DNA of 64,000 nt from positions 1,550,001 through 1,614,000 of the forward strand of contig NZ_CP155576.1 in the NCBI RefSeq assembly GCF_039693965.1, given 5' to 3'. How positions within the stretch are numbered: the stretch's first letter is position 1; each line of letters opens with the position of its first letter. The notes beneath the pieces were generated by a model. The model saw only the letters and a list, made by a program, of their open reading frames with translations, was not told the DNA's origin and did not search any database. This DNA is from Moraxella sp. K1664. Its GTDB lineage: Bacteria; Pseudomonadota; Gammaproteobacteria; Pseudomonadales; Moraxellaceae. Positions 1-64,000 of this stretch are shown piece by piece. Made by a program: the position numbers and the translations under genes.

Positions 1-14
1 CATGGGTTGTGTAG

Positions 15-33
15 GGGCGTGTTGAACACGCCC
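15..33. repeat. short GC palindrome of the dispersed GGGCG...CGCCC type
   Basis: A 19-base near-perfect palindrome (GGGCGTGTT, one base, AACACGCCC) is preceded by GTAG. The same design, with changing inner bases, recurs at 14828-14846, 16027-16046, 27857-27876, 44700-44719 and inside the larger repeats at 10212 and 44779. It behaves like a REP-type intergenic repeat. Nothing else is seen in bases 1-198 apart from an AT-rich leader to the next gene. Confidence 0.6.
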
Positions 34-198
34 GTTGGAGAGATTGGCAAGGCGTGCATTTTAAAGTTAAATGAATAAAAAGGTTAAAATCTTGGCAAAT
101 GTGATTTGTTGTGCTTTTTAAATCCTTAAAATTTATTTGCTTTTTTATAAAAATTTAGGCAAAATTAAACACTTCTTTTAAATGATAAGGCAAGGATA

Positions 199-813
199 AT
201 GACGGATAACACAGATAAAAATTCCAATAAAAGCAACGACTTAACCAAACTTATCACAGCCCTTGGTAATGAACGCAAAATTCCACCACTGGATAAATGG
301 ACACCCGAGACGATAACGCCTTTTGACATTGTCATTGATGACAATGGCGAGTGGTATCATGACGGGGTCAAAATCGCTCGGCAGTCGCTTGTGGATTTGT
401 TTGCCAGCGTGCTGTGGGCGGACGTGGACGGCGAGCAAAAACGCCACTTTTTAAAAACGCCCACCGACAAATACGAAATTACCGTGATAGACACGCCACT
501 GTTTATCAATACCGTGGATAAAATTACCAAAAATGGCGATGACTGGATAGTGTTTGGCACGACCAATGGCGACAGCATTGTGCTTGATGGTGAGCCGTTG
601 TATTTTAAAACCGTGGTGCGTGATGACGTGGCGGATGATAGGCTGTATATAGATACCCGTTTTAACCTAACCGCTCGCATTGGGCGTAATGTGTTTTATC
701 ATTTGATAGAGCTTGGCGAGCTGTCAGATGAGCAGGGGCAGACGGTTTTGACCTTGCAAAGTGGTGGTAAAATACACCGTGTTATCGCCCCCAATTTTAA
801 TCAGAAAAACTAA
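199..813 (+). CDS. DUF1285 domain protein
   Basis: This 204-residue soluble protein has the DUF1285 layout. After about 25 polar residues come the conserved PPLDKWTPE stretch, an I-DDNGEWYHDG segment, and a region ending in VIDTPLFI. DUF1285 proteins are small conserved cytoplasmic proteins of proteobacteria with no established function. The start is supported by AAGGA at 191-195. The stop lies 16 bases before murI, so the two are probably co-transcribed. I see no signal peptide or membrane segment. Confidence 0.85.
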   Translation: MTDNTDKNSNKSNDLTKLITALGNERKIPPLDKWTPETITPFDIVIDDNGEWYHDGVKIARQSLVDLFASVLWADVDGEQKRHFLKTPTDKYEITVIDTPLFINTVDKITKNGDDWIVFGTTNGDSIVLDGEPLYFKTVVRDDVADDRLYIDTRFNLTARIGRNVFYHLIELGELSDEQGQTVLTLQSGGKIHRVIAPNFNQKN

Positions 814-829
814 ACAATTATGATAAGCC

Positions 830-1669
830 ATGATAAACCAGCACCCTGATTTTAAAGATGACCCTACCGCCCCGATTGGCGTATTTGATTCGGGGGTGGG
901 GGGCTTGTCGGTGTATCTACACCTAAAAACACTCATGCCAAACGAACGCTTTATCTACTATGCCGACACCGCCAACGTGCCGTACGGGGGCAAATCGGGC
1001 GATGAGATTTTGCTTTTGACCTTACAAGCGGTGGCACGGCTATGCAAACGGGGCTGTAAACTCATCGTCATCGCCTGTAACAGTGCGTCCGCCCATGCCC
1101 TAAAAGCGTTGCGTGAGCGGTGTAGTGTGCCGATTGTGGGGCTTGTCCCTGCCGTCAAACCTGCGTGCAGTCTTACTAAAACTCGCCAAATCGCCGTGCT
1201 TGCCACTCGGGCGACTTTAAATGGCTATCTACTAAATGACGTCATTACTGACGTTGCCACGCCACAAGGGGTCATGGTGCATAAGCACTTTGAGCCGACC
1301 TTGGTGCCGTGGGTGGAGAGTGGTATGCCGATTGACAGTCAAGTGGCAAACCTGCTCATTAGACAAACTAAACAATGGGCGGACATGGGCGTGGACGTCA
1401 TTGTGCTGGGGTGTACGCATTATCCGTTTTTTAAGGGGTTTTTGCAGACCTTTATACAAAAAGAAAATCTGGACGTGCAGTTGATTGATTCAGGATTGGC
1501 AATCGCTCAAAGGGTCAAATCGTTGCTTGATTTTTTTAATATCGCAAGCCCCACGCCAAACACCGCCCCCATGCAGTTGTATGCCACACGCTTAGATGAC
1601 GACCTGCTTGCCACCGCCGAGAAGTTAAGCGGTGAGCCATTTATTGAACTAATCGAATACCAAGAGTGA
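830..1669 (+). CDS. murI: glutamate racemase
   Basis: Glutamate racemase converts L- to D-glutamate for peptidoglycan precursor synthesis in the cytoplasm. The 279-residue protein has the family's usual length. It shows the FDSGVGGLSV motif near residue 18 and both catalytic cysteines, in IACNSAS (about residue 84) and LGCTHYP (about residue 195), so it should be active by the two-base mechanism. It follows the DUF1285 gene closely on the same strand. The downstream spacer carries a degenerate end of a MITE-like repeat. Confidence 0.95.
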   Translation: MINQHPDFKDDPTAPIGVFDSGVGGLSVYLHLKTLMPNERFIYYADTANVPYGGKSGDEILLLTLQAVARLCKRGCKLIVIACNSASAHALKALRERCSVPIVGLVPAVKPACSLTKTRQIAVLATRATLNGYLLNDVITDVATPQGVMVHKHFEPTLVPWVESGMPIDSQVANLLIRQTKQWADMGVDVIVLGCTHYPFFKGFLQTFIQKENLDVQLIDSGLAIAQRVKSLLDFFNIASPTPNTAPMQLYATRLDDDLLATAEKLSGEPFIELIEYQE

Positions 1670-1990
1670 GCTTTTTTGTACAAAAATTGATTTAAAGTGT
1701 TATCAGTGGCAGGCACACCCTAAACGCCAAACACTTCATTGTTAAAATTGGCAAAATATCAAAAAATGTATCAAAAAATAGGGCAATTTTAACGGATTTT
1801 GTGCTTTTATGTTATTTTTTGATTTTTTGATGTGTTTTGGGTGGTATGGATATTTTTATTTTGATGAAAATTCTTTATAATAAGGGATTGCCATTTGAGC
1901 GTATGGATAAGAAAGATGAATGGCAATGTCACGTGTGGTTGCCAATAAAAGCAATATCCTTAACTACTTACTACTAGCCTTGGGGTTTTT
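1670..1990. other. AT-rich intergenic region with a solo repeat end
   Basis: This 321-base gap has no convincing ORF. Bases about 1697-1722 resemble the inner and terminal part of the 126-205-bp MITE-like family found at 44451 and 50425: a GTGTTATCAGTGG stretch followed by AGGCACACCCTAA. The rest is AT-rich with short repeats such as TATCAAAAAATG/TATCAAAAAATA near 1757-1780. No clear terminator follows murI. Confidence 0.5.
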
Positions 1991-3022
1991 GTGTCAAATC
2001 ATCGTTATCATGTTCATGTCGCTTGTGTTGCTGATGACCCGCTGTTGGTTACTGCCCAAGATGATGTGGCGATATTCTTTGAAAGTCGGGCTTTTTTAAC
2101 CAAAGACTTGGTGATTGCCCGTGCTGAATCTGCCAGTTATAGTTGGCGTTGTATCAACTCTGCCGATGTGGTGCTCCTGCTTGTGGGCAATCACTATGGT
2201 AGCACCAACGCATCAGGGGTCAGTCAGCTCCATGTCAGCTATACCAATGCCAAAGCCAAAAATAAGCCCATGCTCATTTTTGTGCATTCGGACGTGCTAA
2301 ACAAACCTGCCAATAATCGGCTGATTGACTTTGTGGGGGTATTGGAGTCGCAATCGGGGCAGGCGGTGCATTATTTTGATGATAATACCAATCTGCCCAA
2401 ACTGCTTGAAACTGCTTTTAATGCGTTGGATTTTGACAAATCTCAAGGATGGCAAATGACAGGCATGAGTGTCAGAAATGCGTTGCTGTCTAAGCCCCCA
2501 AGGCATGCCAAGCCCGCCACTCAGAAGCAAATTTCTGCACCCAGTGATGCCCAAAAGATTGGGGCGTCTAGCATTCCTGCCCAATCCCATCTGACCAAAT
2601 CTACATCTCATTCTCACGCCAAGACAGATGCTGATTTGCATGCCGCCTTAAAGCCTGCATTGGCACTAGACAGTGAATTTTTGGTAAGCTGCACCGCCCA
2701 TGCGTTTCGGGGTGGCACGCTCATCGAAGTGTCCTTTGTCATCCCGCTACGCTGGCGAAACATCGTTACCATGCTTGCCAATGTGGTCATGCCATTTTCT
2801 GAGCAAGGATTGGGACGTGCCTTAAATGATAATGTTGATAAGAATCTTGCCAGTCAAATCGTGGCAAGACAGTATCCTGACATCCATGCCGTCAGCCGAG
2901 TGCAGGTGGTCAAAGCTGATGTGCTGTGGATATTAGATGAGTTGGAGTTGGCAGGATGGATTGAGCCTGTGGGTCAAGGCTCCATGTGGCAAGCCACTGA
3001 CAAAACATCCAACATAAAATAG
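1991..3022 (+). CDS. DUF4062-like N-terminal domain protein, function unknown
   Basis: This 343-residue protein opens with GTG. The first 145 residues resemble the DUF4062 fold (TIR/nucleoside-deoxyribosyltransferase-like): an early strand, FFESRAFLTKDLVIARAES, then SADVVLLLVGNHYG, and a later KPMLIFVHSDV strand. Residues about 150-215 are a polar, Pro/Ser/Lys/His-rich linker. Residues about 220-335 form a second globular region of unknown type that begins LDSEFLVSC and ends in a short winged-helix-like stretch (VLWILDELELAGWIEPV). It stands alone between two gaps of more than 300 bases. DUF4062 domains occur in signalling and defence contexts, but no effector partner is adjacent here, so I assign no role. 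Confidence 0.65.
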   Translation: MSNHRYHVHVACVADDPLLVTAQDDVAIFFESRAFLTKDLVIARAESASYSWRCINSADVVLLLVGNHYGSTNASGVSQLHVSYTNAKAKNKPMLIFVHSDVLNKPANNRLIDFVGVLESQSGQAVHYFDDNTNLPKLLETAFNALDFDKSQGWQMTGMSVRNALLSKPPRHAKPATQKQISAPSDAQKIGASSIPAQSHLTKSTSHSHAKTDADLHAALKPALALDSEFLVSCTAHAFRGGTLIEVSFVIPLRWRNIVTMLANVVMPFSEQGLGRALNDNVDKNLASQIVARQYPDIHAVSRVQVVKADVLWILDELELAGWIEPVGQGSMWQATDKTSNIK

Positions 3023-3362
3023 CTAAAATAGCATTGCCAGATGGTGTATTTAAGGCACATTAAATTGACATGGCTTAGCCAAAAGAATGGGTTATAAGGC
3101 TTAAAAAGCGAGCAAAACCCAAGAAATCATGCTCAAAGATACAAATCTAAGATACAAAATTTAACACAAAACAGATGACATCACTGCTAAAATTTTGTTA
3201 GGATGAAGTGGTTGTATCTTGGTTGTGTGTTTTTAATGTGTTGTGTGTTTTTAATGTTAAATATGGCGTTAAATCAAGATATGGTTAAAATTTAATGCAA
3301 TGGGGATAAGTTTGCCCCATCTTTCATCATAATTTATTTTTAATTGTAATAAGGATGATATC
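3023..3362. other. intergenic region with a short tandem repeat
   Basis: No ORF is supported. A 17-base unit (GTTGTGTGTTTTTAATG) occurs twice in tandem, give or take a base, around 3222-3257. The region then leads into the 56-residue gene, with AAGGATG just before its ATG. Confidence 0.45.
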
Positions 3363-3533
3363 ATGTCAAAAACCACCGAACAACTGACTGAGCGTTTCGA
3401 TGAATTGGCGGACACCATGCATGATGCCGAAAAAAGCCGTACCCTAGAAGAGCAAGTTGCCTATCTAAAATCCCAAGGCATTGACCCGTCAAAGACTTAT
3501 GCCAAATGGGATGATGATGAGCCAGAAGAGTAG
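3363..3533 (+). CDS. small acidic protein, 56 residues
   Basis: The ORF runs from ATG to TAG for 56 residues. It is charged and predicted to be helical (MSKTTEQLTERFDELADTM at the start) and ends in an acidic WDDDEPEE tail. A good ribosome-binding site (AAGGAT) lies 6-11 bases upstream and a factor-independent terminator follows directly at 3548-3577. The RBS-ORF-terminator unit makes it a believable monocistronic gene. I do not recognise a family. It has no membrane segment, cysteine pair or zinc motif. Confidence 0.7.
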   Translation: MSKTTEQLTERFDELADTMHDAEKSRTLEEQVAYLKSQGIDPSKTYAKWDDDEPEE

Positions 3534-3547
3534 CTTTGTCTTACCCT

Positions 3548-3577
3548 AAGCACAGCCAATGATGGTTGTGCTTTTTT
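3548..3577 (+). terminator. rho-independent terminator of the 56-aa gene
   Basis: An 11-base stem with one internal mismatch (AAGCACAgCCA / TGGtTGTGCTT), loop ATGA, is followed by a T run. It starts 15 bases after the small gene's stop. Confidence 0.85.
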
Positions 3578-3650
3578 GTATGAATTTTTTGTCATAAGCC
3601 AAAATGGGTTAAAAATATCCCCAAATGCTGTTTCTGGGGGATTATTGTCG

Positions 3651-3678
3651 TGGACAGGTGTTAATAGTTTGCTATAAT
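3651..3678 (+). promoter_or_regulatory. sigma-70-like promoter upstream of the FimX-partner gene
   Basis: TGGACA (3651-3656), a 16-base spacer and a perfect TATAAT (3673-3678) precede the next gene by about 145 bases. The position after a terminator and before a long ORF fits a real promoter. Confidence 0.5.
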
Positions 3679-3822
3679 ATGAAACTTTATGTTATTAACC
3701 CAAATCTTACCTTGCATAAATTTGACTTATGCTAAGTTTTGAGTGGATTATTTGGTAAATTGCCAGCGTCCGTGCTGTATTCGTGGGCGACCACCAAGCC
3801 AATTTGTGCAAAGAGACACGAT

Positions 3823-5517
3823 ATGATTACCCTGCAAAAATTTGAACGCCTAATTACCGCACCACTGGCACAAAAACCTGTCACATTGACCTACTTTGAC
3901 CAAACAGGTGCCAATCTTAGCACATGGGCGACCACACTTTCTATCAGACCCAAGCATGAGCAATATACCGAGCTTAGGACAGCTCTTAGTGAAGTGCTGG
4001 TCTGTGACATGCATGATGGTCAAAAACTGGCACTCATGGATGAGCTGATGGTGGTCGTTGAGCGTGTGGTTGGGCAAATGCATGCTGACTATGTCTATGA
4101 GCACCAAAGTCTATCCGATGAACAGCGGTCGTCAGTTCATGAAGTGCGTAGTTTGTACTTTTTGATGATTTTGGTGTATCGCAACATCGCCGTGCGTCAT
4201 CAGAATGCCGTTGTTTCGGCACATGGCGGTGGCAAGAAGTGGTTAAACAAAATCATGTCCGCCAAGAAGTCGGGTGTGCTTACTGCCGAGCGTGACATCT
4301 TTATTTATGCCGTACACCAATTTATGGTGCTGTATGTCAAGCTTTTGATGGAGTATGCTTTAACTTACCAAAAAGCCCCCAAAGTCATCTGGCAGGAGGT
4401 TAATGGTTGGTATCTAAATGCACTTAATTTGCAGCTGTGCCATGAACATATGCACAATCTTAATAAAAATTACCCCAAAACCTCCATTCATGACAGATAT
4501 ATGCAGGCGTGTGGGGCAAGTTTTGGTAACTTTTTTGCCTACCGCCGTCAGGACATTCTAAATGCCTTTAAAGTGTTGCCCTTGTGGACAAAATACTTTA
4601 AAACAACCTTTGATGCCAATCCTGAGTTTCGGGTATTTGTCAATCTACAAGGTGCTGAACCGCCTGAGGTCATCACGCCATATGCGTCGGTTAACCCATA
4701 CAGTGATGAGCATCGTTGTCTGTTTTTTGACTTAGCAGATTTTACACGATACATAGAACAAGTATCGGCAGGCGAGTATATAGATGGTACAGCACAGTCG
4801 TTATTTGAAATGCGATTTGCCAAGATGGTACTGCTTGCTTTTGAACAGCGATCATCGCATGACAGACAAGATGATAGGCATGAGAGAAAGGCAGAGCTGC
4901 TTGTTGGATTTGCTTCCATTTTTAATGAAATCTCTGGCGGTCAAAACCTATCTACCGTCATCCGAGAACGTGGGTTGCCTGCTGATTTTCATGTCAAAAT
5001 CAGTGCCTCTGCTATTGGTATGGTTGCACCCAAAGAGATGGTTAAGGTAAGCTACAAAAATGAGGCGGTGGCTCGTTTTCGGTTTGGTGCACAGGGGATG
5101 GATGAAAAAGATGAGATTTTGTCATCTCGTCCACTCATCCATCTTTATGGGCTTTTTGCTTTAAAATCAGCAATCTCCACCAATAAAAATCCGTGGCGTC
5201 TGGGCATGGCACATTGGGTGGAAAAATCAGATAATTCGGTGGCAGTGGATGGACGATTTTTGGGTCGGGTGCTGATGGCAGTCGGCATTCGCTTGCGTAA
5301 ACAAGACGGCAGAAGTCAAGAGTTTGTCCATGCACTGTTGGTGGATGGCGATGGGCTCAATGAGCAAAGCACGCTCATCATGCCCCGTTATCATTTTAAA
5401 GTGGGGGATTATGTTGTTCTGCGTATTGACACCAAAGAGATGGAGTTAAGGTTAGAACGCAACCTTTTGACCACCGATGAGATTGAACAATACCAAATCG
5501 TGCGTTTAAATGGCTAA
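3823..5517 (+). CDS. uncharacterised 564-aa protein upstream of fimX, possible PilZ-like C-terminus
   Basis: The frame is open from TTG 3739, but ATG 3823 (MITLQKFERL) has a purine-rich site just upstream (AAGAGA) and gives 564 residues. The protein is soluble and has no signal peptide. Residues about 1-380 are helical and include a paired Leu/Tyr-rich stretch near 170-195. Residues about 440-560 look like a beta-rich domain (WRLGMAHWVEKS..., GDYVVLRI...) that could be a divergent PilZ fold, although I see no clear RxxxR and D/NxSxxG pair. It ends 105-176 bases before fimX on the same strand, suggesting a shared job in c-di-GMP or pilus control. That role is inferred from position only. Confidence 0.7.
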   Translation: MITLQKFERLITAPLAQKPVTLTYFDQTGANLSTWATTLSIRPKHEQYTELRTALSEVLVCDMHDGQKLALMDELMVVVERVVGQMHADYVYEHQSLSDEQRSSVHEVRSLYFLMILVYRNIAVRHQNAVVSAHGGGKKWLNKIMSAKKSGVLTAERDIFIYAVHQFMVLYVKLLMEYALTYQKAPKVIWQEVNGWYLNALNLQLCHEHMHNLNKNYPKTSIHDRYMQACGASFGNFFAYRRQDILNAFKVLPLWTKYFKTTFDANPEFRVFVNLQGAEPPEVITPYASVNPYSDEHRCLFFDLADFTRYIEQVSAGEYIDGTAQSLFEMRFAKMVLLAFEQRSSHDRQDDRHERKAELLVGFASIFNEISGGQNLSTVIRERGLPADFHVKISASAIGMVAPKEMVKVSYKNEAVARFRFGAQGMDEKDEILSSRPLIHLYGLFALKSAISTNKNPWRLGMAHWVEKSDNSVAVDGRFLGRVLMAVGIRLRKQDGRSQEFVHALLVDGDGLNEQSTLIMPRYHFKVGDYVVLRIDTKEMELRLERNLLTTDEIEQYQIVRLNG

Positions 5518-5533
5518 TTAACCAAATATTTGC

Positions 5534-5618
5534 TATAATATGGCAGTTCTTTGAATTTCCTTGATATTAGCCTTTATCATAATTTGTAACGTTTTGTAAA
5601 AATATTTCAAAACGTTAC
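5534..5618. promoter_or_regulatory. TATAAT box and 10-bp inverted repeat before fimX
   Basis: A TATAAT hexamer lies at 5534-5539. A perfect 10-base inverted repeat follows: GTAACGTTTT at 5586-5595 and AAAACGTTAC at 5609-5618, separated by 13 bases. It is 76 bases before the likely fimX ATG. It could be an operator or a leader hairpin. The half-site AAAACGTTAC recurs once at 35218-35227, after holA. Confidence 0.45.
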
Positions 5619-5693
5619 AAATTGGTACAAATATTGCAAACACTTTTGGGTGAACCAACGCCAGCCTGTCCGCATCGCTTTTTAACATACTAT

Positions 5694-7793
5694 ATGTCTA
5701 TGAAAAAAAATATCTTAAACCTGTTGTTTATTGATGAAGAGCAACTTTATGCCGAGCATCTTATCAGCCACTTATCAGAATATTTTGATGAGGTTAATTT
5801 GGGCTTTTGGGATGAAAAGGCGGAGTTTGTCAAATCCTTACGCCAAGAATGGGATGTGCTTGTTTTCCATCGTGCCTATGACATGAACTTTACAGATGTC
5901 GTGGGTATCTTACAAGAAGAGCAGATTAATTTGCCAGTCATTCATTTGGTGCAAAGCAATGAACAGGCGAGCCTAAATGAGCATGGTAACCCCGAGGTGG
6001 TGCATGGCGACATGATAAAGTCATTGGCAAAAGGGGATGACAGACTCATTATCTCTGCCATTTGTTTGCAGACGGATTATGTGCGTGCCAAACGTCAAAC
6101 TACTCATCTAAAAGCCATCTTAAAAGAGGCTGAACAACGTGCCAACATTTTGATTAAAAACTCAAAATCTGCCGTGGCATACATTGACCAAGGGGTGCAT
6201 ATCTTTGCCAATGACCCCTATTTGGAGATGTTTGGCTATCAGGCGATGGAGGAGATTATTGGTGTGCCGGTGGTGGATTTGATTGCCGGTGGGGACAATG
6301 TCAAAGGCTTTAAACAGTTTTTACGTCGTTTTGATAAAGGCGACCGCTCTCAGGTAGAGTTCGCCTTTGAGAGTAAACGTACCGATGGTTCAACCTTTGC
6401 ATCCAAATTACAACTGGCGGCGGCGACCTTAGATGGCGAACCTGTCACTCAGATGATTATCCAGCAGAACGAGAATAACAGTGCTGAGCTTGCCAAAAAA
6501 CTTGCCGAGGCAGAACGTCAAGATGCCTTGACGGGGCTGTCAAACCGTCTTGCCTTTACTGAGTCATTACACAGCACTCAGCAAGAGGTTGCACGTGGCG
6601 ACATCAAGTCAGCTGCCTTGTTATATATTCGTATGGATGGCATGGGTAAGATTCATTCAAGCACGGGTCTGACAGGGGTGGATACTGCGGTCAAGCAGGT
6701 AGCTTGGGTACTAGATGAGACCGCCAAAAAAGCACATGATGCCAGCGTGAGCAGATTTAGTGATACCAGCTTTGCGTTGGTGGTTGATGAGATAAACAAA
6801 GAGCAGGCGATGGCTCTGGCGGAGCAACTCGCTGAACGTGTGGCAAGTATGCTCATCGAGGTGGGCAGTCGCACGGTCACTGCCACACTGTCCATCGGCG
6901 TGGTGATGATGGATGTCAATGCCCCTGAGGCAAGCGTGGTGCTAAGCCGTGCCATGGATACCGCCAATGAGATTAATCCTGATGACGAAGGCATAAAAAT
7001 CAAAGCCTTTGATATCAGTGCCATCGCAGGCGAAGATGATGCGGTGATGGCGGAGTACATTCAAACTGCCTTAACTCAAAATAAATTTGTGTTAAAATAT
7101 CAGCCGATATATGATATTGAGACTGACAGTACTAGCTTGTTTGAGGCATTTATTACTTTGCCACAAGCTGATGGCACGCAGATGACCTATGATAAGCTCA
7201 TTCCCATCGCCAAAAAACACAATCTGCTTGAAAAAATTGACCGTTGGATGCTCATCAATGCCAGCAAACACTTGGCGAGTGTCCGCCAAAGCGAGCCTAC
7301 CGCACGCCTGCTGGTGGCTCTATCATCGGCATCGCTGGCAGACACCAATTTGGCAGGCATTATCACTCAGCTGACCCGAGCCATTGGTGGTGGTAGTGAT
7401 GTGCTGACATTGCAGTTTAGTGAGCAGGATTTGGTGGATTATATGGCGGTCGCCAAACGTCAGTTCATTGCCCTTGCCAACATTGACTGCCCTGTGGGTA
7501 TGAATGGTTTTGGCGTAACTGCCAAATCCGACGAAGTGCTGGACTATCTGTCGCCCAACATGGTACGTCTCGCTCGTAGCTATACCAAGGACTTAGACAG
7601 AGAGGCGAACTTGACCGCTCTGCAAGGGCTGATAAATACAGCGACCGAAAAAGGGGCAAGCACGCTCATGCCATATATTGAAGAGGCGTCCACCATGTCC
7701 ATGGCATGGTCGGTGGGGGCAAGATATCTGCAAGGCGACTATCTGCAACCTGCCAATACTGAGATTACTTTCCCGCCCCCTGCTGAAGAGTAA
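5694..7793 (+). CDS. fimX: FimX-like degenerate GGDEF/EAL c-di-GMP effector
   Basis: The protein has the domain order of Pseudomonas FimX: a degenerate receiver (residues about 5-115), a PAS domain (about 145-260), GGDEF-like (about 270-440) and EAL-like (about 450-690). The receiver lacks the phospho-acceptor Asp on its third strand (DVLVFHR). The GGDEF site reads FSDTSF and the EAL site reads FEAF. The downstream DDFG region is changed to NGFG, so neither cyclase nor phosphodiesterase activity is expected. FimX binds c-di-GMP and promotes type IV pilus assembly and twitching. The frame is open from TTG 5622. ATG 5694 (699 aa) or 5700 is preferred because the receiver begins there. The symbol is by domain resemblance. 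Confidence 0.8.
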   Translation: MSMKKNILNLLFIDEEQLYAEHLISHLSEYFDEVNLGFWDEKAEFVKSLRQEWDVLVFHRAYDMNFTDVVGILQEEQINLPVIHLVQSNEQASLNEHGNPEVVHGDMIKSLAKGDDRLIISAICLQTDYVRAKRQTTHLKAILKEAEQRANILIKNSKSAVAYIDQGVHIFANDPYLEMFGYQAMEEIIGVPVVDLIAGGDNVKGFKQFLRRFDKGDRSQVEFAFESKRTDGSTFASKLQLAAATLDGEPVTQMIIQQNENNSAELAKKLAEAERQDALTGLSNRLAFTESLHSTQQEVARGDIKSAALLYIRMDGMGKIHSSTGLTGVDTAVKQVAWVLDETAKKAHDASVSRFSDTSFALVVDEINKEQAMALAEQLAERVASMLIEVGSRTVTATLSIGVVMMDVNAPEASVVLSRAMDTANEINPDDEGIKIKAFDISAIAGEDDAVMAEYIQTALTQNKFVLKYQPIYDIETDSTSLFEAFITLPQADGTQMTYDKLIPIAKKHNLLEKIDRWMLINASKHLASVRQSEPTARLLVALSSASLADTNLAGIITQLTRAIGGGSDVLTLQFSEQDLVDYMAVAKRQFIALANIDCPVGMNGFGVTAKSDEVLDYLSPNMVRLARSYTKDLDREANLTALQGLINTATEKGASTLMPYIEEASTMSMAWSVGARYLQGDYLQPANTEITFPPPAEE

Positions 7794-7807
7794 CTGCCAT
7801 AACAGCG

Positions 7808-7836
7808 AACACCCAACAGATACTTGGGTGTTTTTT
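7808..7836 (+). terminator. rho-independent terminator after fimX
   Basis: Perfect 9-bp stem AACACCCAA / TTGGGTGTT with a 7-base loop and a run of T, 14 bases after the fimX stop. Confidence 0.9.
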
Positions 7837-7905
7837 GTATAAAAATCTTACCACAATAACGCTTGTCATACAAACAATGTTTTAAAAATTGGTATAATGA
7901 CCTTG

Positions 7906-8014
7906 TTCTTAACTTTGCATAAGTGCTTGATTTATTAAGGTCAAATTGTATTACTTCCACAATTTTAAAGACAGCCATCAAATCATCAATAAGTTGCCAT
8001 GTTAAGTTGAGATT
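7906..8014. repeat. dispersed repeat family B, copy 1
   Basis: The left end TTCTTAACTTTGCATAAGTG and following GATTTATTAAGG, and an inner right segment ATCAATAAGTTGCC, match the copy at 15994-16111. The ends form imperfect inverted repeats (TTCTTAACTT against GTTAAGTTGAGA). This looks like a MITE-like element of about 110 bases with no coding capacity. It lies directly upstream of moxR. Confidence 0.55.
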
Positions 8015-8077
8015 GAGATTGCTATTTTACTGTTTTTTACCATTTCATTTATCAAAATATTTTTATTTGAGTTTTTC

Positions 8078-9013
8078 ATGTTACCCATCCAATCTAAAAT
8101 CCAAATTCTGCTAAACAAACTAAACCAAATCGTCCTTGACAAGCAAGAAGTCATAACCTTAGCTGTGTCCTGTATTTTAGCGGATGGGCATTTGCTACTT
8201 CAAGACTTGCCCGGCATGGGTAAGACCACATTGGCACACAGCCTTGCCATATTATTGGGGCTTGATTTTAATCGTGTGCAATTTACCAATGACATGCTTC
8301 CTGCTGATATTTTGGGGATGATGATATACAACCAAAGCGAGCAGAGTTTTAGTTTTAGAAAAGGGGCAGTGTTCACTCAGCTACTGCTTGCTGATGAGAT
8401 TAATCGTTCCAGTCCCAAAACACAGTCAGCACTTTTGGAGGCGATGGAGGAGGGGCAAGTAACCCAAGATGGACAGACATACGCTCTGCCCAAGCCATTT
8501 TTTGTCATCGCAACTCAAAACCCCGCCCAACAATCGGGCGTATATCCACTGCCTGAATCACAACTTGACCGCTTTTTGATGTGTGTCTCGCTGGGCTATC
8601 CATCACCCAAAGCCGAGCGTGAACTGCTAGAAGGGCGAGACCGCCGAGCGATGATGGGTGAGCTTACCCCGATTTTAACTAGTGAAGAAGTGATACAAGC
8701 TCAGCGAGAAGTCAAAGACATCTACATCGCCCCTGTGGTGCTAGACTACCTACAAAAACTGGTTGCCAAGACCCGTTCAAGCCAAGAATATCACGGCTTA
8801 TCCCCCCGTGGCGTGTTGGCGTTAAAGCGTGCCTGCCAAGCCTATGCCTATGTATCAGGACAGGACAATGTGGCGATAGATGACGTGCAGGCGGTGTTCT
8901 CGGCGGTGGCTGACCACAGACTGGGACAACGGTTTGTGCCGTTTCATCATTTGGGTGGCTTGACCGAGATGACCATTGCCAGACGTATTTTGGACGAAGT
9001 GGCGATTGATTGA
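8078..9013 (+). CDS. MoxR-family AAA+ ATPase
   Basis: This 311-residue AAA+ ATPase of the MoxR group has a Walker A (DLPGMGKTTLAHS, residues about 47-59), a Walker B (LLADEINRS, about 104-112), the sensor-1 ATQNPAQQ stretch and the LDRFLM arginine-finger region. MoxR ATPases act as chaperone-like factors for VWA, DUF58 or envelope proteins. The next two genes encode DUF58 and transglutaminase proteins, which is the common moxR-DUF58-tgpA arrangement. The first ATG after the family B repeat is used. Its upstream sequence is T-rich with no strong ribosome-binding site. Confidence 0.92.
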   Translation: MLPIQSKIQILLNKLNQIVLDKQEVITLAVSCILADGHLLLQDLPGMGKTTLAHSLAILLGLDFNRVQFTNDMLPADILGMMIYNQSEQSFSFRKGAVFTQLLLADEINRSSPKTQSALLEAMEEGQVTQDGQTYALPKPFFVIATQNPAQQSGVYPLPESQLDRFLMCVSLGYPSPKAERELLEGRDRRAMMGELTPILTSEEVIQAQREVKDIYIAPVVLDYLQKLVAKTRSSQEYHGLSPRGVLALKRACQAYAYVSGQDNVAIDDVQAVFSAVADHRLGQRFVPFHHLGGLTEMTIARRILDEVAID

Positions 9014-9056
9014 TGGCTGATTTGTCATTTGTCATCAACCTAATCAATCTATCCGT

Positions 9057-10103
9057 ATGCCCATGAAATCATCTGCTCATCGCCTAACCCACCCACTGAC
9101 TCATCCCATAAAGAACAAGCTCAATGAGTTCTTTGCCAGACGCTCACCACGCAAAGACGTGGTGTCGCTCGGACTGCGTAATGTCTATATTTTTTTTAGC
9201 CGTCAAGGACTGCTGTTTGCCTTGCTACTCATCGCCACTTTTGTGACGGGGGTCAATTATGGTAATAACTTGGTACTGGGGCTGTGCTTTTACCTGTTCG
9301 GCATTTGGCTCGTGACCGTGTTTTATACCTTTGTGCAGGTGGCGAGCATTGATGTGCGGTTTGTTGAGTCCAGCCTGTCTGAGACAGGGTCGATAGGTTA
9401 TGTGACTTTGGAGCTGTCCACCAGAAGTGGTAAGGCATCACGGCAGATAGAAGCGGTGTTTGATGATAAGCATGAGATTGTCCAAAAAATGCTCTCAGGG
9501 CAAGCACGAGAAGACTTTATGAATGCTCGCACCATCATCACGCCAACGCTGGGCAAATCGGTACTGGTCAGATTACCCGTCTATACGCCCACTCGGGGGG
9601 TCATGACCTTGCCCCGTCTGGTCATCAGCAGTCGTTATCCGCTCGGGGTCATGCGTGCGTGGGCGTATGTGCATTTGGCAAGTCCGATGTTTGTACATCC
9701 TAAGCCTATCCCCTTTGATTGGCAAAATGACAAGCGAGCGGTGGCAAGCGAGAGTGATGAGCGAAGTGCCATTAGTGTGGCAGGGCAAAGCGACTTTGAG
9801 ATGTTGGATGAATACCAAGAAGGCGAGAGTCTGGCACGGGTGTCATGGTCGCACGTGGCACGGGGGGCAGGCATGCTTACCAAGCACTTTGGCGACTCGC
9901 TTGGGCGTGAGTGGTGCTTAGATTATGATGACATGCCATCAGGCTCGCATGAGATGCGTCTTAGTGAGCTGACCCATGCAGTGCAAGCCATCGCCACACA
10001 GGGCATGCCCTTTATGCTTGTGCTACCGAGTGGGGCAGGCAAGATAGGCGTGGGCGATGAGTTTGTCCGTCAATGCTTGCTAAGACTTGCCAAAGAGCCT
10101 TGA
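9057..10103 (+). CDS. DUF58 domain membrane protein
   Basis: This 348-residue protein has two predicted membrane helices near residues 45-85 (GLLFALLLIATFVTGV and LVLGLCFYLFGIWLVTVF). A DUF58 domain follows in the C-terminal half, with the conserved DEYQEGESLARVSWSHVAR motif near residues 250-268. DUF58 proteins are usually encoded beside MoxR and transglutaminase-like membrane proteins and are thought to work with them at the envelope. The start is 43 bases after the moxR stop. It lacks an adjacent VWA gene. Confidence 0.88.
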   Translation: MPMKSSAHRLTHPLTHPIKNKLNEFFARRSPRKDVVSLGLRNVYIFFSRQGLLFALLLIATFVTGVNYGNNLVLGLCFYLFGIWLVTVFYTFVQVASIDVRFVESSLSETGSIGYVTLELSTRSGKASRQIEAVFDDKHEIVQKMLSGQAREDFMNARTIITPTLGKSVLVRLPVYTPTRGVMTLPRLVISSRYPLGVMRAWAYVHLASPMFVHPKPIPFDWQNDKRAVASESDERSAISVAGQSDFEMLDEYQEGESLARVSWSHVARGAGMLTKHFGDSLGREWCLDYDDMPSGSHEMRLSELTHAVQAIATQGMPFMLVLPSGAGKIGVGDEFVRQCLLRLAKEP

Positions 10104-10435
10104 TGGGTTTTTGGCTGTTTATATTATCCATTTTAAAACCGTTTTAAAATCATTTAAAAAGTATTTTAAATTATTCTATTTATAAACAAGGGTTTGGTTT
10201 GATGGATTGATGATACACCTAACAAACTTGATATTTACCACAGGCTTTGTAGGGACTGGCTCCGCACGTCCTTTGATAACACACCAATTTTTATAGGCGT
10301 GTACAGCACGCCCCTACACCCAAACATCATTACGTTTGTGGTAATTTTAAAGTTTCTTGGATGTAAACAAAAAGGTTAGTATCTGCCTAATTTTACCAAA
10401 TCATCTATCAAGCAAAACCACACGACACAGACACC
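10104..10435. other. gap inside the moxR operon, occupied by a dispersed repeat
   Basis: This 332-base gap separates genes that are normally contiguous. About 154 bases of it are repeat family C (see 10212-10365). Short AT-rich sequence flanks it on each side and no ORF is supported. Confidence 0.6.
10212..10365. repeat. dispersed repeat family C, copy 1
   Basis: This segment matches the reverse complement of 44779-44925 over nearly its whole length. Shared blocks are GATACACC, AACTTGATATTTACCACAGG, TTTGTAGGG, AGGCGTG-ACAGCA-GCCCCTACA and TTTTAAAGTTTCTTGG. Inside are two GC-rich palindromic stems of the short REP type. It does not code. The two copies are inverted relative to each other. Confidence 0.75.
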
Positions 10436-12535
10436 ATGAACAGCACTTTTCACGATTTTGGTCAAGGTAGAAAAACCCTAACCACAAGCCCCCAAAAATT
10501 TTGGCAAAAAATCCTTGCCCTGCCTGCCTATCACTGGCTACTGCTTGCCATGGCGTCGCTTGTGTTGCCCCATGCGATGGGCATTCCTGCGTGGCTACTG
10601 GTCGCACTCATCATCAGTGTCATCATGCAAAAACCCAGTATCAAGGCACGCCTATACCGCCTAAGTGGTGGGCGACTACGCCGTATCTATCAAGTGGTAC
10701 AGGTGCTACTATTTTTGGGTGGTACAGTGGCGATTTGGGTGAGCTTTGGGCAGGCGTTTGGCGTGGATGTGGCGGTCAGCTTTTTGGTGCTGTGCTTTGT
10801 GGCAAAGGCGTGGGAGCTCTATGAGAAGCGGGACGCTTATGTGGCGTTAAACCTTGCGTTATTTACACTGGCGTCGGCTTTTTTGATACGACAGGATTTG
10901 AGTGTGGCGATGGTGGGACTGCCGACACTCATGATGATATTGGTGGGCTTTATCGCCATTAGTGATGATGACAATGCCGATGGCTCGGGGCGACTGCGTG
11001 CGTTAGGCATGATAACCCTGCCTGCCATCCCCTTGCTTGTGGTGCTGTTTTTGTTCTTCCCCCGTCTGCCCCCGATGTGGTCACTGCCGATGGCGGGCAA
11101 ATCAGCGACGACGGGCGTTTCGGACAGTATGTCACCAGGGGATTTTTCTAATCTGAGTCAATCGACCGAACTGGCGTTTCGTGCTGAGTTTGATGGACAA
11201 ATGCCGAACCGCCATGAGATGTATTGGCGTGGATTGGTGTTTAGTGATTTTGATGGGGTGACGTGGCGACAAAGTGAGTTTTCGCCCCATTTTTGGCCAT
11301 CACGAGATGGCGATACGCCCCCAGCATGGGCGATGAGTGCGTATCAAGGCATGGAACATCATTATCAGGTCATCTTAGAGCCGACCGAGCAAAACTGGCT
11401 GTTTGCTCTAGATTATCCACGTTTGCACCCTGAGCGTGGCATGGGCATGACGGGCGATTTTACCCTGCGTCATTATTACCCGATTAGCACCCAAAAACGC
11501 TATCGTGCCAGTTATTTTAGTCAGCCCAAGGTGGATATTGAACTCACTGATATCCAAAAACACATTAATCTGCGTCTGCCAAAAGACGGTAATGAGCAGG
11601 CTCGTGCCTTTGCCAGAGAGCTCTACGCCCAGACTGGCGACCCTGTCCGCTATGCACAAGCGGTGCAAAACTTCATCACCACGGGCGGATTTAGTTACAC
11701 GCTCTCGCCCCCTGTGTTGCGAGATGACCGCATTGATGAGTTTTTGTTTGGGACAAAGGCGGGGTTTTGTGAGCATTATGCATCCAGTTTTACCTTTTTA
11801 ATGCGTTCGGCAGGCATTCCTGCTCGGGTGGTGGCAGGCTATCAAGGCGGTGAGCTTGGGCGTGATGGGCAAAGCTGGGAAGTGCGTCAGATGGACGCAC
11901 ATGCATGGACGGAAGTGTGGTTTGATGGACAAGGCTGGGTGCGTATTGACCCGACCGCCTTTGTCTCGCCTGACCGTGTGGAGCAGGGCATGAATGCAGT
12001 CACTGACGCTGGCGGTGCGTCCATGTTTGGCGATGGTGTGGCAGGGCAATGGAGTTATCAGCAGTTTAAGATGTTACAGACATTGAGACGTTACTCTGAC
12101 CAGATGGGCTATTATTGGCAAAAAAACGTGGTCGGCTATGACCAAGATGAGCAAAAAGATTCGCTCTTTAAATGGTTTAATATCACAAGTTTTGCTCAGC
12201 AGTTTTGGACATTGGTCGGGGGCGTGGGAGTGCTTGCTGTCTTATTTGTGGGCGTGATGATGTACCGACGTAGACGGCAGTATCATGGGCTAGACGTGCC
12301 ACTTGTGAAGCTCTCGGCAGGGCTTGCCAAACAGGATAAGACATGGGGTAAGGGGGCGAGCGAGCCTTATCTGACTTGGCTTGACCGTCTAAAAACGCCA
12401 AATAATGCGGAAGATATTGATGAATTAAAGAGCTTGTATCGCAAACACCGCTATGGGCGAGACGGACGGGTGGACAAGGCGGTGGTCGGTCAGATGATGA
12501 GTATCGTCAAGCGGTTGGTGGGGCGTGCTAGATGA
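10436..12535 (+). CDS. TgpA-like transglutaminase membrane protein (DUF3488-transglutaminase-DUF4129)
   Basis: This 699-residue inner-membrane protein has five or six predicted helices in residues about 28-215 (DUF3488/TgpA N-terminal domain) and a large periplasmic part. The transglutaminase triad is visible: Cys in KAGFCEHYASS (about 445), His in DAHAWTEVW (about 487) and Asp in RIDPTAF (about 503). One more helix follows (FWTLVGGVGVLAVLFVGVMM, about 586-605), then a cytoplasmic tail. In Pseudomonas TgpA is an essential periplasmic-facing protein. It belongs to the moxR/DUF58 set, but is separated here by a repeat, so it may have its own promoter. Confidence 0.9.
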   Translation: MNSTFHDFGQGRKTLTTSPQKFWQKILALPAYHWLLLAMASLVLPHAMGIPAWLLVALIISVIMQKPSIKARLYRLSGGRLRRIYQVVQVLLFLGGTVAIWVSFGQAFGVDVAVSFLVLCFVAKAWELYEKRDAYVALNLALFTLASAFLIRQDLSVAMVGLPTLMMILVGFIAISDDDNADGSGRLRALGMITLPAIPLLVVLFLFFPRLPPMWSLPMAGKSATTGVSDSMSPGDFSNLSQSTELAFRAEFDGQMPNRHEMYWRGLVFSDFDGVTWRQSEFSPHFWPSRDGDTPPAWAMSAYQGMEHHYQVILEPTEQNWLFALDYPRLHPERGMGMTGDFTLRHYYPISTQKRYRASYFSQPKVDIELTDIQKHINLRLPKDGNEQARAFARELYAQTGDPVRYAQAVQNFITTGGFSYTLSPPVLRDDRIDEFLFGTKAGFCEHYASSFTFLMRSAGIPARVVAGYQGGELGRDGQSWEVRQMDAHAWTEVWFDGQGWVRIDPTAFVSPDRVEQGMNAVTDAGGASMFGDGVAGQWSYQQFKMLQTLRRYSDQMGYYWQKNVVGYDQDEQKDSLFKWFNITSFAQQFWTLVGGVGVLAVLFVGVMMYRRRRQYHGLDVPLVKLSAGLAKQDKTWGKGASEPYLTWLDRLKTPNNAEDIDELKSLYRKHRYGRDGRVDKAVVGQMMSIVKRLVGRAR

Positions 12536-12623
12536 GCGTGGTTAGGATTGGGGTTTTTTGTGGGTTTTGATTGTGTTACAATGACTTATCTTTCAAAAAT
12601 TATCTTTTAAAAAAGGAAAACTC

Positions 12624-12860
12624 ATGATAACCCTAGACTTACCCCCACAAGTAGAGACGCAACTTGTACAAATTGCCAAGCAACAAAATATGTCAGCAAG
12701 TGATTATCTTGTGTCAATAGCAGAAAAGTTGGTTGCTGGGCAACAAGGCAAAGACCTTGATGAGATGTATGAGTTTCTTGGACTAAGTCCATTTACCACA
12801 GGCACACATACAATTACCGATGAATACATCAATGAACTAAGGGAAGAACATGGTATCTAA
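12624..12860 (+). CDS. VapB-like antitoxin, probable
   Basis: This 78-residue protein begins MITLDLPPQVETQLVQIAKQ and continues with an MSASDYLVSIAEKL helix, a ribbon-helix-helix-like start followed by a helical, acidic tail. The tail ([13 protein letters not shown]) would be the toxin-binding segment. AAAAAAGGAAAA precedes the ATG. The gene overlaps the PIN-domain gene by 11 bases, the usual arrangement of translationally coupled antitoxin-toxin pairs. Binding to its own promoter is expected for the family but no operator is evident. Confidence 0.75.
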   Translation: MITLDLPPQVETQLVQIAKQQNMSASDYLVSIAEKLVAGQQGKDLDEMYEFLGLSPFTTGTHTITDEYINELREEHGI

Positions 12861-13299
12861 AATTGCCTTGCTTGATGTCAATGTATTGATTGCCTTGTTG
12901 GATAACAAACATAAGTATCATACACTTGCGACAAGTTGGTTATTTGAATGGTTGATTGCAGGGAATCGCTGGGCGAGTTGTCCGATTACGCAAAATGGCT
13001 GTATGCGGATTTTATCATTGCCTAGCTATGAAAATGGCTTTAAAATCTTAGATACCAAAGAAAAGCTAACAACTTTTATTAACAAAAGTCATCATGTCTT
13101 TATCCCTGATAACATCAGCCTATTACAAGATGAGCTTATCAACTGGCAACACATTCAAGGCTCAAAGCAATTAACCGATGCTTATCTGTTAGCTCTTGCC
13201 AAATACAACCACGCTGTTTTTGTATCGCTTGATAACCGCATTGCCACGCATACCGCTGTCAGTATTGGTGAGCAGGATTTTATCAGTTTGCTCAATTAA
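12850..13299 (+). CDS. VapC-like PIN-domain toxin
   Basis: This 149-residue PIN-domain protein is a probable RNase toxin. It shows the first acidic residue in [12 protein letters not shown] (residues 7-18), a Q-NGCMRILS helix near 50, and acidic Asp residues in [11 protein letters not shown] (about 110) and VSLDNRI (about 127). All are expected for Mg-dependent PIN nucleases of the VapC group. ATG 12850 lies within the antitoxin's end. The pair sits as a small cassette between tgpA and gor and could have been acquired horizontally, although its composition is only slightly more AT-rich than its neighbours. Confidence 0.85.
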
Positions 13300-13405
13300 A
13301 AAACCATCTATCAATAATCAAAAAATTTTATCAAACATTTTCCTAAAGCCCATAAATCGTCCCCATTATATTGATACATTACTCAACCTTTTTTGGAGAA
13401 AACTT

Positions 13406-14767
13406 ATGACCAGACATTTTGATTATATTACCATCGGTGGCGGTAGTGGCGGTATTGGTTCTGCCAACCGTGCTGCCATGTATGGTAAAAAAGTTGCGGT
13501 GATTGAAGCTAAGCACGTTGGCGGAACGTGCGTCAACGCAGGTTGTGTACCCAAAAAAGTGCTGTGGTACGGGGCGAACATGGCAACCGCCATTCATAAC
13601 TATGCCCCTGACTATGGTTTTGAGCTTGATGTCAAAAACTTTGATTTTGGCAAACTCGTCGAAAATCGCACCGCCTACATCAGTCGCATTCATCAATCTT
13701 ATAAAAACACCTTTGAAAAAAATGGTGTAACACTCATCAACGGCTTTGCCAAGTTTCTTGACAAAAATTCGGTAGAAGTGAGTTTTGATAATGGCGAGAC
13801 CGAGACCATTACCGCCGACCATATTTTGATTGCCACAGGCGGTCGTCCGCACCGTCCAAAAATTGAGGGGGCGGAGTATGGCATTGATTCGGACGGCTTT
13901 TTTGATTTGACCGAACTGCCAAAATCGGTGGCGATTGTGGGCGGTGGCTACATTGGCGTTGAGATTGCAGGTGTGATGAATGCCTTGGGCGTGGATACGC
14001 ATTTGTGCGTGCGTAGCGGTATTTTAAAGAGTTTTGATAAAGATATCGTGGACGTGCTAACCGATGTCATGGTCAAAGACGGCGTTACGTTCCATACGGG
14101 CGTAAACCCTGTTAAGATTGAAAAAAATGACGGCTTGACGGTGTATTTTGACAATGGCGAAACCCTAAATGTAGAATGCCTGATTTGGGCGACAGGGCGT
14201 GTGCCAGCGACTGATGTCATTGACTTACACAAAACAGGCGTGGCAACCAACGAAAAGGGTCAAATCATCGTGGATAAATTCCAAAACACCACGGTGGACG
14301 GCATTTATGCGGTGGGCGACATCATCGAAAACGGCATTGAGCTGACCCCTGTGGCGGTGGCAGCAGGTCGCAGACTCTCTGAGCGACTGTTTAACAACAA
14401 ACCCGATGAACACCTAGATTATAGCAATGTCGCCACGGTGGTGTTTAGTCATCCGCCCATTGGTACGGTCGGCATGAGCGAAAAAGACGCCATTGATGAG
14501 TTCGGGGCGGACAAGGTCAAGGTCTATAAATCCAACTTCACGCCCATGTACTCTGCCATTACCGCTCATCGTGAGCCGTGTCGCATGAAACTTGTGTGTG
14601 TGGGCGATGATGAAAAAGTGGTCGGCTTGCATGGTGTGGGCTTTGGTGTGGATGAGATGATTCAGGGCTTTGCCGTTGCCATAAAAATGGGGGCAACCAA
14701 GCGTGATTTTGACAACACCATTGCCATTCATCCCACAGGCAGCGAAGAGTTTGTTACGATGAGATAA
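13406..14767 (+). CDS. gor: glutathione-disulfide reductase
   Basis: This NADPH-dependent flavoenzyme reduces oxidised glutathione. The frame is open from 13196 inside vapC, but ATG 13406 has GGAG 8-11 bases upstream and begins at the FAD-binding strand, giving 453 residues, close to E. coli Gor. Visible features are [14 protein letters not shown] (FAD), the redox pair [13 protein letters not shown] (about residues 40-52), the NADP Rossmann motif [12 protein letters not shown] (about 172-183), AVGDI, and the C-terminal catalytic HPTGSEEF. It ends before two strong terminators that also serve trxB from the other strand. Confidence 0.95.
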
Positions 14768-14827
14768 ATACCTGTTTTATAAGCAAAAATGGTATTTTTA
14801 AAATCCTTTTAAAATTTGGACGTGTAG

Positions 14828-14846
14828 GGGCGAATCACATTCGCCC
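14828..14846. repeat. short GC palindrome (REP-type)
   Basis: GGGCGAAT, three bases, ATTCGCCC, preceded by GTAG. It is a member of the same dispersed palindrome type as 15-33. Confidence 0.6.
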
Positions 14847-14880
14847 TTATAAAACGCATTTAATGTAGGTTTTTAACCAT

Positions 14881-14914
14881 AAAAAGACAAATTGCCTAGG
14901 CGGTTTGTCTTTTT
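14881..14914. terminator. bidirectional terminator after gor
   Basis: A perfect 11-bp stem AAAAAGACAAA / TTTGTCTTTTT with a 12-base loop. A- and T-runs on the two sides allow use from either strand. Confidence 0.85.
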
Positions 14915-14941
14915 GTCATTTAAGTTAAGGTTGCCATCAAC

Positions 14942-14988
14942 AGACAAAAAGCCCATTTAGAAAACAATTCTAAATGGGCTTTTTGTCT
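14942..14988. terminator. bidirectional terminator between gor and trxB
   Basis: A perfect 21-bp inverted repeat (AGACAAAAAGCCCATTTAGAA and its complement) encloses a 5-base loop. It ends 27 bases from the trxB stop and is the most perfect hairpin of the window. Confidence 0.92.
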
Positions 14989-15014
14989 AAATCAGCGGTT
15001 TATCTTAGATAAAA

Positions 15015-16286
<1,272 letters not shown>

Positions 16287-16955
16287 TTAAACAAAGTCAG
16301 GCACGCCACTATGAAAGCGTAACTCCCCATCAGGGCTGTCTATCAGCTCGGCTTCCACCGCTCGGAAAAACGCCACTCGCTCATCTATCGGTTCATCTGA
16401 CACCGACTGGGCGAGGGCAAGGTAGTCTTCATAATGACGACTTTCGGATTTAAGCAGGTATTTATAATACTTTGATAGCTTTTCATCATTGATGACATCC
16501 GCCAATGCTGAGAATCGTTCACATGAGCGAGCCTCGATGAACGCCCCGATAATCAACACGTCTATCATGCCCGCAGGCTCCCACGTGCGTTTGTGCTTTA
16601 ATAGTCCCTTGGCGTATCGCCCTGCAGGCAGGTGCGACCATGCAATGCCACGCTCTTTCATGAGTTCTAGCACTTGCTCATAGTGAAGCATCTCTTCACG
16701 CACCAGCTGGGCAAGTTTTTCTTGCAAATCCCTGTGAAACTCATAACGAAAAATCAAATTCATCGCCGTCCCTGCCGCCTTTTTCTCGCAGTTGGCGTGG
16801 TCTTGCATGAGCAGGGGGAGATTATCTTTGGCGACGGCAAGCCATTTATCGCTGGTTTTTGCCCCCAAAAACGCATGAATGTGGCTAATGTCGGTTTTGG
16901 CTTTGGCACGGCTTGCGATGGCGTGCAGGCCATCTTCGGGCAGTATGTCGGTCAT
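16287..16955 (-). CDS. miaE: tRNA-(ms2io6A)-hydroxylase
   Basis: MiaE is a non-haem di-iron monooxygenase that hydroxylates the isopentenyl group of ms2i6A37 in tRNA. The 222-residue protein is helical and shows the ferritin-like iron ligands: Glu/His in REEMLHYEQVLELM (residues about 87-100), EARSCERFSAL (about 137) and ESRHYEDYLALA (about 169). Length and motifs fit the Pseudomonas/Salmonella family. It is a single gene. ATG 16955 is used. Confidence 0.9.
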   Translation of the reverse strand: MTDILPEDGLHAIASRAKAKTDISHIHAFLGAKTSDKWLAVAKDNLPLLMQDHANCEKKAAGTAMNLIFRYEFHRDLQEKLAQLVREEMLHYEQVLELMKERGIAWSHLPAGRYAKGLLKHKRTWEPAGMIDVLIIGAFIEARSCERFSALADVINDEKLSKYYKYLLKSESRHYEDYLALAQSVSDEPIDERVAFFRAVEAELIDSPDGELRFHSGVPDFV

Positions 16956-17603
16956 GGCATCTTAATAAATCAAAAAGCAGTGGCTATTTTATCATGATTT
17001 TATCAAGCTGGCGATAATATGATGTGGGGATTTTTACCCAAAAAAACAGCGATTTGATAATATTGATATTATTTATTGGCATCATCTGTTTGGCGGTCTA
17101 CTCAGTCATTTTGCCGTATAAATTGTTTATTTTTTATACTTATCTCATGTTTATCTCACGCCTAAAATGATGACGAAATACAGTCATCCAAAAGAAGTCG
17201 GTTAAATTTATAAGTATAATTAAAAATCACTCTCAATGTTTACAAAATTTTTGGAAAACAGAAACATTTTAAGTTATTGATAAATATATATATTTTGAAA
17301 AAATATAAAAAAAGTGTGAATTTTTGTGATAAAAAGTGTTGCAAAATATGACAAAATTGGTATTCTATACACACGGTATGGGATTGATGACCGTTTTTGT
17401 CTATTGTGTTAAACTTATGCAGGATTTGATACATGATTATCAAAAAATGTAAAAGTTGTCATGAGTATGTCATAAAACTGTGATGAAATACCCATATTGG
17501 CAATAACTTAAAACCGTGATAAGTCGTGAAGTGATTGACAGCTTATCACACTGGGTGCAAGCGTACAGCAGCCCCATCACTAAAAATGTCAGTGGAGAAA
17601 CCC
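16956..17603. other. long AT-rich regulatory region upstream of the porin gene
   Basis: About 650 bases with no supported gene. The only ORF (17240-17443, minus) is low-complexity Phe/Ile/Lys and is rejected. An 8-base perfect inverted repeat, GTGATAAG (17516-17523) and CTTATCAC (17542-17549), brackets a TTGACA at 17535-17540 shortly before the porin ATG and could be a leader hairpin or operator. The high AT content is usual upstream of highly expressed porin genes. Confidence 0.45.
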
Positions 17604-18605
17604 ATGAAAAAACTACTTTTAGCGTCAGCTGTTGCTGCTCTGTCTATCACAGCTGCTAATGCTGCCCCACAAGTTTACGGTAAAGCGTTTTTAACTCTTG
17701 ATGTGCAAGATGGCAACAGTAATAGTGCATCACAAGACTCTCGCACCCAACTAAACTCTAATGCATCACGCATTGGTTTTAAAGGTTCAGAAGCCCTAAC
17801 AGCAAATACTGACCTTGTTTATCAACTAGAATACCGTGTTGAAGTTGATGATGATACTCGTACCTTCGAAGCTCGTGATAGCTATCTAGGTCTGTCTAAC
17901 AAGCAATATGGCACCCTACTTGCTGGTCGCCTAACAGCGATTGATGGCATGGTTGACTATGCTACTGTTGCCCAAGGTGGCGTGATTGGTGGCGACAACG
18001 TATTGGCATCATTTGATGCCCCACGTGCTAACAACGCTTTTGCTTATGTATCACCTAACTATAATGGTGTTAATTTCTTAGGCATGTATGTTCTTGACGA
18101 AAATGACTCTCAAGATAGTCTAGCTCGTGATGCATGGGGTGTGGGTGCTCAGTTTGAGCCTGAAAATACTCCATATCGTGCGGGTGCTACCTATATCCAA
18201 TCAGGTAAGACAAAAGCTATTCGTGTAAGTGGTGCTTATGACCTAAGTCCTGCTACTACTGTAGCTGCCTTATACCAGAATACTCAATATAGCACTCTAC
18301 ATCAAGATGTTTTAGAAACTGGTTCTGAGAAAGAAAATGCATTTACTGTGTCTGCTGAACATAAGTTGGTTCAAACTCCATGGACTGCTTACGGTCAGCT
18401 AGATTTTGTTGATAATGCAGAAGGTTTTAAAGATGCTGAGGTTTTCCGTACTGTTGTTGGTAGCAAGTATGCCTTTAACCAAGCAACTACTGGTCATCTG
18501 TATGGTGCTTACCAACGTTCTGAAAATGTAAACCTAAGAGCAGATGCTGACGGTAATAAAGCTAACGCCTATGGCATTGGTGCAGGTCTAGAATACAAAT
18601 TCTAA
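17604..18605 (+). CDS. Gram-negative general porin
   Basis: This 333-residue outer-membrane beta-barrel precursor has a clear Sec signal (MKKLLLASAVAALSITAANA, cleavage before APQVYG). Typical porin features follow: NASRIGFKGSEAL, LVYQLEYRVEVDD, DSYLGLSNKQYGTLLAGRL, and a C-terminal strand ending in YKF with terminal Phe, as needed for Bam recognition. Porins form passive diffusion channels for small solutes. The frame opens at TTG 17535, but ATG 17604 has GGAG upstream and starts the signal peptide. It is flanked by a long regulatory region and a terminator. Codon use (GCT, GGT, CTA) suggests high expression. Confidence 0.93.
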   Translation: MKKLLLASAVAALSITAANAAPQVYGKAFLTLDVQDGNSNSASQDSRTQLNSNASRIGFKGSEALTANTDLVYQLEYRVEVDDDTRTFEARDSYLGLSNKQYGTLLAGRLTAIDGMVDYATVAQGGVIGGDNVLASFDAPRANNAFAYVSPNYNGVNFLGMYVLDENDSQDSLARDAWGVGAQFEPENTPYRAGATYIQSGKTKAIRVSGAYDLSPATTVAALYQNTQYSTLHQDVLETGSEKENAFTVSAEHKLVQTPWTAYGQLDFVDNAEGFKDAEVFRTVVGSKYAFNQATTGHLYGAYQRSENVNLRADADGNKANAYGIGAGLEYKF

Positions 18606-18622
18606 TTTGTATCACACTCTTA

Positions 18623-18650
18623 CAAAAACCCGCCTTATGGTGGGTTTTTG
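18623..18650. terminator. terminator after the porin gene
   Basis: A stem of AAAAACCCGCC / GGTGGGTTTTT with one G-T pair, loop TTAT and a T run, 18 bases after the porin stop. Confidence 0.9.
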
Positions 18651-18684
18651 CTGTTTTAGGTTTTTCATTTGCTAGCCGCTTTTT

Positions 18685-19455
18685 TTATCCACCCCTTAAC
18701 GTCAAGCTTCGCCCACCGTCCACCGCCAAAATCTGCCCTGTGATATAAGGAGCAGTTGCCAAAAACAGCACCGCTTGGGCGATGTCATTAGGCGTACCGA
18801 TTTTTTGTAAGGGAACGGAACTCACAAGTTTGTCTTTGGTGGTGTCGTTTAATTCGTTATTTTTATTATCTTCTGGAAAAATGTTCACACCAGGGGAGAC
18901 GCCATTGACCCGCACACTCGGGGCAAGCTCCAATGCCAAGGACTGCACCATGCCCAGATGTGCCGATTTTGCCATGTTATAAATGGGATAACCGACAAAG
19001 GGCTTATCTCGTGCGTGAATGTCAAGTAGGCTAATGATTGCCCCATGATTTGTGATAAGCTCATCTTTAAAAGCATGGCTTAAAAATAACGGAGCTTTGG
19101 CATTGGTCAAAAACAAATCGTCCCAGTCCGTTTGCCATTTAGCAAAATCATCATTCATATCACTGGGATAAAAACTTGACGCATTATGCACCAAAACATC
19201 AATCCGCCCAAATAAAGCTAAGGCATGATTTTTAAAATCCGTTAATGTATGTTTATCATTGATGGTATTTAAATCCGCTTGAATGATTTTGGCACTATTA
19301 TCACAAATGGCATTTAATTCATCTGCCAAATATTGAGCGTCCGTTTGGCTGTGATGATAATGGATAATAACGTTAAAGCCGTTACTGTGAAAGGCTTGGA
19401 CGATTGCCTTGCCAATGCGTTTTGCTCCGCCTGTGATGAGGGCGACTTTTTTCAT
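18685..19455 (-). CDS. short-chain dehydrogenase, pteridine-reductase / FolM-like
   Basis: This 256-residue SDR has the N-terminal NADP motif TGGAKRIGKAI (residues about 8-18), where the T-G-x-x-x-R-x-G form is typical of pteridine reductases and FolM rather than the classical TGxxxGxG. The VHNASSFYPS segment and the catalytic YNMAK (about 167) follow. The likely role is reduction of dihydromonapterin or another pterin. Its ATG overlaps the end of cca by 4 bases, so the pair is translationally coupled, an arrangement I recall from Moraxellaceae. The substrate is inferred. Confidence 0.85.
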   Translation of the reverse strand: MKKVALITGGAKRIGKAIVQAFHSNGFNVIIHYHHSQTDAQYLADELNAICDNSAKIIQADLNTINDKHTLTDFKNHALALFGRIDVLVHNASSFYPSDMNDDFAKWQTDWDDLFLTNAKAPLFLSHAFKDELITNHGAIISLLDIHARDKPFVGYPIYNMAKSAHLGMVQSLALELAPSVRVNGVSPGVNIFPEDNKNNELNDTTKDKLVSSVPLQKIGTPNDIAQAVLFLATAPYITGQILAVDGGRSLTLRGG

Positions 19456-20594
19456 AAAATTGCCTTTTTTAAAAATTCGCTTAATGTTAATAATCTTAGC
19501 CGTGTCAGCTCATTGCCAATTTGCTTGCCTTTTAATGTTTTATCAATATTGTTAATCGTTACCGATTGATACAGACTAATGGCGTGATGAAAAAATTCAC
19601 GATTGATTGTTTTGTCGTTTATGATTTCTACCGTATCAATTAAATCAAATAATACCGTTTTATCTTTTTGGGCTTTGGTGCTTTCTATTAAAGTTAATAA
19701 TTTATCGGCAGGGATATTTTGATAATCGGTTAATTCATTAAAATGCGTGATAAATAATTGAGCAAATTGCGTGATGACTTTGGGCGTTAATAACCGCTCG
19801 CACAATGTTGATAATTCATTTTTATTATCCAAAAATCCATAAGTTAAAATGGCAAATTTGATATGCAATGGCTTATCATGGGCGGTTTTTAATTTATCAA
19901 ATGTGATTTGGCGAATGGTGTTATCTTGCCAAATGGTGTTTAGTTCGGGTAGAATTTGTTTTAAAATATCTAAGTCAAATAACAACTTAAAAAACGCAAA
20001 CGCACACGGCTCATCAAAAGCCTTCACGCATTCCGTCCAAATCCGCTCACGGCTTAGGTGCGATAATTCGCCACGCTCAGCAATGGCTTGCATAAGGCAG
20101 GCGGTATCGGGGGCAACCGTAAAACCCAGCTCATAAAAGCGGGCATAAAACCGAGCCACTCGCAACACACGAAGCGGGTCTTCGCTAAATGCAGGCGACA
20201 CATGGCGTAAGAGCTTGTTTTTTAAGTCATTTTGACCGCCATAAAAGTCCACCACCTGCTCTGTGCGTGGCGTGTCGTCAAACAGCCCACCGACTTCTAT
20301 GGCAAGGGCGTTTATCGTTAAGTCTCGGCGTGCTAGGTCGTCTTGTAGGCTCACCCCGTCCGTCTGTACAGCAAAACCTTGATAGCCCTTGCCGTTTTTG
20401 CGTTCGGTGCGGGCAAGGGCGTACTCGGCATGGGTGTGCGGGTGCAAAAACACAGGAAAATCCGCCCCAACTTGGGCAAAGCCTTGGGCGAGTAGGTCGG
20501 CAGTTGTTGCCCCGACCACCATAAAATCTTTGTCTTTGATAGGGCGAGATAGGAGCATATCACGCACCGCCCCACCGATCAAATATACTTGCAT
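19452..20594 (-). CDS. cca: CCA tRNA nucleotidyltransferase
   Basis: It adds and repairs the 3'-CCA of tRNAs. ATG 20594 starts the class II signature YLIGGAVRDMLLSRP, and the nucleotidyltransferase DxD pair lies in KDKDFMVVGA. RRDLTINALA and the arginine-rich ATP/CTP-recognition region HVSPAFSEDPLRVLRVARF follow at residues about 115-165. The protein is 380 residues, a little shorter than E. coli Cca (412). In the C-terminal third I cannot find the His-Asp metal motif of the HD phosphohydrolase domain, so it may be a plain CCA enzyme without phosphatase activity. An upstream in-frame TTG/CTG extension (to 20654) is unlikely. Confidence 0.93.
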   Translation of the reverse strand: MQVYLIGGAVRDMLLSRPIKDKDFMVVGATTADLLAQGFAQVGADFPVFLHPHTHAEYALARTERKNGKGYQGFAVQTDGVSLQDDLARRDLTINALAIEVGGLFDDTPRTEQVVDFYGGQNDLKNKLLRHVSPAFSEDPLRVLRVARFYARFYELGFTVAPDTACLMQAIAERGELSHLSRERIWTECVKAFDEPCAFAFFKLLFDLDILKQILPELNTIWQDNTIRQITFDKLKTAHDKPLHIKFAILTYGFLDNKNELSTLCERLLTPKVITQFAQLFITHFNELTDYQNIPADKLLTLIESTKAQKDKTVLFDLIDTVEIINDKTINREFFHHAISLYQSVTINNIDKTLKGKQIGNELTRLRLLTLSEFLKKAIL

Positions 20595-20644
20595 GGTAAA
20601 TTTTTCCGATAAATTTGGGTCATTGTAGCGTAAATTAACCAATA

Positions 20645-20672
20645 AAAAAAGCACCCTGATGAGTGCTTTTTT
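20645..20672. terminator. terminator between maeB and cca
   Basis: A 10-bp stem AAAAAAGCAC / GTGCTTTTTT with an 8-base loop, 15 bases past the maeB stop on the minus strand. Confidence 0.88.
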
Positions 20673-20686
20673 GGGTTTTGGCAGGC

Positions 20687-23026
20687 TTATTTCGCCATGT
20701 CCTGAGCGTCCGATACCGATAGGGCGGTCATGTTGACGATACGGCGAGCGGTCGCAGAAGGTGTCAAGATATGCACCGGCTTGTCCGCACCGAGCAGGAT
20801 AGGCCCTAGGGCGGCCGAGCCTGTGGCGGTTTTTAGCAGGTTAAAGGCGATGTTGGCACTGTCAAGCGTTGGCATGATAAGTAGGTTTGCCGAGCCTTTT
20901 AGCGTGCTAAATGGATAGCTGTGCTGACGCATACGCTCATCTAGGGCGATGTCGCCGTGCATTTCGCCATCAAACTCAAAGTCCACGTTCATCTCGGTCA
21001 AGATGTCGTGTACTTGACGCATTTTGAGAGCAGAAGCACGGTCTGATGCCCCAAAGTTAGAATGCGACAGTAGGGCGACTTTTGGTGTGATGCCAAAACG
21101 ACGCACCGCTTGGGCTGCCAAAATGGTCATCTCGGCAAGCTCTTCGGCGGTTGGGTCTTCGTTGATGTAGGTATCAGCGATGAACAGGTTGCGGTTTTGC
21201 ATGAGTACAGCGCTCATGGCGTAGAAGTTGGCAATGCCGTCTTTTTTGCCGATGACTTGATTTAGGTATTTTAAGTGTAAGTGATAGAAGCCAAACGTAC
21301 CACAAATCAAGCCGTCCGCATCGCCAAGCTCGACCATGAGTGAGCCGATAAGTGTGGTTTTACGGCGAACATCACGGCGAGCCAGCTCCAAGCTAACACC
21401 ATTACGCTGATTGGTGACGTAGTGATGTTCGGCATATCTGTCGTAGTGGGGGTTGTTGTTGGGGTCGATGATGGTGATGTTTTGACCATCAGCCAGACGT
21501 AAGCCCAGATTGTCGATTTCTTGGTTGATGACGGCAGGGCGACCGATAAGGATGGGCTTGGCGATTTGCTCGTCCACCACCACTTGCACCGCACGCAACA
21601 CGTTGATGTCTTCACCTTCGGCATAGACAATGCGTTTGGGATTGGTTTTTGCCTTGTTGAAGATGGGCTTCATGGCAAGGGCGGTGTTATAGACGAACTC
21701 GGACAGTCTTTGCCGATAGGCATCAAAATTGGCAATCGGCAAGGTTGCCACGCCTGTATCCATAGCAGCCTTGGCAACGGCAGGGGCAATCTCTAAGATA
21801 AGATTTGGCTCCAAAGGACCAGGGATTAGGTACTCACGTCCAAAGCTCTTGCCGGTTTCGTCCTTTTGACTGTCTATCGATGGCGTGGCTTCAGTATGTG
21901 CCATGGCAGCGATGGCGTGCACGCAGGCCAGTTTCATCTCTTCATTGACCACAGTCGCCCCAACGTCCAATGCTCCACGGAAAATATAAGGGAAACATAG
22001 GGCGTTATTGACTTGGTTGGGGTAGTCTGAGCGACCCGTTGCCATAATCACGTCCGAACGCACCGCATGAGCAAGCTCTGGCATAATCTCAGGGGTGGGG
22101 TTGGCAAGGGCAAAGATAATCGGGTCTTTTGCCATTGAGCGTACCATATCCTGCGTAACCACGCCCGGCCCCGATAGACCTAGGAAGACATCGGCGTTCA
22201 CCATTACTTCCGCCAAAGTAGTCTTGTCGGTATCACGAGCAAAACGGGCTTTGGATTCGTCTAGGTTTTCACGAGTGGTGGTGATCACCCCTTTTGAGTC
22301 CAGTACATAGATGTTCTCTTTACGTACGCCCAATGCCACTACTAAGTCAAGACAAGAGATGGCGGCAGCCCCTGCCCCAGAGCAGACAAGCGTAATCTCG
22401 CCGATGTTTTTACCGTTTAGTTGTAGAGCGTTTAGCAAAGCGGCTGCTGAGATGATGGCGGTGCCATGCTGGTCATCATGGAACACAGGAATGTTCATGC
22501 GTTCACGCAGTTCACGCTCGATTTTAAAGCACTCAGGTGCTTTGATGTCTTCTAGGTTAATCCCGCCAAAGGTTGGTTCTAGGCTTGCCACCGTCTCGAT
22601 GAACTTATCAGGGTCGGTTTCATTAATCTCGATGTCAAACACGTCAATGCCAGCGAACTTCTTAAACAGTACGCCTTTACCTTCCATGACAGGCTTGGAT
22701 GCCAATGCACCGATGTTACCAAGCCCAAGCACGGCTGTGCCGTTGGTAATCACGCCCACTAGGTTGGAGCGAGCGGTGTATTTGGCGGCAAGTTTGGGGT
22801 CTTTTTCGATTTCAAGGCAAGGTACTGCCACACCTGGGGAGTAGGCAAGGGCTAGGTCTCGTTGGTTGGCGATTTGTTTGGTGGGGGTAACAGAGATTTT
22901 GCCGGGGCGGGGGTGTTCGTGGTAATGTAGGGCGTTTTGTTCAAATTGCAAACGCTGGGCGTCCGCTTCGGATAAAAAAGCGGTGTCGTGGGTTTTGTCC
23001 TGTGCAGGGACATCTTGATGAGCCAT
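20687..23026 (-). CDS. maeB: NADP-dependent malic enzyme with phosphotransacetylase-like domain
   Basis: This enzyme oxidatively decarboxylates malate to pyruvate with NADP. The 779-residue protein has the two-part MaeB architecture. The malic enzyme domain (about 25-430) contains [20 protein letters not shown], the [12 protein letters not shown] Rossmann motif and [10 protein letters not shown]. The phosphate-acetyltransferase-like domain (about 445-770) ends in [11 protein letters not shown]. In the family the C-terminal domain is regulatory and lacks transacetylase activity. It is a single cistron with a terminator. The start (MAHQDVPAQ) lies about 30 residues before conserved sequence. 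Confidence 0.94.
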
Positions 23027-23174
23027 AGTGGTTTTCCAAGTTGTTGTGAAATAAAATCGCCCTATTTTAGCATGATTTTGGGGGTCGTGCTAGGGTTTGT
23101 TTATGGGTGTTTTTTGGATAGGTGTGGTTGATGGATTGGTTGGATTGATGGACGTGTTCAAAGATGGGTGTGTT

Positions 23175-23915
23175 TTAGAATACCGCCCCAATCCACCCAA
23201 ATTTCACCGCATTATCATAGATGATTTTTAAGGCGATGACAGTAAGTAGCCACGGCAAGACAGTTTTAACCCATGCCATAGGTAGGCGGTTACGCAGTTT
23301 GACCCCTGCCCATGAGCCAAAGGACGCGGATATGACCATGAGCAAAATCACTTGCCAATACTCAAAAAACGCAAATCCCAAAGCGACATAGACCACAAGT
23401 TTTAGGACGTGTACCAACGACATCATGAGCGAGCCGACTGTGACGACCACGTCATTATTATCGTATTTTTTCATGAGTAAGGGTAAGTGTAGCGGGCCGG
23501 GGGCTCCGACAAATAGACCAATACCTGTTTGCAAAAAGCCGATGAGATAAAAACTCTCAAAGCTCTTTAATAGGCGATTGACCGTGCTTGACCATTGGGT
23601 CAGTAGGATATAAATGGCGATGAATAGTGGGATTAAGTCCAATTTGACAAATTTTACCGCCGTCCCAAAAAACGCCACACCCACCACCGCTCCGATGACA
23701 AACGGACGAAAATGAGTAAAATCCAAATCACGCCGACCGAACCACACACGGCTAACGTTGCTTGCCAGTTGGGTGGTGCCATGAATAGGAATAATGGCGG
23801 ACGCAGGCAAAAACATGGGCATAAACCCAAGCAAAATCGTGCCACCGCCAAGCCCTGTAATCCCTGCTAGGGCGGACGTAAAGAAATTGATGATACCTAA
23901 AATGACATCATTCAT
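23175..23915 (-). CDS. TSUP (TauE/SafE) family permease
   Basis: This 246-residue inner-membrane protein has seven or eight predicted helices. It carries the TauE/SafE N-terminal GLGGGTILLGFMPMFLP motif and the second-half GAPGPLHLPLLMK motif. The family exports sulfite, sulfoacetate or related organosulfur anions. The substrate cannot be read from sequence. The gene start overlaps the ybeY end by 8 bases, so it appears to be the last gene of a phoH-ybeY-TSUP operon, where other gamma-proteobacteria usually have corC/ybeX. Confidence 0.88.
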   Translation of the reverse strand: MNDVILGIINFFTSALAGITGLGGGTILLGFMPMFLPASAIIPIHGTTQLASNVSRVWFGRRDLDFTHFRPFVIGAVVGVAFFGTAVKFVKLDLIPLFIAIYILLTQWSSTVNRLLKSFESFYLIGFLQTGIGLFVGAPGPLHLPLLMKKYDNNDVVVTVGSLMMSLVHVLKLVVYVALGFAFFEYWQVILLMVISASFGSWAGVKLRNRLPMAWVKTVLPWLLTVIALKIIYDNAVKFGWIGAVF

Positions 23916-24459
23916 AAGGGTTATTGATGCCTAGCCTGCCCAAAATCTCAATCTCAAAGCCCTCCATTTCGTCCTGCTCATCTTGTCCAAGCTCATGGTC
24001 AAAGCCAAGTAGGTGCAATATGCCATGTACAATAAGGTGCGTTAAATGCTTGTCCACCGTTTTGCCTTGCTCATCGGCTTCACGTACCACCACATCATGA
24101 CAAATGATGAGCTCGCCAAGTGGCACAGTATTCATCATCACGCACATATCAAGGGGTAGACCGCTTGGATAAGATAGGATATTGGTGGCATAGTCCTTAC
24201 CCCGAGCGTCAAGGTTGAGCTCACGCCCTTCATCCGTGCCACAAATATAAATGTCTAGCAATTTTGGCAAATCTATCCAGTTTTGGGCGGATGATTCATC
24301 AAATGGATAATAGGGTAACGCCAAACCGTTCGTGATTTTGTCATTCATGACCGTTAAGGCATGATTAAAAATCTCTGTAATTTTTTTCTCGTTATACATT
24401 GGCAAATCAGCAAGACTTGCCACGTCATCGGCAAAACTGAGCGTTATCTCATTCATCAT
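23908..24459 (-). CDS. ybeY: endoribonuclease YbeY, rRNA maturation factor
   Basis: YbeY is a zinc RNase needed for 16S rRNA 3' maturation and ribosome quality control. The 183-residue protein carries the defining H-x3-H-x5-H zinc motif HGILHLLGFDH (about residues 144-154) and a preceding LGELIICHDVV strand. It is slightly longer than E. coli YbeY (155 aa) because of a central insert around residues 65-90. It starts inside the end of phoH (11-base overlap). The alternative ATG one codon later is equally possible. Confidence 0.94.
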   Translation of the reverse strand: MMNEITLSFADDVASLADLPMYNEKKITEIFNHALTVMNDKITNGLALPYYPFDESSAQNWIDLPKLLDIYICGTDEGRELNLDARGKDYATNILSYPSGLPLDMCVMMNTVPLGELIICHDVVVREADEQGKTVDKHLTHLIVHGILHLLGFDHELGQDEQDEMEGFEIEILGRLGINNPYE

Positions 24460-25552
24460 TGCCGTCCTTACTATCTTGACTGTTTTTATCGTCTTTTATG
24501 CTATTTAAAAAAGACAAGGCGTTTAATGTGCGGTTTAGCTCTTGTTCTTGGCGTTGTTTTTTGCGAATTTCGGCTCGCTCGCTCTCAATCTGATTTTCGA
24601 CCACGTCATGAGCGTCATAGGCATCAATGATTTTTTGGACAAGATGATGTCGCACCACGTCTTTACTGCTAAACTGCGTGATGTGAATGTCGTCAATATT
24701 TGCCAAAATTTTGAGAGCCTGAGTCAGTCCCGATTTATGCCCACGGGGCAAATCCACCTGAGACGTATCGCCTGTGATGACCGCCCGAGAGCCAAAGCCC
24801 AAGCGTGTCAAAAACATTTTCATCTGCTCAGGCGTGGTGTTTTGGGCTTCGTCCAGTATCACAAATGAGTTATTGAGCGTTCGCCCACGCATATAGGCAA
24901 GTGGGGCAACTTCGATGATTTGGCGTTCTAGGAGCTTGCCTACCTTTTCAAAGCCAAGCATCTCATATAGGGCATCATATAAGGGGCGTAGATAGGGGTC
25001 AATTTTTTGGGTCAAATCCCCTGGCAAAAAGCCCAATTTTTCGCCCGCTTCCACGGCAGGGCGGACAAGCAAAATCCGCTCAATCTCGCCACGCTCTAAC
25101 ATATCCACCGCCACCGCCACGGCAAGGTAGGTCTTGCCCGTACCAGCAGGACCTACGCCAAACGAGATGTCGGAGAGTAGGATATTACGCACATATTCGG
25201 CTTGGTTGTGTCCTTTTGGTGTGATTTTGCCCTTGCGAGTGGATAGGCTGACAGGCGTGTGCGTTTGGGTGGTGGTCTCTGGATTTCGGGCAAGGCTTGC
25301 TTGGATAAGTAGGTGCAAGTTTTCTGGGGCGATGTCGTCTGATTTTTTGGCAAGCTCATAAAGCTCGCCCAGTACATATTCGCCACGCTCCACTTGGGTC
25401 AAATCGCCTGTGAGTATAAAATCATTGCCACGATTGATAATGGTAATGTCAAGGCGGTCTTGTAGGTATTTTAGGTGCGTGTTGTATTCGCCGAGCAGGG
25501 TGCGAAGCTCAAAGGGGGTCAGCTCAAAATTGAGAGTGCGAGTTAGGCTCAA
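24449..25552 (-). CDS. ybeZ: PhoH-like ATPase (YbeZ)
   Basis: This 367-residue PhoH-family P-loop ATPase is the usual partner of YbeY in RNA metabolism. It has an N-terminal KH-like region (about 1-110), the Walker A GPAGTGKTYLAVAVA (about 137-151), Walker B FVILDEAQNTTPEQMK and the VITGDTSQVDLP switch. The tail (about 325-367) is highly charged, rich in Glu/Lys/Asp. It is first in the operon with ybeY and TSUP. The usual upstream gene miaB is not present here; tRNA genes lie there instead. Confidence 0.94.
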   Translation of the reverse strand: MSLTRTLNFELTPFELRTLLGEYNTHLKYLQDRLDITIINRGNDFILTGDLTQVERGEYVLGELYELAKKSDDIAPENLHLLIQASLARNPETTTQTHTPVSLSTRKGKITPKGHNQAEYVRNILLSDISFGVGPAGTGKTYLAVAVAVDMLERGEIERILLVRPAVEAGEKLGFLPGDLTQKIDPYLRPLYDALYEMLGFEKVGKLLERQIIEVAPLAYMRGRTLNNSFVILDEAQNTTPEQMKMFLTRLGFGSRAVITGDTSQVDLPRGHKSGLTQALKILANIDDIHITQFSSKDVVRHHLVQKIIDAYDAHDVVENQIESERAEIRKKQRQEQELNRTLNALSFLNSIKDDKNSQDSKDGNDE

Positions 25553-25644
25553 ATGGGTTTTCCTTTTGAATGAAAAATGATAAACAAGGCTTATATGCTT
25601 TCAAAAAATAAAAAATCAAGCCAGTAAATGACATTCAAGCAATA

Positions 25645-25677
25645 AAAAACCCTTTTCCAAAATAGAAAAGGGTTTTT
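25645..25677 (-). terminator. terminator of the tRNA operon
   Basis: A perfect 13-bp stem AAAAACCCTTTTC / GAAAAGGGTTTTT with a 7-base loop, 5 bases downstream of tRNA-Asn on the minus strand. Confidence 0.9.
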
Positions 25678-25682
25678 AAATA

Positions 25683-25758
25683 TGGCTCCCCAACCTGGGC
25701 TCGAACCAGGGACACACGGATTAACAGTCCGATGCTCTACCGACTGAGCTATTGGGGA
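25683..25758 (-). tRNA. tRNA-Asn (GTT)
   Basis: This 76-base cloverleaf reads TCCCCAATAGCTCAGTCGGT at the 5' end on the minus strand. Its anticodon loop is CTGTTAA (anticodon GTT), its T arm is GGTTCGAGCC and its encoded 3' end is CCA. It is the last gene of a three-tRNA operon, one base from the adjacent tRNA-Lys. Confidence 0.97.
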
Positions 25759-25759
25759 A

Positions 25760-25835
25760 TGGTGGGTCGTGCAGGATTCGAACCTGCGACCAATTGATTA
25801 AAAGTCAACTGCTCTACCAACTGAGCTAACGACCC
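25760..25835 (-). tRNA. tRNA-Lys (TTT), copy 2
   Basis: A 76-base tRNA with an acceptor stem starting GGGTCGT, anticodon loop CTTTTAA (anticodon TTT), T arm GGTTCGAATCC and encoded CCA. It is identical to the tRNA at 25871-25946. Confidence 0.97.
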
Positions 25836-25870
25836 GTTAAGCACAAGGCTTGTTCGGTCATCTAGGATAA

Positions 25871-25946
25871 TGGTGGGTCGTGCAGGATTCGAACCTGCGA
25901 CCAATTGATTAAAAGTCAACTGCTCTACCAACTGAGCTAACGACCC
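25871..25946 (-). tRNA. tRNA-Lys (TTT), copy 1
   Basis: It is the first tRNA after the promoter and identical base for base to 25760-25835. A 35-base spacer separates the two, pointing to a recent tandem duplication or gene conversion. Confidence 0.97.
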
Positions 25947-25967
25947 TTATCACTAAATGTGGTGCGT

Positions 25968-25995
25968 ATTATACAGGGAAATTTTGATACGTCAA
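25968..25995 (-). promoter_or_regulatory. promoter of the tRNA-Lys/Lys/Asn operon
   Basis: On the minus strand TTGACG (25995-25990), a 16-base spacer and TATAAT (25973-25968) sit just upstream of the first tRNA. This is a near-consensus sigma-70 promoter. Confidence 0.85.
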
Positions 25996-26126
25996 GCGTT
26001 TTTTATAAAATTTTTAAAATTTAGCAAAATAAAATGCTTTTTGGGCTTTGGCATTGCTTTTTTGGGGGCAGTTGCTTAAAATTAGCCAATCATTGATGAA
26101 ATTGAGTTATTTAAAAAGGTAATCTT

Positions 26127-26591
26127 ATGCAATCCGTCCAAGTCAAACTCCTAAACCCAAAAATCGGCTCCGACCCTAATTTTCCTTTGCCTACTCGTGC
26201 CACAGACGGCTCGGCAGGCATAGACCTAAGGGCGTGCATTGACGAGCCTGTGGTTATCCGTGCAGGCGAAACCAAACTCATCGGCACGGGGCTTGCAATA
26301 TACATCAAAGACCCCAATTTTGCAGGGATTATTTTGCCACGTTCGGGGCTTGGGCATAAGCATGGCATTGTTCTTGGCAACCTAGTGGGCTTGATTGATG
26401 CTGACTATCAAGGCGAGCTGATGGTGTCGGTGTGGAACAGAAGCGACACCGATTTTACCCTAAATCCTGCCGAACGCATGGCTCAATATATGGTGGTGCC
26501 TGTGGTGCGTCCAAGCTTTGAGATTGTGGGTGAATTTAGCGATGACAGCGAACGTGGGGCAGGTGGGTTTGGTAGCTCTGGGATTAAATGA
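26127..26591 (+). CDS. dut: dUTP diphosphatase
   Basis: This trimeric dUTPase hydrolyses dUTP to dUMP and pyrophosphate. All five family motifs are present in 154 residues: [11 protein letters not shown] (about 24), [10 protein letters not shown] (about 71), [11 protein letters not shown] (about 87), NPAERMAQ (about 112) and the P-loop-like C-terminus [20 protein letters not shown] precedes the ATG. In relatives dut lies near argB. Here an IS110 element and a palindromic repeat separate them. Confidence 0.96.
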
Positions 26592-26683
26592 TTTTTAGAT
26601 AAAGTAACATCTTGTAGCAACTGTATTCCACTCCCATCAAAGTGCAATACAAAAACTTAGCACAAAGCGTCAATACCGAACAT

Positions 26684-27712
26684 TTAACGTACGACAACTT
26701 GCTTTTGTAATTCATCTCTAACCCGTGCATTTAAAATGGTTAGTAGTTTGTGCATACAGGCAACAATGGCAACTTTGAAGGGCTTGCCATTGGCTCTTAA
26801 TCTTTGATAGAAGGTTTTGATTTTCTCATCAAAGCGAGTAGCCACTAAGGTTGCCATATACAGTGCCTTACGCACTTCTGGTCGTCCTGCTTGACACAGA
26901 CCTTTAAACTTAGTCTCTCCACTTTGCTTAGGGTGTGGGGCAACACCCACAAGACTGGCAAGTTGTTTGTGTGAGATTGTACCAAGCTCAGGCAGCATTG
27001 CCAACAAGGTGGCTGTGGTGGTTTGTCCAACACCTTTAACACTTTGAATGACACTGCTGGTTTGTTTTAAATCTGGGTGATTGTCATCATCAAGATGGGT
27101 TTTGATTTGCTTGTCTAACTCATGAATTTGCTCTGTTAGGTAAGTAATATGAGCTTGAATGCTACTGATTTGACTGTGATGAGATTGCTCCAAGCGGTTT
27201 TTTTCAGCCACACACATTTGGACAAATTGATTGCGTCTGTTAATCAATGCGGTTAATAACTCTTGGCTTTGACTGGGTGGGCAATAAAGCAAGGTGGCTA
27301 AATCATCTCTTTGTGCCATCATTTTGGCATAAAAAGCAAGCATTTTAGCATCTTTGTTGTCTGTTTTGGTTAAGGACTGTGATTTGGCAAATTGATGTGT
27401 TTGCCTTGGATTGGCAATCATGACACAAATGCCTGCTAAGTGTATGGCTTTGGCAAGGGGTACTTCAAGTCCACCTGTACTTTCTAGAACCACTAAGGTT
27501 TTGCCATTATCGCATTGTTTGTGTTCCTCTTTGATAAAACAGATGGCTTGGTCAATGCCTTGTGCTGTGTTATCATGGTTTTTGGTTTTGGGTGATAATG
27601 AAGTGGCAAGCACAAAGCTCTTTTTGGCAACGTCAATGCCAACAAAATGAACATAGTGTTTGTCTAACTCATTGTTTGCTGATTTCATACTCATCATAAA
27701 CCTGCCTTGCAT
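26684..27712 (-). CDS. IS110-family transposase
   Basis: This 342-residue DEDD-type transposase has an N-terminal RuvC-like domain starting HFVGIDVAKKSFVLA (about residues 22-36), the VVLESTGGLEVPLAKA segment and the ANPRQTHQFAKS region with acidic KTDNKDAKML. A coiled-coil middle (about 170-205) precedes the C-terminal Tnp domain with SVKGVGQTTTATLLAMLPE, the catalytic-serine-region motif LVGVAPHPKQSGE and KALYMATLVATR. The ORF is complete and appears functional. ATG 27712 follows an AGGCAGG site; starts at codons 6 and 8 are alternatives. The leader upstream has a nested stem structure (see the ncRNA entry). Confidence 0.93.
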   Translation of the reverse strand: MQGRFMMSMKSANNELDKHYVHFVGIDVAKKSFVLATSLSPKTKNHDNTAQGIDQAICFIKEEHKQCDNGKTLVVLESTGGLEVPLAKAIHLAGICVMIANPRQTHQFAKSQSLTKTDNKDAKMLAFYAKMMAQRDDLATLLYCPPSQSQELLTALINRRNQFVQMCVAEKNRLEQSHHSQISSIQAHITYLTEQIHELDKQIKTHLDDDNHPDLKQTSSVIQSVKGVGQTTTATLLAMLPELGTISHKQLASLVGVAPHPKQSGETKFKGLCQAGRPEVRKALYMATLVATRFDEKIKTFYQRLRANGKPFKVAIVACMHKLLTILNARVRDELQKQVVVR

Positions 27713-27850
27713 TCGGGTGTTAAACTGGCAACTGTACGGTTGTTATTGATGGGTGCTTATCTGGTTTCAATGCTACAAAACGAATGTCATCTCTAGGGGC
27801 GAAACGAAAGACAGATAAGCGGGTTGGCTTATTATATCTTGTTTTGGATA
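27713..27850 (-). ncRNA. candidate IS110 bridge RNA in the transposase leader
   Basis: Upstream of the transposase ATG, GCTTATCTG (27755-27763) pairs with CAGATAAGC (27812-27820). Nested inside it, GTTTC (27764-27768) pairs with GAAAC (27801-27805), leaving a 32-base loop. A smaller CAAC...GTTG stem lies at 27729-27742. IS110-family elements encode a structured bridge RNA in this leader whose loops pair with target and donor DNA. The fold and position match that. Exact ends and loop pairing are not determined. Confidence 0.5.
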
Positions 27851-27856
27851 TGCAAG

Positions 27857-27876
27857 GGGCAAATTGCAATTTGCCC
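27857..27876. repeat. short palindrome of the GGGC...GCCC type
   Basis: A perfect 20-base palindrome (GGGCAAATTGCAATTTGCCC), flanked by ATAT on the right and ATATGCAA on the left. Variants occur at 44700-44719 and as a split palindrome around the IS3 element at 61989/63565. Confidence 0.65.
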
Positions 27877-27894
27877 ATATCAAAAACACAATAA

Positions 27895-28013
27895 ACTTCC
27901 TGCAAAACTAGTTTTCCGCTCGCCCTGAGCTTGTCGAAGGGTGGCGGAAAACCGTTATGGTTCGACAGGCTCACCACGAACGGTTTTCCTTAATTCGGGG
28001 TTTTGCAGGAAGT
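27895..28013. repeat. compound palindromic repeat upstream of argB
   Basis: An inner REP-type block (27912-27988) combines CCGCTCGCCCTGAGCTTGTC and GGTTCGACAGGCTCACCACG segments. These are the Moraxella copies of a widespread 'GTTCG...GAGC/GCTC...CGAAC' repeat. It is framed by a perfect 14-base inverted repeat, ACTTCCTGCAAAAC (27895-27908) and GTTTTGCAGGAAGT (28000-28013). Related inner blocks are at 37585-37662 (inside macB) and 59124-59200. It ends 22 bases before the argB start. Confidence 0.75.
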
Positions 28014-28017
28014 CTAA

Positions 28018-28935
<918 letters not shown>

Positions 28936-28941
28936 ATTTTA

Positions 28942-28966
28942 AAGGCGGTCTGGCACCGTCTTTTTT
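28942..28966 (+). terminator. terminator after argB
   Basis: Stem AAGGCGGT / ACCGTCTT with one wobble pair, loop CTGGC, followed by T6. Confidence 0.7.
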
Positions 28967-28974
28967 ATAAAAAA

Positions 28975-29082
28975 GTGATTAAGCCGTTTTGGAACAGGCC
29001 GTTTGGACAAAAAGAAAAGATAAATGATGAAACAGTTGTACAGCAACCCACAGTGGACAAGCAAACAAATGATGATGAGTGA
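28975..29082 (+). CDS. possible 35-aa small protein
   Basis: This GTG-started ORF encodes 35 residues, beginning MIKPFWNRPFGQKEK and ending in a polar acidic tail (TNDDE). It comes right after the argB terminator. The non-random amphipathic start argues for a real peptide, but no Shine-Dalgarno sequence precedes it and no ATG is available, so this is tentative. Confidence 0.25.
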   Translation: MIKPFWNRPFGQKEKINDETVVQQPTVDKQTNDDE

Positions 29083-29180
29083 TAAGGTTGGATATTAGTA
29101 GTATTATTGTTAAAATTATTTCTATAAATTCTTAGTGATGTGATTGATTTTTAGTGTCGTTACGTGATACCATGTCAGAC

Positions 29181-29198
29181 CTGAAATGGAAATTTCAG
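29181..29198. promoter_or_regulatory. inverted repeat upstream of the binding-protein gene
   Basis: CTGAAAT, four bases, ATTTCAG is a perfect 7-bp inverted repeat 37 bases before the next ATG. It may be an operator or a leader hairpin. The rest of 28936-29235 is AT-rich with no other gene evident. Confidence 0.4.
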
Positions 29199-29235
29199 AA
29201 CCATCAAATTATTTCGAAAAATGGAGAGCTAAACA

Positions 29236-30036
29236 ATGAAAAAGTTCATGTTTTTGGCAGTTTTGGGCTTATTAAGTGGTTGTGGTGGCGAGAATAATGG
29301 TAGCACACAAAAAGATAATAGCGTGCAAAAAGCCAATGCTGACAAATCGTCCACAAACTATCAAATCAAAGTAGCTACCACAGGAGTGCAACCGCCATTT
29401 AGTTATTTGGATGAGAAAGGTAACTTGATTGGTATGGATATTGAAATTATCAAGGCTATTGGAGAGGTGCAGGGTTTTGATATAAAGTTTGAGACAATGT
29501 CATGGGCAGACATGTTGCCCAGTGTTGGTGCTGGTAAAAATGACTTGGCAATTTCTGGGGTGTCATATAATGATGAGCGTAATGAGGCTTATACTCTATC
29601 CAAGAAATATTTACATGTACCATCTGCGATCATGGTGGTAGATCCAAGCATTCAGTCACTGTCTGATTTGGGAGGCAAGCGTTTTGATTGTATGACTGGA
29701 GCAAAACAATGCCAAGACATCTCCACAGCTGTGCCGACAGCAACCATACATGAGAATCAAAGCACATTTTTAACCTTTAAGTCGCTAGCACAGGGCAAGA
29801 CAGATGCCATCGGTGAAGATAAGCAACTGCTGGAATATTTTGCCGTCAAATACCCAGAAGTTAAAACACATATTATTGCCTATGAAACCGAAAGCAATCC
29901 ACAATCTGCTCAGGTTATTGTCGCTGGCAAAGGCAAAGATGAACTTATCGGCATGATTAATGAAGGTATTGATAAACTTATTGCCAGTGGCAAGATTGCT
30001 GAAATTGAGAAAAAGTGGCTTGAAAATCCATATTGA
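29236..30036 (+). CDS. amino-acid-type ABC substrate-binding lipoprotein (SBP family 3), orphan
   Basis: This 266-residue protein has a lipoprotein signal (MKKFMFLAVLGLLSGCGG, lipidated Cys at residue 16), a polar Ser/Asn/Lys linker to about 42, then a family-3 periplasmic binding domain. Characteristic segments are TGVQPPFSYLDEKGNLIGMD, a DLGGKRF hinge and EIEKKWL at the C-terminus. Such lipoproteins deliver polar amino acids to ABC permeases. No permease or ATPase gene is adjacent, so it must serve a transporter elsewhere or act as a sensor. GGAGAG lies before the ATG. The ligand is unknown. Confidence 0.88.
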   Translation: MKKFMFLAVLGLLSGCGGENNGSTQKDNSVQKANADKSSTNYQIKVATTGVQPPFSYLDEKGNLIGMDIEIIKAIGEVQGFDIKFETMSWADMLPSVGAGKNDLAISGVSYNDERNEAYTLSKKYLHVPSAIMVVDPSIQSLSDLGGKRFDCMTGAKQCQDISTAVPTATIHENQSTFLTFKSLAQGKTDAIGEDKQLLEYFAVKYPEVKTHIIAYETESNPQSAQVIVAGKGKDELIGMINEGIDKLIASGKIAEIEKKWLENPY

Positions 30037-30232
30037 TACACATCCTCAAATTCTAGCACTCTCTTGGTGTTAGAGGTCTATGGTGTAAACACGTGGTAAA
30101 AATACGTAAATACACACACGTATCACAATAGACGAACAAGATATCAATTCATCAAAAGGGCTTATGGGCGATGGTAATATGCCCATAAGTCCGATGATTG
30201 ACGCCATCTGTCCTGTCAGCGATGGGCGGTTG

Positions 30233-30586
30233 TTATTTACCAAACATTTCTTTCCAGTTACTCTCATCAAAGCCAATCAACGCCACGCCATCACCCATCA
30301 CAATCGGGCGTTTTAGTACGCTAAGGTTGTCCTTGACTATCTCATACATGGCGGATACATCGCCACTAGCAAGGGTGTTTTTGGCGGTATCGTCCAGTTT
30401 ACGATAGGTTGTGCCTTGTTTGTTGATGACTTTTTCGCCAAAGGTTGCCACAAATTTGGCGAAGTCATCTTGGCTTAGTACCGACTTTTTATAATCAAAA
30501 AATTCATAGGTTATGCCGTTTTGATTTAAAAAATCAAACGCTTTTTTCATGGTGTTGCAGTTTTTTATGCCATAAATGGTCGTCAT
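30233..30586 (-). CDS. ArsC/Spx-like thioredoxin-fold protein (YffB family)
   Basis: This 117-residue protein has the YffB-type signature TTIYGIKNCNTMKKAFDFL with a single N-terminal cysteine at residue 9, and an RPIVMGD segment near residue 92. It resembles arsenate reductase folds but lacks the classical arsenate operon context. YffB is described as a glutathione-dependent thiol reductase-like protein. The start ATG 30586 directly begins the first strand. It is divergent from leuS, with about 90 bases between them. Confidence 0.88.
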   Translation of the reverse strand: MTTIYGIKNCNTMKKAFDFLNQNGITYEFFDYKKSVLSQDDFAKFVATFGEKVINKQGTTYRKLDDTAKNTLASGDVSAMYEIVKDNLSVLKRPIVMGDGVALIGFDESNWKEMFGK

Positions 30587-30610
30587 GGGGGTGTCTCGCT
30601 TTACAAAATA

Positions 30611-30641
30611 TTGGCAAATTATAACAAAAATCGGCTATAAT
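30611..30641 (+). promoter_or_regulatory. possible leuS promoter
   Basis: TTGGCA (30611-30616), a 19-base spacer and TATAAT (30636-30641), 36 bases before the leuS ATG. The -10 is consensus and the spacing is long. Confidence 0.45.
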
Positions 30642-30677
30642 AGCGTGTTAAATTTTTTATTTTTGAGTTAGCCTATC

Positions 30678-33269
30678 ATGAGCCTAAACGATTACGATTT
30701 TAAAGCCATTGAACAAGCCCAGCAAGCCAAATGGCAAGCCGACAACCGCTACCACACGGACAACAACGACAACGGCAAACCCACCCGCTATATGCTCTCC
30801 ATGTTCCCCTACCCAAGCGGTAAGCTCCACATGGGACACGTTCGCAACTACGCCATTACGGACGTGTTGTCTCGCTACTACCGCCAAAAGGGTTATGATG
30901 TCATGCAACCTATGGGCTGGGACGCTTTTGGCTTGCCTGCTGAGAACGCCGCCATTGACAACGAGGTTGCTCCCCATGCGTGGACGATGTCCAACATTGA
31001 GCATATGCGTGGACAACTAAAATCGCTAGGTTTATCAATTGACTGGTCTCGTGAATTCGCCACTTGCAATCCTGAATACTATAAATGGGAGCAATGGCTA
31101 TTTTTACAGCTTTACAAAAAAGGCTTGGTATATAAAAAGTTATCCACCGTAAACTGGGACCCTGTGGACAACACCGTCCTTGCCAATGAGCAAGTTGTGG
31201 ACGGTCGTGGCTGGCGTTCGGGGGCGTTGGTTGAAAAACGTGATATTCCGATGTATTATTTTAAAATCACAGACTATGCAGATGAGTTGCTTGATGATTT
31301 AAAATTGCTAGAAAACAAATGGCCAAAACAAGTGCTTAGCATGCAACAAAACTGGATTGGCAAAAGTCATGGCATGGAGCTTGATTTTAGTTATAAAGTA
31401 GACGGACAAGCGGACAAACTCACCGTCTTTACCACCCGCCCTGATACCGTCATGGGTGTCAGCTATCTTGCTGTGTCAGCAGAGCATCCACTTGCCCAGT
31501 ATGCGTCTCGCCAAAACGAAAAAATCGCCGAATTTTGCAAACTGTGCAAACAAGGCTCGGTTGCTGAAAGTGAGCTTGCCAAAGCTGAAAAAATGGGCAT
31601 GGATACAGGGCTGTTTGCCAAGCACCCCATAACGGGCGATGATGTGGCGATTTGGGTTGCTAACTATGTGCTGATGAGCTATGGCTCTGGTGCGGTCATG
31701 GGCGTACCTGCTCATGATGAGCGTGATTTTGAATTTGCCAAAAAGTATGGTTTGCCCATCAAGCAAGTCATTGAATTTAAAGGCAAAGAATACAGCACAG
31801 ACACATGGCAAGACTGGTATGGCGATAAAAATGGCGTGTGCATAAACTCTGGGGTGCTAGATGGCATGGGCAAAGATGCTGCAAGTGCCAAAATCCTAGA
31901 AATTGCACGCGATAAGGCAAATGCTACCGTTCAATACCGTCTGCGTGATTGGGGGGTGTCTCGCCAACGTTATTGGGGCTGTCCGATTCCGATGATTAAC
32001 TGTGAATACTGTGGAACGGTACCTGTGCCTGAGCAAGATTTGCCTGTTGTGTTGCCCACCGATGTCGTGCCTGATGGTCGTGGTAATCCTTTAAAATCAC
32101 TGCCCGAATTTGTGAACTGCACCTGCCCAAAATGTGGGCAACCCGCCGAGCGTGAGACCGATACTTTTGATACCTTTGTGGAGAGCAGCTGGTACGCCCA
32201 GCGTTTTACCACGCCCCACGATGACACCCAAATGGTTGGGCATCAAGGAGTGAGTAAATGGCTGCCTGTCAACCAATATGTGGGCGGTATTGAGCATGCC
32301 ATTTTGCATTTACTATACGCTCGCTTTTTTCATAAGGTCATGCGTGATGAGGGATTGGTTCAAGCAGATGAACCCTTTGAGAATCTACTGGCACAAGGCA
32401 TGGTACTGGCAGGCACGTTTTATAGACGCCATACCGACGGCTCAACGACTTACTATTTCCCCCATGAAGTCGAAGTGCGTGGCAATGAAGCGGCACTGAT
32501 AGCGGACGGCGAGCCTGTTACCATTGGCAAAATTGAAAAAATGTCTAAGTCCAAAAATAATGGCGTAGACCCACAGACCATTATGGGCGAATACGGAGCG
32601 GACACAGTACGACTGTACACCATGTTTACCGCCCCCGCTGACCAAACGCTAGAATGGTCGGACTCTGCCCTAAAAGGTCCTTATAATTTTGTCAAAAAAG
32701 TATGGCGACTTGCCGATGAGCATTTGACTGCGATTGCTAATGTGGAAAAATCCGCCCTAGACGTGGCAAACCACAGCCTATCTAAGTCCGCCAAAGCCCT
32801 ACGCCGTAAGACCCATGAGACCATTGCCAGAATTGACACCGCACTGGGCGAGCATTTGGCTCTAAACACGCCTGTATCGTCCCTTATGGAGCTTGCCAAT
32901 GACATTGGAGCGTTTGACGTGGCGGACGCTGGCGATTTGGCGGTACGTCATGAAGCCATGATTACGCTTTTGACAATCCTATCGCTATACGCTCCGCACG
33001 TTGGCGAGCATTTGCTAGAAGTGTTTGGGCTTGACAGTCGCACATTGACTTTCCCAACGCTTGATAAATCGGCACTTGTAAGCGATAGCATTGTCATGGC
33101 GGTACAAGTAAACGGCAAAGTGCGTGGCGAGATTGACGTACCGACAGGCACGGACAACGACACCATTAAACAACTGGCTCTATCGCATGAGAGCGTTGCC
33201 AAATTTATCACAGGCGAACCCAAAAAAGTGATTGTGGTGCCTAATAAACTCGTGAGTGTGGTTGTTTGA
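30678..33269 (+). CDS. leuS: leucyl-tRNA synthetase
   Basis: This class I synthetase charges tRNA-Leu. The 863 residues match E. coli LeuS (860). It shows the HIGH motif in [15 protein letters not shown] (about residues 44-58), the zinc-finger-like [13 protein letters not shown] region (about 443), the KMSKS signature in EKMSKSKNN (about 626) and a C-terminal tRNA-binding domain. The editing (CP1) domain carries [12 protein letters not shown]. It begins a run with a small membrane protein, lptE and holA, an order seen in many gamma-proteobacteria (leuS-lptE-holA). Confidence 0.97.
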
Positions 33270-33289
33270 TTGTTGTTAAATAAATGTAT

Positions 33290-33297
33290 GGGGGGGG
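33290..33297 (+). repeat. 8-G tract in the leuS-downstream spacer
   Basis: Eight consecutive G bases lie in a small hairpin (GTATGGG pairs with CCCATAC at about 33312-33318), 63 bases upstream of the next ATG. Homopolymeric G tracts of this length can slip, but this one is outside coding sequence. Confidence 0.6.
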
Positions 33298-33360
33298 TAA
33301 ATAAATTTGCTCCCATACCTCCAATCCATTTTATTAAAATTATCCATTACATGATTTATT

Positions 33361-33654
33361 ATGCCAAAAACCAAACTGTTTAGCCTATTATCCAACATTG
33401 CCATTTTAGCCAATTTGGTCGTGGGATTTTTGCAAATTCATTGGGCGGTGATTGCCGTCTTTATCGTCATTCATGCTGTGCTTCGACTGGGCTATTTAAA
33501 GGCAGAAAGCGAGAATGCCGTGCGTGATGAAAACACCACCCAAACCAGCATTTCCCCGCCTGTCGTGCGTAATATCGCAAGCGTGATTACGGCGGTGATT
33601 TTGGCGGTAGCGATTTATTGGGTGGGTTTTGGTGTGGCATATTTTGTGAAGTGA
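33361..33654 (+). CDS. small inner-membrane protein, 97 residues
   Basis: Two hydrophobic helices are predicted, residues about 8-45 (with a bend) and 73-96, separated by a polar loop (about 48-65). I recognise no family. It lies between leuS and lptE on the same strand with short spacers, so it may be co-transcribed with LPS-assembly genes. The ATG begins MPKTKLFSLLSNIAILANLV. No cysteine, His cluster or lipobox is present. Confidence 0.7.
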   Translation: MPKTKLFSLLSNIAILANLVVGFLQIHWAVIAVFIVIHAVLRLGYLKAESENAVRDENTTQTSISPPVVRNIASVITAVILAVAIYWVGFGVAYFVK

Positions 33655-33685
33655 TTTGATATGATATGATACAAAAAGGACAACC

Positions 33686-34174
33686 ATGCCAAAATTTTTA
33701 ACCGCCCCATTGTTAGCCATAGCCGTCTTATCCACCCTAACCCTATCAGGGTGCGGATTTGCCTTGCGTGGGACAGGCGAGAGCTTACAGATAGCCCCTG
33801 CTTATCAGACTGTGCAGTTAAGCCTAGATGACAGCCAAGAAAACTTGCACCTAAAACGAGCCATGACCAAGCATTTGGAACTTATGCACCTAAAAACAGG
33901 GCTTAGCACCAACCAAATCCGTGTGGATAATTTACGCTTTCGCCGTTATGAGTTGGTCGGCACTTTGACCGAGATTCGTTTGGTGCTCAGTGCGGACGTC
34001 AAAATCACCGTTGGCACAAAAACCACCACCGCTCCCATGCAAGTGGAGCAAAGCTATCAATATAATGAAGCGAGCGTGGTAACGCTTGACCAACAGGGCG
34101 AAGAGAGTAGGGGCTGGCTCTATGACCAGCTAGGCGAACGCATTGCCGAGCGTTACCGAGCGATGGCACGCTAA
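33686..34174 (+). CDS. lptE: LPS-assembly lipoprotein LptE
   Basis: LptE plugs the LptD barrel and helps place lipopolysaccharide in the outer leaflet. The 162-residue precursor has a lipoprotein signal with lipobox LSGCGFALRG (Cys at residue 23), directly followed by the family hallmark GFALRG. The alpha/beta body of the LptE family follows. AAAAAGGACAACC precedes the ATG. It lies 11 bases ahead of holA, matching the conserved lptE-holA neighbourhood. Confidence 0.92.
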   Translation: MPKFLTAPLLAIAVLSTLTLSGCGFALRGTGESLQIAPAYQTVQLSLDDSQENLHLKRAMTKHLELMHLKTGLSTNQIRVDNLRFRRYELVGTLTEIRLVLSADVKITVGTKTTTAPMQVEQSYQYNEASVVTLDQQGEESRGWLYDQLGERIAERYRAMAR

Positions 34175-34185
34175 GCGAGCAGACC

Positions 34186-35196
34186 GTGCAACAGCGATTT
34201 TTACCGCTTTTTCATCATCTCAAAAGCGACAATACCACACCCACACAGGGGCTGTGGGTTATGCACAGTGATGAGCCACTTCTGCACCAATGGCTCATTG
34301 ACGCCTGTCGCCCCCAATGGTCGGCAAATAATCAGCTCATCAAACGCATGGAGCTGTCGTCCGCCAAATCATGGCTGGACGTGGTTGCCGAGCTAAATGA
34401 CCTATCGCTGTTTGGCGACAGTACCGCCTTGATAGTTACGGGTAATCATAAGCCCGATACTAAGGCAATCGCACGCCTTAGTGCCTTTGCCGATGACGTG
34501 GCAGGCGGGCATAGTCATAATCATCTCATCTGGTGCTTGCCAAAGCAAGACAAAAAATCACTCGCCACCAAAGCCCTAAAACTCTTTGATAATCAAGGGC
34601 TTATCATTGACGGCAATGTCTATAATGAATCGGTGCGTACTGACATCTTGACCGCCAAAGCCCAAGAGTTGGGGCTAATCCTAAGCCCTGATGTGTGGCA
34701 AATGCTTCTATCACACACCGAACATCATCTGTTGTCGGCATATCAGACCCTGTGGCGGACGTCCTTTTTATACACGCACGGGCAGATGATTGGTGTGGAC
34801 GAGCTGGGGCAGTCGCTGGTGGACGGGGCGGATTTTACCGTGTTTCATCTGTCGGATACCATGCTTGCGGGCAACGCCCAAAAAAGCCTTGCTATCTTAC
34901 ATCACCTAAAACGCACCGACACCGCCCCAAGCATTGTGCTGTGGGCAGTTGCCAAAGATGTACGGCTCGTTTTACAGATACAGGCAGGTAAAGCCCCAAG
35001 CGAGCTGGGTATTTGGCAGAGCAAGGCATACACCTACGAGCAGACGGCACGGCGACTGCATGGGCAGGGCGGACAGTGGCTGTCCGATGTCTATGCCATT
35101 GATAAAGCAATCAAGGGCGTGAGTGATAAAGACGTGTGGCAACTGCTGACCGATTTGGTGTTATCGGTGTGTGGGGTAGGGGTAAGGCAAGGGTGA
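34186..35196 (+). CDS. holA: DNA polymerase III delta subunit
   Basis: HolA opens the beta clamp as part of the clamp loader. The 336-residue protein starts with GTG (MQQRFLPLFHHL), 11 bases after lptE. It has the family N-terminal WVMHSDEPLLHQWLIDACR, where delta proteins have GDEPLL, and an LNDLSLFGDSTALIV segment. A C-terminal helical domain follows, with the VLWAVAKDVRLVLQIQ motif that matches the LRELRxL-type region. No other start has better ribosome-binding sequence. Confidence 0.92.
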   Translation: MQQRFLPLFHHLKSDNTTPTQGLWVMHSDEPLLHQWLIDACRPQWSANNQLIKRMELSSAKSWLDVVAELNDLSLFGDSTALIVTGNHKPDTKAIARLSAFADDVAGGHSHNHLIWCLPKQDKKSLATKALKLFDNQGLIIDGNVYNESVRTDILTAKAQELGLILSPDVWQMLLSHTEHHLLSAYQTLWRTSFLYTHGQMIGVDELGQSLVDGADFTVFHLSDTMLAGNAQKSLAILHHLKRTDTAPSIVLWAVAKDVRLVLQIQAGKAPSELGIWQSKAYTYEQTARRLHGQGGQWLSDVYAIDKAIKGVSDKDVWQLLTDLVLSVCGVGVRQG

Positions 35197-35558
35197 ATGG
35201 CAGGCGTGGTTAATTACAAAACGTTACCAATTTACCATAAAAATTTATAAAAAATACTTAGGGTTTAATTGTTGTTTAAAACAAAAATTTTATAATAGTT
35301 GTTGGGTTTTTAAAAATTGCATTGGTTAAATTTAGATTTTTTAAGACAATTTTTAAGATAAATGTAAATTTGATAAAATTAGAACTAAATGAATTGTTTA
35401 AAAATTAATCATAATATAGGATAAATTGTTATTTATCCTGCAAACCTATCGTTAATTATGTCAAATTTAAAAACCTTATTTTTTATCAATATTAATTCTC
35501 AAAAATACCAATTTTTTTTAAAATCAATCTCTATTCTGCTATTTTTTTGGAAGAAACC
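35197..35558. other. AT-rich leader of macAB with an inverted repeat
   Basis: This 362-base gap is very AT-rich and lacks ORFs. AGGATAAAT (35418-35426), TGTT, ATTTATCCT (35431-35439) is a perfect 9-bp inverted repeat about 120 bases before macA. It is a candidate operator, or the terminator-like hairpin of holA without a T run. AAAACGTTAC at 35218-35227 matches the half-site of the fimX-upstream inverted repeat. Confidence 0.4.
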
Positions 35559-36863
35559 ATGTCCATCACCAAAAAATCCAAATTCCCCCTAAAATGGCTT
35601 ATCATCGTCCTTGTGTTGGGGGCGATTGGGGTTGTCGCTTATCAATTCTTAAAACCAAAACCCACCCCACCGTCCTACATCACTGCCGATGCGGTCATGG
35701 GCGACATTGAAAACACAGTCATGGCATCGGGCAAGGTCAAGCCCATTTACAGCGTGGATGTGGGGGCTCAGGTATCTGGGCGGATTGTCAAGCTGTATGT
35801 GGACGTGGGTGATGAAGTCAAAAAAGGCGACATAATTGCCCAAATCAATCAAATAGAACAAAAGAATGCCGTCTCCAATGCAGGTGCTAATTTGCGGCAA
35901 GCACAGGCAAATCTTGCTCAGGCTAAGGCCAATTTGGCATCTGGCGAAGGCAGTGTGGCAAGTTCACAGGCCATGTTGCAAGCACGCCTTGCTGAACTAC
36001 AAAAAGCCAAACAAACCTTTGCTCGTTTGGAGGAGCTTTTAAACATTGATGCAATCAGTCGCCAAGATTATGACGATGCCAAAAGTGCGGTAGAGATTGC
36101 CACAGCCAATGTGCAAGTGGCAAGAGCAAATGTTCACAATGCCAAAAATGACGTTGTCTCTGCCCGGGCCAATATCCAAAGCCAACAAGCAAACATTAAC
36201 AAAGCCCAAAACAATCTATCTACTGCTACTGAGGATTTGAGTTATACTACAATCGTTGCTCCGATGGATGGCACGGTCATCGCCATCACCCAAAAAGAGG
36301 GTACAACGGTAAATGCCATGCAATCCGCTCCAACCATCGTTACGCTTGCCGACCTAAGCCGTGTTCGTATTAACGCCCAAATATCAGAGGCAGACGTGGT
36401 AAATGTAAGTGCCAATATGCCTGCTCGTTTTAACATTATTGGTAACACTCAAAAGCAGTTTGATGCCACACTCACAGGGGTAGAACCTGCTCCTGAGAAA
36501 ATCAGCACCAACAGTAATACCGATTCTGCGGTGTATTATATCGGTTATCTTGATGTGGATAATACTGAACGCAAATTTCGTATTGACATGACCGCACAGG
36601 TCAGCATTATTACCGATTCGGTCAAAAACGTGCTGACCATACCGTCATCTGCTTTAAAAGGAGATGGCAAGGAGGGTAAATATAGTGTACAAGTACTGAC
36701 AAATGATGGCATCGCCAAACCCGTGGAGGTGCAAGTGGGGCTAAATAATCGTATTGATGCCGAGATTAAATCAGGGTTAAACGTCGGTGATAAAGTCGTC
36801 ATTGGTGATTCAAATAGCCAAGGTCAAGACGAACAATACCAATACAGTCCGTCCATACGTTAG
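35559..36863 (+). CDS. macA: MacA-like periplasmic adaptor subunit
   Basis: This membrane-fusion protein of the MacAB-TolC efflux/secretion pump has 434 residues. It shows an N-terminal membrane helix (about 11-28), a lipoyl half-motif (GAQVSGRIVKLYVDVGDEVKKGD, read in parts), a long alpha-helical hairpin (about 100-215) rich in Ala/Gln/Asn, the second lipoyl half (TTIVAPMDGTVIAI) and a beta-barrel domain. The frame opens at TTG 35547, but ATG 35559 is better placed. It is the first gene of the macAB pair. Members of this family export macrolides, siderophores or lipopeptides. Confidence 0.93.
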   Translation: MSITKKSKFPLKWLIIVLVLGAIGVVAYQFLKPKPTPPSYITADAVMGDIENTVMASGKVKPIYSVDVGAQVSGRIVKLYVDVGDEVKKGDIIAQINQIEQKNAVSNAGANLRQAQANLAQAKANLASGEGSVASSQAMLQARLAELQKAKQTFARLEELLNIDAISRQDYDDAKSAVEIATANVQVARANVHNAKNDVVSARANIQSQQANINKAQNNLSTATEDLSYTTIVAPMDGTVIAITQKEGTTVNAMQSAPTIVTLADLSRVRINAQISEADVVNVSANMPARFNIIGNTQKQFDATLTGVEPAPEKISTNSNTDSAVYYIGYLDVDNTERKFRIDMTAQVSIITDSVKNVLTIPSSALKGDGKEGKYSVQVLTNDGIAKPVEVQVGLNNRIDAEIKSGLNVGDKVVIGDSNSQGQDEQYQYSPSIR

Positions 36864-36870
36864 GGGGGGG
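36863..36870 (+). promoter_or_regulatory. 8-G tract as the macB ribosome-binding site
   Basis: The third base of the macA stop codon starts a run of eight G residues ending 4 bases before the macB ATG. It occupies the Shine-Dalgarno position. Length change by slippage would alter the spacing and strength of macB translation. Confidence 0.6.
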
Positions 36871-36874
36871 CATA

Positions 36875-38920
36875 ATGAAAATCCCACTCATACAAATAAA
36901 AAATCTGGTGCATGAGTTTTCTGCTGGCGATACGACTGTCCGTGTTTTGCATGGACTTGATTTGACTTTGTATCAAGGCGAGATGGTTGCCATTATCGGT
37001 CAGTCAGGCTCAGGCAAATCCACGCTCATGAACATTTTGGGCTGTCTTGACAAAGCCACAAGCGGAAGCTATACCATTTTTGGCAAATCTGTGGACGACA
37101 TGGATAGTGAAGAGCTTGCCAAGCTTAGACGTGAGCATTTTGGCTTTATTTTTCAGCGTTATCACTTGCTTGGCGACATCAACGCCCTTGACAATGTTAC
37201 CGTCCCTGCTGTCTATGCAGGCATGAACACCACCAAAAGGCGTGAGCGAGCCACCGAACTACTTACCCAATTAGGCTTGGGCGAGAAAACCACCAACCGC
37301 CCCAATCAGCTCTCAGGCGGTCAGCAACAGCGTGTTTCTATTGCAAGGGCTTTGATGAATGGGGGTGATATTATCCTAGCAGACGAGCCGACAGGGGCGT
37401 TGGATAGTGGCTCTGGCAAGGAAGTCATGAACATCTTGCACCGCCTAAAAGATGACGGACACACCATTATCATGGTAACGCACGACCCGAGTTTGGCAAG
37501 CCAAGCCGAGCGAGTGATTGAGTTAAAGGACGGGCATATCATTGCTGATTATTATACTGATGACAAACTTGCTGATACTTCTAAGTTTTCCGTTCGCCCT
37601 GAGCCATGCCTGCGGGACAAGGAAAACCGTCATGGTTCAACAAGCTCACCACGAACGGTTTTAAGCCCTATTAGCAAAAACACCTTTGACTCAAAAAACG
37701 CCCTATTTGGCGTGATAGACCGCCTAAAAGAAGCCTTTAAAATGTCCATGTATGCCATGATGGCACATAAAATGCGTACACTTTTGACCATGCTTGGGAT
37801 TATCATTGGCATCGCCTCTGTTGTGTCTATCGTGGGACTTGGGCAGGGTTCACAAGCTAAAATCTTAGCTGACATCAATGCACTGGGCACAAATACCATC
37901 ACCGTGATAGACGGTTATCCCTTTGGCGACCCCAGACGGCGGTTTGGACAAGATAATCTGACCGTGGCAGATGCCAAAGCCGTTGCTGACCAACCTTATG
38001 CCCTGTCGGTAAGCCCCATGGTCAACAAATCGGTTAATATCCGCTACCAAAACCAAGACACGACAGGCACAGTAACGGGCGTGGGTAAGGATTATTTGTC
38101 CGTTACAGGCGAAAAATTGGCTATGGGGCAGATGTTTGATGAAACCAGTGTCGCCACGTCCGCCCAAGATGTCATCATCGACCAAAACGCCTATAAGACC
38201 TATTTTAACAGCGAAGGCAACCCTATCGGGCAAACCCTGCTCATCGGCAACGTCCCTGCCCGTATCGTGGGCGTGTTGTCCGAAAAAACATCGTCCTTTG
38301 CCCGCACCAGCAACTCGCCCACCGTCTATCTGCCTTATACCACCGTCATGTATCGTATGCTTGGCAAAAATACGGTTGACCGCTTTGTCGTGCTGATTGA
38401 TGATGACACACCGTCCGCCATTGCCGAGACTGCCATATCCGAGCTTATCAAATCACGGCACGGCACGGACGATTTTAACATCATGAACACCGACAGCATC
38501 AAAGAAACGGTGCAATCCACCACCACCGCCATGACCATGCTTATCTCATCGATTGCGATTATCTCGCTTATCGTGGGCGGTATTGGCGTGATGAATATCA
38601 TGCTTGTGTCGGTTACCGAACGCACGAGCGAGATTGGCGTGCGTATGGCAGTCGGGGCAAGGCAGTCGGATATTTTGGGACAATTTTTGATAGAAGCGGT
38701 GTTGGTGTGTATCTTGGGCGGTGTTTTGGGAATTCTGCTTGCCTTTGGTGTGGGTAGTCTTATCAATAAATTTGGGGGCGACAGCGTGGGCGTGATTTAC
38801 TCACCCCTATCTATCGTGGTTGCCTTTGTCTGCTCAACGCTCATCGGCATTGTGTTTGGCTTTTTGCCTGCTCGTAATGCGTCAAGGCTTAATCCTGTGG
38901 ATGCGTTGGCTCATAACTAG
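36875..38920 (+). CDS. macB: MacB-like ABC transporter with a repeat-derived linker insertion
   Basis: This ATPase-permease of the MacAB-TolC system has an N-terminal ABC domain (about 1-230). It shows Walker A GQSGSGKSTLMNI, signature LSGGQQQRVSIARAL, Walker B ILADEPTGALD and H-loop VTHD. The first membrane helix is at about 300-320, a large periplasmic domain runs to about 555 and three C-terminal helices follow. At 681 residues it is about 30 longer than E. coli MacB. Residues 237-263 (SVRPEPCLRDKENRHGSTSS and flanks) are encoded by a palindromic REP-type repeat at 37585-37662, in frame, within the linker between the ATPase and membrane parts. The reading frame and all motifs remain intact, so the protein is probably functional. 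Confidence 0.93.
   Translation: MKIPLIQIKNLVHEFSAGDTTVRVLHGLDLTLYQGEMVAIIGQSGSGKSTLMNILGCLDKATSGSYTIFGKSVDDMDSEELAKLRREHFGFIFQRYHLLGDINALDNVTVPAVYAGMNTTKRRERATELLTQLGLGEKTTNRPNQLSGGQQQRVSIARALMNGGDIILADEPTGALDSGSGKEVMNILHRLKDDGHTIIMVTHDPSLASQAERVIELKDGHIIADYYTDDKLADTSKFSVRPEPCLRDKENRHGSTSSPRTVLSPISKNTFDSKNALFGVIDRLKEAFKMSMYAMMAHKMRTLLTMLGIIIGIASVVSIVGLGQGSQAKILADINALGTNTITVIDGYPFGDPRRRFGQDNLTVADAKAVADQPYALSVSPMVNKSVNIRYQNQDTTGTVTGVGKDYLSVTGEKLAMGQMFDETSVATSAQDVIIDQNAYKTYFNSEGNPIGQTLLIGNVPARIVGVLSEKTSSFARTSNSPTVYLPYTTVMYRMLGKNTVDRFVVLIDDDTPSAIAETAISELIKSRHGTDDFNIMNTDSIKETVQSTTTAMTMLISSIAIISLIVGGIGVMNIMLVSVTERTSEIGVRMAVGARQSDILGQFLIEAVLVCILGGVLGILLAFGVGSLINKFGGDSVGVIYSPLSIVVAFVCSTLIGIVFGFLPARNASRLNPVDALAHN
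37585..37662. repeat. REP-type palindromic repeat inside macB
   Basis: About 78 bases containing CCGTTCGCCCTGAGCC and GGTTCAACAAGCTCACCACG-type arms and closing GAACGGTTTT. It is the same repeat as at 27912-27988 and 59124-59200. It encodes 26 codons without a stop. Confidence 0.8.
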
Positions 38921-38947
38921 CAAGGCGGATAACAGAGATAAAAGAAA

Positions 38948-38968
38948 AGGGCGTGTGATACGCCCTTG
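38948..38968 (+). terminator. hairpin after macB
   Basis: A perfect 8-bp stem AAGGGCGT / ACGCCCTT with a 5-base loop lies 28 bases after the macB stop. No T run follows, so termination strength is uncertain. Confidence 0.5.
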
Positions 38969-39100
38969 GTAAGTCAATCACTGATACAAAGTTAAGCACA
39001 GGGTGTGGGATTAAAGTTATTTAACATAATCCAAATATACCCATCATAAAATGCCACTTTAAACATAAAAGTGGCATAAAATCATAAAGTTAGCAAATTT

Positions 39101-40111
<1,011 letters not shown>

Positions 40112-40202
40112 TTAGCCTTGATAAACTTGACAGAATTATTAAAAGATAGCAAGATAATACGGTCATTATACACCTTTTTGTTAGGATAAATTAGGATAAA
40201 TC

Positions 40203-41150
40203 ATGAAACGGTTAAAATTTTCCTTATTGGCACTACTATTATCAAGTATCACAGTCCATGCCAACGACAGTACAGGCTATGTGGGCGTGGGTGGGGTGGC
40301 GTACATCAAAAATCCCAATATCGCCATGAAAAGTGAAGATTTGTATATCAGTAAAGACATCATCAAAGTAGCGTATGAATTTAAAAACCTAACCAATAAA
40401 GACATTCGCCAAACGGTGCTGTTTCCCTTGCCAAAGATGAGCATTCAATACGATGGGGATTTTGCGGACACAGAGACAACGCTTAACAGCTTTAAGGTGT
40501 GGGCGAACGGCAAAGCCATTACTCCAAAAATGCACGTGCGAGCTTTTTTATATAAAGGGCATGATGAGCAATCAGAGCTTGATGTAACGGACGCATTTAG
40601 GCAATGCGGTTTTTCGGATAAAGAGATTTTGTCTGCATATCATCATGCCAATTATGACGACAGTTTGTCCAATATATACGCCAAAATCCGAGCGTGCAAG
40701 CACCCAACGTTATACCGCCTTATCACCGAAAAAGACACGCATTGGAAATCGCAGGCAATCTATGAATGGACGCAAACATTTAAAGCTAATGCCATTACTC
40801 GCATCAACCACAGCTATCGCCCTATGGTGGGTGGTGGGGTCTTTTTCGATGAAAGTCTAGACAGTAATTTTTGTTTGGATAAAGCCACTCGGCAAAATTT
40901 GGATAAAAAATCAGGCACGCACCCTTTGTCTTATTCGGCATTGGGTTATGTGCTGACCACAGGGGCGAATTGGGCAAAACCGATTGAGCGGTTTAAACTC
41001 ACTATCGAGCGTGATAGCGATGAGATTGTGTCGTTTTGTTGGGCGGGCAAAGGCAAGGTGAGAAAGGTGGGGCAGGGCAAATTTGAAGTGATTGAAAATA
41101 ATTTTGTGCCAACACAGGACATTGATGTGGCGTTTATTCGGGTTAAGTAA
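40203..41150 (+). CDS. DUF4424-like secreted protein
   Basis: This 315-residue protein has a Sec signal (MKRLKFSLLALLLSSITVHA, cleavage before NDSTG). The mature part resembles DUF4424: an early GYVGVGGVAYIKNPNIAMKS stretch, VAYEFKNLTNKDIRQTVLFPLP, and a C-terminal segment ending FVPTQDIDVAFI. These are periplasmic or surface proteins of unknown function. Two copies of TTAGGATAAA in tandem (about 40181-40200) immediately precede the ATG and supply AGGA as ribosome-binding site. It is a single gene with a hairpin terminator. Confidence 0.75.
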   Translation: MKRLKFSLLALLLSSITVHANDSTGYVGVGGVAYIKNPNIAMKSEDLYISKDIIKVAYEFKNLTNKDIRQTVLFPLPKMSIQYDGDFADTETTLNSFKVWANGKAITPKMHVRAFLYKGHDEQSELDVTDAFRQCGFSDKEILSAYHHANYDDSLSNIYAKIRACKHPTLYRLITEKDTHWKSQAIYEWTQTFKANAITRINHSYRPMVGGGVFFDESLDSNFCLDKATRQNLDKKSGTHPLSYSALGYVLTTGANWAKPIERFKLTIERDSDEIVSFCWAGKGKVRKVGQGKFEVIENNFVPTQDIDVAFIRVK

Positions 41151-41161
41151 TAAAATAATAA

Positions 41162-41183
41162 AAAGCCACTGATGAGTGGCTTT
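41162..41183. terminator. shared terminator between DUF4424 and YcnI-like genes
   Basis: Perfect 9-bp stem AAAGCCACT / AGTGGCTTT, loop GATG. It lies 12 bases after one stop and 14 bases after the convergent one. Confidence 0.8.
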
Positions 41184-41196
41184 CATGGGTCTTAAT

Positions 41197-41655
41197 TTAT
41201 TTTAACAGTATGGTGGGCTGATAGCCGTGAGCGTCCGCTGACCCGTCAAATGGCACGACCACGCCATCTTCGTAGGTGATGTAGGCTTTGTATTTGACGG
41301 TAATGTCACCCTTGGCGGGGTTTTTGGCGATGAATGGAAAGGATGTAAATTCACCTGCTTCCATACGCCCTGTGTAAATGACCTTATCAATGTCGCCATT
41401 GGCTCGTTTGGTGGTGGTGTACGTCCAGTTTGGCACAGGGTGGATGAATAGGAGCTTGACATCGTCCGCCACGACAAATTCCACTTGGGTAATGGCTTTG
41501 TGGCGATTGGTGGGGACGTTTAGGCGAAAGCTGTCGGATTTGCCTGACAAACTGTCCACGCCATTGGCAAAATTACGCACGGTCACATGGGCGTGGGCGG
41601 TCAATGCCATGCTGAGTGTGAGCATGGCGATGGCAGTAGTTTTTAAAAAAGTCAT
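41197..41655 (-). CDS. YcnI-like (DUF1775) periplasmic protein
   Basis: This 152-residue protein has a Sec signal (MTFLKTTAIAMLTLSMALTA, cleavage after AHA), leaving an N-terminal His (HVTVRNFANG). An N-terminal mature His is a feature of copper-binding YcnI/DUF1775 proteins, in which the first histidine ligates copper. The body contains ESF-like FRLNVPTNRHKAITQVEF and PNWTY. A role in copper handling is inferred from the family. The longer frame from 41700 would hide the signal peptide. No copper transporter is adjacent. Confidence 0.78.
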   Translation of the reverse strand: MTFLKTTAIAMLTLSMALTAHAHVTVRNFANGVDSLSGKSDSFRLNVPTNRHKAITQVEFVVADDVKLLFIHPVPNWTYTTTKRANGDIDKVIYTGRMEAGEFTSFPFIAKNPAKGDITVKYKAYITYEDGVVVPFDGSADAHGYQPTILLK

Positions 41656-41717
41656 ATAATACCCCAAAGTTATGATGGATTTTATGAGATTATATAACAT
41701 TTTATTATCTTTCTCAA

Positions 41718-43937
<2,220 letters not shown>

Positions 43938-43964
43938 TCATCTTAACACGTTGCCAATTTTGGG

Positions 43965-44435
43965 CTATCTTACCGCCTTAAAATACAACGCTTGACCTTG
44001 GCTGTTAGAGAGCATTAGGTCGGTGGCACTGACTTTATAATGCGTGAGCGTGGGCAACAGTTGTCCTAGTATCTGCTCTAACGCCATGTCAGGGCACGCC
44101 ATGCGAGTGGATGCCACCGAGCTGATGTGTAGGGTGTCATCATGGATGTCGTTGATGCCAAACATTAGGGTGTTACACCCTGCATGCCCACTGGCTTTGG
44201 CAGGGTCGGTCAAATCAAGTGTGGCGACAGGTCTGCCTTGATAGTCCACGCCTTGCACGGCGGTCAGTCGCCACTCTTGGCTAAGATGGGTTAGATGGTG
44301 TGCGGTGTCATCTGATGACCCATGAGCGACATCTGCCGTGGCTTGGGTGGTGGAATGGGTGGCTGTGCTATCAGGCAGGGCAGAGCAGGCACTTAGCAGG
44401 GTGGTGATGATAAATAGAGAAGTTAAGCGTTTCAT
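43965..44435 (-). CDS. META/HslJ-like lipoprotein
   Basis: This 156-residue protein has a lipoprotein signal (MKRLTSLFIITTLLSACSAL, Cys at about residue 17), a Thr/His/Ser-rich linker (to about 45) and a META domain. Family features include WRLTAVQG, SGHAGCNTLMFG and STRMACPDMALEQ. In HslJ the paired cysteines of GCN and MAC form a disulfide; both are present. META-domain proteins are linked to heat-shock and antibiotic tolerance phenotypes. It is a single gene. A MITE-like repeat lies 16 bases upstream of its start. Confidence 0.87.
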   Translation of the reverse strand: MKRLTSLFIITTLLSACSALPDSTATHSTTQATADVAHGSSDDTAHHLTHLSQEWRLTAVQGVDYQGRPVATLDLTDPAKASGHAGCNTLMFGINDIHDDTLHISSVASTRMACPDMALEQILGQLLPTLTHYKVSATDLMLSNSQGQALYFKAVR

Positions 44436-44450
44436 AAAAATACCTTTGTT

Positions 44451-44655
44451 AGGGCGTGCCTACCATTGATAACATTTTTATAAAATAAGATGAAAATTTA
44501 ATGTTTCAATCAATTTTTGCATGAAAAATGGCTAAATCTTGTTTTTCTGCGTCAAAAACTTGTCTGATAGAATAACTATCAACCTGCGTTTTTTCCTTGA
44601 AAAACGGGCGATTTTTCTCATTTTTCATTGCAAATACCAAAGTTCAACACGCCCT
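44451..44655. repeat. MITE-like family A, long copy
   Basis: It is bounded by TTAGGGCGTG and CACGCCCTAA terminal inverted repeats. The left 90 bases match the reverse complement of 50425-50550 at most positions (CCATTGATAACATTTTTA, TGAAAATTTAA, GCATGAAAAATGGCTAAATC) and the right 35 bases match its other end. It carries about 73 extra central bases. It does not code. Confidence 0.8.
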
Positions 44656-44699
44656 AAATTTTATATGGCTAATTGATGATATTTTTGGATGGATTTGTG

Positions 44700-44719
44700 G
44701 GGAAAATTGCAATTTGCCC
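44700..44719. repeat. short palindrome of the GGG...CCC type
   Basis: GGGGAAAATTGCAATTTGCC-type palindrome, a variant of the perfect 20-mer at 27857-27876. Confidence 0.5.
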
Positions 44720-44778
44720 TATGTAATGTCTTGAGTTTTGGGCGTTATATTCGCTACTGTTTGCCCAGTTTGTAGAAT

Positions 44779-44925
44779 TACACCAAGAAACTTTAAAATT
44801 CTACAAACACAACGATATTTGGATGTAGGGGCATGCTGTGCACGCCTTGTAAAATAATATCATAAAGGGCGTGTTCAACGCGCCCCTACAAACCTGTGGT
44901 AAATATCAAGTTGGTTGGGTGTATC
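44779..44925. repeat. dispersed repeat family C, copy 2
   Basis: Reverse-complement match of 10212-10365. It carries two GC palindromes (44826-44843 and 44868-44886, GGGCGTGTTCAACGCGCCC). Confidence 0.75.
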
Positions 44926-45058
44926 TTTATTAAATCTCTTTCCAAACTAAAAATAAACCCTTATAAGTATTGGGGTTGAAGTTTTTAAAAATCTACAAAA
45001 ATCAGGGTTTGGAAAGAAGTCTATTGAAAAATGCTTATTATAATCCTTTAAAAAACAA

Positions 45059-45085
45059 AAAACCCAAAGCAAACGTTTGGGTTTT
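45059..45085 (-). terminator. slyD terminator
   Basis: Perfect 10-bp stem AAAACCCAAA / TTTGGGTTTT, 7-base loop, 17 bases past the slyD stop on the minus strand. Confidence 0.85.
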
Positions 45086-45101
45086 GTAAATGATGAGCCA
45101 A

Positions 45102-45587
45102 TCAGTGATGATGACCGCCCACACCGTGTGCATGACCGTGAGCAATCTCATCGGCAGTGGCTTCACGCACATCAACCACTTCAACGTCAAACGTCAAAGT
45201 CACGCCAGCCAATGGATGGTTGCCGTCCACGACCACCACGTCATCATTCACGTCTTTGACAGTCACAAGCATGACATGACCGTCGTCAGTTTGTGATTGA
45301 AATTGCATGCCAACTTCGATGTTTTCAACACCTTGGAAATTTGCCCGTGGCACTTCTTGGACAGCTTCGGCAAGGTACTCGCCATAAGCATCTTCGGGGG
45401 CAACAGTCACGGTGAACTTATCGCCTGCACCTTTGCCTTCCATTTGGACTTCAAGACCAGGGATGATGTTGTGGTGACCGTGCAAGTAGGCAAGTGGTTC
45501 GCCATTTGATTTATCAAGCACGTCGCCGTCACTGTTGGTTAGAGTGTAGTTGAATCGTACAACGGTGTCATTTGCAATCATTGACAT
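45102..45587 (-). CDS. slyD: FKBP-type peptidyl-prolyl isomerase SlyD
   Basis: SlyD is a prolyl isomerase and metallochaperone, helping fold proteins and supplying nickel to hydrogenases in some species. The 161-residue protein has the SlyD core: an FKBP part with LAYLHGHHNIIPGLEVQMEG (about 28-47), an insert-in-flap chaperone domain (about 70-125, with PREDAYG-like APEDAYGEY) and a short metal-binding tail rich in His (HGHAHGVGGHHH). The tail is shorter than in E. coli and lacks cysteines. Confidence 0.93.
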   Translation of the reverse strand: MSMIANDTVVRFNYTLTNSDGDVLDKSNGEPLAYLHGHHNIIPGLEVQMEGKGAGDKFTVTVAPEDAYGEYLAEAVQEVPRANFQGVENIEVGMQFQSQTDDGHVMLVTVKDVNDDVVVVDGNHPLAGVTLTFDVEVVDVREATADEIAHGHAHGVGGHHH

Positions 45588-45859
45588 GAAATTTTCCTAT
45601 AAAAGTGAAAAATGTTTATCAGTAAATGGGGTGTCATTACCGATAATCAAGGGCTATTATAGCAAAGTTTTGGCAAATGTTGGGCATTGGTTACAAAAAT
45701 CTTTTAAAAACCGATTAAAGCAGATTTAAATCAATTTTGTTATAATGGTGTCAGCTGACGACATGTTGTTTGACAATGTTTGTCATCTCTTGCATGTGCA
45801 ATTTTAAGATATTTTTAAACAACAACACCAATTTTGATGAGTTTAATAAGGTAAATACA

Positions 45860-47710
45860 ATGACACACCTAAATACAACCCCTAATTTGCCAAAGACGAA
45901 CAGCGAGCAGGATGTTGCCATTCATTATGTGCTTGACTTTACCCGATGTCATGAGCATTTGGTTGATGTCATCATGAGCTTTGATGTGGCGGACATTGAA
46001 CGTTCTGATGACGGGCTTAGTTTGTGGCTACCGACTTGGATAGCAGGCAGTTATTTGGTGCGTGAGTTTAGCAAGAACATCACCAAAGTCATCGCCTATG
46101 ATGAGACAGGGCAGGCGTATCGGGCAAGCAAAAGTGCCAAGAACCGTTATGAATTTGCTGGCATTGGGCAGGCGGGGCGGATAACGGTGCATTATGAAGT
46201 GTACTGCCATGATTTGTCGGTGCGGACGGCATTTGTCGATGACAGCCGACTGTTTGGTAATTTTACATCGCTCCTTTTGATGATATCAAATAATGAGTGG
46301 GCGTCTGCTCAGGTGCATTTGCATGTGCCACAGAGCTTTTTGGCAAAAAATCAAGGCTCATCGCTCGCCTGCGGTCTGCCCCATGTCCTGCGTGAGCATG
46401 AACAGGGGGTGGGCTATTCACTCGCTCCCAAGGAAGCCTTTGAGTATTATGATTATCCCTTTGAATTTGGGGTGCAGTCGCTGTTTGACTTTACGGTGCA
46501 GGTGGCGGACAAAGGGGTGACTCATCGCTTTTTTATCGCAGGGCGACACCGTGCTGATTTGACAAGGCTGTCATCAGATGTGCAAAAGATTTGCCAAAGT
46601 TATGCTGACTTACTGGGTGATGTGCCTTTTGCTGACTATACCTTTATGACGATGGTCACGGGCAGTGATTATGGTGGGTTAGAGCATATCAACTCAACTG
46701 CCCTTATCACGCCACGCACCGATTTGCCGGTGGGCGAGTCTGATGTGCCAAGCGAGTCTTATCAGCGGTTTTTGGGGCTGTGTAGCCATGAGTATTTTCA
46801 TGCGTGGTGGGTCAAGTCGGTGCGTCCTGATGTGATGATGGACAGTGATTTGCAAGCAGAAGCCTACACGCCCCTGTTGTGGGTGTTTGAAGGCTTTACC
46901 AGTTATCTGGATGATTTGATGTTATTGGTCTCAGGCGTGATTGATAGGGCAAGTTATTTTAAGCTCATCACCGCCCAAATCAACCGCTATCACAAGACGG
47001 ACGGTCGCAGACACCAAAGCGTGGCGGAGTCTAGCTTTGACACATGGATAAAGCTGTATCGCCCCGATGAGAATACCGCCAATCAGAGCGTGAGTTATTA
47101 TAACAAAGGGGCGTTGGTGGCGCTCTGCTTGGATTTGAGTTTGTTAAAACACTCAGGGGGTAGATACCGCCTGTTTGATGTCATCAAAGCCTTTTATGAA
47201 AAATCCAAACAGAGCGATGATAAGCGGTTTGGCATGACCGATGATAATCTTAGCGATGTCATCAGCTCTATGATGGGGGCGGACGCATGGCAGGACTTTT
47301 ATCACCGCTATGTTGTGGGTACAGATGAGCTACCACTTGTGTCACTCATGGGCGAGTTTGGGGCGGTCTTAGATAGTGAGCAGACCGAGACGGCATGGGG
47401 CATGAGCGTGGATGAGAGTGGGGATGGTCTGAAAATCAAGCACTTACACCGTGGCAGTATCGCCAGTGGTGCAGGGCTGTCGGTGGGCGATGTCATCATC
47501 GCGATAGATGGCATTCGTGCCAGTAGCGTGGGCATAAAATCGGCACTGACCCATGCCGACAGCGTGGTGGTGCATGCCTTTCGCCGTGATGAACTTCGCA
47601 CCTTTACCGTGACCCGTGGCACGCCAACACTACATGAGAGTGTGTCGGTGCGTACGGCAGACTATCAAGAAAAAGGGTGGTTTGTTTTTGATAAATGGCT
47701 CAAATCATAG
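45860..47710 (+). CDS. M61-family glycyl aminopeptidase
   Basis: This 616-residue zinc peptidase has an N-terminal M61 domain, the catalytic motif SHEYFHAWWVKSVRP (HExxH, about residues 311-325) and the downstream zinc glutamate in LWVFEGFTSYLDDLM. A C-terminal PDZ domain (about 515-590) contains GLSVGDVIIAIDG. M61 enzymes cleave N-terminal Gly or Ala. No signal peptide is seen, so it is probably cytoplasmic. The frame opens at 45770, but ATG 45860 has AAGG 9 bases upstream and precedes the first conserved strand. Confidence 0.92.
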   Translation: MTHLNTTPNLPKTNSEQDVAIHYVLDFTRCHEHLVDVIMSFDVADIERSDDGLSLWLPTWIAGSYLVREFSKNITKVIAYDETGQAYRASKSAKNRYEFAGIGQAGRITVHYEVYCHDLSVRTAFVDDSRLFGNFTSLLLMISNNEWASAQVHLHVPQSFLAKNQGSSLACGLPHVLREHEQGVGYSLAPKEAFEYYDYPFEFGVQSLFDFTVQVADKGVTHRFFIAGRHRADLTRLSSDVQKICQSYADLLGDVPFADYTFMTMVTGSDYGGLEHINSTALITPRTDLPVGESDVPSESYQRFLGLCSHEYFHAWWVKSVRPDVMMDSDLQAEAYTPLLWVFEGFTSYLDDLMLLVSGVIDRASYFKLITAQINRYHKTDGRRHQSVAESSFDTWIKLYRPDENTANQSVSYYNKGALVALCLDLSLLKHSGGRYRLFDVIKAFYEKSKQSDDKRFGMTDDNLSDVISSMMGADAWQDFYHRYVVGTDELPLVSLMGEFGAVLDSEQTETAWGMSVDESGDGLKIKHLHRGSIASGAGLSVGDVIIAIDGIRASSVGIKSALTHADSVVVHAFRRDELRTFTVTRGTPTLHESVSVRTADYQEKGWFVFDKWLKS

Positions 47711-47735
47711 GGTGTTGGATAATAGGATTATCCAA

Positions 47736-48350
47736 TCAGCCCCGCAGTATTCGTGTCAGCTCATCATGGCTGATGTGAATACGCCTGCTTTGACCGACGG
47801 CTAAGTCGCCAACGTGCCAGCCGAGCTTGTCACTGCCGATTTGTAAGCGGATGAGTCTTAGGCAGGGCAGACCGACGTGGGCAGTCATGCGACGGATTTG
47901 GCGGTTTTTGCCTTCAAAGATGGTTATCATAAGCCATGCGGTGGGGATATTTTTACGCTCACGAATGGGCGGATGTCTGTCCCACACATCAATGGGTAGG
48001 TTGTCATCATCCAGGTGTAAGATATGGGCAGGCAGGGTTTTACCGTCTTTTAGGGTCACACCTGTACGCAGGGCGTGAAGTTGGTCGTCGGTTGGGGTGT
48101 GTTCTACTTGCACCAGATAAGTCTTGCCCCATGATTTGGCTTTGCCGTGCGTGGGTGGTGTGGTGATGAAATGGTTGAGCGTGCCGTTATCGGTGAGAAC
48201 GAGCAGTCCTTCACTGTCTTTGTCCAAGCGTCCTGCCACACGCAGACTTTTGTCATCAAAATAGTCGGCAAGGGTCATCATCTGGTCACGGTCTTTGCGA
48301 AATTGACTGTGGACATTATAGGGCTTGTTAAACAGGACAACGGTAGGCAT
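47736..48350 (-). CDS. rluE: 23S rRNA pseudouridine synthase, RluE-type
   Basis: This RsuA/RluB/E/F-family synthase has 204 residues with no S4 domain. It has the catalytic Asp in VAGRLDKDSEGLLVLT (about residues 37-52), NKPYNVHSQF at the start and FEGKNRQIRRMTAHVGLPCLRL (read in parts) near 145-165. The short form lacking S4 is the RluE pattern, which modifies U2457 of 23S rRNA in E. coli. It is downstream of, and convergent with, the M61 gene. Their stops are only 25 bases apart. Confidence 0.9.
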   Translation of the reverse strand: MPTVVLFNKPYNVHSQFRKDRDQMMTLADYFDDKSLRVAGRLDKDSEGLLVLTDNGTLNHFITTPPTHGKAKSWGKTYLVQVEHTPTDDQLHALRTGVTLKDGKTLPAHILHLDDDNLPIDVWDRHPPIRERKNIPTAWLMITIFEGKNRQIRRMTAHVGLPCLRLIRLQIGSDKLGWHVGDLAVGQSRRIHISHDELTRILRG

Positions 48351-48371
48351 GATTTGGTATTCTTAAAGTAA

Positions 48372-48412
48372 CAATAAAAGCCCAGCATGACTGACATGTT
48401 GGGCTTTTATTG
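48372..48412 (-). terminator. terminator of the DUF937-OmpA gene
   Basis: An 18-bp stem with one mismatch (CAATAAAAGCCCAgCATG / CATGtTGGGCTTTTATTG) and a 5-base loop, 24 bases past the stop. Confidence 0.9.
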
Positions 48413-48435
48413 TATCACGGTTTTGTCAAAACCGA

Positions 48436-50178
48436 TTAGTTGTTTTGCTCGGGGGCGACTTCGCTAGGTTCGGCGATGACCACGCCAGTGGTGGGTTCAT
48501 CAGTTGCCATCTCGTCTAGAACAACATCAACGGGCGTGTCATTGGCATGCTCATGAGCGTTTTCAACGGCAGTGGCAGGACTGGTCGGTGCATTGCCAAC
48601 AGCAGCGATTTGCTCACCGTCTTGGATGAGTGTGAACTCAATACGACGGTTTTGGAAGCGACCTTGTTCGGTGGCGTTGGTTGCCACAGGATGGTCAAAA
48701 CTTGCCCCAAAAATGTCCAAACGCTCATCAGGTACGCCCTTGGATACTAGATAGTCATGAACGGCTTTGGCACGTTGCTCGGACAAGGTTTTGTTGTACT
48801 CATGAGAAGCATTGCTGTCGGTGTGACCGGTGATGGTTAGTCTGGCATCAGGCAACTGAGCAAGTTTGGCAGCTGCTAGGTCAAGGATTTCTTTGTTCTG
48901 CTCAGGAATCTCACTTGAATCATTGGCAAAGTTGATGATTTGTAAGTTCAAGGCACGCACTAAATCATCTGCGGTAGATGTGTCGGTCAGACCTGCAATG
49001 GCGTTTTTGGCGGTATTGATGCTGTCGGTCACAACGCTGTTGATGTCAAGCTGTGGCTCCGCTTCGACCACAAAGTCGGCAGGAGTGAGTGCTTTGGTGC
49101 CATCGATGAGTTTGGTGATGTCATCAGCATGGGCTGCGTTAAAGCGAATGGTTTTGTCGCTGATGCTTACGCTGGCATTAGGTACGCCTTTCATGAGATT
49201 AAAGATGTCAGTCAAATGCTCGCTGGCAGGGAACGTGTCTGACACACCAGAGCTGACACTCAGACGGCATGTGTCATCGGCGACACCAAACACGCCTGAC
49301 AGGGCGGTGCGAATGTTGGCAAAAACACCTTCGCTACCTGCTTCGCCACGGCAAGAGTAGATGCCTTGACCTGTCTCGTCGGTGGCAAAGTTAAGCGTGG
49401 CAGGGGTCAAACCTGCGACGGCACTACTGGCAGGGGCGGTCTCGCCAGGGGGCGTGACAGGTGCTGCCACAGGGGTGGGTTTTTCTTGGCAACCACGCAA
49501 CAAAAGCCATGCCAGCCCTGCAAAAATCACCAAACCAATGATGGGTAGTAGGGCTTTCATGAAGCTACCTTCTTCTTTTTTGATGGGTTCTACTTGACCA
49601 TTAACATGGGCGGCAGTAGGCTCTGAGGCGCTCTCAGTGGTTGGCGTAACTGGTGTCACGGGCGTGCTTGCGGCATCAGTAGCGATGTCTGCTGACGGTG
49701 TTGCCCCCAAAGCACCAACACCTGCCAGTAGCCCTGCTGGTAGCAATTTTTCTGCCCAGTTGGGTAAAAATCCAGCAAAGTCGTCCGCTTTTTCTTGCAA
49801 AAAGGTGGCAAGGGAGCTTGATCCTGCCAAGGTGTTCAGTTCACGCACGATGAGTGGTGCAGCGGTGGTGGTTAGGGCTTCTGTGGTGGTGTTCGGCAGT
49901 CCATGTTCAGAAGCAAGCTCGTTATTTAAGGTGCTAACTTGACTGGTGCCTTGGGTGTCTTGGACGACAGTGTTTAGAACGTGATTGCCATCTTCGAGTT
50001 GTTCGGGGGTCAGTGCTTGCACTCGGGCAGCGATGTCAGGGTTGGCAAGATTCATGCCAAATAGCCCAAATAATCCTGTCAATGCATTTCTTTTGGCACT
50101 GTCGTCACCGCCATGCTCGCCAATTAAGGATAAGACTTTGGGGGTAACGATGGTTTGTAAATGGTCAATCAGGTTCAT
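48436..50178 (-). CDS. DUF937 - OmpA fusion envelope protein
   Basis: This 580-residue protein has three parts. Residues about 1-150 are a DUF937-like helical domain with no signal peptide (NLIDHLQTIVTPKVLSLIGE). A Pro/Thr/Ser linker leads to a single membrane helix (ALLPIIGLVIFAGLAWLLLR, about 209-228). A periplasmic segment, possibly BON-like (about 260-360), leads to a C-terminal OmpA peptidoglycan-binding domain (about 415-535) with INFANDSSEIP, ITGHTDSNASHEYNKTLSEQ and NRRIEF. The topology suggests an inner-membrane protein with a cytoplasmic DUF937 head that reaches the cell wall. Its role is unknown. Confidence 0.85.
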   Translation of the reverse strand: MNLIDHLQTIVTPKVLSLIGEHGGDDSAKRNALTGLFGLFGMNLANPDIAARVQALTPEQLEDGNHVLNTVVQDTQGTSQVSTLNNELASEHGLPNTTTEALTTTAAPLIVRELNTLAGSSSLATFLQEKADDFAGFLPNWAEKLLPAGLLAGVGALGATPSADIATDAASTPVTPVTPTTESASEPTAAHVNGQVEPIKKEEGSFMKALLPIIGLVIFAGLAWLLLRGCQEKPTPVAAPVTPPGETAPASSAVAGLTPATLNFATDETGQGIYSCRGEAGSEGVFANIRTALSGVFGVADDTCRLSVSSGVSDTFPASEHLTDIFNLMKGVPNASVSISDKTIRFNAAHADDITKLIDGTKALTPADFVVEAEPQLDINSVVTDSINTAKNAIAGLTDTSTADDLVRALNLQIINFANDSSEIPEQNKEILDLAAAKLAQLPDARLTITGHTDSNASHEYNKTLSEQRAKAVHDYLVSKGVPDERLDIFGASFDHPVATNATEQGRFQNRRIEFTLIQDGEQIAAVGNAPTSPATAVENAHEHANDTPVDVVLDEMATDEPTTGVVIAEPSEVAPEQNN

Positions 50179-50424
50179 AAAAACTCCTTACTCATGTATC
50201 AATTAAAAATTGATGGATTAAAAAAGATTGATATTGATTTTAATCAAAATAATCAACATAAAAAACATTCTACGTTAAAATCATTGCAAATGCGATAGTG
50301 GCTTTACAAATCATTTAAAAAAGAACAATAATGCAACAATTTTATAAGAAAACCATACCATGAGTTTGTGTTAAAATTTTTAAAAATAATCTTGCTAAAC
50401 GCCCAATTAAAATGAGAAATTATT

Positions 50425-50550
50425 AGGGCGTGCCTGCTTTTTGTATTTGCAATGGAAAATAAGATTTAGCCATTTTTCATGCAAAAATGGATTAAAGCGT
50501 TAAATTTTCATCTTACTTTGTAAAAATGTTATCAATGGTGGGCACGCCCT
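50425..50550. repeat. MITE-like family A, short copy
   Basis: This 126-base element has AGGGCGTGCC / GGCACGCCCT perfect 10-base terminal inverted repeats. It is the reverse complement, minus a central 73-base segment, of 44451-44655. A further end-like sequence (GTGTTATAAAGGGTAGGCAC and CGCCCTAA) follows at 50552-50579, implying a nested or partly deleted second copy. Confidence 0.8.
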
Positions 50551-50821
50551 AGTGTTATAAAGGGTAGGCACGCCCTAATTACTGGGTTTTTTTGAGTGAT
50601 AAAAGCGAATTTTTGCCTTATACGCAGTTAAAAATATACAGTTAAAAGATGTGCTCTACAAAATGAAAAAGTACCACGGTTTTTGTGGTAAAATTCAATT
50701 TGGTTGACTGTAAGATGATGAAAGATAAGATGTTTTTTATAAAAACATAAATAAAATTTCTTTTATAAAAACATAAAAAGTGCCACAAAAAACCAAACCA
50801 CCAAATCCAAGCCATAAATAA

Positions 50822-50846
50822 ACCCAAATCACAAGATTTGGGCTTA
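50822..50846 (-). terminator. pal terminator
   Basis: ACCCAAATC and GATTTGGGCT form a stem of 8-9 bp with a 4-base loop, 19 bases past the pal stop on the minus strand. Confidence 0.75.
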
Positions 50847-50864
50847 TGTTTAAAGCGAATCGAA

Positions 50865-51383
50865 TTAGTAGCTTAGCTCGGCACGGCGGTTTTGAGCCCA
50901 AGCGGCTTCGTTTGAGCCTGTGGCGACAGGTTGCTCTTCGCCAAAACTTAGAATCTCAACATTGGCGGTGTTCACACCCTTGCTGGCAAGGTAGCCACGC
51001 ACGGCAGCGGCACGACGTTCGCCCAAGCTCATGTTGTATTCACGAGAGCCACGCTCATCGGTGTGACCTGCGATTTGCACGCGTGCACCTTGATTGGCGT
51101 TCAAGAATTGGGCTTGTTGGTCTAAGATGGCAGCAGCATCAGGGCGGATGGCATCTGAGTCAAAGTCAAAATGCACCACGCCTTGCATGTTGCGAGCAGC
51201 GTTTTGGATGGCAGCTGAGTTATTAACCAAAGCACCGCCAGTGTAGCCAGTGTTGGCACCATGTCCGCCCAAGGGAGCGACCACGACCTGCGATTTCGGT
51301 TTTTGGCTGGCACAGCCTGTCACCACAAGAGTGCTGGCAGTCAAAGCCAATACTAGGGCTTTTGAGATTTTAGAAGTAAGCAT
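50865..51383 (-). CDS. pal: peptidoglycan-associated lipoprotein Pal
   Basis: This outer-membrane lipoprotein of the Tol-Pal envelope-constriction system has 172 residues. It has a signal with lipobox VVTGCASQ (Cys at about 24) and an OmpA domain with VHFDFDSDAIRPDAAAILD, IAGHTDERGSREYNMSLGER, AAAVRGYLASKGV and the C-terminal AWAQNRRAELSY. This is the canonical Pal form. tolB is not upstream within view, so it is separated from tol genes here. Note that the DUF937-OmpA gene lies next on the same strand, but across 686 bases. Confidence 0.93.
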   Translation of the reverse strand: MLTSKISKALVLALTASTLVVTGCASQKPKSQVVVAPLGGHGANTGYTGGALVNNSAAIQNAARNMQGVVHFDFDSDAIRPDAAAILDQQAQFLNANQGARVQIAGHTDERGSREYNMSLGERRAAAVRGYLASKGVNTANVEILSFGEEQPVATGSNEAAWAQNRRAELSY

Positions 51384-51719
51384 AAACGCTCCTTTGATTG
51401 AAGAATTTTATAAAACTATTTTGACGATTGTATCATTTTACCACAGTTTGCTACTTAATGACAATTTGCAAAATCATGTGAGAAAATCATACATTATAAT
51501 GACAAAATTTGATGGGCTTAGCAAGTCATTTTAGGGTTGTTTTTGGGGTATTTGGGCGGAAAAATTGGGTGTTTTTGGGGTTTTGCGAGAAGTGATGGCA
51601 AAATAATGACCATATTGGCGATTTTGGGGGCGAAACGGTCTTTTTTTCATGGTAAAAATTTGATAGTATGACGTGTTAATTTTATCAATTCAAATCCAAA
51701 CCTAAACTAGGAATAAACC
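51384..51719. other. divergent promoter region of pal and pepN
   Basis: This 336-base AT-rich gap has no ORF. On the minus strand TTGTCA (51464-51459) and TAAAAT (51440-51435), 18 bases apart, form a possible pal promoter. A TTGATA near 51660 could belong to pepN but no good -10 pair is certain. Confidence 0.45.
51435..51464 (-). promoter_or_regulatory. possible pal promoter
   Basis: TTGTCA and TAAAAT on the minus strand with 18-base spacing, about 50 bases before the pal ATG. Confidence 0.45.
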
Positions 51720-54299
51720 ATGACCAACAGCAATAAAGAGCCCCAAAAAATCTACCTAAAAGACTACACGCCACCTGTCTATCGTGTGGAAGACATTTAT
51801 CTGGATATCAAAGTATTTGATGACCACGCCACCGTGTCTAGCGTGCTAAACATGCACCGTGAGCATGACGGCGAGCTTATCCTGCTAGGGCGTGAGCTTG
51901 AACTGTTAAACATCAGTATCAATGACAAAGTACTGACGGCTGATGATTACACATTAGACAGTGAAAGTCTAACCATTCACAACGCCCCCGACGCCGCCAA
52001 AGTTGCCATTGACGTAAAGATTAATCCCCAAACCAACACCGCCTTAGAAGGCTTATATCAGTCGGGTACGGGCGATGAGTTGATGTTTGTTACTCAATGC
52101 GAGCCAGAGGGTTTTCGTAAAATTACCTTTTTCCCTGACCGCCCTGACGTTTTGACTGAATACACCACAAGGGTAGAAGCGGACAAACGTTTTCCTGTGC
52201 TACTTGCCAATGGTAATTTGATAGAAAAAGGCAATGTGGGCGATGACAGACATTTTGCCGTCTGGCACGACCCAACCAAAAAGCCAAGCTATCTGTTTGC
52301 GTGCGTGGTGGCGGATTTGGCGGTGATGAGCGACCATTATACGACCAGTGAAGGGCGTGAAGTACTCCTAGAAATCTACGCCGTGTCTGCCGACATTGAC
52401 AAATGCCACGTTGCCATGACCGCCTTAAAAGACAGCATGAAATGGGACGAAGAGCATTATGGGCGGGCGTATGACCTTGACCGTTATATGATTGTTGCCA
52501 CAGGGCAATTTAACATGGGAGCAATGGAAAATAAGGGCTTAAATATCTTTAACACGTCTTGCGTGCTATCTAGTCCAAAAACCACGACCGATGAGCGAAG
52601 TTTTCATGTCAAAGCGGTCATCGCTCACGAATATTTTCACAACTGGACGGGTAATCGCATTACCTGCCGTGATTGGTTTCAGTTGTGCCTAAAAGAAGGC
52701 TTTACCGTATTTAGAGACCAAAGTTTCTCGGCAAGTCATCGCTCGCCTGCGGTGCAACGCATTGATGACGTGGGTTTTTTAAAGGCTCATCAGTTCAAAG
52801 AAGATGCAGGCGTGCTGGCTCACCCTGTGCGTCCTGACAGTTTTGTGGAGATTAACAACTTCTACACCGTTACTGTTTATGAAAAAGGGGCGGAGATTGT
52901 GCGTATGATAGCGACCTTGCTTGGCAAGGATAAATTCCGCCAAGGTACGGACGAATATTTTGCTCGCTATGACGGTCAAGCCGTTACCATTGAAGACTTT
53001 TTATCGGCGATGAGCGTGGGCGATAGCCGTGTACAAGACTTTTTGGCGTGGTACACTCAGGCGGGTACGCCTGTACTGACGGGCGGATTTGACGTGGTGG
53101 GCGATAGTATCAAGCTGACATTTAGCCAACAAACTCGCTATGTGGCAGGATTTGATGAGCCAAAAGCCCTGCCCATACCGATAGACGTGGCGATTTTTCA
53201 TGGGGAGAGTGGAGAGCTACTTGCCCAAGAATTGCTACTTTTGAACAAAGACAGCGATACGTTTAGTTTTGACGGGTTGGATTTGGGTGGGGTGCGTCCT
53301 GTGGTGCCGGTACTGCGTAATTTTTCCGCCCCTGTTAAGCTAGAATTTGACTATACCGATGAAGATTTGGTAAAAATCGTACAATTTGACAATGAAGGCT
53401 TTAACCAATGGCAAGCGGTGCAGACGTTGGTGGGTAGATTGTTGTTTGGCAAATCGGATAATGTCGCCTTGCTCACCGACACCCTAAAACGTATCGTGCC
53501 AACGCTCATGCACAAAGACCCCATGCTGACCGCTCGCCTGTTTGACGTGCCAAGCGAAAGCGAGCTTGCGGTGGCGTACGATAAGGACTACGACCCACAA
53601 GCGGTCAAGGCGACACGCACCGCCCTAAAAGAGCAAATTGCCCACGCCTTAGCCGACCATGTACAAGTGTGGTATGACGCCCTGCCTATCGTGCCGTATC
53701 AAGACACGCCTGACGCTCGTGGGGTGCGACTGCTTAGAAATGTGCTACTCAATCTGGCATTGACCGCCAAACTTGACATGACCGAACGCGCCGAACGCCA
53801 GTACACCAACGCCACTTGTATGAGTGAACAGCTCGGAGCATTGGGGGCGATGATTGAGTTTGGCTTGCCAAATGCAGACGATTATACCGCTCAGTTTTAT
53901 GAAGAATATCACGATAATGACCTTGTGATTGACTCATGGTTTAGCGTACAAGCAGGGGCGGACAGCCGTGATGTGGCGTTCATTAAGGTTCTTATGGAGC
54001 GGGCGGATTATGACTGGCAAACGCCAAACCGTGTGCGTACCACGCTTGGCGGATTGGCAAGCAAGCCCACTCAGCTATGGACAAAAGACGGCATTTCGCT
54101 GTATCTGTCAGCAGTGGCTCGCCTAGACGTGATAAATCCTGTGCTGGCTTCTCGCTCCTTGTCCGCTCTGGCTCGTTGGTACACGCTGTCGGGCGATGAC
54201 AAAGAAATGGTTAAGGCGGAGCTTGTCGCCTTGCAACAAAAAGCAAGCTCCAAAAATGTGCTTGAATTTTTAAATAATATGCTCGGGGATAAAGCATGA
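51720..54299 (+). CDS. pepN: aminopeptidase N
   Basis: This M1-family zinc aminopeptidase is the main cytoplasmic broad-specificity aminopeptidase. It has 859 residues (E. coli PepN 870). The exopeptidase motif FNMGAMENKGLNIF (about 261-274) and zinc motif IAHEYFHNWTGNR (HExxH, about 301-313), with the third ligand Glu in LKEGFTVFRDQ, are all present. The ATG follows CTAGGAATAAACC. It overlaps the next gene by four bases (ATGA), starting a tight four-gene run with waaA and rsmE. Confidence 0.96.
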   Translation: MTNSNKEPQKIYLKDYTPPVYRVEDIYLDIKVFDDHATVSSVLNMHREHDGELILLGRELELLNISINDKVLTADDYTLDSESLTIHNAPDAAKVAIDVKINPQTNTALEGLYQSGTGDELMFVTQCEPEGFRKITFFPDRPDVLTEYTTRVEADKRFPVLLANGNLIEKGNVGDDRHFAVWHDPTKKPSYLFACVVADLAVMSDHYTTSEGREVLLEIYAVSADIDKCHVAMTALKDSMKWDEEHYGRAYDLDRYMIVATGQFNMGAMENKGLNIFNTSCVLSSPKTTTDERSFHVKAVIAHEYFHNWTGNRITCRDWFQLCLKEGFTVFRDQSFSASHRSPAVQRIDDVGFLKAHQFKEDAGVLAHPVRPDSFVEINNFYTVTVYEKGAEIVRMIATLLGKDKFRQGTDEYFARYDGQAVTIEDFLSAMSVGDSRVQDFLAWYTQAGTPVLTGGFDVVGDSIKLTFSQQTRYVAGFDEPKALPIPIDVAIFHGESGELLAQELLLLNKDSDTFSFDGLDLGGVRPVVPVLRNFSAPVKLEFDYTDEDLVKIVQFDNEGFNQWQAVQTLVGRLLFGKSDNVALLTDTLKRIVPTLMHKDPMLTARLFDVPSESELAVAYDKDYDPQAVKATRTALKEQIAHALADHVQVWYDALPIVPYQDTPDARGVRLLRNVLLNLALTAKLDMTERAERQYTNATCMSEQLGALGAMIEFGLPNADDYTAQFYEEYHDNDLVIDSWFSVQAGADSRDVAFIKVLMERADYDWQTPNRVRTTLGGLASKPTQLWTKDGISLYLSAVARLDVINPVLASRSLSALARWYTLSGDDKEMVKAELVALQQKASSKNVLEFLNNMLGDKA

Positions 54300-56053
54300 G
54301 TGTCACCCCATTTGTGTGGTTTGAATTTGATAAAGAAGTGCATGAGCTGTGGCAGGGCATGAGTGTGACGGGCAAACGCTTTGCCTATCATCAGCGACTG
54401 TCTGCACTCATCGCTCAGCAGACGGCATTCAAGGCGGATTTGGAGAGTCTGAAACTGTTAGATGTGTTCTTATCAGCGGTCAAATCAGACTTGGCAGGCA
54501 AGAACGTGAGTGAAGCTCGTGTGCTAGCTCATGATGACTTTGCTCGGCTCATCATCATCTTGGCGTATCATGTCGTGCAGGTGATGGAGCAAGAGCTTGC
54601 CCAATCGGTGGCTAAACCTACCGTGAGTATCTACACCGCCCAAGGGTTTAGCCGTGTCTATGCTCGCCTGTTCTCGCAGATGGGGGCAGACCCCCAAAGT
54701 CAGATGACGGCTGAACAGTTGCAGGGTTTTTATTATGGCATGGGCGTATTGTGCCAAGGTGTGGGGCAGGCAGGACAAGCGGTGGCGGATAGGTTCTTTA
54801 TCCTACCTGTCATCGGGGCAAGGCTGTTTGGCACGATTGACCGCACCTTTGTGGCAGGTCTTGATGATGACGGTCAAGGCGTGGGCGTGGCAGAAGATAG
54901 CTTGTATTGGGCGGTGCATGATTTTATCAGCCGTTTTAAACAGTTGCAACACAGCCTAACTGCCGATGATAGAGCCAAACAGTTATTTAGCGAGCGGTCG
55001 CTGTTTTTAAAGCCAGTAGATAAGTCAGTGCAAGCGGTTGATGAGCAAGATCAAGATGGGCAGAATGAGCAAGCTATTTTACAAAATGGCTTGCAAGATG
55101 GTTTACAAAACGACTTACAACATGATGGGCAAGATAGTGGACAAAATAATTTAAATAATGACTTGCAAAATCATTCAATAAACCCTTTGACAAACGATGG
55201 GCAAAATAACTTAACAAGTTTGCAAAATCAAACTGTGGTGGATGAACAGCCAACCAGCCATAGCCCAGCCCCAGTTGTACAAGAAACGCAAGCCTTGCAA
55301 TCTGCCCAGTCTGCCAGTCAAGCTCATGTTGTAAGCCCAAACACACCACATCAAGCCAAAAGTCCACACCAATCTACCAATACCACAAACTTGCCCCCGT
55401 CCGCCTATAAGCAAAGGGCGAGAGCGTCACACACGCCCAAGCTCTTTGATGAAGCGTACCAAGATTTGCTCAACATCAATACCCCAAGCGATGCCGTGAG
55501 TGAGTACCAAAAGGCGACGGCAGTACTGACCAAGTTTGATGCTTTTATCGATGGCAAAATCGCCGAAGGCAAGCAGATGGATGAGATTGTGTTTAATGAC
55601 AAGCAGGTGCAGGCACGCAAACAGGCACTTGCCCTACTGGTGGGGCTGGTCAAGCAGGGCAACCCGTCTGCCATGCTTCGCCTAGCCCTGTACTATTTTG
55701 GTGGGCGTGGCGTGGGCGTGGACATCAATAAAGCGGTCATGCTCACCAAACGTTCTGCCGAGATGGGCGACATCCGAGCCCAAAAACTGCTTAGTCGTCT
55801 GTATTATCAAGGCTTTGCTCCTAATGATGGCGGTATGGCGATGGACGTGAGCATGGGCGAGCATTGGCTTCGCAAATCAGCCGATGGCGGACATCCCGAA
55901 GCCAAAAAGGTCTGTGCCTACATGAATCAAGTGGAGCTTCTAAAAAGCGACTACCGCACCGAGATGGTCTCGGACAAGCGTTATGGCATGCTGTTCATCG
56001 CTGTGGGCGTGGGGGCGGTACTGCTCTTTATCTTGCTAAGTATGATGTCCTAA
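54296..56053 (+). CDS. tail-anchored Sel1-repeat protein with Asn/Gln-rich repeats
   Basis: This 585-residue protein of unknown function has three parts. An N-terminal helical domain covers about 1-240. A low-complexity middle (about 250-370) contains repeated LQNGLQDGLQNDLQ-type units followed by Asn/Gln/Ser/His/Pro-rich sequence. A C-terminal block with two or three Sel1/TPR-like repeats (about 455-545, e.g. ALYYFGGRGVGVDINKAVML and MGEHWLRKSADGGHPEAKK) ends in a single helix (LFIAVGVGAVLLFILLSMM, about 565-583). It is probably an inner-membrane tail-anchored scaffold. It is coupled to pepN and 1 base from waaA. Confidence 0.82.
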   Translation: MSVTPFVWFEFDKEVHELWQGMSVTGKRFAYHQRLSALIAQQTAFKADLESLKLLDVFLSAVKSDLAGKNVSEARVLAHDDFARLIIILAYHVVQVMEQELAQSVAKPTVSIYTAQGFSRVYARLFSQMGADPQSQMTAEQLQGFYYGMGVLCQGVGQAGQAVADRFFILPVIGARLFGTIDRTFVAGLDDDGQGVGVAEDSLYWAVHDFISRFKQLQHSLTADDRAKQLFSERSLFLKPVDKSVQAVDEQDQDGQNEQAILQNGLQDGLQNDLQHDGQDSGQNNLNNDLQNHSINPLTNDGQNNLTSLQNQTVVDEQPTSHSPAPVVQETQALQSAQSASQAHVVSPNTPHQAKSPHQSTNTTNLPPSAYKQRARASHTPKLFDEAYQDLLNINTPSDAVSEYQKATAVLTKFDAFIDGKIAEGKQMDEIVFNDKQVQARKQALALLVGLVKQGNPSAMLRLALYYFGGRGVGVDINKAVMLTKRSAEMGDIRAQKLLSRLYYQGFAPNDGGMAMDVSMGEHWLRKSADGGHPEAKKVCAYMNQVELLKSDYRTEMVSDKRYGMLFIAVGVGAVLLFILLSMMS

Positions 56054-56054
56054 C

Positions 56055-57314
56055 ATGCGTCCGCCCTTATATTATCGCCTTGCCATTACCGCCCTAAAAC
56101 CGCTTTATCGCTTGTTTTTGGCACGCAAAAAAGCCAATTTGCCCCATTATGAGCGTGAGATTGCCGAGCGGTTCGGGCAGGGTTATGTGCCTATTAGCCA
56201 TGATAAGCCTGTGGTATGGTGCCATGCCGTGTCTTTGGGTGAGCTAAACACCGTCTATCCGCTACTTCGGCGTATGCTATCTGATGGCTATCATCTGTGG
56301 ATAACGAGTACCACGCAGACGGGCTTTAACCGTGCTAAGGTTTTATTTGAGAATGAACTTGGCAAATCGGTACAGCACAGCTTTGTTCCTGTTGATGATG
56401 TGGCGGTATTGGGGCAGTTTTTGGCACACGTTCGCCCTTTGATGGCGGTGTTTGTGGAAACCGAACTGTGGGCAAATACCCTATCGGTATTGGCAAATCA
56501 AGGCATACCGAGTGTCATGGCAAATGCCCGCCTTACCCAAAAATCCTTTGACAGTTATGCCAAATTTGCCCGCCTTAGCCAAAGCATGATGGCAAATTTA
56601 TCACTCATCATCGCCCAAGATGAGCAAAGTTATCATAACTTCATTGCACTTGGGGCAAGTTCAGATAAAGTCAAGCAGGCGTATTCTCTAAAATGGAGCG
56701 GTCAGATTGGCAAAACCCAAGCCCTTGCTGATTTTAACAACTTTGCCAAAAACCGCCCTATTTGGGTCATGGCAAGCACGCATGACGGAGAAGAGCAGTT
56801 GGCATTAGATACGCATAAGCGACTGCTTGCTGATTTTCCCAATTTACTGCTTATCCTAGTGCCACGCCACCCCGAACGCTTTGATGAGGTAGCAAGCCTT
56901 TGCACAGAGTTTGTTTATCACAGACGCAGTCAGGGCGAGCCGATAGCGGATAGCACGCAGGTGTATTTGGCGGACAGCATGGGCGAGCTTTTGGGGTGGT
57001 ATGAACTGTCCGATGTGGCGGTCGTGGGCGGTTCGTTTGTGGATAAGGGCGGTCATAACCCCATTGAGCCTGTGAGCCTTGCCACGCCCGTCATCATGGG
57101 GCAGTATGTCAAAAACTGTGCCGAGATTGTGCGTGATTTTGCTGATGTGGGCGTACTCATACAAAGCGATGATGACGGACTATATGACAACATCAAAGCA
57201 TGGCTTGACAATCCAGCCCTTGCCAAGCAAGCAGGCGAGAGCGGTCAAAGACTGGTGCAAGAGCGGGCAGGGGCGGATAAGGTGCAGTTTGATATGATAA
57301 GGAAACTGTTATGA
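56055..57314 (+). CDS. waaA: Kdo transferase
   Basis: WaaA (KdtA) adds Kdo to lipid A precursor in LPS/LOS synthesis at the inner membrane. The 419-residue GT30 protein has a short hydrophobic N-terminal anchor, the WCHAVSLGELNTVYPLL motif (about 55-71), FVETELWANTL (acceptor region with E, about 135), WVMASTHDGEEQ (about 235) and VVGGSFVDKGGHNPIEP (about 322-338). It uses ATG 56055, immediately after the Sel1-gene stop. Its presence with lptE fits an LOS-bearing organism. Confidence 0.95.
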   Translation: MRPPLYYRLAITALKPLYRLFLARKKANLPHYEREIAERFGQGYVPISHDKPVVWCHAVSLGELNTVYPLLRRMLSDGYHLWITSTTQTGFNRAKVLFENELGKSVQHSFVPVDDVAVLGQFLAHVRPLMAVFVETELWANTLSVLANQGIPSVMANARLTQKSFDSYAKFARLSQSMMANLSLIIAQDEQSYHNFIALGASSDKVKQAYSLKWSGQIGKTQALADFNNFAKNRPIWVMASTHDGEEQLALDTHKRLLADFPNLLLILVPRHPERFDEVASLCTEFVYHRRSQGEPIADSTQVYLADSMGELLGWYELSDVAVVGGSFVDKGGHNPIEPVSLATPVIMGQYVKNCAEIVRDFADVGVLIQSDDDGLYDNIKAWLDNPALAKQAGESGQRLVQERAGADKVQFDMIRKLL

Positions 57315-58024
57315 ATATCATCATCTTACCCCCGTCCGCCTTTGACGACACCACCGCCACGATTGACAATGCCGAACAGCTTAACCACGTCAAAACGGTG
57401 TTAAAGGCGAGCGTTGGCGACACCCTAAAAATTGGCAAATTGGGCGATAAAATGGGTGTGGGGCAAATTGCTTATATAGATGATAAAATTTGTACGTTAG
57501 AAAATGTCCGCCTAGACACCGACCCACCGTCCAAACTTGGCGTAACGGTCATGCTTGCCTTGCCACGTCCTAAGGTGCTAAGACGGCTTATCATGGATAT
57601 GACGGCATTTGGGGTTCATCATATTATCCTTATCAATTCCGTTCGCACCGACAAAAGCTACTGGGGGTCGCCCCTGCTTGCTCGTCTTGATGAGTTTGTG
57701 CTAGAAGGGCTACAACAAGGCGTAGATAGCGTGCCACCTGTCATTACCCTTGCCAAACGCTTTAAGCCCTTTGTGCAGGACGAATTACCCGGTTTGATAA
57801 ATGATAAATCCGCCCTTGTCTTTCACCCTTATGCTGACACAAGTTTTAAGGCGTTTATCCACCAAAATCCCTTGCCTGATATGATTATCATCGGAGCAGA
57901 AGGGGGCTTTGTGCCGTATGAGATTGAGCTTTTGGCAAGTGTGGGCGTGCGTGCGGTATCGCTTGGCGAGCGGATTTTACGGACTGAGAGTGCGGTCAAT
58001 GCCACGCTTGGGCGGTGGGTGTAG
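57311..58024 (+). CDS. rsmE: 16S rRNA m3U1498 methyltransferase
   Basis: RsmE methylates U1498 of 16S rRNA at N3. The 237-residue SPOUT protein has an N-terminal PUA-like part (NAEQLNHVKTVLKA, GDTLKIG) and C-terminal knot motifs IIIGAEGGFVPYEIELL (about 195-211) and SLGERILRTESAVNATLG (about 217-234). It overlaps the waaA end by 4 bases. Length and motifs are regular. Confidence 0.94.
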   Translation: MNIIILPPSAFDDTTATIDNAEQLNHVKTVLKASVGDTLKIGKLGDKMGVGQIAYIDDKICTLENVRLDTDPPSKLGVTVMLALPRPKVLRRLIMDMTAFGVHHIILINSVRTDKSYWGSPLLARLDEFVLEGLQQGVDSVPPVITLAKRFKPFVQDELPGLINDKSALVFHPYADTSFKAFIHQNPLPDMIIIGAEGGFVPYEIELLASVGVRAVSLGERILRTESAVNATLGRWV

Positions 58025-58050
58025 CGGGTAAAGCATTGTTTAAAAAATGC

Positions 58051-58686
58051 TTAAATAGAAAAATCATCAGAGCCGACATTTTTCGCCTGCTCTCTGGCTT
58101 TATGTCCTTTTTGGGTGCGAAACTTGGGGGCGGTTGCATTGTAGCCTTGCCGTTTTTGCCAGTCATTGGCGATGCGATACTGCCAAAATATGCGAAAGGC
58201 AATGCCCAGCACGACACTGGTAATCATGCCACACACCAGCAATCCCCACGCAAACGCCTTAAAGGAAAACACCGAGTGCATCTCAAAAGGATTGCCACCG
58301 TTGCCGGTTACCCATAGTGTCAAATCGGACACAATCAGCCCCATGCCCCGAATGCCAATCACAGGCTCGCCCAGTAGCATTGCCCCCACCGAATACGCCA
58401 ACCAAAAAATCGGAATAGTCGTCAAAGGGTTGGTAATCCACGTTAAGGCGACACTCATCGGCACATTGGCACGAAAGATTAACGCCCCAATCAAGGCAAG
58501 GGGCATCTGACCGGGCAAGGGGAAAAAGGCACACAGCACGCCCACATATACCGCTCGGGTTAGGGCGTTGCGATTTAACTGCCATAGGCGTGGGTCAGCC
58601 AAAAACGGAGCGAACAGGCTTATCATGCGGTTTTCACGCAATTTTTCGGGAGTGGGGAGCCAGTTTTTGAGCTTTTGTTTTGGCAT
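58051..58686 (-). CDS. DUF2062 membrane protein
   Basis: This 211-residue protein has three or four predicted helices between about 45 and 165. The DUF2062 hallmark FPLPGQMPLALIGALIFRAN (about 56-75) and WITNPLTTIPIFW (about 83-95) are clear. The cytoplasmic tail is basic (KWQKR..., KGHKAREQAKN). DUF2062 proteins have no firm function. It is convergent with rsmE, 26 bases apart. Confidence 0.88.
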   Translation of the reverse strand: MPKQKLKNWLPTPEKLRENRMISLFAPFLADPRLWQLNRNALTRAVYVGVLCAFFPLPGQMPLALIGALIFRANVPMSVALTWITNPLTTIPIFWLAYSVGAMLLGEPVIGIRGMGLIVSDLTLWVTGNGGNPFEMHSVFSFKAFAWGLLVCGMITSVVLGIAFRIFWQYRIANDWQKRQGYNATAPKFRTQKGHKAREQAKNVGSDDFSI

Positions 58687-58811
58687 GAAAGGCGTTGATG
58701 AATAAATGGAAATGGCAAATTATAGCAAATTTACAAGAGGCAATGTTGTTGTAATTTTGCAAATTTAAAGGGTGTTTTTAGTGAACATTGAATGAACAAC
58801 TGGATAAAATA

Positions 58812-58839
58812 AAATCCCCAAGTGATGACTTGGGGATTT
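58812..58839 (-). terminator. terminator of tRNA-Glu
   Basis: Perfect 12-bp stem AAATCCCCAAGT / ACTTGGGGATTT, loop of four, 7 bases past the tRNA 3' end. Confidence 0.92.
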
Positions 58840-58846
58840 AAAATAG

Positions 58847-58922
58847 TGGCACTCCATAGGGGATTCGAACCCCTGTTACCGCCGTGAAAGGGCGGTGTCC
58901 TAGGCCTCTAGACGAATGGAGC
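58847..58922 (-). tRNA. tRNA-Glu (TTC)
   Basis: This 76-base tRNA reads GCTCCATTCGTCTAGAGGCC at its 5' end on the minus strand. Its anticodon loop is CTTTCAC (anticodon TTC), its T arm is GGTTCGAATCC and CCA is encoded. It is monocistronic, with its own promoter and terminator. Confidence 0.97.
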
Positions 58923-59002
58923 ACAAGGACGTAAAACTGATTTTTTAAAAATCGCTTTACCAACTTTTGAACGCTTTCACCGTGTCTCTCAAAAGTGGGG
59001 CT

Positions 59003-59030
59003 ATTATAGCAGATTATTTTTGTCCGTCAA
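59003..59030 (-). promoter_or_regulatory. promoter of tRNA-Glu
   Basis: TTGACG (59030-59025), 16 bases, TATAAT (59008-59003) on the minus strand. It has the same elements and spacing as the tRNA-Lys/Asn promoter. The leader to the mature 5' end is about 75 bases. Confidence 0.8.
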
Positions 59031-59123
59031 GCAAGATTTTTAAAAATTTTAAGAAAGTTTATAACTTGATGAATTTTAATAATTTTTTAAAAATTGGTTC
59101 TAGTTCAAAAAGTATACTATTAA

Positions 59124-59200
59124 GAAAACCGTTCGTGGTGAGCTTGTCGAACCATAACGGTTTTCCGACCCTTCGATAGGCTCAGGGCAAACGGAAAACC
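59124..59200. repeat. REP-type palindromic repeat near tRNA-Glu
   Basis: Two inverted arms, CCGTTCGTGGTGAGCTTGTC and a CTTCGATAGGCTCAGGGCAA segment, are joined by ATAACGGTTTTCCGACC. It is the same family as 27912-27988 and the macB insert. A 7-base direct repeat CTAGTTC flanks it (59100-59106 and 59200-59206). Confidence 0.75.
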
Positions 59201-59235
59201 TAGTTCGCCATGCTTTTTATACTACTACCAAAAAA

Positions 59236-59724
59236 TTAATCTTTAAAATTGTTAAATTGCAGTGGCACGCCAAACGATTTTTCTTTTAAAAACGCCATGC
59301 ACGCTTGCAAATTGTCCTTTTTCTTGTCGGAGACACGGATTTTATCGCCTTGAATGCTGGCTGAGACTTTCAAATCGCTCTCTTTGATGGCTTTGCTGAT
59401 TTTTTTGGCGGTATCAGAGTCTAGTCCGTCTTTTAGGTTGATGACTTGCTTGGTGTGTTTGCCTGACCCTGCTTTGTCCTGTGGGTCTAGGCTTTGCAAA
59501 TCCACGCCACGCTTGATGAGTTGTTTTTCAAAAATGGCATAGACGTTGTCGGCTTGCAGTTCGTTGTCGCAGGTGATGGTGACGGTTTTGGCTTTGTCGT
59601 TTAGCTCTACCGTGATGTCGCTACCTTTAAAGTCAAAACGTGTGGCAATTTCTTTGTCGGTGTTGCCAATGGCGTTACGCACTTCTTGAACGTTAAGTTC
59701 AGAGACGATGTCAAATGACGGCAT
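59236..59724 (-). CDS. yajQ: YajQ-family nucleotide-binding protein
   Basis: This 162-residue protein is the usual size. It has the YajQ N-terminus (MPSFDIVSELNVQEVRNAIG), an EIATRFDFKG segment, KDGLDSDTAKKISKAIKES and a C-terminal FGVPLQFNNF. YajQ proteins bind nucleotides. A Xanthomonas member is a c-di-GMP receptor, which is relevant given the FimX-like gene, but binding cannot be read from sequence. It is a single gene. Confidence 0.93.
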   Translation of the reverse strand: MPSFDIVSELNVQEVRNAIGNTDKEIATRFDFKGSDITVELNDKAKTVTITCDNELQADNVYAIFEKQLIKRGVDLQSLDPQDKAGSGKHTKQVINLKDGLDSDTAKKISKAIKESDLKVSASIQGDKIRVSDKKKDNLQACMAFLKEKSFGVPLQFNNFKD

Positions 59725-59747
59725 GGTTTTTCCTTATTAAAGTGGTG

Positions 59748-60086
59748 TTAAGTGCTTGGGTCTGATGACGGCAGATAGGGCGAGACGCTCGATGTTAAAA
59801 TCTCAATCAACTCATCGTCCATATAGCCATAATCATCACTAATGTCAAGCACGATGACAGTTTTGGCGGACAGTTGGTTACCAAAGTGTTGGGCTAGGTG
59901 TTTTTTGTGTTTATGTTCCATGACAAAAATCAAATCCGCCCACTCAATGTCGGCGTGATTGACACTGTGGCGAGCGTTTCGGCTAGTGCCTGCCGAACGG
60001 GTATGGATGCTAATGTGTGAATCAAAAATTCGTTCGGCAGTCGGACTACGCCATTGATTTTTTGAACAAATAAACAAAAAGTTCAT
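59748..60086 (-). CDS. low-molecular-weight protein tyrosine phosphatase-like
   Basis: This 112-residue protein starts MNFLFICSKNQWRSPTAE with the phosphatase C-x5-R-S signature (Cys 7, Arg 13). The frame extends upstream to 60233 but overlaps rnt, and ATG 60086 begins 2 bases after the rnt stop. The WADLIFVMEHKHKKHL helix replaces the tyrosine-rich region of classical enzymes. A final SSDPS may hold the general acid Asp. This compact group is common in gamma-proteobacteria. Its substrate is unknown. It is probably co-transcribed with rnt and pyrC. Confidence 0.87.
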   Translation of the reverse strand: MNFLFICSKNQWRSPTAERIFDSHISIHTRSAGTSRNARHSVNHADIEWADLIFVMEHKHKKHLAQHFGNQLSAKTVIVLDISDDYGYMDDELIEILTSSVSPYLPSSDPST

Positions 60087-60087
60087 C

Positions 60088-60789
60088 TTAAATTTGTTCG
60101 CCCTTAATGTCAAGCATACCCATTTCATTAAAAATCTTACAAAAGAGCTCGGCGGTTTTTTGGGTGTCGTAAAGTGCCGAATGAGCATGGCTATTATCAA
60201 ACTCAATCCCTGCCATAAGGCACGTCTTGGCAAGCACCGTATGCCCGTAGGCTAGGGCGGACAGGCTTGCCGTGTCTAGCACGCTAAACGCATGAAAAGG
60301 CGACTGATTTTTTGAATTGGTGCGGGCGATGACGGCATTTAAAAAACCCAAATCAAAATGAGCATTATGCCCAACCAAAATACACTGGCGACAACCGTGA
60401 GCGTTTTTGGTGTCTTTTAGGGATTTAAAAATTTGGCGGATTGCCTTTTTTTCGTCTTGGGCGATGGCTTTGCGAAAGGGGCTATCGGGGTTAATGCCTG
60501 TAAATTCTAAGGCGGACGGCTCTAAATTTGCCCCGACAAACGGCTCAATATGAGCGTTTAGCGGTTCGCCTTGATAGAGTTTGCCGTCATCATTCATCAA
60601 AATCGGAATGCAGGCAATCTCCAACAAAGCGTCCGTTTGGGCGTTAAATCCTGCCGTCTCCACGTCCACAACGACAGGCATAAAGCCCCGAAAGCGTTTG
60701 GCTAGTGGGCTTTTGTCATCTTTGGGTTCGGTTGTTTGACTTGTCATTGTGCTACTCATGGCTGTACTGTTCATGATTGTATTGACCAT
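60088..60789 (-). CDS. rnt: ribonuclease T
   Basis: RNase T trims 3' ends of tRNA and other stable RNAs (DEDD exonuclease). The 233-residue frame includes the [21 protein letters not shown] motif (read in parts, first Asp/Glu near 40-42), [32 protein letters not shown] and [15 protein letters not shown] with the closing His-Asp. E. coli RNase T has 215 residues. The extra N-terminal residues are Ser/Thr/Met-rich, so the true start may be an internal Met (for example 60747). ATG 60789 overlaps the end of pyrC by 19 bases. Confidence 0.94.
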
Positions 60790-61841
60790 GCTAGGGTTTG
60801 CCCTGATAGTAGGGGGGTTAGGCTTTTGCCGTCAAGATAGGGGTAGCTGTTCGGCACGCTCATGTCCGATTTGACAAGGGTAATGGTGCTGGTATTGACA
60901 GGCAGTCCGTAGAATTTTGCCCCAAACACGCTGGCAAAATTTTCTAATTTATCCAACGCTCCTACGCTCTCAAAGGCGGTGGCGTATAGGGGTAGGGCAT
61001 GGGGGGCGGAGTAGCACCCTGCACAACCGCAAGCGTTTTCTTTGGTGTGGGTGGCGTGTGGGGCGGAGTCCGTGCCTAAGAAAAATTTGGGATTGCCAGA
61101 GGTGGCGACTTCTAGCAGGCGTTGTTGGTGGTTGGCACGTTTTAGGATTGGCAAGCAATAAAAGTGCGGCTTGACTCCGCCCACAAGCATATGATTGCGG
61201 TTAAATAATAGATGCTGTGGCGTGATGGTCGCCCTCACGTTGTCCGCTTGGGCAAGGCAAAAATCGGCGGCGTCTCTTGTAGTGATATGCTCCATGACAA
61301 TGCGAAGTTCGGGAAAATTTTTGATAATCACGGACAAAATCTCGTCCAAAAACCGCTTTTCACGGTCAAAAATATCCACGTCATGATGCGTAACTTCACC
61401 ATGTACAAGAAGCGGAATGCCGTGTTTTTGCATACTTTCAAACACGTCCGCTCGCCCCAAAATGTCGGTAACGCCGTCTGATGAATTGGTGGTTGCTCCC
61501 GCAGGATAGAGCTTGACGGCTTGCACGATGCCTGAGGCTTTGGCATGGGCAATCTCATCGGCTGTGGTATGGTCGGTCAAGTATAAGACCATGCGTGGGT
61601 CAAACTCAGCCTTACGCTGGCTTGGAACGTCCGCTTTATCAAGGGCGGTCAAAATCCGCTCACGGTAGGCAACCGCTTGCTCGGTTGTCTTGACAGGTGG
61701 CACAAGGTTTGGCATACAGATGACACGGTTAAAGCTCAAACAAGCGTGCGGTACGGTCGTGGCAAGGGCATCATTATCACGCAGATGAATGTGCCAGTCG
61801 TCTGGCTGGATAAGGGTGAGAGTTTGGGGGGTGTTGGTCAT
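60771..61841 (-). CDS. pyrC: dihydroorotase
   Basis: PyrC closes carbamoyl-aspartate to dihydroorotate in pyrimidine synthesis. The 356-residue class II enzyme has [11 protein letters not shown] (metal-binding HxH, about 15-25), the carboxylated Lys in [17 protein letters not shown] (about 108), [14 protein letters not shown] (about 147), VMEHITT and the catalytic Asp in LGTDSAPH (about 260). It is first in a pyrC-rnt-phosphatase set on the minus strand. Confidence 0.96.
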
Positions 61842-62055
61842 GGCGGTAGCTGTGTTGTGGTAAAGCTACTATTTTAAGGGTTGGGGGGATTTTGTCAAGT
61901 TTTATGGGAAAAAGCTGAAAAATAACTTAAACAAGTGGTAATGGAAAAGGGTGTTTTAAATAGAATTGATAGATTTTTAAAATAAAAAATAAGGGCAAAC
62001 CCAAAATTGAACCGCACCCCAAAAGTTAGACACACTAACCTTTGGGGTGCTTTTT

Positions 62056-62592
62056 ATGGCAAAATACACAACCGACTTTAAACTGTCTGTGATTGGGTAT
62101 TATCTTAATCATCATGGCTACAAACAAACCGCCAAACACTTTAATCTAAACCACACAACCGTAGAGCTATGGGTTAAACTCTATCAAGCACATGGCATTG
62201 ATGGCATAAAAAGACGACACACAAAGGCTGTCTATGACACAGATTTTAAGCTTAATGCCGTTCAAGCCATACAACAGGGCAAATCGCTTACACAACTTGC
62301 CATAGAGCTTAATCTGCCACAACCTTCTTTACTGTCAACTTGGTTAAAGTCCTACCAAGCCTTTGGTATAATGGGACTAATACCCAAACCCAAAGGCAAA
62401 AAAGCAATGTCAAACAAACACAACGCTAATAAAACCAAATCAACTTGGAAAACCAAACAAGACCACGAAAAAAGTGTGGATGATTTGCTTGATGAACTTG
62501 CCTATCTTAGAGCAGAGAATGACTATCTAAAAAAGCTAGATGCCTTAATTCGTCAAAAGGAACAATCAGTACAAACAAAGAACAAGTCCTGA
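62056..62592 (+). CDS. IS3-family OrfA, two helix-turn-helix
   Basis: OrfA of an IS150-group element has 178 residues (ATG 62056; an in-frame ATG-like start at 62047 adds three residues). It has two tandem HTH domains, YTTDFKLSVIGYYLNHHGYK... and YDTDFKLNAVQAIQQGKSLT..., typical of this group, and a C-terminal coiled coil (DDLLDELAYLRAENDYLKKL, about 145-165) for multimerisation. It binds the element ends and regulates transposition. The 3' end overlaps the OrfB frame. The frameshift heptamer A-AAA-AAG lies at 62529-62535. Confidence 0.9.
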   Translation: MAKYTTDFKLSVIGYYLNHHGYKQTAKHFNLNHTTVELWVKLYQAHGIDGIKRRHTKAVYDTDFKLNAVQAIQQGKSLTQLAIELNLPQPSLLSTWLKSYQAFGIMGLIPKPKGKKAMSNKHNANKTKSTWKTKQDHEKSVDDLLDELAYLRAENDYLKKLDALIRQKEQSVQTKNKS

Positions 62593-63515
62593 TCATCCAA
62601 GAATTAAGGCATAAGCACAAACTTGCTGACTTATTGGCAGTGTCAAACTTGCCAAGAAGTGTGTTTTATTACCACATTCGTCAAAGTACAAAGCCTGACA
62701 AAGACCTTGACTTAAAAGAACACATTAACCACATCTACCACCAACACAAGGGCAGGTATGGTTATCGTAGAATCACATCAGAGCTTAACAATCAGCTTGC
62801 CCAAAAAGGCATGGTCATTAATCATAAACGAGTGCAACGACTGATGGCTAAACTTGGACTCAAAGCATTGGTTCGTCGTCAACGTAAGTTTAATACTTAC
62901 AAAGGCACAATGGGCAAAGATACCATTCAGGACAATATACTCAAAAGAGACTTTAAAGCAGACAAACCCAATCAAAAGTGGGCAACAGACATCACAGAGT
63001 TTAAAGTACAAGACAAGGCAAATGATGGCAGTGTCATTCAAAGAAAACTCTACCTATCGCCCATCATCGACTTGTTTAATGGTGAGATTGTCAGTTATAC
63101 GATGAAGGACAGACCAACGTATGAGTTGGTCAAAGAGATGTTAAATGATGCCCTATCCAAGCTAAGCCAAGAAAAGATGGATGACAAACCCATCATTCAT
63201 TCAGACCAAGGCTGGCACTATCAAATGCACCAGTATCAACAAACCCTAAAAGAACAAGGCTTAACCCAAAGCATGTCAAGAAAAGGCAATTGTTTGGATA
63301 ATGCTGTGATAGAGAGCTTCTTTGGTACGCTAAAACAAGAGATATTTTATGAGACAACCACATTTACATCAACAGATGAACTTAAACAAGTGATTGATGA
63401 GTACATACACTACTACAATCATGATAGAATAAAGAGCAAATTAAAAGGACTAAGTCCTGTTAAGTACAGAAACTTAGTCCAATTAGGGTTAATACAACCA
63501 CTTGCAACAACCTAA
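62523..63515 (+). CDS. IS3-family OrfB transposase, made by -1 frameshift
   Basis: The -1 frame is open from 62523 with no good ATG before 62634 (TTG), so it is most likely expressed as an OrfAB fusion. The B part begins in sequence with LIIQELRHKHKLADLLAVSN and RSVFYYHI. It carries the rve integrase domain with DDE residues in WATDITEF (first Asp), HSDQGWHYQ (second Asp) and NCLDNAVIESFFGTLKQE (Glu). The C-terminus ends YNHDRIKSKLKGLSPVKY. The catalytic set is complete. Confidence 0.9.
   Translation, partial: LSKKARCLNSSKGTISTNKEQVLIIQELRHKHKLADLLAVSNLPRSVFYYHIRQSTKPDKDLDLKEHINHIYHQHKGRYGYRRITSELNNQLAQKGMVINHKRVQRLMAKLGLKALVRRQRKFNTYKGTMGKDTIQDNILKRDFKADKPNQKWATDITEFKVQDKANDGSVIQRKLYLSPIIDLFNGEIVSYTMKDRPTYELVKEMLNDALSKLSQEKMDDKPIIHSDQGWHYQMHQYQQTLKEQGLTQSMSRKGNCLDNAVIESFFGTLKQEIFYETTTFTSTDELKQVIDEYIHYYNHDRIKSKLKGLSPVKYRNLVQLGLIQPLATT
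62529..62535 (+). promoter_or_regulatory. programmed -1 frameshift site of the IS3 element
   Basis: A-AAA-AAG read in the orfA frame (codons AAA 62530, AAG 62533) is the classic IS3 slippery heptamer. Slipping back one base joins OrfA residue about 160 to the OrfB frame, which is open from 62523. Confidence 0.85.
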
Positions 63516-63577
63516 CCTTTAATCTTATGTCTAAGATTTGGGGGTCGGTTCAAATTTGCCCTTATCACAATGACTGT

Positions 63578-64000
63578 CTAACTGACCGAACCCAACTGCA
63601 CCACCAGCAAATCAGCGTCCACATCGGGCAAAATGCTGTCGGCAGTTGCCCCTGCCAGCCACGCCGATAGCCCTGTACGTTTGTGGCGACCGATGACGAC
63701 TAGGTCAATGGCGTGGGTGTTGCAGTAATCCACGATGCCTTTACGTCCTGAAATGGCGGTTTTGATTTTGGCGTTGTGGGCGTGTAGGTTGTTGCGTGCC
63801 AACACTTCGGCAAGACGAGTGCGAGCCACTTGGCAACGCTCATCGTCTATCTCTTCGTGCAGGGCGGACGCAGGGATTAGCTCGTAGCCAAAGCCGAGCA
63901 TGGTCTCTTCGACCACGTGTAGCACAGACAGCTGAGCAGATGGCGATGAATCCAAAATCCATTTGGCTTTACTGGCGACAATGTCGGTGTCGTCATTTAA
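63578..64000 (-). CDS. universal stress protein, 5' end outside the window
   Basis: The minus-strand frame runs from the window edge (residues LNDDTDIVASKAKWILDSSP, in frame to 64000) to a TAA at 63578, about 140 residues. It has the UspA fold: an LSVLHVVEE strand, AKIKTAISGRKGIVDYC, and the ATP-binding-type region DLVVIGRHKRTGLSAWLAGATADSIL, then DLLVVQL at the end. The nucleotide motif G-x2-G-x9-G is partly present (GRHKRTG..., GATADS). Length and position suggest it lacks only the first 5-10 residues. It is preceded by the IS3 element on the far side. Confidence 0.87.
   Translation of the reverse strand, partial: LNDDTDIVASKAKWILDSSPSAQLSVLHVVEETMLGFGYELIPASALHEEIDDERCQVARTRLAEVLARNNLHAHNAKIKTAISGRKGIVDYCNTHAIDLVVIGRHKRTGLSAWLAGATADSILPDVDADLLVVQLGSVS

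Follow-up and report, generated by a model that had tools for sequence, protein, structure and literature searches.

The macB-type gene of Moraxella sp. K1664 contains one copy of a palindrome that is repeated across the genome; as judged from its sequence, this copy is read in frame within an intact and functional-looking gene. Very probably, a copy of the repeat entered the linker of MacB without bringing in a stop codon and was retained since it merely lengthened a flexible linker. In our best reading the insert is tolerated, probably selfish, and situated in a linker of variable length, like the rickettsial palindromic elements (RPEs) and the intragenic REPs of Di Nocera et al. (2013). The phenomenon is thus already known, and it is for this repeat family and this genus that no report was found. 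Searches of PubMed Central articles with open licences returned no report of in-frame palindromic insertion in Moraxella or of this repeat family, and no paper was found there with 13 letters of the repeat core.

The palindromic repeat within macB

The analysis covered a 64-kb stretch (hereafter the window) of the 2.78 Mb genome of Moraxella sp. K1664 (G000; other G-numbers denote the genomes of relatives). Repeat copies were scored with R1, a sequence-only model of the repeat made from 19 copies, from which the macB and mfd copies were excluded and in which the 59124 copy of the window was included. The following features of the window are relevant here:

27911..27988, + strand: intergenic repeat copy (R1 91.5 bits; MITE-like outer arms at ~27889-28015, by eye)
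35547..36863, + strand: macA-type membrane fusion protein gene adjoining macB (ORF; HlyD_D23 and biotin-lipoyl-like domains)
36875..38920, + strand: macB-type ABC transporter gene (681-aa ORF, insert included, frame intact)
37514..38014, + strand: divergent macB tract (ORF nt ~640-1140, ~500 nt; from identity to the nearest relatives)
37565..37696, + strand: predicted disordered inter-domain linker, residues 231-274 (AlphaFold2 pLDDT <50)
37585..37662, + strand: REP element in macB (78 nt; encodes residues ~238-262, FSVRPEPCLRDKENRHGSTSSPRTV; R1 and BLAST)
59124..59199, - strand: intergenic repeat copy (R1 83.9 bits; one of R1's own 19 copies)

The preliminary description had reported a REP-type palindrome in the MacB linker at 37585-37662, and both the element and its frame were found as described (R1 74.9 bits, E = 2.9e-22 in the 64-kb window; open 681-aa ORF). 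The two further copies that it had placed at 27912-27988 and 59124-59200 were likewise recovered by R1 at the scores given above, and BLAST identity of the macB copy to these intergenic copies was 82% and 84%, respectively.

The 681-aa protein contains the Pfam domains ABC_tran (residues 25-173), MacB_PCD (302-522) and FtsX (559-674), and its best PDB matches are MacB. The NCBIfam MacB equivalog was the best-ranked match, with a score of 798.5 bits that is below the cut-off of 966, and the nearest named MacB records came from Psychrobacter and Acinetobacter. With the ABC, periplasmic core and FtsX domains in one chain and a MacA-type neighbour, the protein has the make-up of a MacB transporter. 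A misassembly artefact or a dead macB gene is accordingly a very improbable source of the insert: the abundance of the repeat in the genome favours assembly errors, but the assembly is a single contig and 99.99% complete, a second genome carries an insert at the same site, and the 681-aa frame is intact with all three domains present.

The repeat itself is a palindromic, two-hairpin REP of ~78 nt, many copies of which are intergenic. BLAST of the macB stretch against G000 (40 of 116 candidates scored) gave at least 45 places at E ≤ 10, of which 40, the macB copy included, had E < 1e-13, and the remaining 5 were 14-base matches at chance level. Allowing up to 3 mismatches, the core motif matched G000 61 times, with the macB copy among the matches, versus 0 times for the reversed control. 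R1 yielded at least 122 rows at E ≤ 1, corresponding to at least 95 non-overlapping places; as 150 of 1552 candidates were scored, both counts are minimum values, and chance matches may be present among the weakest rows. At least 139 and 130 R1 matches were present in the relatives G005 and G002, respectively, and 21 of 22 repeat-bearing plasmid records were from Moraxella.

According to the preliminary description, the match would be a coincidence if orthologues carried the same linker residues without nucleotide similarity to the intergenic repeats. The orthologous insert of G006 is similar to the repeat at the nucleotide level (R1 40 bits, E = 7.5e-10), which makes coincidence very unlikely. 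The linker sequence is variable among relatives, and this speaks for a linker that merely resembles the repeat; set against this homologous copy, the E value of 2.9e-22 and the empty core-motif control, such a resemblance by chance can be regarded as practically negligible.

Next to these data on the DNA, the AlphaFold2 model of MacB (36 sequences, mean pLDDT 81) had pLDDT values below 50 at residues 231-274. This stretch contains the entire repeat-encoded peptide, and the solved MacB chains in the PDB align on either side of the insert. The repeat-encoded stretch of MacB is probably floppy, as predicted by the model. The idea that the insert occupies essential-type domains was not supported: it lies between domains, in a predicted disordered linker whose length varies among relatives. 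The comparison with rickettsial palindromic elements held up in this respect, the insertion being in frame and in an inter-domain linker. The protein had also been described as about 30 residues longer than usual. It is longer, but the difference amounts to 18-19 aa relative to its three nearest relatives (matches of 662-663 aa by coordinates), and the PDB contains three full-length MacB chains, of 654, 664 and 671 aa.

Distribution of the macB insert among relatives

The macB gene was searched in 22 genomes, with relatives sampled as one genome per species. Matches at E ≤ 1e-100 were obtained in 17 genomes, the linker being read in each of them. The strain comparison proposed in the preliminary description placed the insert in 2 of these 17 congeneric genomes, G000 and, in a decayed form, G006. 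It was absent from the three nearest relatives, whose proteins are 92-95% identical to that of G000 and which have an unrelated, shorter filler in the MacB linker. The MacB proteins of G000 and G006 have the residues L.DT in common before the insert; the residues PxSKNTF after the insert occur in both and also in the insert-free proteins of G008 and G016. The two inserts have diverged from one another in sequence. An exact empty macB site was present in none of the 17 genomes, because the relatives have other filler there.

It was considered whether the insert might be adaptive, with a longer or charged linker altering the way in which the pump is coupled to ATP hydrolysis. Persistence of the insert in two species and its position between the ATPase and membrane halves are in line with such a role, but the linker span (VTHD to MRTLLT) varies from 77 to 105 aa over the 17 congeneric proteins, the insert region is predicted to be disordered, the same repeat occurs in unrelated proteins, and the two orthologous inserts have diverged. 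We therefore regard an adaptive insert as improbable.

The insert lies in a ~500-nt tract of macB in which G000 and G005 are 80.1% identical, versus 92.6% before and 94.5% after the tract; the identity between G005 and G002 within the tract is 89.8%. These identities suggest that the tract was probably recombined in, carrying the insert, although its divergence could be due to fast evolution instead. Read most simply, the data point to an old insert that arrived with the recombined segment. A separate divergent stretch was observed in macB of G010 at ORF nt ~1500-1620, with 67-82% identity to G000, G005 and G002, so recombination may be frequent in this gene.

In-frame copies in other genes and their folding

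All 95 places in G000 were checked for an open frame across the repeat, and 3 of them were in frame well within real genes, namely macB and two sites in mfd. For the genus, at least five in-frame sites were found in four genes (macB, mfd twice, dxs and birA). A sixth candidate site lies in a DUF2339 ORF of G014 (R1 E = 1.3e-7), and this gene is probably an additional in-frame carrier. Because the genus has at least three further genes with the repeat in frame, the macB case is a real event of a known kind. In-frame repeats of this sort had been called rare outside RPEs, a claim that is not supported in view of these sites and of the intragenic REPs catalogued in 2013 (PMC3733652).

Both mfd insertions are held by one ORF of 1224 aa in G000 (L186 3932-7606). 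Site 1 is a full repeat in opposite orientation that encodes 29 aa between the UvrB-like part and D3. Of 20 genomes, G000 and G005 have it, and it was not observed in the remaining 18, with the G009 sequence read only from about site 1 onward; exact empty sites, with uninterrupted sequence, were present in G002, G001 and G010. Site 2 is a single hairpin encoding 15 aa (R1 E = 0.001) in 1 of 20 genomes (G000), and it is situated inside D3 (Pfam 429-523), unlike the inter-domain inserts.

The two other genes emerged from 25 R1-match loci of five other genomes, in which two more in-frame copies were identified, in dxs and birA, both of G006. In dxs, where the Transket_pyr and Transketolase_C domains flank the insert, the only carrier among 9 aligned genomes was G006. 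The dxs site is variable in length, with different fillers in G009 and others; the G019 match equals the insert-bearing query in length, and G019 had no R1 match at E ≤ 0.01. The birA insert lies beyond the ligase domain, at the domain border, in 2 of 21 genomes: G006 and, decayed, G014 (R1 E = 0.02, and 0.2 in a larger locus survey; counted by alignment to G006). One of the insert-free genomes, G019, has a different long filler in birA. Inserts were absent from most orthologues (15 of 17 for macB, 18 of 20 for mfd site 1 and 19 of 21 for birA), and the seven repeat-encoded peptides that were computed are all hydrophilic, with GRAVY values of -0.80 to -1.32. Since there are orthologous empty, filled and decayed sites, the fate of the inserts can be followed.

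Another 80 loci in G005 (40), G008 (20) and G014 (20) yielded no additional in-frame site. In-gene counts for relatives are lower bounds, because these genomes were examined in part: G002 for macB, mfd, dxs and birA only, G006 for the loci of 8 of 28 rows, and G005, G008 and G014 partially. Several candidates were discarded. The match at 1714866 near a DegV-like ORF (named by eye) is not intragenic, as the probable start lies downstream of the repeat. A match at 1029519 in a short ORF (39/48 aa) and ORFs in the loci L291, L385 and L006 were excluded from the count as short and unrecognised, and weak matches at L017 and L265 (E 0.2-0.6) were taken as chance.

Hairpin folding was calculated for intergenic and coding copies. 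The intergenic copy at 27902-27998 had a folding energy of -36.7 kcal/mol (z -3.1). For 32 other full-length G000 copies (64 strands), a set that leaves out macB and mfd and may include non-intergenic copies, the median was -35.4 kcal/mol with a z of -3.9 (upper quartile z -2.8), and the energies ranged from -48.4 to -18.8 kcal/mol, with a weakest z of -0.8. The macB copy of G000, the left arm of which is altered, had a value of -24.3 kcal/mol (z -1.4 and -1.7 in two computations). On the sense strand, the values were -13.3 (z -0.2) for the macB copy of G006, where the fold is nearly gone, -35.2 (z -2.7) and -31.1 (z -1.1) for the mfd copies of G000 and G005, -29.6 (z -3.3) for dxs, -22.4 (z -3.1) for birA and -14.5 (z -1.4) for DUF2339. 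The macB fold is weak yet inside the range of the other copies, the z of the G005 mfd copy is weaker than that of macB in G000, and three coding copies (mfd of G000, dxs and birA) are clearly folded. This pattern fits uneven decay after insertion, with no sign of upkeep in macB.

According to a suggestion in the preliminary description, an mRNA stem formed by the repeat may delay translation between the MacB domains; these values make such a role highly improbable. The strong folding of most other G000 copies, the stem retained by the macB copy, the z values of -2.7 to -3.3 of the three other coding copies and an inter-domain position that would suit a pause are in its favour, but in the macB copy the left arm is altered and the fold is weaker than that of most copies, including the median copy, and the G006 orthologue barely folds. 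As several coding copies still fold notably, a hairpin role may exist in individual genes.

Taken in sequence, the preferred reading would run as follows. Within the genus, a REP copy of ~78 nt would have inserted into the macB linker of an ancestral or donor lineage. The inserted frame would have been free of stops, and the insert would have been kept because its only effect was a longer flexible linker. Following insertion, similarity to the repeat would fade while the frame stayed open, as suggested by the second copies in macB of G006 and birA of G014. The repeat would move as a selfish element, the insert would be neutral or nearly neutral, and the present macB allele may have reached G000 by recombination of the ~500-nt tract.

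Relation to known elements and routes of spread

Intragenic REPs of several species were catalogued in 2013 (Di Nocera et al., PMC3733652). In that paper, REPs with GTAG or CGTC tags are described as mostly intergenic, with some in frame within genes. Dimers or groups that encode 20-30 aa make up more than half of the intragenic inserts, certain genes contain two insertions, many of the targets function in DNA synthesis/replication and repair, and flexible linkers or loops are suggested as neutral sites. Likewise, the Moraxella repeat is found in a repair gene, mfd, with two insertions in one gene. It differs from the GTAG/CGTC REPs in that neither tag is a constant feature: among the 19 aligned copies, GTAG occurred in 6, CGTC in 6 for one strand and in 1 for the opposite strand, and no constant end tetranucleotide of this kind was found. 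The main text of PMC3733652 contains neither 'Moraxella' nor 'mfd'. Our observations widen the range of in-frame palindromic insertion by a genus in which no report of it was found, and mfd with its two insertions is a further case for the question, posed by Di Nocera et al. (2013, PMC3733652), of whether REPs in repair genes are due to chance or adaptive.

RPEs (Ogata et al., 2000, 2002, as described in PMC10969869 and PMC3733652) are palindromic, lie in frame in unrelated genes and are predicted to be compatible with protein folds; they are ~150 bp long and nearly half of them are within ORFs (PMC10969869). Going by these descriptions, the Moraxella repeat is similar in being palindromic and in frame in unrelated genes, and it combines many intergenic copies with an in-frame copy in a functional-looking gene. 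Compared by description, it is unlike RPEs in its length of ~78 nt and in having 3 of 95 places in frame within genes. It is possible, if rather doubtful, that Moraxella possesses its own RPE-like system, in which a bare palindrome on a RAYT-independent route would repeatedly donate in-frame disordered peptides to the linkers of housekeeping genes, mfd twice among them, with some peptides later kept for use.

In PMC5896051, QMITE2 of Coxiella burnetii is described as a small MITE that has some short REP forms and occasionally occupies ORFs in frame, and the Moraxella element resembles MITEs of this type, so described, in its small size and occasional in-frame position. Some copies do spread inside MITEs, of which they are the core and which have terminal inverted repeats. 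Every one of the 26 loci read in G005 (L315-L340) contained the same MITE-like unit of 133 nt with the repeat as its core; the unit has 11-bp inverted ends (GGTATTGTTAA), and 21 of the 26 loci had an exact 8-bp target duplication, neighbouring copies possibly being counted twice. The in-gene copies are unlike MITEs, and unlike these G005 copies, in that inspection by eye revealed neither terminal inverted repeats nor target-site duplications around them.

A REPIN consists of two inverted REP hairpins as one unit, and the Moraxella repeat is like REPINs in having two inverted hairpins in one unit. REPINs are mobilised by RAYT transposases (PMC3116915, PMC8266576). No RAYT was recognised for the Moraxella repeat in a Y1_Tnp search of G005 and at the one of three G000 Y1_Tnp loci that was read. 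The three G000 matches had equal scores, and the locus read adjoins a TnpB-like ORF (IS200/IS605 type, by eye); no Y1_Tnp match was obtained for G005, whose repeat matches number at least 139.

Classed by their outer arms, 93 places in G000 fell into classes of 16 and 15 places, 33 places with a constant IS-like flank, and 29 places in the remaining classes. The constant flank of the 33 places lies directly before CTGAGC of the left arm, for example at C1 780524-780589 and 786466-786531. At these two places the repeat is preceded, at a distance of 64 nt, by the end of an IS110-family transposase ORF (one of the two identified by Pfam), and an IS110 element may target the repeat. At C1 647033 and 2264239 of G000 (L141 and L166), where the ORF context is identical, a probable IS3-type transposase ORF (HTH_21) is interrupted out of frame by the repeat. 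A 213-aa DUF3800 ORF at C1 2032182 (L177) has its C-terminal end encoded by the repeat, and similar flanks were found at other places.
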